The translations under genes and the position numbers were made by a program. Under the pieces are notes generated by a model. That model was not told where the DNA came from, made no database searches, and was given only the letters and a program-made list of their open reading frames with translations. This document shows, one piece after another, positions 1 to 59,665 of a stretch of 59,665 bases of DNA (positions are counted from its first letter, which is position 1; every line of letters begins with the position of its first letter). Location: NCBI GenBank assembly GCA_017503235.1, contig JAFVTL010000072.1, positions 1 through 59,665 on the forward strand, given 5' to 3'. Source of the DNA: Bacteroidaceae bacterium (GTDB lineage Bacteria; Bacteroidota; Bacteroidia; Bacteroidales; Bacteroidaceae).

Positions 1-120
1 TCTGACCAGCATATTAATATCCTCCGACCAGTATATTAACATGCTCCGAGCAGGAGCGTACTTTCCTCCGAGCAGGAACGGCCGTTCCTGGTCACCAAGT
101 GCGGCCGCTCCTGGTCACCA
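1..120. repeat. Array of palindromes with 22-bp period (array 1)
   Basis: Units lie at 1-22, 23-44, 45-66, 67-88 and 89-111, with a partial sixth after 112. Each has a fairly constant edge (TCCGACCA, TCCGAGCA or TGGTCACCA) and a different palindromic core: ATATTAATAT at 11-20, TTAA at 36-39, GTAC at 58-61, CAGGAACGGCCGTTCCTG at 73-90 (perfect, 18 bp) and GCGGCCGC at 101-108. The core centres fall at 15.5, 37.5, 59.5, 81.5 and 104.5, so the spacing is 22, 22, 22 and 23 bp. The array lies downstream of the leftward gene that ends at 173. It may continue past the window edge. Confidence 0.8.
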
Positions 121-172
121 GGAAAGGCTTGCTGCGTTACACACCCACTTATTTTCTAATGTACATTCAGCA

Positions 173-1225
173 TCAACGGCGCTTCACCCAACCGAAAGTT
201 TTGATACTGGTGTATTTACGCCAAAGATTTACTGCACGTTTACGGGGAACACCATGACGGCGAATGTAGTCGCGCGCTCCTTCAAGCATGCGGTGTGCCA
301 CCTTGCCATCCAAGTAAGGGTCATAGTTCGCCACGACCCATTGGCGCTGGCGGATGCTTTCTTCATCGGTCAACACCTCATCGAAGGCACTACAAAGTTG
401 CGACACCTCGGTGATGTCCTTCCAACGGATATCCTTGTTGGATGCCCGATAGGTAATGACGGGCTTGTCCTTCAACAGAAATTCGTAGATGACAGACGAA
501 GTATCGCTAATCATCACGTCGGCCATCAACTGGTATTTTGCAACGGAGAAGTCGTCCATGAAGAAAATGTGCTCGTGGTTGGCAGCCAGTTCCTTGTACT
601 CCTCTACCCATTCGGGACGGGTCAGCGGATGCAGCTTGATGATGACCAGCACATCGCGTTTGTGTACCAGCTCTACCAAGGCTTCTTTCATAAAAGGAAG
701 GGAAGTGAGTTTGGGCGAAAAAGTCGGGGCATACAACACAATCTGTTTCCGATCGTACTTGCGGAGAAGCGTCTGCTTGTCGGCATCGAAAGCGTGAAGA
801 TGTGCCTTCACCCAATCCTGACGCGGCCATCCAGTCTCCAACACCTCAAAGTCGCCATGCTTACGTGCCAAGGCTTCAAAGCCCTTGGTGAAATGGGGAC
901 CTTGCGTGAAATAAGTGTCAAAATAGTGGCGGATGACCCAATGGCCCTTCTTCTCGCCGGCATAGCCGTGGAAGACCTGTATCTTCACGCCCGGCAAATA
1001 ATAGGGAACGATGTTTCCGGGAACAAAGATGGCTTCGGGCGAGAAGTCGTACACCTCCTGCATGCTGTTCGTCCATTTCGCTTCATGCTTCAGCGGAAAG
1101 TCGGGTATCTTCTTCCGATGGACATACCAAAGCACTTCGTTTCCGCCTTCTGACTGTGCCTCCTGTTGGATGGGGTGCAGAATGTCGACGGCATATTTGT
1201 TCTCGCAAAAAAGGACTATGCGCAT
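173..1225 (-). CDS. CDP-glycerol glycerophosphotransferase-like protein
   Basis: A 350-residue protein of the CDP-glycerol:poly(glycerophosphate) glycerophosphotransferase family (TagB/TagF-like, GT-B fold), expected to move glycerol-phosphate or a similar group from a CDP donor onto an envelope acceptor. Visible family motifs are HGYAGEKKG (86-94), YAPTF (165-169), KLHP (197-200) and ISDTSSV (239-245), the last matching the donor-binding S-D-x-S-S signature. It is short and has no signal peptide or membrane segment, so it is probably cytoplasmic or peripheral. The ATG at 1225 is preceded by AGGAG and, further up, by a TATCTTTG box at 1270-1277. Two LtaS-like enzymes lie nearby, which fits a phosphoglycerol-type modification. 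The acceptor is unknown; a capsule or O-antigen decoration role is inference. Confidence 0.82.
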   Translation of the reverse strand: MRIVLFCENKYAVDILHPIQQEAQSEGGNEVLWYVHRKKIPDFPLKHEAKWTNSMQEVYDFSPEAIFVPGNIVPYYLPGVKIQVFHGYAGEKKGHWVIRHYFDTYFTQGPHFTKGFEALARKHGDFEVLETGWPRQDWVKAHLHAFDADKQTLLRKYDRKQIVLYAPTFSPKLTSLPFMKEALVELVHKRDVLVIIKLHPLTRPEWVEEYKELAANHEHIFFMDDFSVAKYQLMADVMISDTSSVIYEFLLKDKPVITYRASNKDIRWKDITEVSQLCSAFDEVLTDEESIRQRQWVVANYDPYLDGKVAHRMLEGARDYIRRHGVPRKRAVNLWRKYTSIKTFGWVKRR

Positions 1226-1269
1226 AACGTCTTTCTCCTATTCTTTACTATTCGTGAATAAACAGGCAA

Positions 1270-1277
1270 CAAAGATA
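1270..1277 (-). promoter_or_regulatory. -7 promoter box for the glycerophosphotransferase gene
   Basis: TATCTTTG on the minus strand matches the Bacteroides -7 consensus TAnnTTTG. It lies 45 bp upstream of the ATG at 1225, in the short gap after the phosphatase gene. No convincing -33 element is seen. Confidence 0.5.
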
Positions 1278-1298
1278 GAGAAAAATTGGAAGCAACTC

Positions 1299-2666
1299 CT
1301 AATAACGGAAAGTCTTTTCGGGGTGAGAAGCCATGTAGCGACGGATATTTGCGGCATAATCCGCATCCTTTCCTTTACCCGGACGAGGAGTGAAACTCAT
1401 ATTTTCGGGCAAGTGCGAAGCAGCGTCCACTACCCTTGAGGGTTGTCCTTCCGGCCGTTTGACGAGGAGCAACGAATCGTACAGCTCACCGGTAACAGCT
1501 TCGTAAGCGGACAGGAAAAGGGTGTCGGGTGTAACGGTCACCTTCTGGTAGTAGCGGCCCGCAATGCCTATCCGGTCAAAAGGTCTGTCAAAGTCCACCC
1601 GATACTGTTTCGGGGAGCAATGACTGATGGTATACACCGGAGTGGCCTTTCCTCCGTCCTCTTCAGTTGAAGCCAAACGGGCATAGGCATGTTCATGCCC
1701 TTGAAGAACCAAGTCCACCCGATATTTATGAATCAAGTCGTTGAACATCCACTTCTGCACCAGGTTGTTGGCGCCCGACTTGATGGAATGGATAGGATGG
1801 TGCATGACCAGAATCTTCCAACGGGCACTGCTGCCCTTGAGCTTTTCCTCCAGCCAACGGCGTTGTGCCCATAAATAATTCGGTTCGCGATTGGTGTCCA
1901 ACAGGAAGAACTCAGCATCACCGTATTTCAAAGAAAAGACCTGGTTCTTCCCTTCCATCGAACGGAGGAAATAGGAATAAATCAAGGAGAATCTGCGTTC
2001 AAGCTGCAACGGAATGCCTTTCAGATAATCGTGGTTCCCCGTTACATTCATGACCGGAAGGGACTGTCCGACGGAATCGATGGAACGGAAAGCCTCTGCC
2101 CAATAGTTGTCCGAAGGACGCTCCGACCAATCGCCTCCGCCTACCAGAAATTCCGCTTCGGGATGACGACGGAAGGCTTCCCGCAAGTATCGGTTGCTTT
2201 GTCCTTGCAAGGTGTCCTGTATGTCGCCCACATAGACAAACGAAAAGCGGGATTGTTCCTCAGCAGGAGTACGGAATGTATGCCAACCGGACATCCGACC
2301 GCCGGTACACACCCGATAGGAATAGGTCCGGTCGGGACTAAGTCCGTTCAAACGACCGACATAATAAGCTCCCGTACCCGACCGCGAACGGAAGATTTCT
2401 CCCGCGGCAGGATAGGTCTGCAATGTTCCGTCATCACTACGAAGTTCCACATACGACGGGCGAAGCACGGTGTCGCACCGCCAGCTGACCTGACGGTCCG
2501 TTCCGGTGCTGTCGGCAAAAGTGAACAATAAGCGTTCGGGAATCTCAGAGGGGAAGTAAGGAGGTTCGGCAGGCATTACAAACCAAGCCTTCCACCGGTC
2601 GGTCAGCCAGAAAGCCAGGCCTACTGCCAACACTATCGGGAGTACAAACTTCCACCACTTTTTCAT
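1299..2666 (-). CDS. Membrane-anchored metallophosphatase (purple acid phosphatase-like)
   Basis: About 455 residues. One N-terminal hydrophobic segment (about 7-22) should anchor the protein, followed by a fibronectin-III/purple acid phosphatase N-terminal-like domain (about 45-135) and a calcineurin-like metallophosphoesterase domain. Metal-ligand motifs are in order: GDIQD (147-151), GGDWS (about 177), GNHDY (210-214), HHP (289-291) and GHEHAY (323-328). The substrate is probably a phosphomonoester or phosphodiester outside the cytoplasm. The open frame extends upstream to a TTG, but the ATG at 2666 gives MKKWW plus the membrane segment and lies behind a TACATTTG box at 2698-2705. Its neighbours are envelope phosphate-transfer enzymes; a shared pathway is inference. 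Confidence 0.85.
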   Translation of the reverse strand: MKKWWKFVLPIVLAVGLAFWLTDRWKAWFVMPAEPPYFPSEIPERLLFTFADSTGTDRQVSWRCDTVLRPSYVELRSDDGTLQTYPAAGEIFRSRSGTGAYYVGRLNGLSPDRTYSYRVCTGGRMSGWHTFRTPAEEQSRFSFVYVGDIQDTLQGQSNRYLREAFRRHPEAEFLVGGGDWSERPSDNYWAEAFRSIDSVGQSLPVMNVTGNHDYLKGIPLQLERRFSLIYSYFLRSMEGKNQVFSLKYGDAEFFLLDTNREPNYLWAQRRWLEEKLKGSSARWKILVMHHPIHSIKSGANNLVQKWMFNDLIHKYRVDLVLQGHEHAYARLASTEEDGGKATPVYTISHCSPKQYRVDFDRPFDRIGIAGRYYQKVTVTPDTLFLSAYEAVTGELYDSLLLVKRPEGQPSRVVDAASHLPENMSFTPRPGKGKDADYAANIRRYMASHPEKTFRY

Positions 2667-2697
2667 AGTAAAAACATCAGACAATTCGATAACGCCT

Positions 2698-2705
2698 CAA
2701 ATGTA
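2698..2705 (-). promoter_or_regulatory. -7 promoter box for the metallophosphatase gene
   Basis: TACATTTG on the minus strand matches TAnnTTTG, 32 bp upstream of the ATG at 2666. It lies in the divergent gap shared with the rightward LtaS-like gene. Confidence 0.45.
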
Positions 2706-2799
2706 ATAATATTTGTTCTAAAAAACCTATTCATATCCTTTTTTTCTTAAATAATATCCGATATTAGTTGAAATCTATCCTTTTTTCGCTCATTTCAAG

Positions 2800-2807
2800 T
2801 ACCTTTG
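2800..2807 (+). promoter_or_regulatory. -7 promoter box directly abutting the LtaS-like gene start
   Basis: TACCTTTG matches TAnnTTTG but ends only 4 bp before the ATG at 2812. With the usual distance from a -7 box to the start of transcription, the transcript would begin at or next to the start codon, giving a leaderless or near-leaderless message. Confidence 0.45.
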
Positions 2808-2811
2808 CTGC

Positions 2812-4803
2812 ATGAAGAATCTTTATCAATTACCCGCATTCCTCTGGAATACTTTAGTGGTCTATGCAGCTTACGCGATATGCCGCCTGACCTTCCTCCT
2901 TGTCAACATGGGCATCTACGAAGGGACAAGCGCTTCACACCTCGCCAGCCTGTTCGGTGCAGGCTTGTTGTTCGACACCAGCGCCATCATCTACACCAAC
3001 GCCTTGATGCTGCTTTTGTTCATGTTGCCCCTTCCCTGGAAAGAAACAACAGGATATTACCGCACTGCACGCTGGATATATGTCATTGTCAACGCCATCT
3101 GCCTGGCCACCAATCTCATTGATTGTGTGTACTTCCAGTTCACGGGCCGCCGCACGACCTTGTCCGTACTCAACGAGTTCAGCAACGAGAGCGCAGGAGC
3201 CATGACCAAGATATTTGCCGAACAGTTTGCTGTGAACTGGTATCTTGTCGTGCTTTTCATGCTGCTATGTTATGCGCTGTGGAAGCTTTACCGCCAACCT
3301 CTCCAATGGGGAGCGGATACTGCCGACAAGCTACTTGCCTCGCGACCGTCATGGCTGAAGTATGTCATTACCGACCTGGCTATGCTGGGACTGCTTGTAC
3401 CACTCTGCATCGCAGGTATGCGCGGCGGATTCACCATGGCTACCCGACCCATTACCATCAGTAACGCCAACGAATTTGTGAAACAACCCAGCGAAACGGG
3501 TATCGTACTGAATACTCCCTTCTCCATCATCCGTACCATCGGGAAAAAACCTTTCATTACTCCCAACTATCTGCCGGAAGAAGAAGCAACAGCTTTGTAC
3601 TCCCCCGTACACCAACCGGCCGACAGTGTGGCATTCACCCCGAAAAACGTAGTGGTTATGATTATGGAAAGCTTCAGCAAACAACATTTCGGATTCTACA
3701 ACCCCACGTTGGACGGAAAGGAATATCGAGGATTCACCCCCTTCCTCGATTCGCTCATTGCGCACGGAGCCAAAACATTCAAATACTCCTACTCCAACGG
3801 ACGGAAGAGCATCGAAGGGATGCCATCCACCCTATCGTCGCTGCCTAACTTTGTGGAACCTCTGTTCCTGACACCGGCTTCACTGAACAGCATGTCGGGA
3901 CTGGCCCGCGAATTGTCCGAGAACAAAGGTTATACATCGGCCTTCTTCCACGGAGCACAGAACAGTTCGATGGGCTTCCATGCCTTTGCCAGTGCCACCG
4001 GATTCCAACAATACTTCGGACGGACAGAATACAACGAAGACCCGAACTACAACGGCGACGATGACTTTGACGGTACTTGGGCCATTTGGGATGAGGAATT
4101 CCTGCAATTCTATTGCGACCGTATGAGCGAGATGAAAGAGCCGTTCATGACTGCTGTGTTTACGGCCACCAGTCATACGCCGTATGCACTGCCCGAAAGG
4201 TACAAAGGTGTATTCCCCACCAGCGATGACCCCTTGCAGGAGTGTGTGGCCTACACCGACCATGCCCTGAAACGCTTCTTTGAATCGGCCCAAAAGGAAC
4301 CTTGGTTCAACAATACCCTGTTCGTCATTACTGCCGACCATTCCAGCCGACCGCTCGATGCGTTCTACCGCACTTCATTGGGACGATATTGTGTACCCAT
4401 CATCCTCTATGCACCGGGAGACCCTACACTGCATGGATATGACACCGAACGGATTGTGGAACAGATTGACATCATGCCTACCGTTCTGAGCTACCTGCAC
4501 TACGACCAGCCTTACATTGCCTTCGGAAAAGATATGCTGAACGGAGCCGTTGAAGAAAGCCATGCACTGCATTGGGTAACGGAATTCGACGGATATGAAT
4601 ATGTCAAGGGAGACTACGCAGTACAGTTTGACGGCAAGAATCTGACCCATGCCTACCGGTTCCGTACCGATTCGCTGTTACAGGAAGATGTGCTGCACAC
4701 CGCACCTGCTGACACGTTACAACAGATGGAACGGGAACTGAAAGCGTTCGTACAACAGTATATGCAACGGATGAACAACAACGAACTGGTCATCAAGAAA
4801 TAA
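2812..4803 (+). CDS. LtaS-like membrane sulfatase-fold transferase
   Basis: A 663-residue enzyme of the lipoteichoic acid synthase/alkaline phosphatase superfamily. Hydrophobic segments lie at about 10-32, 46-75, 86-107, 141-160 and 183-203, and a periplasmic sulfatase-fold domain covers about 275-560. The likely metal- and substrate-binding residues are Glu286 (MIMES), Ser333 in NGRKS as probable nucleophile, His455 in TSHTPY, and Asp509-His510 in ITADHSS. Family members transfer phosphoglycerol or phosphoethanolamine from a phospholipid to a surface acceptor. Ser rather than Thr at the nucleophile position is worth noting. It converges on a second family member 10 bp away. The acceptor here is unknown. 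Confidence 0.85.
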   Translation: MKNLYQLPAFLWNTLVVYAAYAICRLTFLLVNMGIYEGTSASHLASLFGAGLLFDTSAIIYTNALMLLLFMLPLPWKETTGYYRTARWIYVIVNAICLATNLIDCVYFQFTGRRTTLSVLNEFSNESAGAMTKIFAEQFAVNWYLVVLFMLLCYALWKLYRQPLQWGADTADKLLASRPSWLKYVITDLAMLGLLVPLCIAGMRGGFTMATRPITISNANEFVKQPSETGIVLNTPFSIIRTIGKKPFITPNYLPEEEATALYSPVHQPADSVAFTPKNVVVMIMESFSKQHFGFYNPTLDGKEYRGFTPFLDSLIAHGAKTFKYSYSNGRKSIEGMPSTLSSLPNFVEPLFLTPASLNSMSGLARELSENKGYTSAFFHGAQNSSMGFHAFASATGFQQYFGRTEYNEDPNYNGDDDFDGTWAIWDEEFLQFYCDRMSEMKEPFMTAVFTATSHTPYALPERYKGVFPTSDDPLQECVAYTDHALKRFFESAQKEPWFNNTLFVITADHSSRPLDAFYRTSLGRYCVPIILYAPGDPTLHGYDTERIVEQIDIMPTVLSYLHYDQPYIAFGKDMLNGAVEESHALHWVTEFDGYEYVKGDYAVQFDGKNLTHAYRFRTDSLLQEDVLHTAPADTLQQMERELKAFVQQYMQRMNNNELVIKK

Positions 4804-4807
4804 AAAA

Positions 4808-4825
4808 GGAGCCTCATCGGGCTCC
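4808..4825 (-). terminator. Intrinsic terminator of the leftward LtaS-like gene
   Basis: GGAGCC (4808-4813) and GGCTCC (4820-4825) form a 6-bp stem with a 6-nt loop. Read leftward it is followed by a run of T (complement of 4802-4807). The TGA stop of the leftward gene (4814-4816) lies inside the loop, so the terminator overlaps the end of the reading frame. The rightward gene ends at 4803, just outside. Confidence 0.7.
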
Positions 4826-6631
4826 TAAATCATCGTATACAGTCTGTAGAATGGCTTTCCCCCGATTCAAGCGCTCCTCACTTGGCGAGGGATACTCGTA
4901 GGAAATACGGTCGGCCTTCGTATCGTAAGCACTCACACCGGTACTGTCGCGGAAAGCAATGCCATTGCCAAATGCATGAAAGGCAAACGGATAAGTGTAG
5001 CCGTCAGAAAGGACATTGCGGCTGAAAGAGAACATGGAATGGTCCAATCCCAATTGTGCCAACAACGTAGCGGCCATATCCGTCTGGTTCATGATACAAT
5101 CCACTTTCAGAGGCTGCTTCACCGCACCTCCTAACCACAACATGGGTATGTGTGCGAATTCCCCACCCCGATCGACCGACTCCCTCGGATAACGGAAGCC
5201 ATGGTCGGGCAAACAGATTACCAACAAATTATCCCACACGGGGGTCTGCTTCAAACGTTCAATGAAGGTACCGAAACATTCATCCGTAAAGGCAAAGGCA
5301 TTCGGAATCTGTTCTGACAAACGATGGGATGGAACCTCAAAGGGTTCATGACTGCTCAACGTCAGGAAGGTAGTCATCCAAGGCCCTTCCTTGCGGTCTT
5401 TCAATTGATTGTACAGGTGCTCGAAAGTAATGTCATCGTTCACTCCCCAAGCATTGCTCCGCTGTTCGGCCAGCGAGAAATCCGTATCGGCCGTCAATTG
5501 CTGATAACCCTTGCTCAGCAGATAGCTCTTCATGTTCGTGAAGTTGATGTCGCCTCCATAAAGGAAGTCCGTGGTATAACCGACCTTTACCAGTTCTTCA
5601 GAGATGGCCGGCAATGTCCTGCTTTTGGCAGGCATCTTCATGACCGAAGCCGTAGGCAGTCCCAAATATCCGCTCAAAGCAGAAACTACTCCCCGGTCCG
5701 TACGATAACTGTTGGCATAGCATTGGGTAAAGAAGATCCCTTCCTCCGTCAGACGGTTCAAATGGGGTGTCACGTCGGGCAAGCCCCCCAACGGCTCGAC
5801 AAAGGCACTACCCAGGCCCTCCCACAATACAATCAGGATATTGGGACAGATGGTATCCAGTACCTGCTGAGTAATCCCATCAGAAGGATAGAGACCTTGA
5901 AACAGTGATTGACGATGTTCTTCATCAAAAAAGTCAAACTCGGCTGCATAGTCCTTGGACTTCCCTGCCGATGACAAGAGGCTGAAGCAGGGATTCACCG
6001 CCGAATGGTTCAGAAACTGGTCATTGCTGAAATAAACTTGTCCTATATTGGATGTGGATTCGGTCACGCCGCCACGGATTACGACAAAAAGTCCACCTCC
6101 CAACAGCAACAGGACGATTGTAGCACCCCAACGGTTCTTTACCGCTTCTATCCGGGCAGGGGTAATCTTCGCCAATAGCCATGCATAACCCGCAGAAAGC
6201 AACAGGATGGCCGCTATACGCAAAAAAATGAAGCCCAAAGACACACTGGCAAACGCTTCTTCAGGCGAGTCCAGATATAGAAAGACGGAAGCATCCAACT
6301 TGAAACCCCAGAAGGGATACAACCCCATGTCCACCACAAAAATAACGCCTATAAGGAGAGCAGCCACCCCATAATATGGAACGAGTATTCTTCTCAGTGG
6401 CAGGCGTTTCACCCACACGCTGACCAGCACGAGCAAGAGAGGAAATATGGTGAGATAACCGGCCACGGTAGCATCGAGACTGCTTCCATGCAACATCACT
6501 TGAAGAAAGTCGGACATGCCGACACCCTTTGTCAAGGCTTCATTATAAAGCATGAACAAAGGTTTCTGACAAACAAAAATCAGAAGCAACAACAGGAAAT
6601 AGGAAACGATATAGGCTATTCTCTTCTTCAT
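4814..6631 (-). CDS. LtaS-like membrane sulfatase-fold transferase (second copy)
   Basis: About 605 residues from the ATG at 6631 (MKKRIAYIV); the frame extends to a TTG upstream, but the ATG gives a normal membrane start. About five hydrophobic segments in the first 200 residues are followed by a periplasmic sulfatase-fold domain. Key motifs are LWEGLG (metal Glu), YRTDRG with a Thr nucleophile as in classical LtaS, SSHEPF and LPDHGF. The Thr-type active site differs from the Ser-type site of the convergent neighbour, so the two probably act on different substrates or at different steps. It lies 51 bp downstream of the RNase H gene and could be co-transcribed with it. The product is inferred from family, not shown. 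Confidence 0.86.
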   Translation of the reverse strand: MKKRIAYIVSYFLLLLLIFVCQKPLFMLYNEALTKGVGMSDFLQVMLHGSSLDATVAGYLTIFPLLLVLVSVWVKRLPLRRILVPYYGVAALLIGVIFVVDMGLYPFWGFKLDASVFLYLDSPEEAFASVSLGFIFLRIAAILLLSAGYAWLLAKITPARIEAVKNRWGATIVLLLLGGGLFVVIRGGVTESTSNIGQVYFSNDQFLNHSAVNPCFSLLSSAGKSKDYAAEFDFFDEEHRQSLFQGLYPSDGITQQVLDTICPNILIVLWEGLGSAFVEPLGGLPDVTPHLNRLTEEGIFFTQCYANSYRTDRGVVSALSGYLGLPTASVMKMPAKSRTLPAISEELVKVGYTTDFLYGGDINFTNMKSYLLSKGYQQLTADTDFSLAEQRSNAWGVNDDITFEHLYNQLKDRKEGPWMTTFLTLSSHEPFEVPSHRLSEQIPNAFAFTDECFGTFIERLKQTPVWDNLLVICLPDHGFRYPRESVDRGGEFAHIPMLWLGGAVKQPLKVDCIMNQTDMAATLLAQLGLDHSMFSFSRNVLSDGYTYPFAFHAFGNGIAFRDSTGVSAYDTKADRISYEYPSPSEERLNRGKAILQTVYDDLGAR

Positions 6632-6682
6632 CTTGTCGACTTGGTTTTGCAAATGTTTAAACTCCCTTTATCTACCCGTTGT

Positions 6683-7315
6683 TCATTTCCTTCCGAAATC
6701 GGCCGGAACTTCTCCCCACTCTTCCGTTTCCCATTTCAGAATGGGTATATCCGAATAGGTATGTGTCTTGAGCCACGTTTCGGCCCGTTCAATCATTTGA
6801 AAGAGTTCTTCTGTCTTCGAGGTCCGCTCCAACTTGGTCTTGCATTTCTTCTGACGAACCCATGCCAAGGCATTCCGGCTGTCGGAATAGATAGGCATAC
6901 TGATGTTCTTCTGTTTCATCAAGGCCAAAGCATGCACGATGGCCAAAAACTCACCGATGTTGTTGGTTCCATAAACCGGACCGAAATGAAAGATTTGCTG
7001 TCCGTTAAGCAGATACACTCCCCGATATTCCATCGGGCCTGGATTGCCGCTACAGGCGGCATCTACCGCCACACAGTTCAAATCAAAGCCTTCAGGCAAG
7101 GCCTTCGAGTTATGAGTTATGAGTTTTGAGTTATGAGTTCCGATGTAGTGATGGGCTGGAGAAGCAAAGGCATGGTCGGCTTCTTCTTTCGTATCGAAAG
7201 ACTTATAAAGCGCACCTTCATAGCCTTTTATCTGTAGTTGGCAATCAGTCCAGGAAGTATAGATTCCCGGATGGACACCTTTCCAAACTACATAGTATTT
7301 CTGCTTCTTTCCCAT
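6683..7315 (-). CDS. rnhA: Ribonuclease H1 with viroplasmin-like N-terminal domain
   Basis: About 210 residues from MGKKQKYY; the frame could be read from an upstream GTG. Residues about 4-55 are the caulimovirus viroplasmin-like RNA/DNA hybrid-binding domain (YYVVWKGVHPGIYTSW). Residues about 80-205 are the RNase H domain with VDAACSGNPGP (first Asp), NIGEFLAI (Glu) and YSDSRNA (second Asp). It removes RNA from RNA/DNA hybrids. The linker is odd: a run of heptamers (7107-7139) adds THNSKLITHNSK in frame between the two domains. A hairpin repeat separates it from argS upstream. The domain assignment is secure; the heptamer insert is treated separately. Confidence 0.88.
   Translation of the reverse strand: MGKKQKYYVVWKGVHPGIYTSWTDCQLQIKGYEGALYKSFDTKEEADHAFASPAHHYIGTHNSKLITHNSKALPEGFDLNCVAVDAACSGNPGPMEYRGVYLLNGQQIFHFGPVYGTNNIGEFLAIVHALALMKQKNISMPIYSDSRNALAWVRQKKCKTKLERTSKTEELFQMIERAETWLKTHTYSDIPILKWETEEWGEVPADFGRK
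7107..7139. repeat. Heptamer tandem repeat inside the RNase H gene
   Basis: The plus strand reads GAGTTAT, GAGTTAT, GAGTTTT, GAGTTAT, GAGTT: 4.7 copies of a 7-bp unit. It is 33 bp long and so stays in frame, coding for an 11-residue linker. Because the unit is not a multiple of three, gain or loss of one copy would shift the frame between the two domains. Confidence 0.85.
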
Positions 7316-7327
7316 TCGGTTATTTTT

Positions 7328-7401
7328 TACCACAGATTACACAGATTCACACAGATACTAAATTTATTTTTATCTGTGAAAATCCGTGTAATCTGTGGTG
7401 A
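7328..7401. repeat. Dispersed inverted repeat, copy 1 (CACAGATTACACAGATT family)
   Basis: Left arm ACCACAGATTACACAGATT and right arm AATCCGTGTAATCTGTGGTG are near-perfect inverted repeats around an AT-rich centre. Related copies lie at 14891-14969 and 42697-42774. It fills the gap between argS and the RNase H gene. Confidence 0.8.
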
Positions 7402-7409
7402 AATAAAAA

Positions 7410-9230
7410 CTACATTCGTTCAGGCACTTCGATACCCAACAGACCCATACCGGTCTTGACAATCTTACCAACGTTCTGACTCAGAGCCAAGCGGAAGATT
7501 TTGAGAGCTTCGTTCTCTTCACGCAGGATGCTGAAGTCGTGGTAGAACTGGTTGTATTCTTTCACCAATTCATAGATATAGTTGGCGATTACTGACGGAT
7601 TGTAGTCAGTACCCGCTTGCTTGACGGTATTCTTGAAGTCGGCCAGCATCTGAATCAGGCCTTCTTCCTTGGTGCTGAGTTGGAGACCGGCAGGGATAAC
7701 AGCCGGAATTTCGATGCCTTGTTCGGCTGCCTTGCGGAGTACGGACTGGATACGGGCGTATGTATATTGGATGAACGGACCGGTATTTCCATTGAAGTCG
7801 ATGGATTCCTTCGGATTGAACGTCATGTTCTTGCGGGCATCCACCTTCAAGATGAAGTACTTCAACGCACCAAGACCCACAATGCGGGCGATGTTTTCAG
7901 CTTCTTCTTGAGTCAAGCCATCGAGCTTGCCGAGTTCGGCTGAGGTTTCCTTGGCGGTTTCAATCATAGAAGCCATCAAGTCGTCAGCATCCACCACCGT
8001 ACCTTCACGGCTCTTCATCTTACCTTCGGGCAATTCTACCATACCGTATGAGAAGTGCACCAATCCCTTGCCCCATTCGAAGCCGAGCTTGTCGAGGAGG
8101 ATAGAAAGCACTTGGAAGTGATAGTTCTGTTCGTTTCCTACCACATAAATCATCTTGTCGATGGGGAAATCTTGGAAGCGGAGCTTGGCGGTACCGATGT
8201 CCTGAGTCATGTACACCGATGTGCCATCGCCACGGAGCAAAAGCTTGTGGTCAAGGCCTTCAGCGGTCAAGTCGGCCCAAACGGAACCATCTTCCTTGCG
8301 GAAGAAGAATCCCTTGTCCAAACCTTCCATCACCTTTTCCTTACCTTCGAGGTAAGTCTGCGATTCGTAGTAAATCTTGTCGAAGCCCACACCCATCTGA
8401 GCGTATGTTTCATCGAAACCGGCATATACCCAGTTGTTCATCTTTTCCCAAAGACCACGCACTTCGGGGTCGTTGGCTTCCCACTTGCGGAGCATTTCAC
8501 GGGCTTCGAGCATCAACGGTGAGTTGGCTTCAGCCTTAGCCTTGGCTTCTTCTTCACCGAGACCTTCCGCTTGGTATTGAGCCATCAGCTCCTTCACTTC
8601 AGCCTTATAGTGCTTGTCGAAGGCTACATAGTAATCACCGATGAGGTGGTCGCCCTTCTTACCGCTCGATTCGGGAGTTTCACCATTACCATACTTCAAC
8701 CAAGCCAACATCGACTTGCAGATGTGGATACCACGGTCGTTTACAATGTTGGTCTTCACCACCTTGTTGCCATTGGCAGCCATCACATTGGCCAACGCCC
8801 AACCGAGGAGGTTGTTGCGGACGTGTCCCAAGTGGAGAGGCTTGTTGGTGTTTGGCGAAGAATATTCAATCATCACCAATGGAGAGTCTTCTGTAGCCTT
8901 GGTGATACCATATTCGGCATCGGCATGGATGCTGTTGAGGAGTTCAATCCAGCAATCGGAAGCGATAGTCAGATTAAGGAAACCTTTTACGGCGTTGTAG
9001 TCCGACACCAATTCCGGTGCCTGCTGCTTCAAGTATTCACCGATTTCCTGAGCGGTTTGTTCGGGTCCCTTCTTGCTCATCTTGAGGAACGGGAACACCA
9101 CAAGGGTCAAGTGACCTTCAAATTCTTTCTTGGTCTTTTGGAGTTGCACCATCTTTTCGGGCACTTCCTGACCATAGAGTGTATTCAGTGCAGCTATGAC
9201 GGCCGCAGAGAGTTTCTGTTCGATATTCAT
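7410..9230 (-). CDS. argS: Arginyl-tRNA synthetase
   Basis: A 606-residue class I aminoacyl-tRNA synthetase that charges tRNA-Arg in the cytoplasm. The N-terminal Add1-like domain that recognises the tRNA D-loop occupies about 1-110. The HIGH motif appears as HLGH in NKPLHLGHVRNN (about 134), the KMSK-equivalent loop as GKMKSREG, and a C-terminal DALR anticodon-binding domain ends in the invariant-like M residue. Length is close to the family norm. The ATG at 9230 sits 34 bp below a TATCTTTG/TTGG promoter. Codon choice is biased to AAG, AAC and GAC, as expected for a well-expressed gene. Confidence 0.97.
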   Translation of the reverse strand: MNIEQKLSAAVIAALNTLYGQEVPEKMVQLQKTKKEFEGHLTLVVFPFLKMSKKGPEQTAQEIGEYLKQQAPELVSDYNAVKGFLNLTIASDCWIELLNSIHADAEYGITKATEDSPLVMIEYSSPNTNKPLHLGHVRNNLLGWALANVMAANGNKVVKTNIVNDRGIHICKSMLAWLKYGNGETPESSGKKGDHLIGDYYVAFDKHYKAEVKELMAQYQAEGLGEEEAKAKAEANSPLMLEAREMLRKWEANDPEVRGLWEKMNNWVYAGFDETYAQMGVGFDKIYYESQTYLEGKEKVMEGLDKGFFFRKEDGSVWADLTAEGLDHKLLLRGDGTSVYMTQDIGTAKLRFQDFPIDKMIYVVGNEQNYHFQVLSILLDKLGFEWGKGLVHFSYGMVELPEGKMKSREGTVVDADDLMASMIETAKETSAELGKLDGLTQEEAENIARIVGLGALKYFILKVDARKNMTFNPKESIDFNGNTGPFIQYTYARIQSVLRKAAEQGIEIPAVIPAGLQLSTKEEGLIQMLADFKNTVKQAGTDYNPSVIANYIYELVKEYNQFYHDFSILREENEALKIFRLALSQNVGKIVKTGMGLLGIEVPERM

Positions 9231-9263
9231 AACGCGTTACTAAGTACTTATTTAAATTGGATG

Positions 9264-9295
9264 CAAAGATACGGGTTTTCTTCGAATCTATCCAA
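9264..9295 (-). promoter_or_regulatory. argS promoter (-33 TTGG, -7 TATCTTTG)
   Basis: On the minus strand TTGG (9295-9292) is followed after 20 bp by TATCTTTG (9271-9264), matching the Bacteroides TTTG-N19-21-TAnnTTTG layout. Transcription would start near 9257, leaving a leader of about 27 nt. Confidence 0.65.
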
Positions 9296-9470
9296 TATCG
9301 GGCTAACTTTTCGGGTATCTTCAGCAGAGGTGCGATGAATCACACTTGATGTAATCCTCCGGAGGAATCAGGTAGTTCGGACAATGCCCGATTTAAAACT
9401 TGAACAAAAATGGAAGAAAATCCTTACAACAAGCAGATAAAGCCTGAAAAAGCATCGAATATAATCAATA

Positions 9471-9548
9471 CATAAGTTGTGAATAGCTGTTCATAAGTTG
9501 CGAACAGCTGTACAGAACATTGTGAATAGCCGTACATAACTTATGTAC
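9471..9548. repeat. Array of palindromes with 21-22-bp period (array 2)
   Basis: This lies in the gene-free stretch 9231-9771. Units start at 9471, 9492, 9513 and 9535 and carry cores GAATAGCTGTTC, GAACAGCTGTAC and GAATAGCCGTAC, centred at 9486.5, 9507.5 and 9529.5. A perfect odd palindrome, GTACATAACTTATGTAC (9532-9548), follows at 9540. Intermediate weaker dyads fall half a period away. Apart from this array, the argS promoter and the hairpin at 9647, nothing was seen in the stretch. Confidence 0.72.
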
Positions 9549-9646
9549 AGATTTTCTTTCATGAAACATCAGGTTTTACACACTGAATTTCAAGCATTTA
9601 ACAAAGGAAAGTATACTATTCCTCGCAGATTGAAATATGAATAATA

Positions 9647-9666
9647 GGATGCAATGAATTGCGTCC
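9647..9666. repeat. Short hairpin repeat GGATGCAATGAATTGCGTCC
   Basis: GGATGCAA and TTGCGTCC pair over 8 bp (one G-T pair) around a TGAA loop. It lies about 105 bp beyond the end of the ZnuC-like gene and could be a processing or terminator-like hairpin, although no T-run follows. Confidence 0.5.
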
Positions 9667-9771
9667 CTACTACAAACTTCACACGGGAACTTCACCATAA
9701 ATCATTGAGAATGAACAAGTATGAAGATAAACAAGAAGTGACGGCATTTTATCTTTCAACCCTGTTTCACG

Positions 9772-10539
9772 CTATTTATGCGAATGATTCTTCAATACGC
9801 GATGAGGCAAATGGCCATGCCCCACCAGTTCGATAGGACAACCGAAGTGTTCTCCCAACCATTCGGGCGATACCTCCGTATCGGGATGATAATCGAGCGT
9901 TCCATTCACACAGGCTACCGACTTCACATTCTGAAGAATGGTTCCGATGTCGTGACTGATGAGCACGATAGCACACTCGCGGTTGATTTCCTCCAACAAG
10001 GAATAGAGCTTCGTTTCAAACTGCTTGTCGATGTAGGTATTCGGTTCATCCAGAATCAAGACCTCAGGATTGGAAACCAAGGCACGCCCCAACAACGCAC
10101 GTTGTAACTGACCGCCACTCAGTTGACCGATAGGCCGGTCCTCCAAACCTTCCAAGCCCATGCGAACCAATGTTTCGTGTGCCTGCTCGTGCTGTTCGGC
10201 GCTATACCCACGAAACAAGGACTTCTGTCCACTCAAACCGGACAGAATGACTTCATACACCGAAATGGGGAACTTCTTGTCGATGGTGTTGTATTGGGGC
10301 AAATAGCCAATGGTCAGCTTCGACACCTCGCTGCCCTCCCGGAAGCAGCGGATTCGCCCTTCATCGGGATGATGCAGGCCCAAGATACATTTCACCAGCG
10401 TAGTCTTTCCACCGCCATTAGGACCTATGATGCCCAAGAAATCGCGTTCGTAGATGGTAAGGTCCACGTTCTCCAGCACCTTCTTTCCATCGTAAGAAGC
10501 AGCCAATCCGTTGATTTCGATGATAGATGCAGGCTTCAT
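9772..10539 (-). CDS. Metal ABC transporter ATP-binding protein (ZnuC/MntB type)
   Basis: 255 residues with a single ABC ATPase domain. Walker A is GPNGGGKTTL (about 38-47), the signature is LSGGQLQRAL and Walker B is VLILDEPN, followed by a switch His in ISHDIG. The C-terminal His-rich segment (ELVGHGHLPHRVLKNHSHK) is common in zinc/manganese ABC ATPases. It would energise uptake of the metal captured by the binding protein encoded 1 bp upstream. No permease gene is found in the window, so the membrane partner must be elsewhere. It is the last gene of a tight five-gene leftward cluster. Zinc versus manganese specificity cannot be read from the sequence. Confidence 0.88.
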   Translation of the reverse strand: MKPASIIEINGLAASYDGKKVLENVDLTIYERDFLGIIGPNGGGKTTLVKCILGLHHPDEGRIRCFREGSEVSKLTIGYLPQYNTIDKKFPISVYEVILSGLSGQKSLFRGYSAEQHEQAHETLVRMGLEGLEDRPIGQLSGGQLQRALLGRALVSNPEVLILDEPNTYIDKQFETKLYSLLEEINRECAIVLISHDIGTILQNVKSVACVNGTLDYHPDTEVSPEWLGEHFGCPIELVGHGHLPHRVLKNHSHK

Positions 10540-10540
10540 C

Positions 10541-11401
10541 TTAGTGCTCGGTCAAAGTTCGTGCCACTTTCAACATCTCGTCCTGCCACTGATAGCTGAG
10601 CGGATTGATGGGAACTATCCGCAAGCCCAATTCATCGGCTATCAACAATGCATTGTCCATGCTGAATTCCTTCTGCAGGAACAACACATTTACGCCATGC
10701 TCCTTACAGGTTTCCATCAGTTCTTTCAAATGAGCCGGCGAAGGTTCCTTTCCTCCATCCTCTATACAAATTTGCTTCAAGCCATATTCGCGGGCATAAT
10801 AGCTCAAGGAAGGGTGATAGATGAGGAACGTGCTGTCTGCATTCTGACAGAGGAAATCGCGGACAAGACTGTCCGTTGCAGATATCACTTGTTTCAAGCT
10901 GTCCAGGCGATGCTTGTAAAAAGGCTGTGAAGCCTCATCCATCTTGCACAAAGCATTGTATACATTCTCGGCAATAATCTCCGCATTTACCGTAGAATTC
11001 CAGATATGTGGCTCCACACCATGATGATGGTGCCCATCGGTAGAATGGGATTCCTCGTGAATCCAATCCACACCCTCCGACATGTCATAGATCTTCAGGT
11101 CAGGAAGATTTTCACTCAATCGGTCCATCCACACCTCTTCAAAGCCTATATGCCCTATCCGGAGATAAGCTGCACTCTGGTTCAAGTCAATCATCTGTTG
11201 TGGAGTGGGGTCGTAAGTTTCAGGACTTACTCCCTTAGGAACCATACTGACCACCTCATAGCGGTCGCCTGCCACCGCTTCCGCAAAATAGCGCAATGGT
11301 TCTATTGTAACCATCAGAATCGGTTTCTCGTTTTTCTGTGCCGCAGGCTTACAGGCTGACATGCACAGCAGCATTGCCATTAAATATCCCAGTTTCTTCA
11401 T
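10541..11401 (-). CDS. Zinc/manganese-binding lipoprotein (ZnuA/TroA family)
   Basis: 286 residues. A lipoprotein signal (MKKLGYLMAMLLCMSAC, lipidated Cys at 17) precedes a TroA-like cluster A-I binding fold. The His-rich loop TDGHHHHGVEPHIWNS is typical of zinc-binding members and carries the DPHxW-like metal-site His (here EPHIW). Further ligands are expected at His in IYHPSLSY and Glu/Asp in the C-terminal lobe. It should hand metal to an ABC permease; the ATPase follows after 1 bp, but no permease is present here. It lies 12 bp below mnmD, so metal import is embedded in a cluster with a tRNA-modifying enzyme. Confidence 0.88.
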   Translation of the reverse strand: MKKLGYLMAMLLCMSACKPAAQKNEKPILMVTIEPLRYFAEAVAGDRYEVVSMVPKGVSPETYDPTPQQMIDLNQSAAYLRIGHIGFEEVWMDRLSENLPDLKIYDMSEGVDWIHEESHSTDGHHHHGVEPHIWNSTVNAEIIAENVYNALCKMDEASQPFYKHRLDSLKQVISATDSLVRDFLCQNADSTFLIYHPSLSYYAREYGLKQICIEDGGKEPSPAHLKELMETCKEHGVNVLFLQKEFSMDNALLIADELGLRIVPINPLSYQWQDEMLKVARTLTEH

Positions 11402-11413
11402 ATACTAATTGTA

Positions 11414-12070
11414 TTATTGCTTGGTTGCACGTAAAATTTCCCGTTTCCCTCCCGGAGGACCAGCCAAACGCTCCACCACAAACCCCGATGACTGAAGCAT
11501 TCTGCGAACCACTCCTTTGGCACAATAAGTGGTAAGAATACCCCCATTGTTCAAGCATTCATAGAGTGAATCGAAAAGTTTCTGGTCCCACATTTCGGGT
11601 TGTTTCTCCGGAGCAAAGGCATCGAAGTAAACAATGTCATATCCTTTCTCGAACTTGTATTGGGTAAAGTCCCCCGCTATCTTATGTAATGTAAACCACG
11701 GAGTCAAGGCTGCATCCTGCCCCCAAGGCGAACGATGAATGGCTGCATAATCCTCTTCATGACCCAAGCCTATTATAGAAGGATAATCCAATTTAAGGAT
11801 AGTTTCTTCAGGCAAGGGATAACGTTCTATCCCCGTATAATGCACCTTTCGTCCGGTTCCTTCTGCAGCCAGAAGCGTCAGGAAGCAGTTGAGCCCCGTT
11901 CCCAATCCGATTTCCAAGATGCGAGGATGTAGAACCGATGAATGTTTCAGCCCCTTATCAATAAAGATATGTTGCGATTCAGTCAATGCACCCTTCACCG
12001 AATGGTAGTGTTCATCCATCTCGGGTACATAAAGCGTATAGCTGCCGTCTGCCGTCTTTTCCAGTTCCAT
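11414..12070 (-). CDS. mnmD: tRNA 5-methylaminomethyl-2-thiouridine methyltransferase MnmD
   Basis: 218 residues with the MnmC N-terminal/DUF752 methyltransferase fold. EIGLGTGLNCFLTLLAAEG is the SAM-binding motif I; YFDAFAPEKQPEMW is the characteristic catalytic DAFAP motif. It converts aminomethyl-uridine to methylaminomethyl-uridine at tRNA wobble position 34. It lacks the C-terminal FAD domain of E. coli MnmC, as expected for stand-alone MnmD. It is sandwiched at 1 bp from the YqaA-like gene and 12 bp from the metal-binding lipoprotein, so translation is probably coupled. Confidence 0.88.
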   Translation of the reverse strand: MELEKTADGSYTLYVPEMDEHYHSVKGALTESQHIFIDKGLKHSSVLHPRILEIGLGTGLNCFLTLLAAEGTGRKVHYTGIERYPLPEETILKLDYPSIIGLGHEEDYAAIHRSPWGQDAALTPWFTLHKIAGDFTQYKFEKGYDIVYFDAFAPEKQPEMWDQKLFDSLYECLNNGGILTTYCAKGVVRRMLQSSGFVVERLAGPPGGKREILRATKQ

Positions 12071-12071
12071 C

Positions 12072-12539
12072 TTAGTGAATCATTGAAGCCGCCTCCATCA
12101 CTCCCCACACCAACAGGGCATAACGAAGAATTTTACCTATAGTCATTGAAAATACCACAATCCATATATTCGCACGCATCATCCCCAGGACAATCGAAAT
12201 GGCACTGCCCAATATAGGAATGAAAGCAAAGAAAGCCATCCAGGCACCACGGCCCTTCACGAAACGCTCTGCCTTGTCCAACTTCTCTTTCTTCACGTGG
12301 AAATACTTTTCAATCCATACCATGTTGCCAAGATGTCCCATCCAATAGCAGGTCATACCTCCCGCTACATTTCCGGCCGTAGCGGACAGCACACTGAAAG
12401 CAGGGTCAAGACTCAACGTCGTTACACAAGCCACCAATACAGCCTCCGAACTGAAAGGGATGACACTGCCCGCAATGAACGAGCCGATGAACAACCCCAC
12501 ATAGCCCCAGTCTATCAGAAATTGAAGTATTACATCCAT
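12072..12539 (-). CDS. YqaA-like/DedA-related membrane protein
   Basis: 155 residues, mostly hydrophobic, with three to four membrane segments. The VGLFIGSFIAGSVIPFSSE stretch and the later GAWMAFFAFIPILGSAIS segment match the SNARE-associated/YqaA branch of the DedA superfamily, some members of which are linked to lipid flipping and envelope homeostasis. The exact substrate is unknown. Its first 10 bp overlap the end of the upstream membrane-protein gene and it is 1 bp from mnmD, so it is part of the same operon. Confidence 0.8.
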   Translation of the reverse strand: MDVILQFLIDWGYVGLFIGSFIAGSVIPFSSEAVLVACVTTLSLDPAFSVLSATAGNVAGGMTCYWMGHLGNMVWIEKYFHVKKEKLDKAERFVKGRGAWMAFFAFIPILGSAISIVLGMMRANIWIVVFSMTIGKILRYALLVWGVMEAASMIH

Positions 12540-13447
12540 AAATTATAGCAAGTCAAAAGAAAAGAACTAACCAACATAACAATGAAAAAGACAGAAGCAA
12601 ACCGGTTTCGTGTTAAAGTAAACAAATGTCCGGCCAAAAAAGAAGTACCAATAAGCTGGATAGGCAGCAAAACCATCAAATGACAAGGCTGCAACAAGAG
12701 GAACAACAGGGTAAACAGACTCAGATACAGCCAAAAGAACAGAAAGATGCGAGTGCGTGACTTGTCTTGATAAGAGACCTGAAAATAATGTACACTACAA
12801 ACCATCTGGAGAACCATAACCACTATCCACGATACCCATTCCACAACTGACACCTCCGACCAAACGACCGGACGGAAACTTACCAATTCCTGGAAAGGAG
12901 CATAGAAAAGAGGCATTTCATCGTGCCAGAAAGCATGCCCGAAAAGGAAGAGATAAGGAACCAACAATCCGAACAAAGCAGCAAAGACACTCTTTACAGA
13001 GAGTGCCCGGAAAACAAAGGCACCAAACAAGAACAATGGAACGTAATATAACAGCTGAGGAAAAGCGAGACTTCCCAAGCTCAAGAACAGGAAAGCATGG
13101 AATACAGGGAAAACGGCACGAGCCGATTCGTAGCTATAAAACAACGAGAAAGCTGCCGCCATAAAAGCCGGAACCGCACAACAGCTCCATTGAAAAGGAT
13201 GAAGGAATCCCAAGGCCGAGAACAGGCACCAATAGATACATACAGGTAAAGAGGTACGGGTACGAATCAGCGAGAACGTGGTATTGGCCTCAATCATCAA
13301 ATAACCGGTAAGGGCAACCGTGGCAAGAGTCCCCAACTCGCTCCAAGAATCAAGGCCTATTATCCAAATGAGCAGACAAAACAAGACAGCGACGGGGAGG
13401 GTCATTCTTCCCGTTGCCACATTTATCTGTAATCTGTTTTCTCTCAT
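12530..13447 (-). CDS. Polytopic membrane protein of unknown function
   Basis: 305 residues, not recognised. It is very hydrophobic, with about eight to ten predicted membrane segments separated by short loops, and has no obvious catalytic motif. It opens a tight leftward cluster (YqaA-like, MnmD, ZnuA-like, ZnuC-like) and overlaps the next gene by 10 bp. A TATTTTTG box at 13471-13478 lies 24 bp above its ATG and probably drives the whole cluster. A function in the envelope is only inference from its membrane character. Confidence 0.75.
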   Translation of the reverse strand: MRENRLQINVATGRMTLPVAVLFCLLIWIIGLDSWSELGTLATVALTGYLMIEANTTFSLIRTRTSLPVCIYWCLFSALGFLHPFQWSCCAVPAFMAAAFSLFYSYESARAVFPVFHAFLFLSLGSLAFPQLLYYVPLFLFGAFVFRALSVKSVFAALFGLLVPYLFLFGHAFWHDEMPLFYAPFQELVSFRPVVWSEVSVVEWVSWIVVMVLQMVCSVHYFQVSYQDKSRTRIFLFFWLYLSLFTLLFLLLQPCHLMVLLPIQLIGTSFLAGHLFTLTRNRFASVFFIVMLVSSFLLTCYNLWM

Positions 13448-13470
13448 TGGGCAACAGTTCTAAGTCCGCA

Positions 13471-13478
13471 CAAAAATA
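13471..13478 (-). promoter_or_regulatory. -7 promoter box of the membrane protein/mnmD/metal-transport cluster
   Basis: TATTTTTG on the minus strand matches TAnnTTTG, 24 bp upstream of the ATG at 13447. No clear -33 element is visible. Confidence 0.5.
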
Positions 13479-13553
13479 ATGAATTTATAGAGAAGTTCAT
13501 CCAAACAGGATGTGAAAAGTAAATCCAAACGCTCCTTTATGTACTTGCATATA

Positions 13554-13586
13554 CAACATTGGCGGTCCAAAGAACCGCCAATGTTG
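13554..13586 (-). terminator. Hairpin downstream of purD
   Basis: CAACATTGGCGGT (13554-13566) and ACCGCCAATGTTG (13574-13586) form a perfect 13-bp stem with a 7-nt loop, 19 bp past the purD stop at 13605. There is no strong T-run on either side, so it may be a terminator or a 3'-end stabilising hairpin. Confidence 0.6.
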
Positions 13587-13604
13587 TCATGATATATCTA
13601 TTGA

Positions 13605-14873
13605 TTACAAATCGAAACCAATATCCGAACGGAAGTATTTCTTTTCAAACTGAATCTTTTTGGCACCTTCAAATGATTGCGCCAAAGCTTCTTCCTTGTT
13701 GGCTCCGTAAGAGCTGACAGCAATGACACGACCACCATTGGTCACTACCTGACCGTCCTTCATAGCGGTACCGGCATGGAATACGATGCTATTTTCGATG
13801 GTGTCCAAACCGTTGATGGCATAGCCTTTGTCGTAATGTTCGGGATAACCGCCCGAAACAAGCATCACACATACAGCTGCACGTTCGTCTATCACCAAAG
13901 TTTTTTCATTCAAGTTTCCTGCGGCTACTCCTTCGAAGAGTTCCACCAAGTCGCTCTTGATGCGGAGCATCACACTTTCTGTTTCGGGGTCGCCCATGCG
14001 GACATTGTATTCGATGACCATCGGTTCACCCTTCACGTTGATGAGTCCGAAGAAAATGAATCCTTTGTAGTCGATTCCTTCTTCTGCCAAACCTTCTACG
14101 GTAGGACGGATGATGCGGTCTTCCACCTTCTGCATCCATTCTTTAGTGGCAAACGGAACGGGCGATACACTACCCATACCACCGGTATTCAAGCCCTTGT
14201 CGCCTTCACCAATGCGCTTGTAGTCCTTGGCTTCGGGCAAGATCTTGTAGTTCTTGCCATCGGTCAGCACAAACACTGAACATTCGATACCGCTCAGGAA
14301 TTCTTCAATCACTACAGTAGCCGATGCATTGCCGAACATACCGCCCAACATTTCTTTCAGTTCCTTCTTGGCTTCTTCGAGTGTAGGAAGAATCAGCACA
14401 CCCTTGCCGGCACAAAGTCCGTCAGCCTTCAATACATAAGGTGCTTCGAGAGTTTCGAGGAATGCATAGCCTTCTTCCAAATTGTCTGCAGTTATAGTCT
14501 TATATCCAGCTGTCGGGATGTGATGGCGTTGCATAAATCCCTTGGCAAACTCCTTGCTGCCTTCAAGTACGGCACCGGCTTTGGAAGGACCGATAACGGG
14601 GATATCCTTCAAGGATGCGTCGTTCTTGAAGAAGTCGTATACTCCCTTTACCAACGGATCTTCGGGACCTACGACCACCATGTTGATGTTGTTTTCGATA
14701 ACAAATGCTTTGATGGATTCAAAATCGTCGGCCTTGATGGATACGTTTTCGCCTGCATTGCTTGTACCAGCATTACCTGGAGCAATGTATAACTTCTCGA
14801 TTTTCGGACTTTGGGCAATTTTCCATGCCAAGGCGTGTTCACGTCCGCCTGAACCTAATAGTAATATTTTCAT
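13605..14873 (-). CDS. purD: Phosphoribosylamine-glycine ligase (GAR synthetase)
   Basis: A 422-residue ATP-grasp ligase catalysing the second step of purine synthesis (phosphoribosylamine + glycine + ATP). It starts [18 protein letters not shown], the family N-terminal signature. The ATP-grasp core includes [14 protein letters not shown], and the metal-binding region has [12 protein letters not shown]. Length is normal. It is a stand-alone gene here; the gap to the upstream peptidase gene is filled by an inverted repeat (14891-14969). No purine riboswitch is visible. Confidence 0.97.
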
Positions 14874-14890
14874 TGATGATATGTTTTTTT

Positions 14891-14969
14891 TACCACAGAT
14901 TACACAGATTTACACGGATTATATTTCTGATAAAAAAGAATCTATGTTCATCTGTGTAATCTGTGGTGA
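14891..14969. repeat. Dispersed inverted repeat, copy 2 (CACAGATTACACAGATT family)
   Basis: Left arm TACCACAGATTACACAGATT and right end TCTGTGTAATCTGTGGTGA are inverted repeats around an AT-rich centre. It fills the gap between the DPP IV-like gene and purD, just as copy 1 fills the argS-rnhA gap. Confidence 0.8.
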
Positions 14970-14976
14970 GGCATTA

Positions 14977-17166
14977 TTATTTCAAGTAATCTTCAAAATA
15001 GCGTGTAATACGGGTGTACAGATGAACACGGTCACGACCGAACATGTTGTGTCCATCTCCCGGATAGATAAAGTAATCGGGCTGTGTACCGGCATCGATA
15101 CAAGCACGCAAGAAACTGATACTGTGTTGAGGCACACACACCGGGTCGTTGGCACCGATGATGATTTGCAAACGTCCCTTCAAATCGCCGGCACGCTGGG
15201 TGAGGTCAGCTTTCTTGTAACCTTCAGGGTTACTTTCGGGAGTATCCATGTAGCGTTCACCATACATCACTTCATACATTTTCCAATCAATGACCGGTCC
15301 TCCTGCCACACCTACCTTAAAGGTATCGTTGTACGTCAACATAAGGTTAGTAGTCATGAATCCGCCAAAGCTCCATCCGTGTACACCGATGCGGCTTTCA
15401 TCCACATAGTCAAGCGACTTCAAGAGTTCTACACCCTTCATCTGGTCTTTCATTTCTTCCGTACCCAACTGGCGGAATGTACAGTTCTCAAATTCCAAGC
15501 CTCGATTGGAGCTTCCACGATTATCGACAGTCAACATCACATAACCCAACTGAGCCATGTAAATATCCCAACCCCCTGCGCCATAATTACGGACATCGGT
15601 AATCATCTGGGCATGCGGTCCTCCATATACATATATAACTGCCGGGTATTTCTTGGTCGCATCAAAGTTCACCGGTTTAATCAAACGATAATACAAATCA
15701 GTCTTGCCATCGGCAGCCTTGATGGAGCCAAGAATAATTTCAGGCATGTTGTATGCGTCCATCGGATTAGTAGCAGAAAGCATTTCATGTCCTTCCCCTT
15801 TACCGGATGTTGATAGAATACGGATATTGCGGGCCGTAGCATGTGAAGTGTAGTTGTCAATGACATATCTTCCGCTTCCCGAAAGTTGTACATGATGTAC
15901 CCCTTCAGCCGTACCAATCAGATGACGCTTCCCATCTTTCAAACTGACAGCGTAAGCATTACTTTGCAAAGGCGATTGTTCAGTGCTCATAATGATAACT
16001 TCCTGAGTTTTTTCCTTAAACCCAAGTATTTCCTGTACCAACCATTCGCCTTGCGTGATTTGAGTATACGGAATCATCAGTTTGGTAGGCCCGTATGTCT
16101 CGATGGGATGCATCATGCCCTGCGACAAATCGAACAGATACAAATGATTGTATCCATCTTGCTGACTCTGGTAAATGAATTGATGTTCATTCCAAGGAAC
16201 AAATGTAATGGGATGCTGAGGTTCTACATACTTCTCATGCTTTTCCTCGTAAAGCAATGCTTCCTTCTCACCGGTGACGGCATCGTAACGGAACAATTGC
16301 GAATGGTTCTGGTCACGATTCAGTTCAATGATGTATACCTTTTGTCCGTCAGGACTCCATGTAATATTCGTAAAATAGCGGTCAGTAGGATCGCCACCTT
16401 TCAAATAAATGGTCTGCTTACTTTCCGGATTATAGATTCCTACAGTAACCTTGTGACTGGTCATACCGGCCATCGGATACTTGTCGGGTTCCAATGTCGC
16501 TACACGGGTAGAAGTGTTTACTTGAGGATAATCGGTCACCATACTTTGGTCCATGCGATAGAATGCAAGGAGTGTACCTTGTGGATTCCAGAATGTACCT
16601 TTTTCAATACCAAATTCATCGCGGTGTACACTTTGTCCACAAATCACGCCATCAGGCTCATCTGTCACCTGAAATCCATTTACATAAAGATTGTTCTTTA
16701 TGGTATAGGCTATGCTTCCGGTTGTCGTATTCAAGTCGATGTTTGCATATGGTTCTTTGGGAAGGTCATCGCGGACAACCACCTTTCCTGTTTTCCAATT
16801 ATATACTGCAAACTTTTGTGCTTGAGGTAACTGAACTTCAGTCTTATCTACCCAAGGATAGCTGAGCGTATAGAGTGCACGCACTTTGTTTATTCCAGCG
16901 GACTCCAAAGCTTTATTCAAAGCTTCAAGGGTGAACAATACTTTTTCCTTGCCTTTCTTAGGTTCAATAGCCTTTACTTCGTCCATGTCTGGCTTTATGC
17001 AAATATCACCCCACCAGGTCAAGCCATGAAGATTCTCTACTTGAAGGCTGTAATAATTATCCCCACCTGGCATCAGATCTTCCAAAGTGAAGTTCTTTTT
17101 ATTCTGCGCCACAACTGCTGATGTTATCATAAGCAAGATTACAATCAGATTGGATATTCTTTTCAT
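14977..17166 (-). CDS. Dipeptidyl peptidase IV-type S9 serine peptidase
   Basis: About 729 residues from MKRISNL. A cleavable signal peptide (ending VVAQ) directs it to the periplasm. An N-terminal beta-propeller (about 50-470) precedes a C-terminal alpha/beta-hydrolase domain. The nucleophile is Ser in GVHGWSFGGFM, the acid is Asp in GANDPV, and the base is His in GDGHNMF. DPP IV enzymes release Xaa-Pro dipeptides. The ATG at 17166 leaves a 1-bp gap to the upstream methyltransferase gene; longer starts would overlap that gene. A paralogue lies at 42820-45045. Confidence 0.9.
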   Translation of the reverse strand: MKRISNLIVILLMITSAVVAQNKKNFTLEDLMPGGDNYYSLQVENLHGLTWWGDICIKPDMDEVKAIEPKKGKEKVLFTLEALNKALESAGINKVRALYTLSYPWVDKTEVQLPQAQKFAVYNWKTGKVVVRDDLPKEPYANIDLNTTTGSIAYTIKNNLYVNGFQVTDEPDGVICGQSVHRDEFGIEKGTFWNPQGTLLAFYRMDQSMVTDYPQVNTSTRVATLEPDKYPMAGMTSHKVTVGIYNPESKQTIYLKGGDPTDRYFTNITWSPDGQKVYIIELNRDQNHSQLFRYDAVTGEKEALLYEEKHEKYVEPQHPITFVPWNEHQFIYQSQQDGYNHLYLFDLSQGMMHPIETYGPTKLMIPYTQITQGEWLVQEILGFKEKTQEVIIMSTEQSPLQSNAYAVSLKDGKRHLIGTAEGVHHVQLSGSGRYVIDNYTSHATARNIRILSTSGKGEGHEMLSATNPMDAYNMPEIILGSIKAADGKTDLYYRLIKPVNFDATKKYPAVIYVYGGPHAQMITDVRNYGAGGWDIYMAQLGYVMLTVDNRGSSNRGLEFENCTFRQLGTEEMKDQMKGVELLKSLDYVDESRIGVHGWSFGGFMTTNLMLTYNDTFKVGVAGGPVIDWKMYEVMYGERYMDTPESNPEGYKKADLTQRAGDLKGRLQIIIGANDPVCVPQHSISFLRACIDAGTQPDYFIYPGDGHNMFGRDRVHLYTRITRYFEDYLK

Positions 17167-17167
17167 C

Positions 17168-18601
17168 TTATTCATCTTGTTTCTTATTGAAGCGACGTCC
17201 ATTCCCTTTGCGTTCTAAAGGTTTACGTCTATCATTGAACTTATTATCCCCAAATGAACTGCCTCCATCACGTTTGCTCTCAAAACGTTTCTTGTCATCG
17301 GACTTCTTGTTACCAAAGGTTTTCTTTCCTCCAAAACTTTTCTTGAAATCACCTTTAGCTTCAAATCGACGTTTGCTATCGCCTCTGTCGCTTTCGCTAC
17401 GAGAACGGCGGATTTCTGTATGACGAGGTTTAAACTCTTTACCTTCATTGTCGCTACGGAAAGCCTTGTATTTACCATCAAACAGCTGATACTTGCGGAA
17501 CTGGCATTCCAAAGCACCATTGTAAAGAGGAACCTTGATGGAAGGTTTCAAACCTATCTGGTCGAAACATTCGTCGCGATAACTCAATATCCATGCATCA
17601 TTACCGGTAAAGGCATGTTTCAAACGTTCGCCAATCATCTGATACAATCCCAGAAGGTCGTCAGTCGATATACGTTCGCCATAAGGCGGATTGGTAATGA
17701 TGATACTTTTATCTTTCGGTTGTTCAAATTGTTGGAAGGCTTGAACCTTCAGTTCTATTTCTTTACTCAACCCCGCCGCCTTTACATTGCGTGTAGCAAT
17801 TTCATTTGCTTTCGGATTGTTGTCATATCCATATATTTTATGAGTAAAGTCACGTTCATTAGAATCGTCATTATAGATGGAATCGAACAACTCCTGGTCA
17901 AAGTCGTTCCACTTCTCAAAAGCGAACTCCTTTCTAAATACTCCCGGAGCAATGTTACGTGCTATCAATGCCGCCTCAATGGGAATAGTTCCAGAACCAC
18001 ACATCGGGTCTATCAAGTCACATTCACCTTTCCAACCGGTCATCAATATCATACCGGCTGCCAAAACTTCGTTTAATGGAGCTTCTACAGCTTCCTGACG
18101 ATAACCGCGACGATGAAGCGATTCACCCGAACTATCGAGTGACAACGTACAACGGTCTTCAGCAATGTGAATATTAAGTAATACATCGGGATTGTTTATC
18201 CGAACAGAAGGACGATTACCTGTCTTATCACGGAAATAGTCGACTATAGCGTCCTTTACCTTATAGGCTACAAATTTGGAGTGACGGAACTCATTGGAAA
18301 ATACCACTGCATCTATAGCAAAACTCTTATGGGTATCCAAATACTCTTCCCAATTTATTCCTTTTACATTGTCATACACCTCATCAGCCGTCTGCGCTTT
18401 GAAATGCTTGATGGGTTTTAGAATACGGATAGCTGTACGCAGACAGAAATTTGCCTTATAAAGCATTTTCTGGTCACCGGTAAATGCCACCATACGATTC
18501 CCAATCTCTATATCATTAGCCCCCAGCTCTATGAGCTCTTTTGCGAGTACTTCTTCCAATCCTTGGAAGGTTTTCGCTATCAGTTCGAAATTTTCTTTCA
18601 T
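17168..18601 (-). CDS. RlmL-like THUMP domain 23S rRNA guanine-N2 methyltransferase
   Basis: About 477 residues from MKENFELIAKTFQGLEE; an upstream in-frame start at 18631 is less likely because it would sit between the TACTTTTG box (18636-18643) and the gene. The N-terminal part resembles the RlmL THUMP region, GSGTIPIEAALIARNIAPG is the SAM site, and NPPYGERI is the NPPY catalytic motif of N2-guanine methyltransferases. The final 75 residues are a low-complexity Lys/Arg/Ser/Gly/Phe tail with repeated KKxF and KRFE motifs, probably an RNA-binding extension. The next gene starts 1 bp later. Confidence 0.87.
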   Translation of the reverse strand: MKENFELIAKTFQGLEEVLAKELIELGANDIEIGNRMVAFTGDQKMLYKANFCLRTAIRILKPIKHFKAQTADEVYDNVKGINWEEYLDTHKSFAIDAVVFSNEFRHSKFVAYKVKDAIVDYFRDKTGNRPSVRINNPDVLLNIHIAEDRCTLSLDSSGESLHRRGYRQEAVEAPLNEVLAAGMILMTGWKGECDLIDPMCGSGTIPIEAALIARNIAPGVFRKEFAFEKWNDFDQELFDSIYNDDSNERDFTHKIYGYDNNPKANEIATRNVKAAGLSKEIELKVQAFQQFEQPKDKSIIITNPPYGERISTDDLLGLYQMIGERLKHAFTGNDAWILSYRDECFDQIGLKPSIKVPLYNGALECQFRKYQLFDGKYKAFRSDNEGKEFKPRHTEIRRSRSESDRGDSKRRFEAKGDFKKSFGGKKTFGNKKSDDKKRFESKRDGGSSFGDNKFNDRRKPLERKGNGRRFNKKQDE

Positions 18602-18635
18602 GAAGATGATAATTACATCATTTGTTTTCAATAGA

Positions 18636-18643
18636 CAAAAGTA
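18636..18643 (-). promoter_or_regulatory. -7 promoter box for the rlmL-like gene
   Basis: TACTTTTG on the minus strand matches TAnnTTTG, 35 bp upstream of the ATG at 18601. It lies in the short gap after the last gene of the protease/SusCD operon. Confidence 0.5.
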
Positions 18644-18677
18644 GTGAAAAACTTGGAAATACGATCAACTGTCATAC

Positions 18678-19154
18678 TCATTCTTCCACCTTCGCTTCAG
18701 CTATTACTTCAGCAGGAACCTCATCACAACGGGTATAGATACAAACATCCGTATCATCTCCCTTCACAGTCCATGTCATGGAACCGGTAGCAAGCAAATC
18801 ACTAATTATATATTCATGATTCCAGTCTCCCATTCCGTAATCATAAGTGCCACTGATCACAAACCCCCAATCGTCATCTTCTTCCAGTTGAAATCCACCC
18901 GTGATGCAACGAGCATACATACTGTCAAATTTCTGATATAACTTGAAGGTGTGGTTGCGTCGATCAAACACAATGTAACAATAAACATCACCGTCCATCG
19001 GATTCCCATTCCACTCTGTCAAACTCCACACACCATTCAAATTGGCATAATTTATATCAAGCGTAGGAACTACCGGTACATCCTCATCATCAGAACAAGC
19101 AGAGAATCCGATAAGCAAAACGGAAAGAGCCAGGATTTTAAGTATAATCTTCAT
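18678..19154 (-). CDS. Small lipocalin-like lipoprotein
   Basis: 158 residues. The lipobox GFSAC (Cys about 20) is followed by an acidic SDDEDV stretch, typical of surface-exposed Bacteroides lipoproteins. LNGVWSLTEWNGNPM and the alternating beta-strands resemble the lipocalin-like/META-type fold common in Bacteroidales. No catalytic motif is seen. It lies 32 bp below the DUF1573 gene and so is probably the last member of the SusCD/protease operon. Its role may be ligand binding, but this is inference. Confidence 0.72.
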   Translation of the reverse strand: MKIILKILALSVLLIGFSACSDDEDVPVVPTLDINYANLNGVWSLTEWNGNPMDGDVYCYIVFDRRNHTFKLYQKFDSMYARCITGGFQLEEDDDWGFVISGTYDYGMGDWNHEYIISDLLATGSMTWTVKGDDTDVCIYTRCDEVPAEVIAEAKVEE

Positions 19155-19186
19155 ATGTAATTCTAATTTATGATTTCATTGTTTTA

Positions 19187-19987
19187 TTATTTATCCAATC
19201 GCACCAGCAAAGTACGTTCTTCTGCCGAAGCATCAATCCCTTGCAATCGAAAAGAAAAGACAGAAGGATGGTAAGCAGGTATTTCATCAGACCGCATGGT
19301 AATGACCAAATCGCCTTCCACTCCAGGACGAAGCACCCGAGGTTCGGTATGGAAAGATGCATATGCGGGCAAACCATCAGCCGACAAGCGTAAAGGCCTC
19401 GGGCCTGCATTGGCACATGCTATGCGAATAACGATAGGACGCGAACGATCCCATTCACCTGCCATCAACTCAGTTTGTTTCAATCGCAAAGAACCAATAG
19501 CATGAGGCAAATGACGCCACTCATTCACTTCCTTAACTTCACCCAATAAAATCAATCGGGCTACAGGGTGACTGTCTGATTCAGATGTATACACATAGGC
19601 ACACTCGTCAATAGTACCCGGATGATTACGTGGGCGATACACCAATGCCACATGTCCCGTATCACCCGGTTGCAGAGTGAGAGTATCATAACGGGCTGAA
19701 GTGCAACGACAAAATGTTCGAACCAAACGAATTGAAACAGGTTTACTGCCTACATGCCGAAACGCATAATTCGTTGTTACCGGAGCATCGGTTTCAAGGA
19801 TTGTCCCTACAGACTGGATACATTCGTCGAATCGCAAAATGTTTTCCCCATTTTCAAGTAACTCCGGATTCATAATAGAATCAAGAGCCGCACGGGTCAT
19901 CGGTACCAATTTCTGAGCTGAAAGTGGTAGAACCGGCACAACCGACAGCACAAAATAGACAATTATGTTCAATCCCATCCTTTTCAT
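19187..19987 (-). CDS. DUF1573 domain protein, exported
   Basis: About 266 residues from MKRMGLN; a TTG-started longer form is unlikely. A signal peptide (ending LPLSAQ) is followed by a DUF1573/ASPM-SPD-2-Hydin-like beta-sandwich: YAFRHVGSKPVSI, then the conserved TFCRCTSA Cys pair, then LQPGDTGHVALVYRPRN. A second Ig-like repeat follows at about 170-260. Proteins with this fold are common near SusCD-type loci but have no assigned activity. It follows the S8 protease gene by 18 bp and belongs to the same operon. Confidence 0.78.
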   Translation of the reverse strand: MKRMGLNIIVYFVLSVVPVLPLSAQKLVPMTRAALDSIMNPELLENGENILRFDECIQSVGTILETDAPVTTNYAFRHVGSKPVSIRLVRTFCRCTSARYDTLTLQPGDTGHVALVYRPRNHPGTIDECAYVYTSESDSHPVARLILLGEVKEVNEWRHLPHAIGSLRLKQTELMAGEWDRSRPIVIRIACANAGPRPLRLSADGLPAYASFHTEPRVLRPGVEGDLVITMRSDEIPAYHPSVFSFRLQGIDASAEERTLLVRLDK

Positions 19988-20005
19988 ATTCCCACTAACC
20001 TCCAA

Positions 20006-22027
20006 TTACATCCATCCGTTTTCATTGGCATTCTTACGCACGGTAATCGTAATAGTCTGCTCTTTACCATTACTTGTCTTTACAAGCGCAGTGGTTGTAC
20101 CAGCCGATACACCATTCACGACAAGTATGGTACCGGCTACTTGTACAGAAGCAATGCTTCCATCTTCTACGTTACAACTATAAGTAAGACGCTCACCATC
20201 TACAAAGTAACGAGCCAAATCAACTTTTTCCGAACAATCAGGAGCCACATATATATTAGGAACCTTCATCGGACTTCCGCTTCCCTCGATAGCGCGAAGC
20301 AAAGCACCGGCATCGACCAGACGTCCCATCTTTCCACGATATTCAGCCATGTCACGCTTGGTTGTTAAAAAGCCTGGAGAAGTATGATTGTGATTTGTTG
20401 TTTTCTCACCCACGAAATATCCGTCTATATCCATTCCTGTATCCTGCATCAAACGAATGAATTCATCCGCCTTAAAATGACGACGCAGCTTCACGGCATA
20501 TGAAAGTCCCAAAGCAGCCACTCCAGATACATGCGGACAAGCCATGGAAGTTCCATCATAAAAGCCATAAGTCGGTTTTCCCTGGTCTACCCAAGTGGAA
20601 TAAATCATTCCGCCTTCATCACCTTCTTGTCCTGGAGTACCATAGTATTCACTGTCACCACCTGGAGCACATAAATCCACTTCCTCTCCAAAATTAGTAT
20701 AAGTAGCCGGAGTAAAATCGGCTGCAATGGCACTTACTGCCACACATTTGGAATAACCGCCAGGAAAAGCAGACATTCCCGCATATTCATTGCCCGATGC
20801 AAAAATGGCCAATCCACCCTCAATTACTCCATTCGGAGAGCCTGCATTCTTAATGAAATAATCCAATGATTCCTTTTCAAGCGGATAAAGCAGTTCCCAT
20901 TCCTCTTCAGAAGCCGGACCCGGAGTATAACCAATCAACGGATTGGACATGGAAGAATTATAACCCCAACTACATTGGATGATAACAGCTCCATTGTCGG
21001 CTGCATACTTGAAAGCCTTTGATTCTGCCAATACAGTAGCTGCGCGTGTATCATCAAAAATCTGAAGTGACATGATTTTCACTCCTTGCTGACCAGTTGC
21101 AGCATTCCCGCCGGCAATACCACACACACCGATACCATTTCCGTTTACTGCTGCAATGGTTCCAGCCACATGGGTACCATGTCCTGTATCATTTGACCCA
21201 GTTGAACCTATATACCCACGATCTGTCGCAAAATTATATCCGTAGCGGTCACCCTTAAAACCATTTCCATCAGCATCGGTATCCGAGCCGAAAGTTTCCG
21301 CTTCATTTACCCACATATTGGCTTCCAGATCAGGATGGTTCCACATCACGCCTTCATCCATCACTCCAACAATAATGGATGGATCGCCCGTACAAAGTTC
21401 CCAAGCTTCATCACAATTTACGTCACTACCGGCCAATGCTGGAGCCCATTCCTTTTCAAAACCATATTTCCCTGTATTCACATATCCCCATTGTAAAGAA
21501 AGGCCCGGATCATTGAACTTACCCGTCGCACGAGAAGAGAAAGAAAGCCCAGACGCACTGACAAAAGCAGTACGATTATGATTTCTATAAAGCGTACGAT
21601 TACATTGTACTTTAGCCACTTCGCCCAAACGAGAAATACTTTCTACAGCTGTCTTCAAATCTGTATCTTCATTAAAACGAACTACATACCATAAATGCAA
21701 TCCCGCATCGCGAGTTCGTTCTTCGGTACGTGAATCTACAGGAAACACACGTTCAAAATGGTAAGTCCCCAACAAAGAAAGAACTTCATCTGTTGAAGGA
21801 ATACCTGAACGACTGCCTGGTTCTCCTATCGAACGACTGGATAATGTACGGTCCAATATATCCGACATTTCAGGTGCAAACTTCACCAACAACTCGCCCT
21901 GAGCCGCTTCAGAAGGAATGTTCACTTCAGGTTTGGGCATATCAGGGATAATCAAGTCTTCTGCATGGTCTGTACAAGAAACCAACGACAGGACAAATGC
22001 CGCCACAAACAAACAGTTTCTTTTCAT
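20006..22027 (-). CDS. Subtilisin-like (S8) serine protease lipoprotein
   Basis: 673 residues from MKRNCLFVAA (ATG 1 bp after the upstream stop). The lipobox LSLVSC puts the lipidated Cys at 18. Residues about 40-145 resemble a fervidolysin-type inhibitory prodomain. The peptidase S8 domain has Asp224 (VGVMDEG), His283 (GHGTHVAG) and Ser494 (GTSMACPHVSG). A C-terminal Ig-like domain (about 590-670) may bind substrate. As a surface or periplasmic lipoprotein in a SusCD operon it could cut proteins bound by the LRR lipoproteins and feed peptides to SusC. The catalytic triad is intact; the substrate is unknown. Confidence 0.9.
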   Translation of the reverse strand: MKRNCLFVAAFVLSLVSCTDHAEDLIIPDMPKPEVNIPSEAAQGELLVKFAPEMSDILDRTLSSRSIGEPGSRSGIPSTDEVLSLLGTYHFERVFPVDSRTEERTRDAGLHLWYVVRFNEDTDLKTAVESISRLGEVAKVQCNRTLYRNHNRTAFVSASGLSFSSRATGKFNDPGLSLQWGYVNTGKYGFEKEWAPALAGSDVNCDEAWELCTGDPSIIVGVMDEGVMWNHPDLEANMWVNEAETFGSDTDADGNGFKGDRYGYNFATDRGYIGSTGSNDTGHGTHVAGTIAAVNGNGIGVCGIAGGNAATGQQGVKIMSLQIFDDTRAATVLAESKAFKYAADNGAVIIQCSWGYNSSMSNPLIGYTPGPASEEEWELLYPLEKESLDYFIKNAGSPNGVIEGGLAIFASGNEYAGMSAFPGGYSKCVAVSAIAADFTPATYTNFGEEVDLCAPGGDSEYYGTPGQEGDEGGMIYSTWVDQGKPTYGFYDGTSMACPHVSGVAALGLSYAVKLRRHFKADEFIRLMQDTGMDIDGYFVGEKTTNHNHTSPGFLTTKRDMAEYRGKMGRLVDAGALLRAIEGSGSPMKVPNIYVAPDCSEKVDLARYFVDGERLTYSCNVEDGSIASVQVAGTILVVNGVSAGTTTALVKTSNGKEQTITITVRKNANENGWM

Positions 22028-22028
22028 T

Positions 22029-23729
22029 TTATTCTTCATCCGTAAATTCTTCTTTAAGTTCGTATTTGTCCCGGGTTCCCGGCAAAGCATCATAATAATA
22101 ATCAAAAGTAACAGGCTCATTGTCAAAGCCAGCCAAAGTACCCTCCGAATTAACTCCACCTTCCTGTTGGTTGAAGAGTAACAATTCAGGAATCCAATCC
22201 AAAAAATGAGGATGATACAAAATCCAATCAGGTATATTACCCGTAAAGTAGTTCAGATTCAGAGTAAGCATCTTCATGTTCGGCAAAATCTTCGGTATAC
22301 GATGATCCGCCAGATATTGAATTGTATCGCCACCAAAAGCAGCTACATCCGCTTGATTGTAGGCTTCAACTCCATTCTTTCCTACTTCAAAGTCTGGAAT
22401 CTGACCTTCTATATAATTATTGGACAAACGAAGTTCTTCCAAATTCTCCCATAAGAATAAACGTTCCAACGAATTATTGGCTGCTGTATGAAAATGAAAT
22501 CCCAGACCATTCTCATAATCACCGGCCTTACGTAAGTCCGTTGTCGTCCAGCGACGATTACTGGTTAAATTCAACTTCTTCAATTTCGGAAAGTTTTCCG
22601 GTGTAAGCATTTCCGGTAAAGTCGCAAAGTTATTGGCACTTAAATCGAGTGTTTCCAATGAATTACCTAATTTATCGAAATCGTCCGGCAAAGAAACCAA
22701 CCCATATGAAAACATACGTAAATGTTTCAAATAATCCAGTTCACAAATCTCATTTCCCAAGTCAATGCTCAGCAACATAGTATTAGTATTACTGGAAACA
22801 TCCAACGATTCCAAATACTTCAAATAACGGACTTCTTGAGGTATGCTTTCATTAGTCTTCATCATAGCATAAGCTACAGAACGTACACGGCCTACTGCTT
22901 CAGGAGATGGTAAATCTTCATCCTTTGCTTCCCATAAAGTAACATTCGACCAATTACGCATATTTTCACTTGTATCCCAAATACTACCCAGTAGATTCAG
23001 CTGTTCACCAATCATTATTAATGCCAACGAATCACCAGAACGATTATCTTCAATTCGAGGCGCAGCCTTTTGAGTCAAAGTCAATATAGCTGGCTCCTTA
23101 AGCACGTCTCCCGATTGAGAAGGAACAAAATGAATTTTCGCTATGCGCTGTTCTGGATTCACATTCATCCGCCAGTCAAAACGGATTTTGACCGTACGCG
23201 GACGAGCCCCGCGATCCAAATTAACCTCGGTTGTCTCTGTACTAATCCAAGCATCATCTCCAGAATAATCTATATTGACATTGAATTGCACATTCGTTGT
23301 TACAGTTGCCTCAAAATAACGTTTGCCCATTTTTGCAGACGATTCTATTTCCACTTCCGGAGTTTCAACAACAATCATTTTATCAAAACCTGTCTGATGA
23401 ATGGCCACTTCTTGTGGAGCTTGTCCCTCAGGAGTAAAACTGATAGTAGCGGTACGTACGTCATTCACCAAGGTAGAATCTATCGCAATGCGGCACTGGG
23501 TAGTTCCGATTCCATTGGCTGGCGAAACCATCAGCCATGGTTCAGAAGCTATAGCTACCCACTCGTCCTGGGAATGCACCATAATGTATTCTGTACCTCC
23601 TTCCGCACCGACTGTTATCTCTGTTTTATCCAATCGGAAACCGACCGCTACCTCGTCATCATCGTTACATGCTACCATTACAAAAGCACATGCAACTATT
23701 CCTAATGCTATTTTCAACAAATATTTCAT
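22029..23729 (-). CDS. BACON and leucine-rich repeat lipoprotein
   Basis: 566 residues. The lipobox FVMVAC (Cys 21) is followed by NDDDE. One or two BACON-type beta-sandwich modules lie at about 30-220 (WVAIASEPWLMVSPANG; ATISFTPEG). The C-terminal half has leucine-rich repeats (LESLDVSS, LETLDLSANNFATLP, LKKLNLTSN, LTLNLNYFTGNIP). BACON domains are thought to bind carbohydrate or mucin, while LRRs usually bind protein. It is encoded between another LRR lipoprotein and the protease. It is probably a surface binding protein of the locus; the ligand is unknown. Confidence 0.83.
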   Translation of the reverse strand: MKYLLKIALGIVACAFVMVACNDDDEVAVGFRLDKTEITVGAEGGTEYIMVHSQDEWVAIASEPWLMVSPANGIGTTQCRIAIDSTLVNDVRTATISFTPEGQAPQEVAIHQTGFDKMIVVETPEVEIESSAKMGKRYFEATVTTNVQFNVNIDYSGDDAWISTETTEVNLDRGARPRTVKIRFDWRMNVNPEQRIAKIHFVPSQSGDVLKEPAILTLTQKAAPRIEDNRSGDSLALIMIGEQLNLLGSIWDTSENMRNWSNVTLWEAKDEDLPSPEAVGRVRSVAYAMMKTNESIPQEVRYLKYLESLDVSSNTNTMLLSIDLGNEICELDYLKHLRMFSYGLVSLPDDFDKLGNSLETLDLSANNFATLPEMLTPENFPKLKKLNLTSNRRWTTTDLRKAGDYENGLGFHFHTAANNSLERLFLWENLEELRLSNNYIEGQIPDFEVGKNGVEAYNQADVAAFGGDTIQYLADHRIPKILPNMKMLTLNLNYFTGNIPDWILYHPHFLDWIPELLLFNQQEGGVNSEGTLAGFDNEPVTFDYYYDALPGTRDKYELKEEFTDEE

Positions 23730-23744
23730 TTTTTCAGTCCTCCA

Positions 23745-26426
23745 TCAGTTTTCCAAATCCAGAATGTCACATCCACGAATGTCCTGCGTCTTATCATAGA
23801 TCAACATATAATAGCCTGCAGCAATATAGTCACACACTTCAGACAAATCTATCGTAATGTTCGGATTATCCTTGATTTCAAACATACGGATATATGGCGA
23901 AATGGTATCTTCTATCTTCCTTAAGTCATTGGAACCAATCGTAAAATAGAACAAACTAGGACATGTGTAAAGTCCCGTAGGCCATTCACGCAAGCATCTG
24001 TTACCTTCTTCATCGCGTTGGTGACGGATATGAAACTGCTGCAATGTAGAAATTCCCAATGGAGAAGTCGGGAATCTAGAGAAACAGTTGTAACTCAAAT
24101 CAATACCTGACAAATAAGGTAATGTCGTTGCATAAAAATCATTCGATAGTTTGGTTAATTTATTGGCACTCAAATCAAGTGCTTCAAGCATATAAGCACA
24201 TTTACCTTCCAGCGCCCCGTCAGGAATATGCTTCATGCCGTTCCCCGAAAGAACCAGATAGTTCAATGGTGAATCTTTCTTAAAAAGGAGTCCGGGAAAT
24301 TCTTCAAATCTATTGTTTGACAAATTCAATTGACTTACATTGATTCCCCGATAATTATCTCCATTTTCAAATCCATCAATTTCATTGAAACTGAAATCTA
24401 CCGATGCCATCACATGAATGGATTTAGCATTGAATACATCGGGGAATAATTTAATCTTATTGTGTGTGCAAGTAAATGATTCTACGTCAACATATCCGAA
24501 GAAATATCCGTCATCGGCATGAGGTATTTCAGTAATCTCATTAAAGTCCAAATACAACTTAGTCAGATTTACATCCTTACCAAAAGGATGAAGCTTCTTA
24601 ATTTGATTGCTGGCACAATCCAACATACCCAAACGAACCATTCTCTTCAGATAATCATGTGAAGGAAACTCTTCCAGATTATTATATCCCATATAAAGAA
24701 CCTGAATTTTATCTCCCGATTTTCCATCAATGATGGATTCCCAATCTTTCTTGAGCTGCTCACCGGAGATGCCCTTGTTACAAGCAATGTTCAACATCTG
24801 CAATTGAGGGAGATTGGAGAGCATATCCATCGGTAGTGCTGTAAGATTAGGGCAATTATAGATTTCGAGGTCATATAATTTCTCCAAATTACTCCAACTT
24901 AACTGCTCTCTCTCTTTATAATAAGGAGAAGAAGGTTCAATATCACGGAACATGCTTTCGGTTGTGAACGGTGAATTGGCAATATAGAGTTGTTCCAATT
25001 CTGTCAATCTCATAATAGCCTTGGAGATTCCCGTAATATGATTAGTCAAATCACCGAACTGAATGCTCTTCATCTGTATACGGTTGCTCTTGATGGTTTT
25101 TTCTGGATTCATCACATTGAACCCTTCCTGCATCTGTTCTGAGAAGCCTTCACGGAAATCACGTGCCAACACATGAGTGTCATAATTCATGCGCATGATC
25201 TGGCGCTCTTCGTCAGTCATATTCAATTTAAAGTCATTTGAAACGACATGACCTCCCAATGTCTCTGAATGAGTACCTAAAAAGAGAGCCACTAATTTTG
25301 TCAGTTGTCCGATAGCGTCTGGAACTATTCCTTTAGCGCCAAAATCTTCAATCGTAATACTTGCAATACGACCATCTGAATGAAGTTGTACACCCGGTTG
25401 TTCGCCCCACAAATCAATATCCTTGTTAAAATTCCAATTGATGCCTAACTTCTGAACTTCCCCTGCATAACTCCAATTAGGTCCATCCAATGCTTCCCAT
25501 ATTTCCTTTAACGCAATATAATCCTTGAGATATTCAGAAGATTCCGACATTTTTACTGGCACTTCCACTTCTTTGGTCAATTGGTTGTCTCTAACCAAAA
25601 AAGTCTTGTTATCATCAGGCGTAGCTATTTCAAGTATATTCTTTCCATTCTTATCAGAATAAGTAGTATAACTGCTTATTTGATAAGTTCCCGCCCGAAG
25701 CCATACAATTGTATCACAAGTGATATACGACGTTTCAGCATGCTTGCCAGGATAAAGTTCTTCATCCGCAGAAGTGTTCTTGAAGTCTTCAACATATGTC
25801 ACTGGAATCTTCTTGATGTCCGTGACCTCTTGTGTAAACAAATTACGTACTGCAATATCAACCACTTTGATATTACTAAACGGATAAGCCTCGCTACCTG
25901 TAGCACGCGCTTCTACAAATTCCTTCACTAATTTAAAAGACACCATTCCCCGTTCAGTCACATTGACTGGCAATGCTTTGGATGTAAGTCCACCACTAAC
26001 AACAGTAAAGGTGTTATCATCAGTCTCTCCAGTCAAAAGCAAGTTGTCCAAATTGTCATATATGCGATAGCCGGAAACGATATAGTCCCCCACCAACAAT
26101 TGTAATTTGTCACTCCGCAAACCGAATTCTGCATTGGCTTCATTATAGGCGTTTAATACCAATGATTGTGATATGGTCGAACCATCGTGCTGCATAATAA
26201 CCTCAATTTTCTTGGCATTATCCAAAAGATTAAGCTTATCTGTTGCACGAGCATCCACCCTATCGCTATAAGATGCACTTTTATATAATTTGAACTGCAC
26301 ATAGCCATATTGACTCTGCTGCAACTCATCGTTATCATCCGAACATCCCATTAAACCACCCATCGCCAATATAGCAGTAATGAGAGGGAATATATAGGAT
26401 AATAATAACTTCTTCTTGTCACTCAT
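23745..26426 (-). CDS. Large leucine-rich repeat lipoprotein (DUF4458-like N-terminus)
   Basis: 893 residues, the largest accessory protein of the locus. The lipobox GGLMGC (Cys about 28) is followed by SDDNDE. The N-terminal about 290 residues resemble DUF4458 (beta-rich, with YGYVQFKLYKS and a later VNVTERGMVSFKL). The rest is a long LRR array, with units such as LGMLDCASNQIKKL, LTKLYLDFNEITEIP, QLNLSNNRFEEFP and ALDLSANKLTKL. The 15-bp gap to the next gene shows operonic arrangement. It is likely an extracellular protein-binding scaffold. The DUF name is from memory of the family and was not searched. Confidence 0.82.
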   Translation of the reverse strand: MSDKKKLLLSYIFPLITAILAMGGLMGCSDDNDELQQSQYGYVQFKLYKSASYSDRVDARATDKLNLLDNAKKIEVIMQHDGSTISQSLVLNAYNEANAEFGLRSDKLQLLVGDYIVSGYRIYDNLDNLLLTGETDDNTFTVVSGGLTSKALPVNVTERGMVSFKLVKEFVEARATGSEAYPFSNIKVVDIAVRNLFTQEVTDIKKIPVTYVEDFKNTSADEELYPGKHAETSYITCDTIVWLRAGTYQISSYTTYSDKNGKNILEIATPDDNKTFLVRDNQLTKEVEVPVKMSESSEYLKDYIALKEIWEALDGPNWSYAGEVQKLGINWNFNKDIDLWGEQPGVQLHSDGRIASITIEDFGAKGIVPDAIGQLTKLVALFLGTHSETLGGHVVSNDFKLNMTDEERQIMRMNYDTHVLARDFREGFSEQMQEGFNVMNPEKTIKSNRIQMKSIQFGDLTNHITGISKAIMRLTELEQLYIANSPFTTESMFRDIEPSSPYYKEREQLSWSNLEKLYDLEIYNCPNLTALPMDMLSNLPQLQMLNIACNKGISGEQLKKDWESIIDGKSGDKIQVLYMGYNNLEEFPSHDYLKRMVRLGMLDCASNQIKKLHPFGKDVNLTKLYLDFNEITEIPHADDGYFFGYVDVESFTCTHNKIKLFPDVFNAKSIHVMASVDFSFNEIDGFENGDNYRGINVSQLNLSNNRFEEFPGLLFKKDSPLNYLVLSGNGMKHIPDGALEGKCAYMLEALDLSANKLTKLSNDFYATTLPYLSGIDLSYNCFSRFPTSPLGISTLQQFHIRHQRDEEGNRCLREWPTGLYTCPSLFYFTIGSNDLRKIEDTISPYIRMFEIKDNPNITIDLSEVCDYIAAGYYMLIYDKTQDIRGCDILDLEN

Positions 26427-26442
26427 CTTTTATGAATTAAGG

Positions 26443-27948
26443 TTATTGTGGATTGATTAGCAAAATTTTCTTATTCAGAGTATCTCTTCCCTTAAATACA
26501 ATAAAGAAAGAACGAGTGGAATCCTTCGGTGTACGTATCATCATATACTGAACATCATTTCCATCCATAGCACCTTCCGGACGTTGTCCCATTTCTTCAT
26601 CGGTAACTTGTTCACCGCCTAACCAACGAATAAGGAATGAATCCAAACTGGAGACATCCCATTCTTCAATGGACAAATTCGGATAAATCATAATAGGACT
26701 TAAAACCGGAATAGTAGTGGTATAAACTTCCTCTACACTATATTCACTAGCAAAATAAGCCAAATATTCCTCATTCGTTTCAGGTTCACATGCATATTCG
26801 GATTGGGACAATCCATTTTTAACAATGAATCCAGTACCGGCTTCATTCTTTTGCGTAAGAGCAACCAACAAATTACGTTGCTCATATTCATATTTAATCT
26901 CGCCCTCTTCAATAATGTTTCCTCGTAAGTCATCTTTAATGATATCGTATACCGCAATAGGGAACACCAAAACAATACCATTCCGTTTCTTGTCACTTGC
27001 ATCAACAGTCAAAGTTGATGTTTCACCATCAGCTTCCAAGTGCATCCATTCTACCTTGTCGAAAACATATTCTCCATCACGTTCTTCAATGAATACAGGC
27101 TTATAGGCGTCATTCAGAGCAATTACATTGAAAGACATCTTTTCCTCAACCACATCCGTCTCACTGGTCAAGTCATTCACCCGACTAAATGTTTTTCCAT
27201 CCAAAGAAACATTCCATCCCCACATACTACCAGATTCAATATCCAACGAACGGACAATGATAGCTTTGGGGTCCATTCCAGCATAAGCGACTGATACAGG
27301 GAATGAAGCTGTACCCATTTCATTGGAGAAAGTCAAAGTCGCTTCTGCTTGAGGATTCTTCACATAGGCTTCTTTTACTGTAGCTACTCCATTCTTCTTT
27401 CCCGTTATATTATTATCCGAAGTCAAATTTACCTCCAACCAGTTTGGAATACTAACAAGACCACATTCAAAGTTAGCTTCAATCGAAAATTCCAGTGTTC
27501 CTTCCGAAGGAATGACAAGATCATTGATTTCCTTTCCATCAGCGTCATACACTTTTAATTCATAGGCTTTTCCGGCACGTAACACTTCAGCAACGACCTT
27601 ACTTTGCCCTCCCATGGAAAGTGTCAAAGAGGCCTTGACCGAATCAAAACTTTGGCCTTCCCCACTGACCTTCACTTTTACAGATTGCGAACCGGGCTTT
27701 CCTGAAATGTTCTGTCCTTCCATATCAGCACTAGCTAAAGTACACCACGCCTTATTAGAAGACAATTTCCATTCCATGTTTGCCGCAAAAGTAAAGTTTG
27801 CTTCGCTTTCAGCTACGCAACTGATAGTCTGTACTACATCCGGAAATGTCGGAGTTGCAGGTTCGTCATCACTGGATGAACACGCACTTGTGCCAAATAC
27901 CAGCACTGCTGTAAGCCCCATAAAGAGCCATTCTTTAAACTTTTTCAT
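26443..27948 (-). CDS. Lipoprotein of a SusCD locus (DUF5003-like)
   Basis: 501 residues. The lipobox FGTSAC (Cys about 23) is followed by SSSDDE. Two or three BACON/Ig-like beta modules cover about 40-230 (AANMEWKLSSNKAWCTL; EANFECGLVSIPNWLEV), with a unique C-terminal half that resembles DUF5003. It has no catalytic motif. Its position two genes after SusD is usual for surface ligand-binding proteins. The domain name is tentative; the lipoprotein and modular beta architecture are directly visible. Confidence 0.7.
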   Translation of the reverse strand: MKKFKEWLFMGLTAVLVFGTSACSSSDDEPATPTFPDVVQTISCVAESEANFTFAANMEWKLSSNKAWCTLASADMEGQNISGKPGSQSVKVKVSGEGQSFDSVKASLTLSMGGQSKVVAEVLRAGKAYELKVYDADGKEINDLVIPSEGTLEFSIEANFECGLVSIPNWLEVNLTSDNNITGKKNGVATVKEAYVKNPQAEATLTFSNEMGTASFPVSVAYAGMDPKAIIVRSLDIESGSMWGWNVSLDGKTFSRVNDLTSETDVVEEKMSFNVIALNDAYKPVFIEERDGEYVFDKVEWMHLEADGETSTLTVDASDKKRNGIVLVFPIAVYDIIKDDLRGNIIEEGEIKYEYEQRNLLVALTQKNEAGTGFIVKNGLSQSEYACEPETNEEYLAYFASEYSVEEVYTTTIPVLSPIMIYPNLSIEEWDVSSLDSFLIRWLGGEQVTDEEMGQRPEGAMDGNDVQYMMIRTPKDSTRSFFIVFKGRDTLNKKILLINPQ

Positions 27949-27979
27949 ATGGTTATTTTTTTATATTTCTATCTTAAAA

Positions 27980-28885
27980 TCAATATCCTTCACGCATCAA
28001 TTTTTCAGCCTCATCGTCGCTAATCCATTTCACAGCATTGATGAATGTTCCAACCGTACCATAAAGGCTTCCATTCTTATTCATGACAAATAATGTCATA
28101 TACTGATAGATGAATTGTTCACAACTACTGTAATACGAAGCATAGTATGTAGGCTGGGACATCCTTATCTTTCCATCTCCGTAGATGGTTCCGAAAGCTT
28201 CTGTAGTAGGTCCAAACACCTGTTCTTCCATTTCAATAAGTGGATTCAGCAAATCATCTGTCGTAAACTTGACTTTTACATCATAGCCATCATAGAAATA
28301 ATCCTTTATAATGAGGGTATTCTCTTCGGCTGTATCGACTACGGCATACGTCAATCGTTTATCTACTACCGTATAATCATACAGATAAGTAGAATTTACA
28401 ACACAATATCCCTCAAAATCGTAAATGTTAAACGGGCAAGTTTTCTGCAATAACACATTGGCATCAATTCCGTAAAGTTCCCATTGTGTATCTTCTTCTG
28501 TTACCAAGCGTAGAGCAAAACCTAATGAATCACCAATTTCAATATTATCATAGATTCCTCGCACACGGACATTTGCTACATGTTCCCCTGCCTTAATGGT
28601 AACTGTATTTGAAGCAAGTTCATAATGAACACCTTCGATGGCATTGCTGCTTTTGTCCAATATTTCTACAGCCAATGTACGGTCATAACTGCAAGTTTGC
28701 GTAGCCGACACTGGAATGTCAAACAATTCTTCATTGTTTTGGACCGGAAGTACGTACAATGAATCTGAAAACATGATATAATTTGGGCCGCTATAAATAG
28801 TACGTTCCTCATCACAACCAATCATTGTCAGCAATAACGTACACACTGCAAATATTCCTATGAATTTTCTTTTCATCATCGTCAT
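27980..28885 (-). CDS. Lipoprotein of a SusCD locus (DUF4984-like)
   Basis: 301 residues. The lipobox LTMIGC is followed by DEERT. Residues about 30-145 look like a Calx-beta-type sandwich (IPVSATQTCSYDRTLAVEILD; GVHYEL), then a beta-rich C-terminal part matching the DUF4984 style. The ATG at 28885 directly abuts the SusD stop; two other in-frame ATGs follow within four codons, and the third (MKRKF, at 28876) gives a more typical signal peptide. It is probably a surface accessory binding protein. The family name is tentative. Confidence 0.72.
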   Translation of the reverse strand: MTMMKRKFIGIFAVCTLLLTMIGCDEERTIYSGPNYIMFSDSLYVLPVQNNEELFDIPVSATQTCSYDRTLAVEILDKSSNAIEGVHYELASNTVTIKAGEHVANVRVRGIYDNIEIGDSLGFALRLVTEEDTQWELYGIDANVLLQKTCPFNIYDFEGYCVVNSTYLYDYTVVDKRLTYAVVDTAEENTLIIKDYFYDGYDVKVKFTTDDLLNPLIEMEEQVFGPTTEAFGTIYGDGKIRMSQPTYYASYYSSCEQFIYQYMTLFVMNKNGSLYGTVGTFINAVKWISDDEAEKLMREGY

Positions 28886-30409
28886 TTATTTATTACTTTC
28901 ATTTGGTTCTATATTAGCTCCAGGAGACTCGATTTCGTGTTGAGGTATAGGCCATACAAACAACGGATTGTCCTTTTCAACCACCAAACTACTTCCATTT
29001 TCTAAAGATTGCTCCTGAGGAGTACGTTCAAATCCTTTATGCCAACGCTTTAAATCGGTCAATCGGAAACCTTCCATATAAAGTTCTTTCACTCGCTCCT
29101 CTTCAATGATAGTCATGGCATTCTCTTCATTCATTGATGTTCCTCCGCCATACGATGCATAACGGGCTGAGCGCAAAGCTGTAATATCCTTGGCTGCTTT
29201 ATTTAATTCGCCCTTCTGCACATATGCTTCAGCACGTATCAAGTATTGTTCAGACAAGCGGAATACTTTCGGCATGCTCACATGCAACAATTGCGCTTGA
29301 TTAAACAAATCTTCATTTCCCCAATACTTCATCAATAGCGGCCACGTCAACCCATGTGTATGACCTGTCGTATACGTTTGGAAGAAAGTGTTATAGCGCA
29401 AGTCTGTCTCACCGTAAAGATTCAGTACCCATTGTGCAGGTACATAATCCGGTTTCAAAGAGCTATAGTCATAATTAAAGAATACTCTTCCCAATGCTCC
29501 CCCATAAGAAGTGGTTGTAAAGCCAATCTTCCAAATGACCTCCGTCGAATTATCAGATGTCCACATATACTGGTAATACGAATAATTCGAGTTATACATC
29601 TGATTAGCATTTGACAGGAAGAAATGATCACTATCTATCACCTTTGTTGCATATTTGATAGCCTCATCATATTTTTTCATATACAAAGCAACACGGGCAC
29701 GCAACGCATAGGCTGTATATTCATTAAAATAAGTTGTATTGTAGATATACCCGTCTACCGATGGGTCATAATCTTCTCCTAAAGTCAAAATCTCAGCAGC
29801 ATGATCCAAATCCATCAAAACCTGTTGGTAAGAATCATACAATGATGCGCGTTGAATAGGCTCATCCGAGTAATAGTTGGTACGGAGTACCACTCCCAGT
29901 TCATTCTTCGCTTCTTCATCACTTTCGTATGCCTTGCAATAGAGTTTGATGAGTTCTGAATATGCCAAAGCACGCGCAAAATATGCCTCCCCACAATATT
30001 GTTCCAAACGATCCAACAAATCATCATCTGAGAGTTGCAACTTCAATTTTTCAGCATTGTCCAATAAAAAGTTACAACGACCTATTACTGCATATAAAGA
30101 AGCATAAACAGCTTCTATCTCACTATTGGTCGCCAAAATATTCCAACGCCAAATATCACCATAGGTATTGGTATATCCATTTACAGCATAAGCTAAATCC
30201 GCTTGCAAATCGGGCAATAATGTAAGATATCCGCTATAAAGAGCACCGCTCAAGAAAGAAGAATAAATTCCAATAACGGCCTGATCGGCTTCGTCAACGG
30301 TAGTAATGCCTTGATTGGCCAAAATTGCATCCTCGGGATATTTGTCCAAACAAGAAGTGGCTCCTAAAGCCATGATTAAGATCAGTATATATAGTTTCAC
30401 TTTTTTCAT
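28886..30409 (-). CDS. RagB/SusD family outer-membrane nutrient-binding lipoprotein
   Basis: About 507 residues from MKKVKLYI, preceded by an AGGAG ribosome site; a TTG six codons upstream is rejected. The lipobox GATSC is followed by LDKYPED, the classical SusD opening. TPR-like helices and the C-terminal LKRWHKG and FVWPIPQHEIE motifs are diagnostic. It sits on the SusC barrel as a lid and captures the ligand. The gene lies 19 bp after susC in the operon. Confidence 0.95.
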   Translation of the reverse strand: MKKVKLYILILIMALGATSCLDKYPEDAILANQGITTVDEADQAVIGIYSSFLSGALYSGYLTLLPDLQADLAYAVNGYTNTYGDIWRWNILATNSEIEAVYASLYAVIGRCNFLLDNAEKLKLQLSDDDLLDRLEQYCGEAYFARALAYSELIKLYCKAYESDEEAKNELGVVLRTNYYSDEPIQRASLYDSYQQVLMDLDHAAEILTLGEDYDPSVDGYIYNTTYFNEYTAYALRARVALYMKKYDEAIKYATKVIDSDHFFLSNANQMYNSNYSYYQYMWTSDNSTEVIWKIGFTTTSYGGALGRVFFNYDYSSLKPDYVPAQWVLNLYGETDLRYNTFFQTYTTGHTHGLTWPLLMKYWGNEDLFNQAQLLHVSMPKVFRLSEQYLIRAEAYVQKGELNKAAKDITALRSARYASYGGGTSMNEENAMTIIEEERVKELYMEGFRLTDLKRWHKGFERTPQEQSLENGSSLVVEKDNPLFVWPIPQHEIESPGANIEPNESNK

Positions 30410-30428
30410 CTTTTCATCTCCTTTCAAA

Positions 30429-33368
30429 TTAGAATGACAATTCGATACCCAATGTCAATTGACGCGACATCGGATATTGTGCTGCATATATATTGCTGGA
30501 CGATTCTGGGTCAATACCGCTGAATTTCGTAAATGTAAGCAAATTTTGTCCTTGCACATAAATGCGTGCACTATCGAAGAAATGAGTCTTTTCCAGCCAA
30601 TTTTGAGGTACGGCATATCCTAACGTCAAATTCTTCAAACGCAAGAAAGAAGCATCTTCCAAGAAACGGGAGTCCATTTGAGGGGTAATTCCATAACGCG
30701 GAATATCTGTAACATCTCCTGGCTTTTTCCAACGGTCATACAACAAACGCCGACTTTGGTTATATACCGTATAAAGTCCGTTACTTTCTTCGAAGAAACG
30801 GTCATTATTGAACATCCATCGGTCAGCTACCCAACTGAATTGCGCATTCAAAGAAAAGCCTTTCCAACTCAACGTCGTTCCGAAACCACCTTGCCAAGGT
30901 GCAATATAGTTCTTTCCTACCATGACCTTGTCTGACTCATTGTATTCAGTGGTCAATTCACCTTCCTTGGTATACCACAAAGCATCGCCATTAGCCGGAT
31001 TCACACCCGCATAACGGTTTGTATAGAATTCGCCTACTGAATGACCTACAACCAATTTAGTGGATGTCCCGGCTATCTCGTATTCACTCAACCCATTGTA
31101 GAGTTCAGTAATTTCATTTTTGTTATACGAAACATTGGCATTTACATTCCAAGTAAAATCTCTCGTACGAATGACATCAGCATTTACCGCAAGTTCAGCA
31201 CCCCGATTTATCATCACACCCACATTGTCCCAGCGGCTTCCAAAACCATTATTTGAATATGACTGGGGAACCAGCATCAACATATTACTTGTACGTTTGT
31301 TATAAAGTTCAAGATCTACATTGACACGATTGAAGAAACCTAAATGAAAAGCCAAATTAGTAGCCCACAATTGCTCCCAACCCAAGTCGGGATTCCCTTC
31401 ACTGATAGGGGCAATGCCCGCTGTACCCATATAATTGGCTCCACCGCCTACCAGTTCCAGATGATCATAGTTCGGAATTTCCGAATTACCTGAAGTACCG
31501 GTACTAAAGGCTATTTGCGCGGTAGTCAACCAATCAAATCTTTTCATAAATTCTTCTTGCTTCAGATTCCACATCAAGCCTACAGACCAAAATGTACCCC
31601 AACGTCCGTTTTTCCCAAAGCGGGAAGATGCGTCAGCACGAATCGAAAAATCAGCATAGAAACGATCGTCGAAACTATATTCTCCTCTACCGAAAAACGA
31701 AAGATAAGAATAGCTGGAGAAAGAATTGGACCACATACTCGCTCTGGTACCTGATGCCAAATCTGTCAAGAAATCATTATTCTGACCGCTGGTAACAACC
31801 TGAAAACCTTCTGAACGATAATCTACTCCTTCTTGTCCTAACATTACATTAAAAGAATGTTTGTCTTTCAAGTTAAAACGATAATTCGCTGTATTGGTGA
31901 TTGTCAACGACATCATATCGTACGAACTGCGACCAACATTCCCAATACCATTGTTCCCCGGGAAACTGGGATAGGACTTCATATCAGCAGTCGAATGCGA
32001 ATAATCCACTCCAAACTGACTACGTATGGTCAGATTCTCTATCGGAGTGATTTCGGCATAAAGAACAGTCAGTGCTTTGTACTTCTTGTTCAATACCGGA
32101 TTGTTTTCCATCCATTCCACAGGATTATAGGTTGTACCTGTCCAACTACCATCCTTCGATGAAGCAATGCTGCCATCTTCCCGATAAGGATTCCAATAAG
32201 GCAACATGAAACGGCAAGCTGATATAGGTGTATAGAGCGCATATTGTCCGTCTTCGGCTTGTTGTACCTCTTCGTAAGCCACCATTGAATTGGTTCCTAC
32301 CTTAAGCCAGTTGCTGGCTTTCACATCAGCATTGGCACGCAAGTTGTAACGTCGGAAAGTGGAACCTTGTGCAATACCATCCTGATCATAAAAGCTGCCA
32401 GATACAAAATAGTTCAGTTTATCTGTTGCGCGACTGATAGAGAGGTCATAGTTCTGCAACATGGCCCTGTCATTGAATACTGCCTCCTGCCAATTCACAT
32501 CGGTCAATCTTAACTTGTCATAATCCTGACCTTTATCCAGCCCCAACTCCTGTTCAAATTGAATGCGTTCAGCCGTATTCATCAATGTCCAGTTGTTTCC
32601 AGCCAATTCGGAGAATCCCACTTGTGTACGCAATACTACTTTTGCCTTATCCATGGCTGTACCACGCTTGGTAGTTATCACCACCACACCATTGGCCGCA
32701 CGAGCTCCATATATGGAAGTGGACGATGCATCCTTCAATACAGAAATGGATTCAATATCGCTGGGACTGATGGTGTTAAAGTCAGAACTTGTGATGGGTA
32801 CTCCATCGAGAATAAACAAAGGAGCTGTACCTGAATTGATAGAATTCGTACCACGAATCTGAAACGTAGCCGCCTTGCTGGGTTCACCGGAATTGGACAA
32901 CACGGTCAAGCCAGGAGTCTGTCCTTGCAGAGCTTGGTCAAAACCTGCAGCCGGTACATTAGCCACTTTATCTGACTTCACGGTTGAAACCGACCCGGCA
33001 ATAGTCCCCTTTTTACGGGTACCATAAGCCACCACAACCACTTCTTCCATGACTTCTGCATCCGATTGCATCACAATATCCAGTATCCCTGTACTATTGT
33101 TTACCGTATGCAGCTGTGTCTTCATGCCAATGTACGAGAATACTAAAACCGCCTTATCCACTCCTTTCAGTTCAATGGCGTAATTCCCGTCAAAATCGGT
33201 TACAACCCCATTTGTAGTTCCTTCCTGCATGATTGCTACACCTATCAAAGGCTCGTTATCTTCATGGGACGTCACTTGTCCTTTCACAACAAATGACTGA
33301 GCCCAAAACGACTGAGGAACAATCAGCATGAAGAGAAAAACAAACAAATGAATGATTTTTCTATTCAT
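30429..33368 (-). CDS. SusC/RagA family TonB-linked outer-membrane transporter
   Basis: 979 residues. A signal peptide ending FWAQS is followed by a carboxypeptidase-regulatory-like domain (VKGQVTSHEDNEPLIGVAI), a TonB box region (MEEVVVVAYGTRKKG), a plug (GVVVITTKRG) and a beta-barrel ending in the aromatic terminus LGIELSF. It imports the ligand bound by its SusD partner using TonB energy. No STN domain and no adjacent anti-sigma or hybrid regulator is present, so control is probably distant or via the long leader. It is the first gene of a nine-gene leftward operon. Confidence 0.95.
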   Translation of the reverse strand: MNRKIIHLFVFLFMLIVPQSFWAQSFVVKGQVTSHEDNEPLIGVAIMQEGTTNGVVTDFDGNYAIELKGVDKAVLVFSYIGMKTQLHTVNNSTGILDIVMQSDAEVMEEVVVVAYGTRKKGTIAGSVSTVKSDKVANVPAAGFDQALQGQTPGLTVLSNSGEPSKAATFQIRGTNSINSGTAPLFILDGVPITSSDFNTISPSDIESISVLKDASSTSIYGARAANGVVVITTKRGTAMDKAKVVLRTQVGFSELAGNNWTLMNTAERIQFEQELGLDKGQDYDKLRLTDVNWQEAVFNDRAMLQNYDLSISRATDKLNYFVSGSFYDQDGIAQGSTFRRYNLRANADVKASNWLKVGTNSMVAYEEVQQAEDGQYALYTPISACRFMLPYWNPYREDGSIASSKDGSWTGTTYNPVEWMENNPVLNKKYKALTVLYAEITPIENLTIRSQFGVDYSHSTADMKSYPSFPGNNGIGNVGRSSYDMMSLTITNTANYRFNLKDKHSFNVMLGQEGVDYRSEGFQVVTSGQNNDFLTDLASGTRASMWSNSFSSYSYLSFFGRGEYSFDDRFYADFSIRADASSRFGKNGRWGTFWSVGLMWNLKQEEFMKRFDWLTTAQIAFSTGTSGNSEIPNYDHLELVGGGANYMGTAGIAPISEGNPDLGWEQLWATNLAFHLGFFNRVNVDLELYNKRTSNMLMLVPQSYSNNGFGSRWDNVGVMINRGAELAVNADVIRTRDFTWNVNANVSYNKNEITELYNGLSEYEIAGTSTKLVVGHSVGEFYTNRYAGVNPANGDALWYTKEGELTTEYNESDKVMVGKNYIAPWQGGFGTTLSWKGFSLNAQFSWVADRWMFNNDRFFEESNGLYTVYNQSRRLLYDRWKKPGDVTDIPRYGITPQMDSRFLEDASFLRLKNLTLGYAVPQNWLEKTHFFDSARIYVQGQNLLTFTKFSGIDPESSSNIYAAQYPMSRQLTLGIELSF

Positions 33369-33412
33369 CTTTATCTTCTTTGACTTTTTAATTATTATTC
33401 AACATGGGTACG

Positions 33413-33489
33413 GAGAAGATACTCTCCATAATCAAGAAGTTGCATAATACCAATGTTCCTTCAACCACACGGATTGTTAGGGAACATTG
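33413..33489 (-). promoter_or_regulatory. Two hairpins in the predicted leader of the SusC operon
   Basis: CAATGTTCC (33451-33459) and GGAACATTG (33481-33489) form a perfect 9-bp stem spaced by 21 nt. GGAGA (33413-33417) and TCTCC (33424-33428) form a smaller hairpin nearer the start codon. Both lie between the predicted start of transcription (about 33530) and the ATG at 33368, so they would be in the 5' leader. Regulation by the leader is inference. Confidence 0.5.
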
Positions 33490-33537
33490 TTCACATATAA
33501 CTTCTGTACCATTAATATATATTAAGGTACGAGAAGG

Positions 33538-33545
33538 CAAATATA
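33538..33545 (-). promoter_or_regulatory. -7 promoter box of the SusCD/protease operon
   Basis: TATATTTG on the minus strand matches TAnnTTTG. It lies 170 bp above the susC ATG, predicting a leader of about 160 nt. It and the nadB promoter account for most of the 309-bp divergent gap 33369-33677. No -33 match is clear. Confidence 0.45.
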
Positions 33546-33649
33546 CAACAAATCCTCCTATAAATGGAAATATTAAAAATATTTTATCACTTTTATATAA
33601 ACAGACAGCAAAAAAGCACTTAAAATGAACAACGATACAACTATTTTCG

Positions 33650-33657
33650 TAGCTTTG
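33650..33657 (+). promoter_or_regulatory. -7 promoter box of nadB
   Basis: TAGCTTTG matches TAnnTTTG, 20 bp upstream of the nadB ATG at 33678. The leader would be short. Confidence 0.5.
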
Positions 33658-33677
33658 CAATACTAAAGTTTATACTT

Positions 33678-35261
33678 ATGGTAAGAAAATATGATTTTCT
33701 CGTTATCGGTTCCGGCATTGCTGGAATGAGTTTTGCATTGAAAGTGGCACACAAAGGAAAAGTTGCCCTGATTTGTAAGGCCGGACTTGAAGAAGCCAAT
33801 ACCTATTTTGCACAAGGAGGTATCGCTTCAGTAACTAACTTGAAAGTGGATAACTTCGAGAAGCATATCGAAGACACCATGATAGCAGGTGACTGGATCA
33901 GCGACCGGGCAGCCGTAGAAAAGGTAGTTCGGGAAGCACCGGCACAAATCGAAGAATTGATAAAGTGGGGAGTTGACTTTGACAAGAACGAAGAAGGCGA
34001 ATTCGACCTGCACAAAGAAGGCGGCCATTCTGAATTCCGTATCCTACACCATAAGGATAACACCGGTGCAGAAATACAAACCAGCCTGATAGAAACGGTC
34101 AAGGCACATCCCAACATCACCGTTTTTACCAACCATTATGCAGTAGAAATCATCACCCAACACCACTTGGGGATTATCGTTACCCGCCACACACAGGGCA
34201 TCAAATGCTATGGTGCCTACATCTTGAATGAAAAGACTGGTGATGTAGACACCTTCCTGTCACGCATTACAGTCATGGCTACCGGAGGATGTGAAGCCGT
34301 ATACAGACAAACTACCAACCCACTGGTAGCTACCGGCGATGGCATCGCTATGGTATACCGCGCCAAAGGAGTCGTAAAGGATATGGAATTCATTCAATTC
34401 CATCCCACAGCCCTCTATCATCCGGGCGACCGCCCCAGTTACCTCATCACCGAAGCCATGCGTGGCTATGGAGGCATCTTGAAGACCAAGGACGGCAAAG
34501 AATTCATGCAAAAATATGACCCCCGACTTTCATTGGCTCCACGCGACATTGTCGCACGTGCCATTGACAACGAAATGAAACTGCGGGGAGAAGACCATGT
34601 ATACCTCGATGTCACACACAAAGATCCCGAAGAGACCAAAGAGCACTTCCCGAACATATACAAGAAATGCTTGAGCATAGGCATCGACATCACGAAAGAT
34701 TACATTCCGGTAGCTCCGGCCGCCCACTATTTGTGTGGAGGTATCAAGGTAGACCTTGACGGACAAAGCAGTATCGGTCGCCTATATGCCATTGGCGAAT
34801 GTTCATGCACAGGCCTGCACGGCGGCAATCGCCTGGCTTCCAACTCATTGATAGAAGCTGTCGTTTATGCCGATGCGGCAGCCAAGCATGCACTGAGCGT
34901 ATTGGACCGCTATGACTACAACGAAGACATCCCCGAATGGGATGCCGAAGGTACCATGAACCCCGAAGAGCTGGTGCTCATCACCCAAAGTATGAAGGAA
35001 GTTAACCAGATTATGGAAGCTTATGTAGGAATTGTTCGAAGCAACATTCGTCTGATTCGGGCATGGAATCGTCTGGACATTCTGTACGAAGAAACAGAAC
35101 GCCTGTTCAAGCGTTGTAAAGCTTCACGCGAACTTTGTGAATTGCGCAACATGATCAACATCGGTTACCTCATTACCCGACAGGCTATGGAACGCAAGGA
35201 AAGCCGTGGATTGCATTACACCATTGACTATCCTCATGCTTCCGACAAGGACAAGAAGTAA
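33678..35261 (+). CDS. nadB: L-aspartate oxidase
   Basis: 527-residue flavoenzyme of the succinate dehydrogenase/fumarate reductase family. It oxidises L-aspartate to iminoaspartate, the first step of de novo NAD synthesis. FAD-binding GSGIAGMSFALKVA is at 11-24; active-site region FIQFHPTALY, TEAMRGYGG and the HYLCGGIKVD His/Arg motifs are intact. The C-terminal helical domain (RNMINIGYLI) is of normal length. nadA and nadC are not next to it, so the NAD pathway genes are dispersed or elsewhere. Confidence 0.95.
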   Translation: MVRKYDFLVIGSGIAGMSFALKVAHKGKVALICKAGLEEANTYFAQGGIASVTNLKVDNFEKHIEDTMIAGDWISDRAAVEKVVREAPAQIEELIKWGVDFDKNEEGEFDLHKEGGHSEFRILHHKDNTGAEIQTSLIETVKAHPNITVFTNHYAVEIITQHHLGIIVTRHTQGIKCYGAYILNEKTGDVDTFLSRITVMATGGCEAVYRQTTNPLVATGDGIAMVYRAKGVVKDMEFIQFHPTALYHPGDRPSYLITEAMRGYGGILKTKDGKEFMQKYDPRLSLAPRDIVARAIDNEMKLRGEDHVYLDVTHKDPEETKEHFPNIYKKCLSIGIDITKDYIPVAPAAHYLCGGIKVDLDGQSSIGRLYAIGECSCTGLHGGNRLASNSLIEAVVYADAAAKHALSVLDRYDYNEDIPEWDAEGTMNPEELVLITQSMKEVNQIMEAYVGIVRSNIRLIRAWNRLDILYEETERLFKRCKASRELCELRNMINIGYLITRQAMERKESRGLHYTIDYPHASDKDKK

Positions 35262-35306
35262 GTTTGAATCATTGGGATTTCATCTCCTCAGAAAGTAACA
35301 CTATTG

Positions 35307-35335
35307 GGTACGCATCGGTAATTCCTATGCGTACC
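35307..35335. terminator. Hairpin between convergent nadB and serine acetyltransferase genes
   Basis: GGTACGCAT (35307-35315) and ATGCGTACC (35327-35335) form a 9-bp stem with an 11-nt loop between two convergent genes. There is no T-run, so it is at best a weak bidirectional terminator. Confidence 0.4.
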
Positions 35336-35357
35336 TATAGAAATATAGCACTAAAGG

Positions 35358-36254
35358 CTATCGCTTGTGTTGCGCAATTTTGGCTCCTTCAGGCACATCC
35401 TCCGTTACCCAAATGTTTCCACCTACGGTAGCACCGCGCCCAATGGTAACGCGGCCTAAAATAGTGGCATTGGAATACACAATGACATCATTTTCCAAAA
35501 TAGGATGACGGGGAATTCCCTTGATGGGATTACCATTGTCATCCAACGGGAAGCTTTTGGCCCCAAGTGTCACACCTTGATAGAGTTTCACGTTGTTGCC
35601 AATAATACAAGTAGCGCCAATTACCACCCCCGTACCATGGTCAATGGTAAAGTGATGACCGATTTGTGCCCCCGGATGAATGTCAATACCCGTTTCCGAA
35701 TGTGCCATTTCTGTAATGATGCGCGGGATTAAAGGTACACCCAACATAAGCAATTCATGGGCTATCCGATAGTTGCTGATGGCACGGATGGCCGGATAAC
35801 AACTGATGATTTCACCGAAACAGGTAGCAGCCGGGTCACCATAATAGGCAGCTTCCACATCAGTAGCCAGAATCCGACGTAACTCCGGCAGCTTTCCGAT
35901 AAAGCGGGCAGCCAACAAAGCAGCCGTTTCTCGACTGGACTCCTCCTGAATTTTCAGGCCGTTATTCTCCTGACCAAAGCAAAGCCCTGCCTGAATCTGT
36001 TCTATCAGCAAATTATACAAGCACTCTACATTCACTCCAATGTGATAGGGAACGGTGTGCTTGTTTACGGTAGAATTGCCGAAATAACCTGGAAACAGAA
36101 TGGCACGCGACAATTCAACGATTCGTTGCAACGAAGTGGATGAAGGAAGCGGATCACCTTCCTTGTGTTGATGGAACAATCCCTTATACGAGCGGCTGTC
36201 CGACAACTCATCGACGGCTTTAGTCAAGATATGCGAATAATCAAAAGAATCCAT
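35358..36254 (-). CDS. Serine O-acetyltransferase
   Basis: About 298 residues from MDSFDYSH. It makes O-acetylserine for cysteine synthesis. The C-terminal left-handed beta-helix has hexapeptide repeats and the catalytic DHGTGVVIGATCIIG region; HPGAQIG and GIPRHP are also typical. The N-terminal helical domain is longer than in E. coli CysE, as in many Bacteroidetes. A longer TTG-started form (from 36275) would overlap the TACTTTTG promoter box at 36273-36280, so the ATG at 36254 is preferred. It ends in AQHKR without the usual Ile C-terminus that docks into cysteine synthase. Confidence 0.88.
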   Translation of the reverse strand: MDSFDYSHILTKAVDELSDSRSYKGLFHQHKEGDPLPSSTSLQRIVELSRAILFPGYFGNSTVNKHTVPYHIGVNVECLYNLLIEQIQAGLCFGQENNGLKIQEESSRETAALLAARFIGKLPELRRILATDVEAAYYGDPAATCFGEIISCYPAIRAISNYRIAHELLMLGVPLIPRIITEMAHSETGIDIHPGAQIGHHFTIDHGTGVVIGATCIIGNNVKLYQGVTLGAKSFPLDDNGNPIKGIPRHPILENDVIVYSNATILGRVTIGRGATVGGNIWVTEDVPEGAKIAQHKR

Positions 36255-36272
36255 ATATTGCTGTTTTGCGAG

Positions 36273-36280
36273 CAAAAGTA
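36273..36280 (-). promoter_or_regulatory. -7 promoter box of the serine acetyltransferase gene
   Basis: TACTTTTG on the minus strand matches TAnnTTTG, 19 bp above the ATG at 36254. It helps fix the start, because a longer reading frame would run into the box. Confidence 0.5.
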
Positions 36281-36333
36281 GAGAAAATTCCTTTCATAAG
36301 CAACAAGTAGTAGCAGAATTGAATATTTTCCAT

Positions 36334-36341
36334 TATTTTTG
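36334..36341 (+). promoter_or_regulatory. -7 promoter box of the 42-residue basic protein gene
   Basis: TATTTTTG matches TAnnTTTG, 17 bp before the ATG at 36358. It supports the small gene being transcribed on its own. Confidence 0.45.
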
Positions 36342-36357
36342 CAGAAAATGAACACTT

Positions 36358-36486
36358 ATGGCCAACTCTAAGAATCCTTTTGCATCCAAAGCTAAACAAC
36401 AAGGCAAAAAGAAGCCCACCGGAAAAAGGGTGGGCAAATCAAAACCTGAAAAGGCAAACAACCAACTGAACCGCCGGGTGAAATGA
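36358..36486 (+). CDS. Very small, strongly basic protein (42 residues)
   Basis: A complete reading frame from ATG at 36358 to TGA at 36484-36486. It begins MANSKNPFASK and ends NQLNRRVK. Of 42 residues about 15 are Lys or Arg and only one is acidic, with many Gly, Pro, Gln and Asn and almost no hydrophobic residues, so it is probably unstructured and may bind nucleic acid or ribosomes. It has its own TATTTTTG promoter box and ends 2 bp before the RNase R stop on the other strand. Function is not recognised. Its composition and promoter make it more likely real than chance. Confidence 0.62.
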   Translation: MANSKNPFASKAKQQGKKKPTGKRVGKSKPEKANNQLNRRVK

Positions 36487-36487
36487 A

Positions 36488-38632
36488 TCACTCTACCAGT
36501 GCAAAGTCGAGCTGCTTGCGCTCCAAATTAGCACGAACCACCCGAATACAAATCGGATCACCCAAGCTATATTTCTTGTGATAGCGACGGCCGGTCAGGC
36601 AATAGCTCTTTTCATCAAAATCGTAATAATCATCATCAAGCTCACGCATTGGAATCATGCCTTCACATTTGTTTTCATTGATTTCAACATAGATACCCCA
36701 TTCGGTTACCCCCGAAATGGTTCCTTCGAACTCTTGTCCCAAACGTTCACCCATAAATTCCACCTGCTTGTATTTGATACTTGCCCGTTCGGCATTGGCA
36801 GCAATTTGTTCCATTTCTGAACTATGCTCGCAAAGTTCCTCATATTTGGCTTCCTGAGCGGTACGTCCACCCGCCAAGTAGCGAGCCAGCAAACGGTGCA
36901 CCATCATATCGGGAAAACGTCGAATCGGTGAAGTGAAATGCGTATAGTAATCAAACGCCAAACCATAATGCCCAATGTTGTGTGTGGAATATTTAGCTTT
37001 CTGCATAGCCTTCAACGACACCATTTCAATCAGGTTCTGCTCCTTTTTACCACGGATATCGGTCAGCAGTTTGTTCAATGACTTCGACACTTCGGCCTTA
37101 CTTCCAGAAGTACGGAGTTTATATCCAAAACGGTTCACAAACCAATTCAAGTTCTCCAGCTTATCTGGGTCTGGCAAATCATGGATACGATAAGGGAATA
37201 CTTTCGCTTTCTTGTTCTGAGGCACCTTACCGATACACTCAGCCACCGTACGATTGGCCAGCAACATAAACTCTTCAATCAATTTGTTGGCTTCCTTCGA
37301 TTCCTTGAAGTAGACACTAATAGGACGCCCCTTTTCATCGATGTCAAAACGGACTTCCACGCGGTCAAAGTCAACGGCACCGGCCGCCATCCGATTCTTA
37401 CGCAGAATTTGCGCCAACTCGTTCAGTTTCAGAATCTCATCCTTATAATCACCCTCGCCTGTTTCAATCACCGCCTGTGCTTCTTCGTAAGTAAAGCGAC
37501 GGTCACTCTTGATGACAGTCTTTACAATGCGATGCTTCTTCACTTCAGCCTTGTCGTTCATTTCGAATATGGCAGAAAATGCCAGTTTCTCTTCATTAGG
37601 ACGAAGGGAACATAGCAAATTGCAAAGACGCTCCGGAAGCATAGGAATAGTACGGTCCACCAAATAGACAGATGTTGCCCTCTTTTCAGCCTCCTTGTCT
37701 ATGCAGCTTCCTTCTTTTACGTAATGAGTCACATCAGCAATATGCACACCCACTTCCCACAGTCCCGGCTTGATTGCCCGAATGGACAATGCATCATCGA
37801 AATCCTTTGCATCCTTGGGGTCAATGGTGAAAGTAGTTATGGAGCGGAAATCTTCGCGTTCGGCATAATCAGCTTCCGTTATGACATCCGATATCTTGTC
37901 AGCGGCAGCTTCCACTGCATGCGGATATACATAAGGCAATCCAAACTCAGCCAAAATGGCATGCATCTCTGTGGTGTTATCCCCTGCTTGTCCAAGCACG
38001 TCCACCACCTGACCAATCGGATTCTTGGCATCCTCCGGCCATTCAACAATGCGTACTACCGCCTTGTCACCGTTCTTTCCTCCCTTCAGTTTGTCTTTCG
38101 GAATGAAAATGTCATTGGCCAATGTACGGCTTTCGGTCAGCAGAAATGCATAGTATTTTTCAACCTTCAACGTTCCCACAAAGGTATCGTTCGCCCGTTC
38201 GATGATTTCAATCACCTCCCCTTCAATGGTACGGCGCTTGCGGGTAGCACAAAGCGCAATTCTTACCTTGTCATTATTCATGGCATGCATGGAATTGCGT
38301 TCGGCTATATGAATAGGCTCACTCCCGTCGTCCGGAATGAAGGTATTGGTACCGGTACTCTTACGTTGGAAGATGCCGGTCATCACTCTACCATGCCCGT
38401 TCAGTTTGAATTCCCCTTTTTCATTGATTTGCAGATACCCGTCCTCCACCATGTCATTCAAGATATCCACGCACAGCATCTTGAGTGGATGCGTAGTCAG
38501 ATGAAGTGTCCGGAACAATTGCTTGAGTACAAAATATTCACTTGGTCTCATTTCGAAGAAGGTCACTAGCTTGTCGGCCAGTTCGCTTTTCTTCATATGT
38601 TTTCCTGCTTTCTTTTCTTTTCTTTTAGACAT
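36488..38632 (-). CDS. rnr: Ribonuclease R
   Basis: 714-residue 3'-5' exoribonuclease of the RNB family, degrading structured RNA. N-terminal winged-helix and cold-shock-like domains (about 15-235) precede the RNB catalytic core with TIDPKDAKDFDDALS, the conserved Asp cluster that binds magnesium. An S1 domain (about 625-712; GTISGVTEWGIYVEI) closes the protein. A basic N-terminal MSKRKEKKAGKH could also be skipped by initiation at the next ATG. The gene converges on the small basic protein gene. The long Lys-rich C-terminal tail of some RNase R proteins is absent. Confidence 0.94.
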   Translation of the reverse strand: MSKRKEKKAGKHMKKSELADKLVTFFEMRPSEYFVLKQLFRTLHLTTHPLKMLCVDILNDMVEDGYLQINEKGEFKLNGHGRVMTGIFQRKSTGTNTFIPDDGSEPIHIAERNSMHAMNNDKVRIALCATRKRRTIEGEVIEIIERANDTFVGTLKVEKYYAFLLTESRTLANDIFIPKDKLKGGKNGDKAVVRIVEWPEDAKNPIGQVVDVLGQAGDNTTEMHAILAEFGLPYVYPHAVEAAADKISDVITEADYAEREDFRSITTFTIDPKDAKDFDDALSIRAIKPGLWEVGVHIADVTHYVKEGSCIDKEAEKRATSVYLVDRTIPMLPERLCNLLCSLRPNEEKLAFSAIFEMNDKAEVKKHRIVKTVIKSDRRFTYEEAQAVIETGEGDYKDEILKLNELAQILRKNRMAAGAVDFDRVEVRFDIDEKGRPISVYFKESKEANKLIEEFMLLANRTVAECIGKVPQNKKAKVFPYRIHDLPDPDKLENLNWFVNRFGYKLRTSGSKAEVSKSLNKLLTDIRGKKEQNLIEMVSLKAMQKAKYSTHNIGHYGLAFDYYTHFTSPIRRFPDMMVHRLLARYLAGGRTAQEAKYEELCEHSSEMEQIAANAERASIKYKQVEFMGERLGQEFEGTISGVTEWGIYVEINENKCEGMIPMRELDDDYYDFDEKSYCLTGRRYHKKYSLGDPICIRVVRANLERKQLDFALVE

Positions 38633-38775
38633 AATGGAATCTGTTTATTGGTTACCAGTACAAAGTAAAACATATTTTTACAAACTTGGTTATCCAATCG
38701 GAAACGAATTGACAGATTTTTACATGATTTAGGAGAAAAAGAGAATTAAAGCACGTCTATTTACTTAAAACGACT

Positions 38776-38783
38776 TATCTTTA
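38776..38783 (+). promoter_or_regulatory. Possible -7 promoter box of the CotH operon
   Basis: TATCTTTA differs from TAnnTTTG at the last base. It lies 56 bp above the preferred ATG at 38840, which helps reject an earlier in-frame ATG at 38783 that would overlap it. Confidence 0.35.
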
Positions 38784-38839
38784 TGCAATTTTTTAAAACA
38801 GGAGCCTTCTTATACAAGGCCGAATATTTAATTAGCTAT

Positions 38840-40651
38840 ATGAAAAGATATATGAACTACCTGCCAGCATTGCTGCTGACCGTACTCGTATCCGCTTGTT
38901 CGGATGACCAACCCACAGTAAAGCCAGAACCCGACCCTATCGTTCCTGAAGAACCGGCTCCAGAGCCGGAAGAGGAAATCAAGACCGCCTTGCTTGAAGG
39001 TGAAATTATCGGTTCACAATGGTCGGTGGATTATAACAACAACAATGCAAAGACAGACAAAGTAAATACCAAAGCCAATGTTTTCGACGGTGACTTCAAT
39101 ACCTTCTTTGCTTCCTACGATCGTTCAGGCACATGGGTAGGTCTGGATTTGGGTGAAAAACACATCATCCATAAGATAGGCTACTCACCTCGAATCACTC
39201 AAAAAGCACGTGTACAACTGGCAGTAATTGAAGGAGCCAACGAAGCGGACTTCAGCGATGCTATGCCCATCCACCTCATCAAGGAAGAAGGAGTTGAGAA
39301 CGAAATGAGCTACGCCGACATCCATTGTTCCAAAGGATTCCGCTATGTACGCTATGTAAGCCCCAACAACGTCAGATGCAACCTGGCAGAATTGGAATTC
39401 TATGGAGAAAAAGGAGAAGGCGACGATTCGCAGCTGTATCAGATAACCAACCTTCCGACGGTAGTCATCAACACCAAAAATGCAGAAGACATCACTTCCA
39501 AGGAAAATGAAATCAAGTCAATGGTATACATCATTTCAGAGGGAGGCAAGGAACTGTTTGCTGCAGCGAACACAGGTGTACGAGGACGTGGAAACGCCAG
39601 TTGGCAATTCCCTAAAAAGCCCTACCGATTGAAGTTTGAAGAAAAGCAGCAACTGCTCGATGCACCGGCCAAGGCCAAGAAGTGGACACTCATCAACAAC
39701 TATGGCGACAAGACACTGATGCGAAACATCCTGGCTTTTGAAATAAGCCGCCGGATGGAAATGCCTTACACTCCTTACTGCCGCCCTGTCGATGTCGTGC
39801 TGAACGGTGAATATCGGGGATGTTACCAGTTGTGCGACCAGGTAGAGGTGAACAAGAACCGCGTCGACATTGTTGAGATGGAACCGGAAGACATCCAACT
39901 GCCGGAATTGACCGGTGGATATCTGATAGAAATAGACTCCTACGCATGGGGAGAGACCTCCTATTTCGTATCCAAGAAGGGCGTTCCCGTTACCATCAAG
40001 TCACCCGATGAAGACGACATCGTTCCTGAACAGACAAAATACATCACCGATTATTTCAACCAAATGGAAGCCGCTATATTTGCAGAAAACTACGACGATG
40101 AGGAGGAAGGTTATCGAAGTTTCCTTGACTTGGACAGTTTCTTGAGATATTTCATGTTGGAAGAATTATGCGGCAACCCCGACACATTCTGGAGTGTTTA
40201 CCTCACAAAGAACCGTTACAGCAACAAGTTTGTGGTAGGTCCGGTTTGGGACTTCGACATTGCTTTCGACAACGAAAAGCGGGCATACCCTACCGACAAG
40301 TTTAACGATTTCCTTTATACGACTCAGGTGAACGTAGCCAGTGAAACCGTCCGCAAGATGGCAAATGTTATAGTCAAAAAAGATACCGCTGCACGCCAAC
40401 GACTGATTGAAATGTGGAACAAAGCCCGGACAGAACAAGGCATTGACAGCGAAGCGTTGTTGGAATACATCGACCAGACCGCACAACTTCTGAATGAGTC
40501 CCAGAAACTGAACTTCAAGCGTTGGGACATTCTGAACCAACGGGTACACGAAAATCCGCAAGCGGCAGGTTCTTACGAAGGCGAAGTGGCAATTCTGAAA
40601 AATTACATATCCAAACGAGTACCTAAGTTGGACACATTGATCGGACAATAA
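38840..40651 (+). CDS. CotH-kinase-like lipoprotein with discoidin domain
   Basis: About 603 residues from MKRYMNYLPA. Lipobox LVSAC is followed by SDDQP and a Pro/Glu-rich stalk, typical of surface lipoproteins. A discoidin (F5/8 type C)-like domain covers about 55-195 (VFDGDFNTFFASYDRSGTW; FRYVRYVSP). The CotH kinase-type domain covers about 215-580, with GVRGRGNASWQFPKKPYR, NNYGDKTLMRN, GCYQLCDQVEVNK and the WDFDIAFDN metal motif. CotH proteins are atypical protein kinases; discoidin domains bind sugar or lipid head groups. Extracytoplasmic phosphorylation is inference. First gene of a three-gene operon. Confidence 0.87.
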   Translation: MKRYMNYLPALLLTVLVSACSDDQPTVKPEPDPIVPEEPAPEPEEEIKTALLEGEIIGSQWSVDYNNNNAKTDKVNTKANVFDGDFNTFFASYDRSGTWVGLDLGEKHIIHKIGYSPRITQKARVQLAVIEGANEADFSDAMPIHLIKEEGVENEMSYADIHCSKGFRYVRYVSPNNVRCNLAELEFYGEKGEGDDSQLYQITNLPTVVINTKNAEDITSKENEIKSMVYIISEGGKELFAAANTGVRGRGNASWQFPKKPYRLKFEEKQQLLDAPAKAKKWTLINNYGDKTLMRNILAFEISRRMEMPYTPYCRPVDVVLNGEYRGCYQLCDQVEVNKNRVDIVEMEPEDIQLPELTGGYLIEIDSYAWGETSYFVSKKGVPVTIKSPDEDDIVPEQTKYITDYFNQMEAAIFAENYDDEEEGYRSFLDLDSFLRYFMLEELCGNPDTFWSVYLTKNRYSNKFVVGPVWDFDIAFDNEKRAYPTDKFNDFLYTTQVNVASETVRKMANVIVKKDTAARQRLIEMWNKARTEQGIDSEALLEYIDQTAQLLNESQKLNFKRWDILNQRVHENPQAAGSYEGEVAILKNYISKRVPKLDTLIGQ

Positions 40652-40666
40652 TCCCGCTAAAACCCT

Positions 40667-41680
40667 ATGAAAGAAAAGAAAATACTTGTAACCGGAGCCA
40701 GCGGATTCATCGGAAGTTTTCTGGTGGAAGGCGCTTTGGAACGAGGCATGAAAGCCTGGGCAGGAATCCGCCGCACCAGTAGCCGGAAATACCTGCAAGA
40801 CGACCGGATTCTTTTCGCCGAATTGGATTTCGGCCAAAAAGACAAGCTGAAGGAACAGCTCACAGCTCACAAACAGGAACACGACGGATGGGACTATATC
40901 ATCCATTGTGCCGGAGTGACCAAATGCAAAGACCGGAAGGATTTTGAAAAAGGGAACTACGAAGCCACCGTAAACTTTGTAGAAAGTCTGAAGGAGCTCG
41001 ACATGGTCCCTTCTCACTTCGTCTACCTCAGTTCGCTCAGTGTCTTTGGTCCTATCCACGAAGACACCTATCAGCCTATTGGCGAGCATGACCGGCCTCA
41101 GCCCAATACGGCTTATGGCGTAAGCAAGCTCAAGTCGGAACAGTACTTGCAGGAGCTAAAGGATTTTCCGTATGTCATCTATCGTCCGACCGGTGTATAC
41201 GGACCACGCGAGCGCGATTATTTCCTCATGGCCAAAAGCATCCGGCAACACATTGACTTCGCCCCCGGCTTCAAGCGCCAGGACCTTACTTTCATTTATG
41301 TAAAGGATCTGGTACAGGCTGTCTATCTTTGCATCGAGAAAGACGTGACCCGCCGTGCCTATTTTGTCAGCGACGGCCAAGTGTATTCTGCCCATTCTTT
41401 TTCTGACTTGATACAGAAAGAACTGGGTAATCCTTGGGTTCTGCATGTAAAATGTCCGCTAATTGTACTAAAAATTGTATCTTTGCTGGCCGAAAAGGTA
41501 GCCGGTCTGCTGGGGAAAGCCAGTACCCTGAACGGCGACAAGTATAACATCATGAAACAACGGAACTGGCAATGCGACATTTCCCCGCTCATCAACGAAC
41601 TGGGCTACCGCCCCGAATACCTGTTGGACAAGGGAGTCAAGGAAATCATTGCCTGGTATAAGAAAGAGAAATGGCTTTAG
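40667..41680 (+). CDS. Extended SDR: NAD-dependent epimerase/dehydratase-like
   Basis: 337 residues. N-terminal NAD(P) motif TGASGFIGSFLVEGA (residues 9-23), catalytic Tyr and Lys in YGVSKLKSE and Ser in YLSSLSVFG. It acts on a nucleotide sugar or, alternatively, a lipid ketone. The 10-bp overlap with the downstream PAP2-type gene suggests a shared pathway. From memory, an extended SDR in B. thetaiotaomicron (BT_0972) has been reported as 3-ketosphinganine reductase; orthology was not tested. So either nucleotide-sugar or sphingolipid metabolism is possible. Confidence 0.82.
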   Translation: MKEKKILVTGASGFIGSFLVEGALERGMKAWAGIRRTSSRKYLQDDRILFAELDFGQKDKLKEQLTAHKQEHDGWDYIIHCAGVTKCKDRKDFEKGNYEATVNFVESLKELDMVPSHFVYLSSLSVFGPIHEDTYQPIGEHDRPQPNTAYGVSKLKSEQYLQELKDFPYVIYRPTGVYGPRERDYFLMAKSIRQHIDFAPGFKRQDLTFIYVKDLVQAVYLCIEKDVTRRAYFVSDGQVYSAHSFSDLIQKELGNPWVLHVKCPLIVLKIVSLLAEKVAGLLGKASTLNGDKYNIMKQRNWQCDISPLINELGYRPEYLLDKGVKEIIAWYKKEKWL

Positions 41681-42648
41681 ATTGGTTTAAACGGGTCGAG
41701 GACTCGAAAGGTTTGTTTGCTGTAGAAAGCATCAGTTTGATATACAATGCACTGACCACCCTACTCATCCTATGCTTGTATGGAAGGATGGATCATCCCG
41801 GTCAGATGCTTTTGGAACGGGTGGGTATTGTAGCCATCACATTTGCACTCATCTACCTCTACCGCAAGTATCCCTGTCGCCTGTCAGCCTTTGTCCGCAT
41901 GGCCGTACAGATGTCCTTTCTGGCCTATTGGTATCCCGATACCTTCGAGTTCAACCGTCTGTTCCCCAATCTGGACCATCTTTTCGCCTCGGCCGAACAA
42001 TGGATATTCTGTTGCCAGCCATCGGTAGAGTTCATGAAAGTATGTTCCGGCATGTGGTTCAGCGAACCGTTCAACCTGGGTTACTTCGCTTATTACCCCA
42101 TGATAGCCATCGTAGCCATCTACTACTTCGTGTTCCGTTTCGAATGGTTTGAAAAGGTGTCCTTCGTATTGGTCACCTCGTTCTTCATCTATTACCTTAT
42201 TTATATATTCATACCCGTTGCAGGACCTCAGTTCTATTTCCCGGCCATCGGCATGGACAACGTCACTGCCGAGAATTTCCTTTCCATCGGCGACTATTTC
42301 AACCACAACGCCATCCTGCTGCCGGGTCCCGACACCCATCAAGGTCTTTTCTATAGTTTGGTTGAAGCCTCTCAGGAAGTGGGCGAACGGCCTACCGCCG
42401 CTTTCCCCAGCTCGCACGTAGGCATCTCCACCATTCTTATGATAATGGCCTGGCGTGTGAACAAGAAGCTCAGCTATGTACTTGCGCCGTTCTACGTATT
42501 GTTGTGTTGCGCCACCGTGTACATTCAGGCCCATTACCTGATTGACGTATTTGCCGGTTGGATTTCAGCCGTATGCATTTATCTGGTCTCCACTTGGATG
42601 TACAAACGTTGGTTTGCGTCGAGTGTGTTCCGCACGATATTGAAATAA
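41671..42648 (+). CDS. PAP2/sphingolipid-synthase-like membrane enzyme
   Basis: 325 residues with about six or seven membrane segments. AGPQFYFP, PSSHVGIS and HYLIDVFAGW supply a His...His...Asp triad like that of PAP2 phosphatases and, more specifically, of Aur1/sphingomyelin synthases; the typical soluble-PAP2 KxxxxxxRP motif is not evident. It may hydrolyse a lipid phosphate or transfer a phospho-head group onto ceramide or diacylglycerol. It overlaps the SDR gene by 10 bp and is followed by a terminator. Its start ATG lies within the SDR gene's last codons. Confidence 0.78.
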   Translation: MALDWFKRVEDSKGLFAVESISLIYNALTTLLILCLYGRMDHPGQMLLERVGIVAITFALIYLYRKYPCRLSAFVRMAVQMSFLAYWYPDTFEFNRLFPNLDHLFASAEQWIFCCQPSVEFMKVCSGMWFSEPFNLGYFAYYPMIAIVAIYYFVFRFEWFEKVSFVLVTSFFIYYLIYIFIPVAGPQFYFPAIGMDNVTAENFLSIGDYFNHNAILLPGPDTHQGLFYSLVEASQEVGERPTAAFPSSHVGISTILMIMAWRVNKKLSYVLAPFYVLLCCATVYIQAHYLIDVFAGWISAVCIYLVSTWMYKRWFASSVFRTILK

Positions 42649-42658
42649 TGAAAACAAA

Positions 42659-42694
42659 AGTGGGTGTGTCGAAATGCACATCCACTATTTTTTT
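42659..42694 (+). terminator. Terminator of the CotH/SDR/PAP2 operon
   Basis: AGTGGGTGTG (42659-42668) pairs with CACATCCACT (42677-42686), one G-T pair included, around an 8-nt loop, and a seven-T run follows. It starts 11 bp after the PAP2-type stop. Confidence 0.8.
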
Positions 42695-42696
42695 AG

Positions 42697-42774
42697 GCAC
42701 GGATTACACGGATTGCACGGATGAATATGATGTAAACATACACTAAAAACCGTGTTAATCCGTGTAATCCGCGC
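42697..42774. repeat. Dispersed inverted repeat, copy 3 (CACGGATTACACGGATT family)
   Basis: GCACGGATTACACGGATT (42697-42714) and AATCCGTGTAATCCGCGC (42757-42774) are inverted repeats with one mismatch. It is the G-richer version of copies 1 and 2 and lies between convergent genes. Confidence 0.8.
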
Positions 42775-42819
42775 TTAAAATACATTTATGACACTCGTTC
42801 TTTTCTATATAGCGGGTAT

Positions 42820-45045
42820 TTATCTGCCTCCCGCCGGAAGATTCTTGGTCCAGTAGTCTACCATGCTCTTGCGCAAGTGGTAAGTCGTACCTTCACGTTC
42901 GTTGATGCTGTGCGAACGCATCGGATAGGATATCTGCGAGAACACCTTTCCGTGACGAATCAGTTCGTTCACCATCATTTCACAGCTCTGATAGTGTACA
43001 TTGTCGTCACCGGTACCATGAATCAGCAACAAGTTACCCTTCAGGCCGGCTGCATAGTGGATAGGTGAACCCTTGCGGTAACCTTCCGGATTGTTCTGCG
43101 GTGTATTCATGTAACGTTCCTGATAGATGGTGTCGTACAGACGCTGATCGGCCACAAAAGCCACGGCAATACCGGTATGGAACACATCGGGATAGCGGAA
43201 CATACAGTTCAAGGTCTGGCTGCCGCCACCACTCCAACCGGTCACACCGATACGGCTCAAGTCCACAAACGAATATTGCTTGCCCAAGTCCTGAATGCCA
43301 CGAGCCTGGTCTTCACAAGCGAAGGTTCCCACTTCGCCATAGATGCACTTGCGCCATTCACGGCCACGCGGTGTATTGGCTCCGCGGTTGTCGATACTGG
43401 CCACAATGTAACCCTGGTTGGCCAGATGCTGGTGCCACAAGCTGCCACCGCCCCATACATCCTGTACGGTAGAGCTGGCCGGCTCGCCATAAATGTCCAG
43501 AATCACCGGATACTTCTTGTTCGGATCAAAGTTGGCCGGCTTGATCATCCATCCGTCGAGCAGGAGTTCGCCGGAGCGTACCTGGAAAAATTCCTTCGGC
43601 TGAAGGCCCAATGCCTGGTATTGCTGCTTGGCCTCCGCATTGTCGGTAATCAGACGGACATGCTTGTGTCCCGGGAAGGAAACCATGTCAATCACCGGAG
43701 GTGTTTCGGTATTGCTGAACGTATGTACGGCCCATTTGCCTGTCGGCGACATGCTGTAGCTATGTTGGCCCGACTGGTCCATCGGACTGAGACGCTTCAC
43801 TTCTCCCTTGCCGAAGAGCTTGGCTTCATACAGATAGCGTTGGGTAAAGTTGTCCGGCGATGCGATGAAGTAAACCACCCCTTTCTTGATGTCCATACCC
43901 ACTTCGCGGATATAGTCAAAGTCCCCCTTGGTAATCGGAATGATTTCCTTTCCGTCGCGGCTCACCCGATAAAGATGGCGATAACCGCTGCGTTCGCTCT
44001 CCCAAGTGAAGTATTGGTTGTTCTTCAGCCAATGGATGTTGTCGTTGGTTTCCAGCCAGGCTGCATCCGTATCGGTAAAGATGTTGGTCGGTTCGGTACC
44101 GCCTATCTGGATGGTCCACACCTTGTTGGTATTCTGCGGACGGTTCATCTGCTGGATAAAGAGTTCGTTGCATCCGGGGATGAACTCCATACGCGGGATA
44201 TAATGTTCACGGGCATCTCCGGGAATGTTCACCCAAGTAGTGGCGCCACCTTCTACCGATACATAACCTACTTTGACGGCCGAATTGGTGGTACCTGCCT
44301 TTGGATAAGGGAAACGTTGGATGGTCGGGTAGAGTGCATCTACGTTGTTGATGATGTCGAACCAGCCCGTACCTTCCGTATCGCTCTGCCAATAGGCAAT
44401 GTATTTGCTGTCGGGGCTCCAACGGAAACCGTCACGGCAACCGAACTCTTCTTCATACACCCAGTCGAAGGTACCGTTTACAATCAGGTCACTGCCATCG
44501 GTTGTCAGCGGAGTCACCTTGCCGTCAGCCAAGTTTTCGGCATAGATGTTGTTCTGTGAAACGTATGCCACCTTGGTACCGTCGGGCGAGAACTTGGCAA
44601 ACATCAACGTAGCTTCCGGGCAATGCTTGCCCACTTGCTGCAACTTTCCGCTTTGAATGTCAAGCACCCAGTAGTCACCACGGGTATCGTAACGCCACAC
44701 CTGACGGGTATTGGTATAGATCAACACCTTCTGGTTGTCGTCGCTGAAAGCAAAACTGCGTACAGGGATTGGTTTTCCCGTTTCGGGATTCACTAACTTG
44801 GAAGCCGGAATCAGCACTTCCTTGGAGTTGTCCTTGGCACTATAGGCCATCACATCGACGGTTCCTTCTGCATTGCGTTCCATCTTGGAGTAATGCTCTC
44901 CGTCCTTCATCCAGTTCACACTACCCCCACCTTGTGTACGGATCAGTCCGCCATATACGGCTTCCTCCAGTGTAGGGATGTGCTGGGCATTCATCGCTGC
45001 CGCCACCAACAGGCAACAAAGCGTCAATAAGAGATTTTTTTTCAT
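42820..45045 (-). CDS. Dipeptidyl peptidase IV-like S9 serine peptidase (second copy)
   Basis: 741 residues. Signal peptide ending AMNAQ. Beta-propeller N-terminal domain (about 40-490) and alpha/beta-hydrolase C-terminal domain with nucleophile Ser in GVTGWSGGGS, Asp in IHGTGDDNVH and His in MRSHSIN. GWSGGG differs from the GWSFGG of the other copy, so specificity may differ. It lies divergent to aminopeptidase P, which also acts on Xaa-Pro bonds. Codon use is GC-richer and more biased than in the 18.7-33.4 kb operon, suggesting good expression. Confidence 0.9.
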   Translation of the reverse strand: MKKNLLLTLCCLLVAAAMNAQHIPTLEEAVYGGLIRTQGGGSVNWMKDGEHYSKMERNAEGTVDVMAYSAKDNSKEVLIPASKLVNPETGKPIPVRSFAFSDDNQKVLIYTNTRQVWRYDTRGDYWVLDIQSGKLQQVGKHCPEATLMFAKFSPDGTKVAYVSQNNIYAENLADGKVTPLTTDGSDLIVNGTFDWVYEEEFGCRDGFRWSPDSKYIAYWQSDTEGTGWFDIINNVDALYPTIQRFPYPKAGTTNSAVKVGYVSVEGGATTWVNIPGDAREHYIPRMEFIPGCNELFIQQMNRPQNTNKVWTIQIGGTEPTNIFTDTDAAWLETNDNIHWLKNNQYFTWESERSGYRHLYRVSRDGKEIIPITKGDFDYIREVGMDIKKGVVYFIASPDNFTQRYLYEAKLFGKGEVKRLSPMDQSGQHSYSMSPTGKWAVHTFSNTETPPVIDMVSFPGHKHVRLITDNAEAKQQYQALGLQPKEFFQVRSGELLLDGWMIKPANFDPNKKYPVILDIYGEPASSTVQDVWGGGSLWHQHLANQGYIVASIDNRGANTPRGREWRKCIYGEVGTFACEDQARGIQDLGKQYSFVDLSRIGVTGWSGGGSQTLNCMFRYPDVFHTGIAVAFVADQRLYDTIYQERYMNTPQNNPEGYRKGSPIHYAAGLKGNLLLIHGTGDDNVHYQSCEMMVNELIRHGKVFSQISYPMRSHSINEREGTTYHLRKSMVDYWTKNLPAGGR

Positions 45046-45086
45046 AGATATTATTTTAAGTTTTGCAAACTCAACTTTCTGTAGTT

Positions 45087-45239
45087 AAAGGAGTTAAAGG
45101 GAGTTATCACTCCGCTTTGCTCCGTTAAGGAGTTAAAGGCCAATAGTCCTGTATATTTTTGCATGGCCATCAGTCGAAGTATCGGCTTTAACTCCCTGTC
45201 CAAAGGACGAGCGAAGCGATAACTCCCTTTAACTCCTTT
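45087..45239. repeat. Long inverted repeat between the DPP IV-like and pepP genes
   Basis: AAAGGAGTTAAAGGGAGTTA (45087-45106, the arm continues to 45108) and its perfect complement at 45218-45239 give a 22-bp arm match. An inner imperfect match extends it (CGCTTTGCTC against GAGCGAAGCG). The intervening part contains further TTTAACTCC repeats. The element is likely a mobile or dispersed hairpin and lies in the common promoter region. Confidence 0.78.
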
Positions 45240-45317
45240 TATCTCCTTCCCCACATGAAACTCAACAAAAATAACACATTTTCAGCAAACTTCCATAAAC
45301 AATTCCAAGAAAAGCCG

Positions 45318-45325
45318 TATCTTTA
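45318..45325 (+). promoter_or_regulatory. Possible -7 promoter box of pepP
   Basis: TATCTTTA (consensus TAnnTTTG with A at the end) lies 37 bp upstream of the ATG at 45363. It lies inside the longer reading frame that starts at 45255 and so supports the later start. Confidence 0.38.
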
Positions 45326-45362
45326 CCGAAAAGCAATTATTAACCTTAAACAATACACATCT

Positions 45363-46736
45363 ATGTTTGCAAAAGAAACGTACGAAAAGAGACGCGCTGC
45401 GCTGAAAAAGAGTGTAGGCAGCGGATTGCTGTTGTTTTTCGGAAACGAAGAATGTGGCATGAATTACGAGGACAACACCTATCACTTCCGTCAGGACTCC
45501 ACTTTCCTCTATTTCTTCGGATTGAACTATGCCGGATTGGCCGCCATCATCGACATCGATGAAGACAAGGAAATCATTTTCGGCAATGAACTGACCATCG
45601 ACGATATCGTATGGATGGGCACCCAGCCTACCCTCCGCGAAAAGGCCCAGTTGGTAGGCATCCACGAAACACGCCCTGCCGCCGAACTGAAGAAATACAT
45701 CGAACAGGCCGTAGCCAAGAAACAGACTGTTCACTACTTGCCGGTATACCGTGCCGAACATAAAGTGAAACTGTTCGACCTGCTGGGCATCCGTTCGGGC
45801 ACCGAACAACCGTCCGTACCCTTCATCCGTGGCGTTGTCGACCTTCGCAACTATAAGACTGCTGAAGAAATCGTGGAACTGCAACGGGCTTGCGAAGTGA
45901 CTGCCGACATGCACCTCTGTGCCATGAAGGTTGCTCAAGTGGGCATGAAGGAATACGAAGTGGCTGCCGCCCTCGAAGCCGTAGCACAAGCTGCGGGATG
46001 TTTCGTATCATTCCCCACCATCGCTACCGTTAACGGCCAGACACTCCACAACCACTACCACGGCAATACCATCAAGAAAGGCGATATGGTGCTGATTGAT
46101 GCCGGAGCCGAAACAGCCATGGGCTATTGTGGCGATATGTCGTCCACCGTCTGCGCCGGCAAGAAGTTCACTTCCCGCCAGCGTGAAATCCTCGACCTCC
46201 AAGTGGCTTCTCACATGGCCGCTGTCAACGCTCTGAAGCCGGGTGTACCGTTCAAGGATGTATACGAACTCTCCTGCCGTGTCATCTGCGAAGGCTTGAA
46301 GGATATGGGCTTGATGAAGGGCGACCCGGCCGAAGCCGTCGCTGCCGGAGCGCACGCCATGTTCTTCCCTTGCGGATTGGGACACATGATGGGACTCGAT
46401 GTACACGACATGGAAAACTTGGGCGAAGTATGGGTAGGTTACAACGGAGAACCGAAGAGCACCCAGTTTGGACGCAAGTCATTGCGCCTGGCCCGACCAC
46501 TCGAACCGGGCTTTGTCCTCACCATCGAACCGGGCATCTACTTCATCCCCGAACTGATTGACTACTGGAAGTCTGAAAACCGCTTCGCCGATTTCATCTG
46601 CTACGACAAGCTCGATGCATGGCGCGGCTTCACCGGCCTCCGCAACGAAGAGGACTACCTCATTACCGAAACCGGTGCACAGCTCCTCGGCAAACGCATC
46701 CCGATGAGTGCCGATGAAGTGGAAGCCATCCGCTAA
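45363..46736 (+). CDS. pepP: Xaa-Pro aminopeptidase (aminopeptidase P family)
   Basis: About 457 residues from MFAKETYEKRRAALKKS; a longer ATG at 45255 would add an unlikely polar extension. N-terminal creatinase/AMP-N domain (about 1-150) and pita-bread metallopeptidase domain. Metal ligands are Asp in LIDAGAE, Asp in GYCGDMSST, His in GLGHMMGLDVHD, Glu in TIEPGIYF and a late Glu in GLRNEEDYL. It removes the first residue before proline and would complete degradation of peptides left by the divergent DPP IV-like enzyme. No signal peptide, so it is cytoplasmic. Confidence 0.93.
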   Translation: MFAKETYEKRRAALKKSVGSGLLLFFGNEECGMNYEDNTYHFRQDSTFLYFFGLNYAGLAAIIDIDEDKEIIFGNELTIDDIVWMGTQPTLREKAQLVGIHETRPAAELKKYIEQAVAKKQTVHYLPVYRAEHKVKLFDLLGIRSGTEQPSVPFIRGVVDLRNYKTAEEIVELQRACEVTADMHLCAMKVAQVGMKEYEVAAALEAVAQAAGCFVSFPTIATVNGQTLHNHYHGNTIKKGDMVLIDAGAETAMGYCGDMSSTVCAGKKFTSRQREILDLQVASHMAAVNALKPGVPFKDVYELSCRVICEGLKDMGLMKGDPAEAVAAGAHAMFFPCGLGHMMGLDVHDMENLGEVWVGYNGEPKSTQFGRKSLRLARPLEPGFVLTIEPGIYFIPELIDYWKSENRFADFICYDKLDAWRGFTGLRNEEDYLITETGAQLLGKRIPMSADEVEAIR

Positions 46737-46758
46737 AAGGCACCTAAAAATACATTTT

Positions 46759-46790
46759 ATATAAGCTACTATGTGCATAGTAGCTTATAT
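46759..46790 (+). terminator. Hairpin after pepP
   Basis: ATATAAGCTACTAT (46759-46772) and ATAGTAGCTTATAT (46777-46790) form a perfect 14-bp stem with a GTGC loop, 22 bp after the pepP stop. A short TCTTT follows, so the hairpin is probably the terminator. Confidence 0.65.
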
Positions 46791-46811
46791 TCTTTGGTAC
46801 AGTAGCTAATG

Positions 46812-46877
46812 TGCAAAGCGGCGAGTTACGTCGGTTAGTATGCCGAGTTAGCATGGTTAGTATGGCTAGTTAGCTTT
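46812..46877. repeat. 22-bp degenerate tandem repeat (array 4)
   Basis: Units at 46834-46855 and 46856-46877 share GTTAGTATGSCKAGTTAGC and a weaker unit is at 46812-46833. Arms such as ATGC...GCAT give dyads near 46847, 46858 and 46869.5, 11 bp apart. It is weaker than arrays 1-3 but has the same 22-bp period. A TCCGCTTCGCTCGTCC element follows at about 46892-46907. Confidence 0.55.
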
Positions 46878-47011
46878 CCATTTTATACCCCCTCCGCTTC
46901 GCTCGTCCCCCTTGCAGAGGGACAGTTATTTCCCCAAAAAAACATTCGGCATTTATCTACCTTTAACTCTCTCCCGTTATATATCCTTTCCAGGAGGTTA
47001 CATAAACTACA

Positions 47012-48487
47012 TCATTCATATTTCACCGACTTACGGTGGTCCGATACGATTTCCGCTTCCAACTCTTTTGGATTCAAACGAACCGGTTCGCTAACAAAGT
47101 CAGGAACATTGAACGAATAGAGCGATTCACCATAATATTCCGAGGGGTGTTCTTGGGGCAGCAGAAAAGGCTTGCCGATGTTTCCTTCCTCATCGATGCT
47201 TGCCAAATAAATACGGGTATACCGTCCATCTTCCCTGCGGCTACTGAACAAGAACCAATGTGAGTTACTGCTCCAATTATGAAAACTCTCCACATCTTCA
47301 CTGTTCACCTCACTTATCGGACGGCTACACCCCTTATCCAAATCCATCAGCCACAAGTCCGCTTCTTTATGCCAAATGGAGAAAGTTCCATAGTCACAAA
47401 CCGTATACATCAAATACTTGCCATCGTAAGACGGTCGTGGAAACAAGATGCTTTTCCCCGTTTTGTCAGCATTGACCAATGTATCGATACGGTTCCCAAA
47501 GCTTCCATCCTCCACCGAAAAGTCAATGGAACAGAGATGATAGCGTACTTTTTCGTAATCTTCCGGCATTTTCTGCGCCTGAGAAGTACAGAAATAGAGT
47601 TTCTTTCCGTCCGATGAAAAAGCCGGAAATGTTTCAAATGATCCACTTCCCTGTAGCAATTCGGAACTGGTCAGCTGATGAGTCTTCGGATGATAGACCA
47701 ATACGTCCGATGCCGAATCGAACACTTCAATCAGTTTTTCTTTTTTTGCATGAAACGACTGTCCTGTCTTGTTGGTAGAATAAGCGATGTATTCACCCGA
47801 GGGATGCCAATAAGGATATACACAATTGGAAATAGTTTGCTCCGTTTTAGTATCCAGCAGTTCCCGTTCTCCGTCATATTGCATCAGTGTTGCCCCATGC
47901 TTTCCACGGATGTGCAGGCTCATTTCTGTAGGATCGGTTCTGTTGAAAGCATGACAATTCACACACATGCCCGGCACCAATGTGTTGACCAGCAGACCAT
48001 GTTCCTCAAAATTGGAAAGATTACGTTCATAAATGCCCATTTGGCTATACACTTCATATCCCGGTGCTATTCGTCGATACACCACCCCGTAGTCTATAGG
48101 ATGTTCGCTGACATACATGGCAAACGGACGATATTGCTTCCACCCCCCGTCTTCCTTGACCGAAACGGTAAAGACCAGACTGTCCCCTTTATGCTCATCC
48201 AACAATTCATGCCATTTACCCAACGGGAAAGAAATGTCTTTCCCATTTACATGCATACTTCCATTACTGCCTTCCACCTGTACATCCACCCGTTCATAAA
48301 CACCTTCTCCGATTACATCAAAGTTCATCGGAGCAATGCCCGCAGGGATGGTCACTCCTATATAATCCGGATAAATTTCCGGCCATTCATTCACCATCTG
48401 AGGATGAGATACACTTTCACCACACGCTGTCAACCCGCCTATCGGAAGCAAGAAGATAATATACTTTATCCAACCAACCCATTTCAT
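47012..48487 (-). CDS. Beta-propeller lipoprotein with a CxxCH haem motif
   Basis: 491 residues. Lipobox GLTAC (Cys 22). Residues about 40-165 are a beta-sandwich-like region; CVNCH at 175-179 is a c-type haem-binding motif; about 200-470 carry PD40/TolB-like propeller repeats (YPYWHPSGEYIAYST, TFPAFSSDGKKLYF, FPRPSYDGKYLMYT). A single-haem site embedded in a propeller lipoprotein suggests electron transfer or haem-dependent sensing in the envelope. It starts 4 bp after the stop of the upstream membrane/TPR gene. Similar proteins are often annotated only as TolB-like or cytochrome c-biogenesis related. No activity is known to me. Confidence 0.8.
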   Translation of the reverse strand: MKWVGWIKYIIFLLPIGGLTACGESVSHPQMVNEWPEIYPDYIGVTIPAGIAPMNFDVIGEGVYERVDVQVEGSNGSMHVNGKDISFPLGKWHELLDEHKGDSLVFTVSVKEDGGWKQYRPFAMYVSEHPIDYGVVYRRIAPGYEVYSQMGIYERNLSNFEEHGLLVNTLVPGMCVNCHAFNRTDPTEMSLHIRGKHGATLMQYDGERELLDTKTEQTISNCVYPYWHPSGEYIAYSTNKTGQSFHAKKEKLIEVFDSASDVLVYHPKTHQLTSSELLQGSGSFETFPAFSSDGKKLYFCTSQAQKMPEDYEKVRYHLCSIDFSVEDGSFGNRIDTLVNADKTGKSILFPRPSYDGKYLMYTVCDYGTFSIWHKEADLWLMDLDKGCSRPISEVNSEDVESFHNWSSNSHWFLFSSRREDGRYTRIYLASIDEEGNIGKPFLLPQEHPSEYYGESLYSFNVPDFVSEPVRLNPKELEAEIVSDHRKSVKYE

Positions 48488-48491
48488 AGAC

Positions 48492-50264
48492 TCATCCTTT
48501 TCTTACATTTAACAAATACTCCCAATAAGTTCCCCTGTACTTCCTCCGCAACAGTTCGTTTGCATTTTTCTGTTTGGACATATATACCCGGGCAAACTCC
48601 ATCATTCCTTGAGTTATAGAAGGAGATATTTTCCAAGGAATGTCCTTGAAATCCCCATGCTTCTGCAGCCACATATAAGCCAACGCCTCTTGATGGCTAC
48701 GTGGAATATAGACAGCTTCCGCATATTCTCCCGTTTCATAACAAGTCATAAAAGCATCCAAATCCTGCTTCAAGAGAAGATAAGCCAAACGATAGTCTGA
48801 AGCCATGCGGTTCTGCCGGTTGTGTTCAAAGACTTTGCCCAACATTTCCGGATGTTCCTTCCCGTTGAAAAAGAAATCCTCTTCCACTCTCATCCGACGC
48901 AGTTTTCCCCATTCGGGATGGACATTGATTTTTTCTTCATTCCCCAGATAAGTCATTGCATTCTCAGCCCATTCTTCATAAAGATGCGTTTTCTGCAACA
49001 GAAGAAGATACTTCTCCGCCACCTTATAGTCGCCATTGACGATATTCGTTTCCGCCAATCGTTTTATACATCGGGCGCTTTTCTGATAGTTGGGAATTGC
49101 TTCCATCGCTTCAAAATAATAACGCTGGGTCGTATTGACCATACCCATGTGATAATATGCCTCCGCTGTAGGCAAGGGAGAAGTGAAGTCACGGACAAAT
49201 GCCGGCAACAAGCCTCCCGTACCTTGCTGTGAGAATTCAAACATCCTGTCACCCAGATCTCCCTGTTTGGCCAATGCCAAATTTAGACAAGTCATGCTGA
49301 AAGGCGATTCGGGATGCTTCTTTTCCGCTTTCTGAATAATCTTCTGCCATTGTTGCTGGGTTACCAGACAATAATATTGCAAAGCTTCTTCCTTTTCATC
49401 ATTGAGGCCATCCTTGATATAATGCCAACCGCCCACGGTCACAACCCCCATTTGTATAGCTACCCCTATCCATGCCCGCTTATGGATAACCGGAAAATGC
49501 GGAACAGCCCCTGGAAGGAATGCCAACAAAACGGCCGCCCATATTTCCGAAGGCAGTAGCACATCGGAATATCGGTAATACTCCACGCCTGTCATCAAAC
49601 GGGTAAATGAATATTGTAAAGTCAAAGAGCATAGGAAAGGGCACAACACAGAAAGTGTCAAGGCAACCAACGCCAAACCAACCGGTGCATATTTTCTTTC
49701 AGCAGCAGCCCGATGCAATTCATTTGTCACTAACCACACGACAAAGATAAAATGCACCGCTCCAGCCATTCCATACAGCAACGGGAGCATCATGCATACA
49801 TAAATCCATCGAAAGCGTAAAGAGTACGTCAGACCATATCCCCACATCACACCCAAAGTCATCACCAAGGATATAGGAAAAGAGAACAGGGCATTTTCAT
49901 CTCCCATAAAATGCAGAACGGGAAGAAGAGGCAAGAAAGAAAGCGGATAATAGAAGGACGACACTCCTTGTTGCTTCATGCATCTCCACAATAGACGTTG
50001 TATTCCCACACATAAAACCGCAACAAACAAAGCACCAAATTTCGGGTTATAACAGAATTGGGACAGGAAGTCAGACAGATAACATGCCATTCCACCGGGA
50101 ACCATTATCCTCTCCCATGCATAATCTCCATCATACAGAAACATCTGGAACATTTCCTGATAAATAATGTGCGCCGGATATGTTTTATAAACGCCCCCTC
50201 CTATAACAGCTCCTACAGCAACCGATAAAAGTATCTTCCAGTATTTCACTAAGCACTTTTTCAT
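48492..50264 (-). CDS. Polytopic membrane protein with TPR-like C-terminal half (DUF6057-like)
   Basis: 590 residues. The N-terminal about 280 residues hold eight or so membrane segments; the C-terminal half is soluble and helical with TPR-like units (YHMGMVNTTQRYYFEAMEAIPN, CIKRLAETNIVNGDYKVAEKYLLLL). It resembles DUF6057, a family name from memory. It is encoded 4 bp upstream of the CxxCH propeller gene, so the two are likely partners at the membrane. A TTG/TATGTTTG promoter lies above it. Function is unknown; a role in assembly or membrane docking of the haem protein is a guess. Confidence 0.72.
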   Translation of the reverse strand: MKKCLVKYWKILLSVAVGAVIGGGVYKTYPAHIIYQEMFQMFLYDGDYAWERIMVPGGMACYLSDFLSQFCYNPKFGALFVAVLCVGIQRLLWRCMKQQGVSSFYYPLSFLPLLPVLHFMGDENALFSFPISLVMTLGVMWGYGLTYSLRFRWIYVCMMLPLLYGMAGAVHFIFVVWLVTNELHRAAAERKYAPVGLALVALTLSVLCPFLCSLTLQYSFTRLMTGVEYYRYSDVLLPSEIWAAVLLAFLPGAVPHFPVIHKRAWIGVAIQMGVVTVGGWHYIKDGLNDEKEEALQYYCLVTQQQWQKIIQKAEKKHPESPFSMTCLNLALAKQGDLGDRMFEFSQQGTGGLLPAFVRDFTSPLPTAEAYYHMGMVNTTQRYYFEAMEAIPNYQKSARCIKRLAETNIVNGDYKVAEKYLLLLQKTHLYEEWAENAMTYLGNEEKINVHPEWGKLRRMRVEEDFFFNGKEHPEMLGKVFEHNRQNRMASDYRLAYLLLKQDLDAFMTCYETGEYAEAVYIPRSHQEALAYMWLQKHGDFKDIPWKISPSITQGMMEFARVYMSKQKNANELLRRKYRGTYWEYLLNVRKG

Positions 50265-50289
50265 TTTTCAAGTTTATCGCATTACACTA

Positions 50290-50319
50290 CAAACATACAA
50301 AAAAGAGCATGCTCCACAA
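50290..50319 (-). promoter_or_regulatory. Promoter of the membrane/TPR-propeller operon
   Basis: On the minus strand TTG (50319-50317) is followed after 19 bp by TATGTTTG (50297-50290), 26 bp above the ATG at 50264. It overlaps the terminator hairpin of the preceding cassette, so termination and the next promoter share bases. Confidence 0.55.
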
Positions 50320-50327
50320 TGGAGCAT
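50301..50327 (-). terminator. Terminator of the DUF3791-DUF3990-DUF3791 cassette
   Basis: Read leftward, ATGCTCC (50327-50321) and GGAGCAT (50315-50309) form a 7-bp stem with a 5-nt loop; GCTC and a run of six T follow. It starts 9 bp after the last cassette gene. Confidence 0.7.
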
Positions 50328-50335
50328 AATACTCA

Positions 50336-50554
50336 TCAAGCAATTTTCCCATTCTTCAATTCGTGCTGAAGAAAATCGTAAACGTAGATGGGGCTTTGAA
50401 AATAAAGTCCTGTTCGTGCATCTTGAAGTTTCTCGTATGTTTCAGAATTGTAGAGAATATCCAATGCCTCAGGGATGGATATTTCATAATCCTCAATCAG
50501 CATAACGGCTAAATCACGCACCATGCATTCATTCATATATTCAATATCGCTCAT
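50336..50554 (-). CDS. DUF3791 protein (second copy of cassette)
   Basis: 72 residues, acidic, helical, matching DUF3791: a short protein with AVMLIEDYEISIPEALDILY as its core. It starts in an ATGA overlap with the preceding DUF3990 gene, so translation is coupled. It resembles the first cassette protein (51024-51248) only loosely; the two are divergent paralogues. In the toxin-antitoxin model it would be a partner or antitoxin of the ART-like protein. This is inference from arrangement and size. Confidence 0.8.
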   Translation of the reverse strand: MSDIEYMNECMVRDLAVMLIEDYEISIPEALDILYNSETYEKLQDARTGLYFQSPIYVYDFLQHELKNGKIA

Positions 50555-51027
50555 AACTTCTTCAAATGTTTGATTGCTTTCTCTGTACCAAAGAAGTATT
50601 GGAACGTGATACCTTTAATGTATTTCAATCGTTCTAAAAACACTTCAGTATCGATATTCCCTTCCATTAAATTACGGATTTGTACACCAACTTTGTCATC
50701 GGCAATCGGTCCATATACGATGTCATAATCGTGGATGGGAGTATCTGACTTGTTGCTTCTGTTCTTGAATATGAATTCAGCCCATTCCAAACTATATTCC
50801 TTAAATATCTTAACATTAAGAGAACCTTCCGACAATATATGTTCGTCAAATTCAAATGAGCTTATAACTGGGTTACTGTTTGTTTGCAAGGATTTGAAGA
50901 CTGCCATTTCTAAGGCTTGTTCCTTGTCTTCTGACAGATAGAAACCTTTTCCGAAGTCTTTTCCTCGGGCTGATTTATTTAAATCAATCTGGTAGATTTC
51001 GACACCCGAGCCATGATAAAGAATCAT
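50551..51027 (-). CDS. DUF3990 protein, ADP-ribosyltransferase-like
   Basis: 158 residues from MILYHGSG, whose ATG overlaps the TGA of the upstream gene (51024-51027). The N-terminus has YHGS (4-7), like the LxHG(T/S) NAD-binding His of PARP-type ADP-ribosyltransferases, and GKGFYLSEDKEQA (26-38), like the PARP GKGxYFxxxxxxA Tyr motif. DYDIVYGPIADDKV is a further DUF3990 hallmark. A candidate third catalytic residue (Glu in SLEWAEFI) is uncertain. Thus it may modify a host or phage target by ADP-ribosylation. Two DUF3791 genes flank it directly; toxin function is inference. Confidence 0.82.
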   Translation of the reverse strand: MILYHGSGVEIYQIDLNKSARGKDFGKGFYLSEDKEQALEMAVFKSLQTNSNPVISSFEFDEHILSEGSLNVKIFKEYSLEWAEFIFKNRSNKSDTPIHDYDIVYGPIADDKVGVQIRNLMEGNIDTEVFLERLKYIKGITFQYFFGTEKAIKHLKKL

Positions 51028-51248
51028 ATAATCGCTCCTCCGAAGCGTCTGCAATAAGTTGCCATATCTTCCACCATCGAGTCAAAGCTGAGGGTATGAG
51101 CCACATGATATTGGTCACATAGGAAATCTATGGCCTTGTAACGAAGCAAATACTGAAAGGCCTGTTTGGCTGTCAGTTGATATCTCCGTGCAAATTCATT
51201 GATGAATATAATCAGATATTCTGCTTTGTCTTTGATGGAGGCATTCAT
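51024..51248 (-). CDS. DUF3791 protein (first copy of cassette)
   Basis: 74 residues. The core (YLIIFINEFARRYQLTAKQA, then FQYLLRYKAIDFL, YHVAHTLS and the ending YCRRFGG) is typical of DUF3791, a short helical protein. It is translated first in the cassette, from a near-consensus promoter (51270-51301), and its stop overlaps the ATG of the ART-like gene. Being first and small fits an antitoxin expressed ahead of the toxin. Function not demonstrated. Confidence 0.82.
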   Translation of the reverse strand: MNASIKDKAEYLIIFINEFARRYQLTAKQAFQYLLRYKAIDFLCDQYHVAHTLSFDSMVEDMATYCRRFGGAII

Positions 51249-51269
51249 ATATGTAATTATTTGTTAGCA

Positions 51270-51301
51270 CAAAGATAATGTTTCTCCTATAACAATGCAA
51301 A
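51270..51301 (-). promoter_or_regulatory. Near-consensus promoter of the DUF3791-DUF3990 cassette
   Basis: On the minus strand TTTG (51301-51298), 20 bp, then TATCTTTG (51277-51270) is a full match to the Bacteroides TTTG-N19-21-TAnnTTTG promoter. It lies 22 bp above the ATG at 51248. Confidence 0.75.
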
Positions 51302-51333
51302 TGAGGTGGATGTTTTTACCATTCAGTTCAATA

Positions 51334-51371
51334 AAAAAGGTGGATATACCTTTTGGCACATCCACCTTTTT
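51334..51371. terminator. Terminator after the metallopeptidase gene
   Basis: AAAAAGGTGGAT (51334-51345) and ATCCACCTTTTT (51360-51371) form a perfect 12-bp stem with a T-run on both strands. It lies 19 bp beyond the stop at 51390 and insulates the cassette promoter from leftward read-through. Confidence 0.85.
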
Positions 51372-51389
51372 ATAATTAAGAACATTCTA

Positions 51390-53657
51390 TCAGAATTTCA
51401 TGTTCAATGTAATGGTAGCCTTGTATTCCTTACCATCCTTGACGTATACAAAGGTGGGCTTCACGGTATAAGTCGTACCCTTTTCCGTTGCTCCGAACAA
51501 GTGTCCATAAGTCAACACGAAACTATCCTTGTTGTATTCCACAAACACCGGAGCGTCTCCATAAGGTGAAGCTGCTCCGTCGGCGGCAATCCAGAATCCC
51601 ACATTCGCTGTATAAGTATAAGAAATGCTTCCATCAGGTTGTGTCAAGCCGAACGCTACCTTGCCTTCCTTCGGGTTGGCTGTTTCACCTACGACGATAG
51701 ACAATGTATTGCTGCTCAATACGGCCGGGTCAAGCACAAACGCCTGAGCAATCTGCTTCAATCCGCCATTGCCTCTCAGGTCAATCTTGCCCAACTCCCA
51801 AGTATTCATGTCCACATCACAATTGACGTCATATTCCAGCTCGATGTCTGTCGGGTCAGCACTTTCATCAATTGCAAAGTTACCCAGCAAGTCTGTACCG
51901 CTGAATGTCACTCGATAAGGCCATTGGTCATCGTCCAGTTCCTTTTCGTTCCATTCACACTGGCTGTATTCACTTGGAGCGCCCAGCACCACGAGGAACA
52001 GACGTTCGGTGTTTTCTGGCACTTCAAATGAAGCAGTGCTTTCGCCCACTGCACCTTCGTTCATGTCACCATAAACACGGGTTCCGTCCTTCTGCATGGC
52101 TACAAAACCATATCTCCAGCCTTCCTTACCCATACGTTGCGGGTTATAAGTGGTCACTGTACCCTTCACGGCTTCGTTTTCCATGTATTGACCGGCATCG
52201 CCATCAGCCAAAGCCGAACCGGCAGCCAAGCCTTCGAAAGTGACAGATACGGTATTTTCACCTTCCGGCAAATTCAACGGAATGACATTGAAACCGGTGG
52301 TAGACGGACAGCTGGCGTATGCCACCTGATAACCCTTATCGGTCTTCAACAACTTGGTACTGAATGCACCCTGTGCACCGTCGGAGTATTCACGCACGCC
52401 GTCGATGTCGAAGGTAGCCATGCGTGCTGCATAGTCATACAGTTCGGCGTAGGTCTTTGTCCAGTCACCGTTGTTGAATACATTATTGTAAGTCTTGATG
52501 GCATCATCGGGGAATACCGATTCACGCCAGATTTCACCATAAGCTTCCACGCCGTGCAGCTGTACCCAGTAGCTCTGCAACCAGTAGCTGGCATAGCGCA
52601 TCCATTCGTGGTGGAAGTGACGGTGATAGTTGGCCTTGAACACATCGAGGTCATAACCGAACTGCTGAGTCGGATAGTCCTGGAACGATTGCCACTGTGC
52701 ACATTGTTCCCAGTAAGCGCAACCGCCTTCACCCTTCGGTCCGAAGCCATAACGGAAACCACTCTTCAAGTCATCCGTACCACCCTGATAGAGTTTGTCG
52801 CAGTACACCTGATACTGGAAGGAGTGACCGATTTCGTGTGCGATGGTAGAACCTACCGGCTGACAAGTACTCGGGTTCACCCACAAGGCACCGATGACGT
52901 TGTCATAACCCGAACCGGTTGCCAACCATTCTGTCTGGTGCAACAAGTAGATTTCCATCTTATAGTCGTCCAGGTAGGACTTGCCCTTGCCCACTTCAGT
53001 CATCTTCAGCACCTCTACGTTGGTGGTATAGAACTGTTCAGCCTTTTCCAGCAAGTCGTCAATATCCACAGCCATCGGCACACCGTCTACCGGTTCCGCC
53101 TTGCTCGGGTCGTCACCGAATCCCGGTTCCCAGAACACCACGAAGTGTTCGCTCTGCTTGCTGCGGTACCACGACCATTGAGCGTCGTTACGGAACATGT
53201 CAATTCTTTCAAATTCCGCCGGCTTGTAATATCTGTCCAAGTCCTTCACTTCCGACGGGTCCATTTCTTCGAGAGTGGTTCCCGCTTGAGTGACACTGAT
53301 TTCTATCTTAGTCTTTCCGCAAGTCACTACGATGGTAGCGCTGCGTGCTTCCTTCGATGCGTTTTCGCTCACCTCGAAGCCCAGCTTTTCACTGCCGCCC
53401 ACACCTTCGGCCTTCACCAGAGTCAACCATGAAGCCGACTCCTTCAGCGTAGCCTTCCATGCAGTACGCGAGTTCACATTGATAGACTGGTAATGATATT
53501 CCGCATCGAACGACCATTCCAGGTCTGCTTCCGCAATGGTGATAAGGCTTCCTGCGCCTCCACCGTCACCGTCGTCGTCACTGTCGCTACAAGCCGCAAA
53601 GCCCATTGGCAGCAACAGGGCGAACATCCAAATCCAAAAATTCTTCATTGTTTTCAT
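51390..53657 (-). CDS. BACON/HExxH metallopeptidase lipoprotein with DUF4859-like C-terminus
   Basis: About 755 residues from MKTMKNFW (or 752 from MKNFW). Lipobox GFAAC (Cys about 23) then SDSDDDGDG. A BACON domain (about 40-126) is followed by a putative zinc peptidase with HEIGH at 274-278 and an EHFVVFWE opening like DUF6055. A beta-sandwich follows at about 425-560, then a C-terminal module (about 590-755; GFWIAADG) homologous to the DUF4859-like repeats of the protein encoded at 54557. It may cleave host or dietary glycoproteins bound at the cell surface. Two separate arguments link it to the next operon: shared domain type and orientation; an 0.9-kb gap separates them. Confidence 0.83.
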   Translation of the reverse strand: MKTMKNFWIWMFALLLPMGFAACSDSDDDGDGGGAGSLITIAEADLEWSFDAEYHYQSINVNSRTAWKATLKESASWLTLVKAEGVGGSEKLGFEVSENASKEARSATIVVTCGKTKIEISVTQAGTTLEEMDPSEVKDLDRYYKPAEFERIDMFRNDAQWSWYRSKQSEHFVVFWEPGFGDDPSKAEPVDGVPMAVDIDDLLEKAEQFYTTNVEVLKMTEVGKGKSYLDDYKMEIYLLHQTEWLATGSGYDNVIGALWVNPSTCQPVGSTIAHEIGHSFQYQVYCDKLYQGGTDDLKSGFRYGFGPKGEGGCAYWEQCAQWQSFQDYPTQQFGYDLDVFKANYHRHFHHEWMRYASYWLQSYWVQLHGVEAYGEIWRESVFPDDAIKTYNNVFNNGDWTKTYAELYDYAARMATFDIDGVREYSDGAQGAFSTKLLKTDKGYQVAYASCPSTTGFNVIPLNLPEGENTVSVTFEGLAAGSALADGDAGQYMENEAVKGTVTTYNPQRMGKEGWRYGFVAMQKDGTRVYGDMNEGAVGESTASFEVPENTERLFLVVLGAPSEYSQCEWNEKELDDDQWPYRVTFSGTDLLGNFAIDESADPTDIELEYDVNCDVDMNTWELGKIDLRGNGGLKQIAQAFVLDPAVLSSNTLSIVVGETANPKEGKVAFGLTQPDGSISYTYTANVGFWIAADGAASPYGDAPVFVEYNKDSFVLTYGHLFGATEKGTTYTVKPTFVYVKDGKEYKATITLNMKF

Positions 53658-53794
53658 ACTATTAGTTTTAAAATCCACCTATTATCATTAGTAATTCAAT
53701 CCGAACATCCAAAGTGGAATGACATTCAAATAACCACTTTCCCCAATCCACAGATACCTTCAGCCTTATCGCACATTGTGGAGTGTAGCAAAAC

Positions 53795-53844
53795 TGCACA
53801 AAAAAATGTGCAACTTTCCGTAAAACTGCACAAAAAAATGTGCA
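53795..53844. repeat. Two direct copies of a TGCACA-N6-TGTGCA hairpin
   Basis: AAAACTGCACAAAAAAATGT continues to GCAA twice, giving perfect TGCACA/TGTGCA hairpins at 53795-53812 and 53827-53844, exactly 32 bp apart (three helical turns). Direct copies of a dyad at this spacing look like paired operators. They lie upstream of the metallopeptidase gene. An AATTCC/GGAATT hairpin follows at 53844-53862. Confidence 0.7.
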
Positions 53845-53998
53845 ATTCCTCTTTTAGGAATTATTTTTCTTCATGTTCTTCCTTCCTTATTATAAGGAGT
53901 TCATCTTTAAATTCATCGTCACTATCTTCAGCCTCCCCTGTGTATCAGCGCCTTACACTGAACTTCCTCGTTTCAGTCCCCTGAAGAAACCCTCATAC

Positions 53999-54131
53999 GC
54001 TCCGGCCTCTTTTTTTGAACGTGAAGCGAAGGTGTTTTTCGTAGCGTTAAAAACAAAAAGCTGTTTGAGCGAAGCGAGTTCTTTTTGTTTAGCGCAGAAA
54101 AGTACCGGAGTAGTTCAAAAAATGCAGCCGG
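53999..54131. mobile_element. MITE-like hairpin element
   Basis: Ends CCGGCCTCTTTTTTTGAAC (54002-54020) and GTTCAAAAAATGCAGCCGG (54113-54131) are imperfect terminal inverted repeats. CTCCGG (54000-54005) pairs with CCGGAG (54105-54110), and an inner stem (about 54045-54060 with 54081-54094) surrounds GAGCGAAGCGAG. The 130-bp element carries no gene. It resembles dispersed repeats I have seen in Bacteroides intergenic DNA. Confidence 0.6.
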
Positions 54132-54169
54132 CGAATTTTATTCGGATACAATCCTCATCAACTCGTCTT

Positions 54170-54211
54170 TTCGTTCGTTTTCTTTTGTTCGGGCAAAAGA
54201 AAATGAACGAA
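54170..54211. repeat. 18-bp near-perfect hairpin (TTCGTTCGTTTTCTTTTG)
   Basis: TTCGTTCGTTTTCTTTTG (54170-54187) pairs with CAAAAGAAAATGAACGAA (54194-54211), one mismatch, loop TTCGGG. It directly follows the MITE-like element and may be part of the same composite repeat. Confidence 0.65.
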
Positions 54212-54286
54212 TACAGTATCTTCAGTATAACTTCCTAAAAATCAGCTTCGGCTGAACTTCCTCACGATGAACATCAACTTCATCTC

Positions 54287-54482
54287 CCTATATATATAGG
54301 ACCACCTTCATAGTGTGCCATACTATCATCCGTAGAGTGCCGTACCACGAACCGTAGTGCGACGTACTACGACCCGTAACTCGACGCACTACGAACCGTA
54401 GAAACTATAGTTACTATGCCGGTGCATATAGATATATATTCAGCGGTAAATAGTACTATTTGCATGCGCATATAGATCTATC
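54287..54482. repeat. Array of palindromes with about 22-bp spacing (array 3)
   Basis: Dyad cores differ in sequence but are evenly placed: CCTATATATATAGG (54287-54300, perfect), TAGTGTGCCATACTA (about 54318), CGTAGAGTGCCGTACCACG (54340), CGTAGTGCGACGTACTACG (54362), CGTAACTCGACGCACTACG (54384), AACTATAGTT (54403-54412, perfect), TATAGATATATA (about 54432), AAATAGTACTATTT (54448-54461, perfect) and ATAGATCTAT (54472-54481, perfect). Four 22-bp units between 54312 and 54399 also end in CCGT. It lies between the DUF4859-like gene's terminator and the MITE-like repeats. Confidence 0.8.
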
Positions 54483-54510
54483 TTCCCAATCACTATGACA
54501 TAGATTCAAA

Positions 54511-54543
54511 AAAAGGGTATAGAGAAACCCTATACCCTTTTTA
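54511..54543 (-). terminator. Terminator of the second Sus-like operon
   Basis: GGGTATAG (54515-54522) pairs with CTATACCC (54530-54537) and the flanks AAAA and TTTT extend the stem. On the minus strand a T-run follows, 13 bp after the DUF4859-like gene's stop at 54557. Confidence 0.85.
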
Positions 54544-54556
54544 TGGTCGTTATCAA

Positions 54557-56089
54557 TTATTCAGCAGCGTCGCCTACGTTTACTGTAATGTTTGCAGTAA
54601 CCATACCGCCATTGCAGCAAATGAGATACTTAGTTGTTACAGTAGTGTTCGGAACACAGCTTTCCGGATGATTACCGGCATAAAGCCAAAGTTCTGTTTC
54701 GTTTGAGCCGAGACATGCAAATACCAGACTGGTTTCTCCCCAACCTACTGACTTGCCTTCAGCATCCAACCAATAACCTGGAACATCACTTGTGTAAGAA
54801 GGTTCTTCTTCGCTCACTTCGTCAATGTAAATCTTCAAGTCACCAGAGTTCTTTGCCTTGTGAATTTGATAAGTTGTCATCTTGAATGCTTCACGGAGTA
54901 CATCCTTCACATCAAACTTCACGTTGCTGTAAGTGTTGTCCCATGCCTTGTCAATTACAACATCAATTACAGTGTCAGTAGTAGGTTCACCTTCTGGAGC
55001 AGTTTCAGGATCTTCGTATTCCAATACATTTACAGTAACATTGAACAAAGCAATTTTACCGTTTGCCAAGAAACCGATTTGTGCAGTAGTAGTAAATCCA
55101 CCTTCCAACAAGTTAGGCATCTGTCCTACATAGAATGTAAATTCATCATCTGGGAAGTCAGCTACATTAGCAGCATCTGTACCATAATATTCAATGAAGA
55201 AGCTACCGTTTTCATAAGCATCAACAAATCCGTTTGCATTGTACCAATAACCTGCACCAGCTGTATATTCCTGTGCATAGGTTCCGTCTTCCTTAGTACC
55301 AATGATGGCTACTTCAGACATTGAAGAAACACCCAAAGCTTCCAATACCTTAGTATGGTCGAAAGTCAAGTTATCAGCAGTATAGTCTGAACGTGGATTT
55401 ACTTCGATTGTCAAATCTTCTTCAGCTACTACTTCAGCCTTAACTTCTTCACGACCTTCTGCATGTACTGTAATCATCACACCGATACGAGTTTCCTGAT
55501 ACTTGATACATTCTACAAAGGTGTAATCTTGACCTGCAACCAGCAAGCCCGGCATCTGACCTACATTGAAAGCACCAGCTGCCACATCGTATTCAGCGAA
55601 TACACGTGCATTGTCACCCCATGAAGTCACATCACCGTTTTCATCCCACCAGTGACCCCAGCAACCATTGGTATTGTAAGCTGTCATGTCATCCTGACGA
55701 GTAGAAGCGTTGATACAGAAACCTGTCAACTTAGGAGCAGTAGTATCATCATCGTAAGCTCCCCATTCACCGCTACGCATGTTGTAGATACCCTTGCGGA
55801 GCTGTTCCGGAGTAAGACCCAGATATTCTGCGATTTCTACCGTATCGATTTCAACCAAAGCACCGTCATAAGCATTGGCAGAGATAAAGAAGCTGGTTTC
55901 GTATTCCCACATCTTTGCCACATCCCACTTGGTACGGGCGATACTTTCTTCTTCTTCCTGACGTGCGATTTCTGCAATTTCATCATCAGTCAGGACGTGA
56001 GGAGCGCTAACATCCTCGTTGTCACCACAGCTGGCCATAAAGCCCAGCGTGGTCACACACATTACTACATAAAGAAATATTTTTTTCAT
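54557..56089 (-). CDS. Three-repeat DUF4859-like lipoprotein (probable surface-binding protein)
   Basis: 510 residues. Lipobox FMASC (Cys 21). Three homologous modules (about 75-215, 225-355 and 375-505) each run: start with VEI/LTIEV/TVIDVVID, then a helical EALGVS/REAFKM stretch, then GYWYNANG or WWDENG/YWLDAEG, then a FxxGQMP-like line and a final beta hairpin (NVTVNV). This internal triplication is visible by eye. The same module appears at the C-terminus of the metallopeptidase 51390-53657. As the gene after SusD it is placed like a SusE/SusF-type surface binding protein. Ligand unknown. Confidence 0.82.
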   Translation of the reverse strand: MKKIFLYVVMCVTTLGFMASCGDNEDVSAPHVLTDDEIAEIARQEEEESIARTKWDVAKMWEYETSFFISANAYDGALVEIDTVEIAEYLGLTPEQLRKGIYNMRSGEWGAYDDDTTAPKLTGFCINASTRQDDMTAYNTNGCWGHWWDENGDVTSWGDNARVFAEYDVAAGAFNVGQMPGLLVAGQDYTFVECIKYQETRIGVMITVHAEGREEVKAEVVAEEDLTIEVNPRSDYTADNLTFDHTKVLEALGVSSMSEVAIIGTKEDGTYAQEYTAGAGYWYNANGFVDAYENGSFFIEYYGTDAANVADFPDDEFTFYVGQMPNLLEGGFTTTAQIGFLANGKIALFNVTVNVLEYEDPETAPEGEPTTDTVIDVVIDKAWDNTYSNVKFDVKDVLREAFKMTTYQIHKAKNSGDLKIYIDEVSEEEPSYTSDVPGYWLDAEGKSVGWGETSLVFACLGSNETELWLYAGNHPESCVPNTTVTTKYLICCNGGMVTANITVNVGDAAE

Positions 56090-56113
56090 AATTGTTTCTC
56101 TTGATTAAATTGA

Positions 56114-57841
56114 TTACTTGGAAGTTGTATAACCCGGATTCTGAACCAGCTTGGAGTTGGTCTTCATAGCTGTTTCAGGAATACAGTACCAATCGTAAGT
56201 AGTGCTTGTAGTAGCATCCTTACAGAACCAGCTCTTACCGTTCCATACGTTGCGGCCATCAGTCATTTGGAAACGACGGAGGTCTTGACGACGGTGAAGT
56301 TCGCAGCAGAATTCCCAGCCCAGGTCATCCAACAAACCACCGAGGATGATGTCATCACCACCTTCTGAAGTAGATTTATAACCAGTCCAGTCTGTAACAC
56401 CTACGTTACCGTTAGCGTCTGGAGTACCGGTATATTCATCGTGACCGTATGCATATACACTACCACCTTCCAAATCTGCAACTGTACGTGTAGCCTTTAC
56501 AGCAGAAGTCGGGAATGAACGCTTACGTACTTCGGTAATCAAGTCAGCAGCAGTCTGCTTGTCTTGGCCAAGACGGAGCAAACATTCAGCCTTGATGAAC
56601 AAAGCGTCTGCATAACGGAATACCGGGAAGTCGTTGGCAGTTGTACCATCATCAGTACCACCTACGATTTCATACTTGTGCAAGCGGGCACCTTCCTGTT
56701 GGAAACAACCCGGGTTGTCGATAGAGTGACACTTGATGTTGTAGTTCAAGTAACCCTTACCAGCCCAGTCGTCAGCAGTGAAAGGAATCGGGTCGCCGGC
56801 ATTCGGTGTCCAAGTACCGTCAGCATTTTCTACACCATAGTGTTGCTGGCCGTATGCCCAAGTGTCAGCCAAACGTTGGTCTTCTGGAGCATAAGTATAA
56901 ATCCACTGTGGGATACCGCAAGAACCGTTGTAACCGGCAGCTGTTGAGCCGTAAGCTTCCATACCGGTCTGTGGGAAACAGTAGCTCTGCAAACCGAACT
57001 GTACAGTGTGTGTACGGTCGCCTGGAATAGCGAAGATGATTTCAGGATTGCCTTCGATGTCTTCACGGAAGTTGTCAGAGTACTTTGGAGCCAAAGCATA
57101 CTTGCCACCGTCGATGATAGCCTGTACTTCAGTCAATGCATCTTGGAAACCATCGTTACCGGTAGTGCCGAGGTAAGCGTTCTTGTTCAAGTACAACTTG
57201 GCCAAAGCCATGCGGGCAGCAGCTTCGTTCGCCCAACCGAAAGCGTTGCTTTCGCCGATGTTGTCTCTTACATACTTGAATTCAGTAATCAGGAATTCAT
57301 ACATCTTTTCGAGACCTACCTGTTCAGGCAAATATCCCGGTTCCACTTCCTGAGTAGTCTGCAAAGGCACATTGCCGAACATGTCGAACAAATGATAGTA
57401 GAACATACCACGGAAGAAACGGGCCTGAGCCTGAGTGGCAGTATCTTCTTCAGTACAGTTGTCGAGCACGAGGTTCGCATAAGAGATACCGCGGTAAGCG
57501 ATGTCCCAAGGATTCTGGATCTGACCTACTTCAGTACCCCAGTTGTGCTTGTGGAGGTTGATGTAAGCGTCACCCCAACCCACACCCGGACGGGCAGGAA
57601 CCATGTATTGGTCGGCCGATTCTTCCAACAAGTGGAACATGCCGAACCAGTCTTCCACCAAGTAACGGTATTGGGCAACCGATGCACCCAAAATCAGGGC
57701 CAAGTCGGTTTCGTTGTTCAAGTCAACGTTGGTATCGTTGAGATCGCTATAAAGGGTCTCATCCAAGTCGGTACAAGCACCGAATGTCAATGTGCAGCAG
57801 GACACCAGACCCAAGATTGCATTTCTAAATATCTTTTTCAT
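56114..57841 (-). CDS. RagB/SusD family outer-membrane lipoprotein (second locus)
   Basis: 575 residues. Lipobox TFGAC followed by TDLDETLY. SusD-type helical fold; FFRGMFYYHLFDMFGNVPLQ and the C-terminal DLRRFQM motif are typical. It partners the SusC whose gene starts outside the window and lies 20 bp upstream. Codons are strongly biased to AAC, AAG, GAC and GGT, implying high expression compared with the first SusCD locus. Confidence 0.95.
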   Translation of the reverse strand: MKKIFRNAILGLVSCCTLTFGACTDLDETLYSDLNDTNVDLNNETDLALILGASVAQYRYLVEDWFGMFHLLEESADQYMVPARPGVGWGDAYINLHKHNWGTEVGQIQNPWDIAYRGISYANLVLDNCTEEDTATQAQARFFRGMFYYHLFDMFGNVPLQTTQEVEPGYLPEQVGLEKMYEFLITEFKYVRDNIGESNAFGWANEAAARMALAKLYLNKNAYLGTTGNDGFQDALTEVQAIIDGGKYALAPKYSDNFREDIEGNPEIIFAIPGDRTHTVQFGLQSYCFPQTGMEAYGSTAAGYNGSCGIPQWIYTYAPEDQRLADTWAYGQQHYGVENADGTWTPNAGDPIPFTADDWAGKGYLNYNIKCHSIDNPGCFQQEGARLHKYEIVGGTDDGTTANDFPVFRYADALFIKAECLLRLGQDKQTAADLITEVRKRSFPTSAVKATRTVADLEGGSVYAYGHDEYTGTPDANGNVGVTDWTGYKSTSEGGDDIILGGLLDDLGWEFCCELHRRQDLRRFQMTDGRNVWNGKSWFCKDATTSTTYDWYCIPETAMKTNSKLVQNPGYTTSK

Positions 57842-57861
57842 ATCTGTACTTTTTCAAACGA

Positions 57862-59665
57862 TTAGAAATTAAATGACAAACCTACTGTATAGCTACGAGT
57901 AGTTGGATACTTATCGCGGTCGTCGATACCCGGAGCCATGAAGTAGTTGCTTACTTCAGGGTCGATACCTGAGTAACCGGTGAGACAGAACAAGTTGGTT
58001 GCAGAAGCATACACACGAATGTTCTTGATGTACTTGTCGAGGCCACCGAGTGAAGGAAGGGTGTAACCCAATGTCACGTTAGCCAACTTCAAGTAGTCAC
58101 CGTCTTCGAGGTGGTCGCTCCAGAAACCTTGTTGCATAGAGCTTGACAGACGAACCATCTTCTGCTTGCCTGTTTCAGGATCGATATACGGAGTTCCGTC
58201 GAGGTTGATGGCCGGACGATAGTCGGCTGCACTCTTCAAACGGTTGTATGCGATAGAGTTGTTTTCGTAGAATGCACGCTGTGCGTTCAAGATCTGGTAG
58301 CCGAACTGACCGGTGAACTGCATGTTCAAGTCAAAGTTCTTGTAACGGAAGGTGTTGTTCCAACCGAAGATGATGTCAGGAGCACCGTTGCCCAAACGTT
58401 GACGGTTAGATTCGTTGTTCAAGTTTGGATTGAACTGAGTCACTTCCCATTCGCCGGCTGCGTTCTTGGCTTCTACCAATGCGAAACCGTCCTTGTCAAC
58501 ACCTACGTACTTCAAGCCCCAGAAGTCACCGAGTGACTTGCCTACTTCCATACAGTGGGTAGAAATTGAAATCGGGTCAGAGATACCACCTACTTCTTCA
58601 AAGTCGTCTGTCTGATACAAGTCGTTGGACAAGCTCAACAATTCATTCTTGTTGTGCGACATAGTCACGGTAGTTTCCCAAGTGAAGTCCTTGGTCTGAA
58701 CCGGAATGGCGTTGATCATCACTTCGATACCGGTGTTACGCATTTCACCTACGTTAGCCAAAGTATAGCCGTACATGTTCGGAGGAGTCGGAACCGGATA
58801 GTGGTACAACAAGTCCTTAGTAGTCTTGATGTAGAAATCGATAGAACCGCTCAAACGATTTTCCAATACACCCCAGTCCAAACCGAAGTTCCATTCGCTG
58901 GTAGTTTCCCACTTCAAGTCCTTGTTCACGTTCTGAACTACTTCGAGAGTCTTGATCCAGTCACCCTTCAAGTTGAGGATGTCACCATAACCTGCGAAGT
59001 TGTACAAATATTGAGCCTTATAAGATTCTGTTGGAGTGATACCGGTTACACCGTAACCTACACGCAGACGCAAGTTGTCCAACCAGTTCAAGTCCTTCAT
59101 GAATTCTTCGTTAGAGATGGTCCAACCGAGTGACAATGATGGGAAGGTAGCCCACTTGTTGTTTTCACCGAACTTGGTAGAACCTTCGTGACGGATACTG
59201 ATCAAAGCATTGTACTTGTCCTTGTAACCATAGCTAACACGACCGAAGAAACCCACCAACTTGTGGCTGTTACGGAATGAACCTACACTGGCATGACGGT
59301 CTTCTTCTGTGATGAAAGAACCGTTACCCAAGTTGTTCCACAAGAAAGCTTCTGTAGAGAAGTTACCGTTACCGGCATTGAAACCGTCGCCTTCTTCTTC
59401 CAAGTAGCTATAACCTACCAATGCATCGAAACGATGGTCATCGTTGAACACGGTGTGGTAGCGTGAAGTCAATTCCAAGTTCTTGCTGATGCTGTTGTCT
59501 TCGCTCTTTGAAGCCCAACCGTTGTAGTCGTCTTCACGAGCCAGGCTGAAGTAGCGTGGGCTGGTCCAGCTTTCAGAAGTGGAACGCCATTCACCCAATG
59601 ATACAGCCAATTTGGTTTCCCAACCTTCGATCGGTTCTACGGTCAAGTTACCGTTCAACTGAGAA
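57862..59665 (-). CDS. SusC/RagA TonB-linked transporter, 3' part (cut by window edge)
   Basis: The C-terminal 600 or so residues of a SusC beta-barrel; the frame is open to the window end, so the signal peptide, plug and TonB box are beyond it. Conserved barrel motifs include LVGFFGRVSYGYKDKY, SIRHEGSTKFG, RLRVGYGVTG and the aromatic C-terminus VGLSFNF. It should form a transporter with the downstream SusD protein. First known gene of the second Sus-like operon. Confidence 0.94.
   Translation of the reverse strand, partial: SQLNGNLTVEPIEGWETKLAVSLGEWRSTSESWTSPRYFSLAREDDYNGWASKSEDNSISKNLELTSRYHTVFNDDHRFDALVGYSYLEEEGDGFNAGNGNFSTEAFLWNNLGNGSFITEEDRHASVGSFRNSHKLVGFFGRVSYGYKDKYNALISIRHEGSTKFGENNKWATFPSLSLGWTISNEEFMKDLNWLDNLRLRVGYGVTGITPTESYKAQYLYNFAGYGDILNLKGDWIKTLEVVQNVNKDLKWETTSEWNFGLDWGVLENRLSGSIDFYIKTTKDLLYHYPVPTPPNMYGYTLANVGEMRNTGIEVMINAIPVQTKDFTWETTVTMSHNKNELLSLSNDLYQTDDFEEVGGISDPISISTHCMEVGKSLGDFWGLKYVGVDKDGFALVEAKNAAGEWEVTQFNPNLNNESNRQRLGNGAPDIIFGWNNTFRYKNFDLNMQFTGQFGYQILNAQRAFYENNSIAYNRLKSAADYRPAINLDGTPYIDPETGKQKMVRLSSSMQQGFWSDHLEDGDYLKLANVTLGYTLPSLGGLDKYIKNIRVYASATNLFCLTGYSGIDPEVSNYFMAPGIDDRDKYPTTRSYTVGLSFNF

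What the first reader, a model, noticed from the sequence alone, without database searches (positions are those of the whole stretch)
50336..51301. DUF3791-DUF3990-DUF3791: a likely ADP-ribosyltransferase toxin-antitoxin cassette
Three tiny genes with double ATGA overlaps, a full-consensus promoter and a private terminator on each side form an autonomous unit between envelope genes. The middle protein has PARP-like YHGS and GKGFYLSEDKEQA motifs. Two divergent DUF3791 proteins flank it, which is unusual for a two-component TA pair: one could be antitoxin and the other a chaperone, second antitoxin or target-specificity factor. Could also be an anti-phage module.
Basis: partly seen in the sequence, partly recalled or inferred. 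Interest (0 to 1): 0.72.

Follow-up and report, generated by a model that had tools for sequence, protein, structure and literature searches.

The report
Three-gene ART toxin with paired antitoxin
A tiny three-gene cassette in a gut bacterium probably makes an enzyme that can poison the cell and two related small proteins that keep it in check; the arrangement recurs in many bacteria and is already listed elsewhere as a possible virus-defence system.

Summary
In detail: three overlapping minus-strand genes (A 74 aa, B 158 aa, C 72 aa; ATGA at both joints), a Bacteroidetes-type promoter and a terminator. A is Pfam DUF3791 and B DUF3990; C matches no Pfam family but is a distant relative of A by profile comparison. 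The trio is not unusual: A-B-C recurs in 79 of 80 named loci (the best 80 of 485), and all 40 full-length DUF3990 genes of an order-level survey have partner genes. PADLOC-DB already lists it as candidate PDC-M13, so this is a new member of a known, uncharacterised kind.

Best reading: a toxin-antitoxin cassette with a predicted ADP-ribosyltransferase toxin (invariant H-Y-Q) and a bipartite antitoxin, A plus C. The evidence is indirect: A-C fusions, A+C pairs without toxin, plasmid contexts, and DUF3990 on Rhs effectors. Ten A proteins carry a HigA-like DNA-binding domain; their promoters hold a GTTTC-N8-GAAAC operator shared with HigBA-type operons (10 of 10 within one mismatch; plain A 3 of 143). 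The window copy has neither. In a Moraxella plasmid the trio sits inside a type I restriction operon.

The parts
51270..51301 (-). promoter of Bacteroidetes type, TTTG-N20-TATCTTTG
   Evidence: only such match in the window, about 1.2 expected; TAnnTTTG within 150 bp upstream of A in 49 of 80 relatives, shuffle mean 7.3
51024..51248 (-). gene A, 74 aa, DUF3791 (PADLOC PDC-M13A): predicted antitoxin subunit; no HTH in this copy
   Evidence: Pfam PF12668 1.6e-21; PDC-M13A 1.8e-25
50551..51027 (-). gene B, 158 aa, DUF3990 (PADLOC PDC-M13B): predicted ADP-ribosyltransferase toxin
   Evidence: Pfam PF13151 4.6e-48; PDC-M13B 6.1e-45; H5, Y30, Q143 invariant in 77 of 77
50336..50554 (-). gene C, 72 aa, distant DUF3791-like (PADLOC PDC-M13C): predicted second antitoxin subunit
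   Evidence: PDC-M13C 4e-22; family C vs family A hhalign E 9e-7, 0 of 100 shuffles as good
51013..51015 (-). codon of B His5, predicted NAD-site histidine (motif LYHGS)
   Evidence: invariant 77 of 77; role inferred
50938..50940 (-). codon of B Tyr30, predicted NAD-site tyrosine (motif DFGKGFYLS)
   Evidence: invariant 77 of 77; role inferred
50599..50601 (-). codon of B Gln143, proposed third catalytic position (Q where PARPs have E)
   Evidence: invariant 77 of 77; the match to the PARP glutamate is by eye, not resolved by hhalign
50308..50328 (-). terminator after C
   Evidence: fold z -4.4
51334..51371 (-). strong hairpin after the upstream neighbour (51390-53678), which would insulate the trio
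   Evidence: fold -25.2 kcal/mol, z -6.9

Best explanation
The trio is a self-contained toxin-antitoxin cassette. B (DUF3990) is predicted to be an NAD-using ADP-ribosyltransferase that halts the cell when free; its target is unknown. A and C are two diverged copies of one small protein family that together form a bipartite antitoxin and hold B inactive. C may be the core partner of B: it is fused to B in one genome, and a C-like protein, at weak support, is the only partner found for five phage-type DUF3990s. A is the exchangeable partner that in some lineages carries a HigA-like DNA-binding domain and probably represses the operon through an operator in its own promoter. Release, by loss of the cassette or by an invader that disturbs A or C, would free B. 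Shown: gene anatomy, co-occurrence, the A-C relationship, fusions, A+C pairs without toxin, operator association, contexts. Inferred: ART activity, toxicity, neutralisation, repression, trigger. The window copy has a plain A without HTH or operator, so its regulation is unknown.
For: Co-occurrence: 79 of 80 named loci are A-B-C in that order and strand (the best 80 of 485 relatives). Order survey (247 genomes): 40 of 40 full-length DUF3990s have partner genes: 35 with A and C (one C cut by a contig end), 3 with a PDC-M10B-type protein, 2 with a PDC-M42B-type protein (tally 128). Overlap of -4 bp in 63 of 72 A-B and 62 of 72 B-C joints, start codons chosen close to the joint. Contexts differ: 147 nearest neighbours fall in 140 clusters.

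Fusions: C-A in L055, L061, pBF9343 (L212), L215; B-C in L036, L037, L039, L053, all from one genome (G242); HTH-A-C without toxin in L071. Retention: of 51 DUF3791 hits in the order survey, 9 have no DUF3990 gene beside them, 4 more have a broken one, 2 are unresolved; 5 of the 9 keep C.

Toxin: DUF3990 is the tip of a Serratia T6SS Rhs effector with a small predicted immunity gene downstream (PMC4524185, one passage) and of an Enterobacter RhsA (PMC10763514, one passage). It is in Pfam's ART clan (PMC7955679, passage). H-Y-Q invariant in 77 of 77. ART-PolyVal model hits a B protein at 1.1e-5, under its cut-off.

Operator GTTTC-N8-GAAAC before TAnnTTTG in HTH-A promoters: in the same wide window, 8 of 10 exact and 2 with one mismatch; plain A 1 exact and 2 with one mismatch of 143 (narrower window: 7 and 2 of 10 against 1 and 1 of 143). 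Of 28 site-plus-promoter matches in 247 order and 61 genus genomes, 15 precede a HigB-like gene with an HTH gene behind it (Pfam Gp49 and HTH_3 in the 2 pairs tested), 2 a piece of such a pair, 6 an HTH-A gene.

Plasmids: 76 records; one gene behind parA (L214; pBUN1); near a zeta toxin (pBF9343).
Against: No direct test of toxicity or neutralisation. The fold of B was not predicted; no PDB relative by sequence; B against bacterial PARPs is marginal (score 21.6 vs shuffle maximum 21.3, probability 4%), motif III not aligned. The window copy has neither HTH nor operator; 143 of 153 distinct A proteins are plain. Five of the 6 HTH-A sites of the genome search are loci, or near-identical copies, that gave the motif. 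In the 80 loci B is broken 7 times, A once, C 3 times: given gene lengths not clearly toxin-biased. PDC-M42B is not convincingly related to A or C: against A probability 3% though 0 of 100 shuffles score as high, against C 23 of 100 do. The C-like reading of phage-type partners falls to probability 34% when L153 is left out. B-C fusions mean C cannot be released separately from B there.
Confidence: 0.7

Rival explanations
1. Anti-phage guard (PDC-M13 as a defence system): A or C senses a phage product or the failure of another defence such as type I restriction, frees B, and infection aborts. This is the same molecular machine with defence as its selected role, so it does not exclude the best explanation.
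For: Listed as a candidate in PADLOC-DB; 3324 occurrences in a set of 6530 rumen genomes and MAGs (PMC13356809, passages); HTH-hsdM-[B-C-A]-hsdS-hsdR in Moraxella pNP7-2 (A, B, C confirmed by profile) and B-C-A-hsdS in p3; CmdTAC shows that a three-component ART system can work this way (PMC11618068, abstract and passages).
Against: Ten nearby window genes scanned with Pfam are Sus-type, DUF6057/PD40, peptidase, epimerase and CotH genes, none a known defence gene; plasmid addiction explains the parA contexts as well; no phage test seen (all hits listed) or 81 (12 of 469 listed).
Confidence: 0.45
2. Toxin-antitoxin-chaperone system of the CmdTAC or SecB-TAC kind, with one small protein a chaperone.
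For: Three genes, ART-like toxin, tight operon.
Against: No SecB-like hit in Pfam, PADLOC, NCBIfam or PHROGs; the two small proteins are related to each other, and fused A-C forms exist.
Confidence: 0.07
3. Interbacterial toxin with immunity genes: a detached Rhs tip with two immunity proteins, as for Bxa with Bsi and BAH.
For: DUF3990 occurs on Rhs effectors; two neutralisers per ART are known for Bxa (PMC11699363, abstract and passages).
Against: B is only the 158-aa domain with no delivery domain, and A lies upstream of B in all 80 named loci; neither small protein is an ADP-ribosyl hydrolase by family search.
Confidence: 0.08
4. Not a toxin: a housekeeping ADP-ribosylation switch with two regulatory subunits.
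For: No toxicity has been measured; dN is far below dS in the few pairs (5 to 7 per gene) where dS could be estimated.
Against: Patchy (36 of 61 genus genomes), differing contexts, plasmids and phage contigs, multiple copies and decayed B copies.
Confidence: 0.1

Closest known systems
PDC-M13 (PADLOC-DB candidate), with PDC-M10 and PDC-M42
   Same: The three window proteins match PDC-M13A, B and C best. PDC-M10 is a two-gene version whose second protein looks like A and C in one chain.
   Different: PADLOC lists models without a mechanism; the relation of A to C, the antitoxin reading and the operator are from this work. PDC-M42B is not shown to be related to A or C.
CmdTAC
   Same: Three genes with an ART-like toxin and two small partners; the complex is opened by phage (PMC11618068, abstract and passages).
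   Different: Its third gene is a SecB-like chaperone; here the third gene is a relative of the other small protein.
HigBA-type systems (Gp49 toxin plus HTH antitoxin)
   Same: The HTH of HTH-A proteins and the operator GTTTC-N8-GAAAC in the promoter are shared.
   Different: The toxin is of another family (Gp49 versus DUF3990), and the window's A lacks the HTH.
Bxa with Bsi and BAH (Bacteroides stercoris prophage)
   Same: An ART neutralised by two proteins encoded beside it in Bacteroides (PMC11699363, abstract and passages).
   Different: Bxa is a polymorphic toxin with its ART at residues 621-869, acting on arginine; one neutraliser is an enzyme.
DUF3990 tips of T6SS Rhs effectors (Serratia Rhs5, Enterobacter bugandensis RhsA)
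   Same: Same domain family (PMC4524185 and PMC10763514, one passage each).
   Different: There the domain is delivered to rivals; its partners were not compared here.
DarTG and HipBST (both recalled, from no call)
   Same: DarTG: ART toxin with antitoxin. HipBST: three-gene system with a DNA-binding subunit.
   Different: No macrodomain and no kinase hit in this trio.

Membership tests
PDC-M13 (PADLOC candidate) | three adjacent genes matching PDC-M13A, PDC-M13B and PDC-M13C | tested here: met
   1.8e-25, 6.1e-45, 4e-22
PDC-M13 (PADLOC candidate) | protects against phage | not testable with these tools
   needs plaque assays
Pfam DUF3791 | profile match over cut-off for gene A | tested here: met
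   76.5 bits, cut-off 25
Pfam DUF3791 | profile match over cut-off for gene C | tested here: not met
   no hit up to E 1; only family-to-family similarity
ADP-ribosyltransferase superfamily, H-Y-[EDQ] type | conserved H and Y motifs and a third E, D or Q | tested here: met
   H5, Y30, Q143 invariant in 77 of 77; that the clade allows Q is recalled, and that Q143 is the third position is by eye
ADP-ribosyltransferase superfamily, H-Y-[EDQ] type | ART fold with the triad round an NAD cleft | not tested
   structure prediction switched off; profile comparison with PARPs marginal
type II toxin-antitoxin system | adjacent, overlapping small genes that move as a unit with patchy occurrence | tested here: met
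type II toxin-antitoxin system | antitoxin binds DNA and represses its own promoter | tested here: inconclusive
   HTH plus operator in 10 of 153 distinct A genes of the family; absent from the window copy
type II toxin-antitoxin system | toxin inhibits growth, antitoxin relieves it by binding | not testable with these tools
   needs expression and pull-down
toxin-antitoxin-chaperone (CmdTAC) | SecB-like chaperone gene | tested here: not met
   no such hit for A, B or C
DarTG | macrodomain antitoxin | tested here: not met
   no macrodomain hit for A or C

The most novel reading that the evidence does not exclude
A toxin-antitoxin class in which one ancestral clamp was duplicated into two subunits, A and C, that jointly close an H-Y-Q ADP-ribosyltransferase. 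C is the fixed core and A the exchangeable sensor or regulator, which can capture a foreign HigA DNA-binding domain together with its operator. The cassette can be plugged into restriction operons, where it would act as their guard and kill the cell when restriction fails. (Odds lowered from 0.40 to 0.35 after a recheck, weakened the C-as-core part.)
Probability: 0.35. Interest if true: 0.68.

Novelty: new member of a known kind. Interest (0 to 1): 0.5.

Why it matters
The trio is common in gut and rumen Bacteroidales (DUF3990 in 36 of 61 genomes of the window's genus; 3324 PDC-M13 occurrences in rumen genomes, PMC13356809, passages) and relatives sit on conjugative plasmids of common gut species. 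I saw no functional study of it, which hold no bioRxiv preprints. If the reading is right, it gives two anonymous DUF families and two PADLOC candidates (M10 and M13, perhaps M42) one common logic, gives each protein a testable role, and offers an operator sequence and natural fusions for bench tests.

Tried and rejected
B against the PDB by sequence: none by phmmer, one chance hit to neurexin at E 0.2 by profile. A and C against the PDB: only chance-level hits. Profile of B against bacterial PARPs: H and Y motifs in register in the global alignment but marginal; not counted as proof. Search for C-A fusions in viral contigs: nothing. Empty-site test: 0 of 10 relatives of the upstream gene carry the trio beside them, and none has the downstream DUF6057 gene there, so the trio lies at a junction of two operons but no clean insertion was shown. 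Toxin decay as proof of toxicity: B broken 7, A 1, C 3 of 80, not clearly above gene length. Idea that phage-type DUF3990s stand alone: doubtful; five (L160, L165, L168, L169, L170) have an overlapping small downstream gene that as a group with L153 resembles family C (E 3e-6), but without L153 only E 4e-4, probability 34% (0 of 100 shuffles), and single members E 0.0006 to 0.08; L171 ends at its contig edge, and L172 and L180 (cut short) were not resolved. Idea that PDC-M42B is A plus C: not supported. Operator as a general feature: rejected for plain A (3 of 143 within one mismatch). Chaperone role for C: no support.

Full report
What is in the window. Three minus-strand genes overlap by ATGA: A (51024-51248, 74 aa), B (50551-51027, 158 aa) and C (50336-50554, 72 aa). 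A Bacteroidetes-type promoter, TTTG-N20-TATCTTTG, lies at 51270-51301. It is the only such match in the window, where about 1.2 are expected by chance, so its position and its recurrence in relatives count, not the match alone. A terminator follows C (50308-50328), and the upstream neighbour ends in a strong hairpin (51334-51371). Pfam names A DUF3791 and B DUF3990; C has no DUF3791 hit. PADLOC-DB matches A, B and C to PDC-M13A, B and C. That PDC means 'phage defence candidate' is stated in a passage of PMC13356809.

The trio is the rule, not an oddity. In 79 of the 80 the order is A-B-C on one strand, in three of them with B split; one (L147) lacks C. In the 72 loci with all three genes intact, with start codons chosen close to the joints, the A-B overlap is -4 in 63 and the B-C overlap -4 in 62. 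TAnnTTTG lies within 150 bp upstream of A in 49 of 80 loci against a shuffle mean of 7.3, and the full promoter in 17 against 0.4. The 147 nearest neighbour genes fall in 140 clusters, so these loci share no fixed context. Pairwise identities of A, B and C correlate (Mantel r 0.70, 0.73, 0.74; 73 complete trios), as for a unit that travels together. In most close pairs dS is saturated; in the 5 to 7 usable estimates per gene dN is far below dS.

An independent order-level survey covered 247 genomes. All 40 full-length DUF3990 genes have partner genes (my tally). Thirty-five have both A and C, in the orders A-B-C, C-A-B or B-C-A or fused; in one of these C is cut by a contig end. Three have a PDC-M10B-type protein: L057 by PADLOC, L055 and L032 by alignment to it at 70% and 36% identity. 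Two have a PDC-M42B-type protein: L069 by PADLOC, L068 by alignment at 45%. PDC-M10B looks like A and C in one chain: its C-terminal half against family C gives E 1.8e-8, its N-terminal half against family A E 5e-4, and 0 of 100 shuffles reach either. PDC-M42B has an HTH_3 domain at its end; its relation to A is weak (probability 3%, although 0 of 100 shuffles score as high) and to C absent (23 of 100 shuffles as good). Five phage-type DUF3990s have an overlapping small downstream gene. As a group with L153 these resemble family C (E 3e-6); without L153 the support drops to E 4e-4, probability 34%, still above 100 shuffles.

A and C are relatives. Family A against family C: E 9e-7, probability 91%; reversed and 100 column-shuffled controls score at most 17.3 against 36.7. 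They occur fused to each other (L055, L061, pBF9343 L212, phage clone L215). C is also fused to B in L036, L037, L039 and L053, all four from one genome, G242. One protein, L071, is HTH-A-C with no toxin found in the 11 kb read. Of 51 DUF3791 hits in the order survey, 36 lie beside a full-length DUF3990, 4 beside a broken one (L047, L048, L049, L070), 9 have none (L249 has at most a scrap), and 2 are unresolved (L247 at a contig end, L253 with a weak hit). Five of the 9 keep C as well (L033, L071, L248, L250, L251). No full-length DUF3990 of that survey stands without a partner. This is the pattern expected if A+C is the neutralising unit.

B as a toxin. In 77 aligned B proteins, including 14 from viral contigs, H5, Y30 and Q143 are invariant. 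LYHGS and DFGKGFYLS resemble PARP motifs I and II. Q143 sits where the PARP catalytic glutamate would be, but that is by eye: hhalign with bacterial PARPs is marginal and does not align motif III. The ART-PolyVal model hits one B protein at E 1.1e-5, 27.5 bits against a cut-off of 31.2. A paper passage lists DUF3990 in Pfam's ART clan (PMC7955679). Two others find DUF3990 at the tip of T6SS Rhs effectors, in Serratia with a small downstream gene predicted as immunity (PMC4524185, PMC10763514; one passage each).

A captured DNA-binding module. Ten of 153 distinct A proteins carry an N-terminal HTH like that of L113 (Pfam HTH_3 confirmed in L113, L071 and L153). Seven of the 10 have GTTTC-N8-GAAAC 6-7 bp upstream of TAnnTTTG, two more have it with one mismatch, and the tenth (L127) has it just before a later start codon. 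With the same wide window for all, the counts are 8 exact and 2 with one mismatch of 10 HTH-A genes, against 1 exact and 2 with one mismatch of 143 plain A genes. I then searched for site plus promoter in 247 order genomes (18 sites; 4 for the backwards control) and 61 genus genomes (10 sites; 0 for the control). Downstream of the 28: 15 have a HigB-like gene with an HTH gene behind it, 1 a fragment of such a toxin gene (L302), 1 a lone HigA-like gene (L290), 6 an HTH-A gene (L294, L299, L303, L304, L305, and L297, truncated and without a scored A domain), 3 other genes (L288, L289, L295), and 2 no gene that the script could read (L286, L298). Five of the 6 HTH-A sites are loci, or near-identical copies, that gave the motif; the HigBA-type sites are new. 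Pfam calls the toxin Gp49 and its partner HTH_3 in the two pairs tested; the HTHs of L113 and L285 are 47% identical over 55 residues. So HTH-A proteins share module and operator with HigBA-type systems, which makes autorepression by A likely in those lineages. The window copy has no HTH, and no site within two mismatches between 50200 and 51500.

Context and mobility. DUF3990 is in 36 of 61 genomes of the genus (taken to be Phocaeicola because one of them carries the P. vulgatus locus L113 at the same coordinates). It is in 76 plasmid records (28 typed conjugative), 7 phage records and 30 viral contigs. On plasmids it stands one gene behind parA (Clostridiaceae L214; pBUN1) and one gene from a zeta-toxin gene (pBF9343). 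In Moraxella osloensis pNP7-2 the order is HTH-hsdM-B-C-A-hsdS-hsdR, with 4-bp overlaps from hsdM through hsdS; A, B and C there match my profiles at 2e-10, 2e-45 and 4e-12. In the window the neighbours are DUF6057 and PD40 genes and a Sus-type group, and none of 10 relatives of the upstream gene has the trio beside it.

How it most likely works. B is held inactive by A and C together; C may be the core partner and A the exchangeable one, regulatory where it carries an HTH. Freed B would use NAD to modify an unknown target and stop growth. Anatomy, association, homology of A and C, and the operator association are shown; enzyme activity, toxicity, neutralisation, repression and trigger are inferred. 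Whether selection is for plasmid upkeep, phage defence or both is open.

Compared with what is known. It belongs to PADLOC's PDC-M13 by all three genes. It is not a CmdTAC-type chaperone system (no SecB-like hit) and not DarTG (no macrodomain hit). The only paper found naming PDC-M13 counts it in rumen genomes (PMC13356809, passages); five papers name DUF3990 or DUF3791 (passages of four read, PMC12165300 seen in the listing only). No bioRxiv preprints are held, so a study there would be missed.

Noticed in passing
L278 1-8450 (Moraxella osloensis pNP7-2) and L238 (p3): B-C-A lies inside a type I restriction operon between hsdM and hsdS with 4-bp overlaps (L278; in L238 hsdS follows); a candidate guard arrangement.
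   Followed up: partly
G242 loci L036, L037, L039, L041, L047, L048, L053, L057: One incomplete genome holds eight DUF3990 matches, four of them with C fused to B and two decayed.
   Followed up: partly
L279-L285, L287, L291-L293, L296, L300, L301, L306: Operator GTTTC-N8-GAAAC plus TAnnTTTG marks HigB-like toxin plus HTH antitoxin operons in Bacteroidales genomes.
   Followed up: partly
L241 (Butyrivibrio proteoclasticus plasmid pCY360): A DUF3990 gene lies one gene away from a protein annotated with a PARP catalytic domain.
   Followed up: no
L239 (Bacteroides uniformis pBUN1): The C-A/B pair behind parA is followed by ORF6N, Fic and RhuM genes, a dense cluster of conflict-type genes.
   Followed up: no
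window 47012-50264: The DUF6057 gene and the PD40-repeat gene form a conserved, often duplicated pair in the genus; function unknown.
   Followed up: partly
L261 2324-3316: DUF3791 at the end of a 330-aa open frame with no other Pfam domain, beside a B remnant and a C gene.
   Followed up: partly
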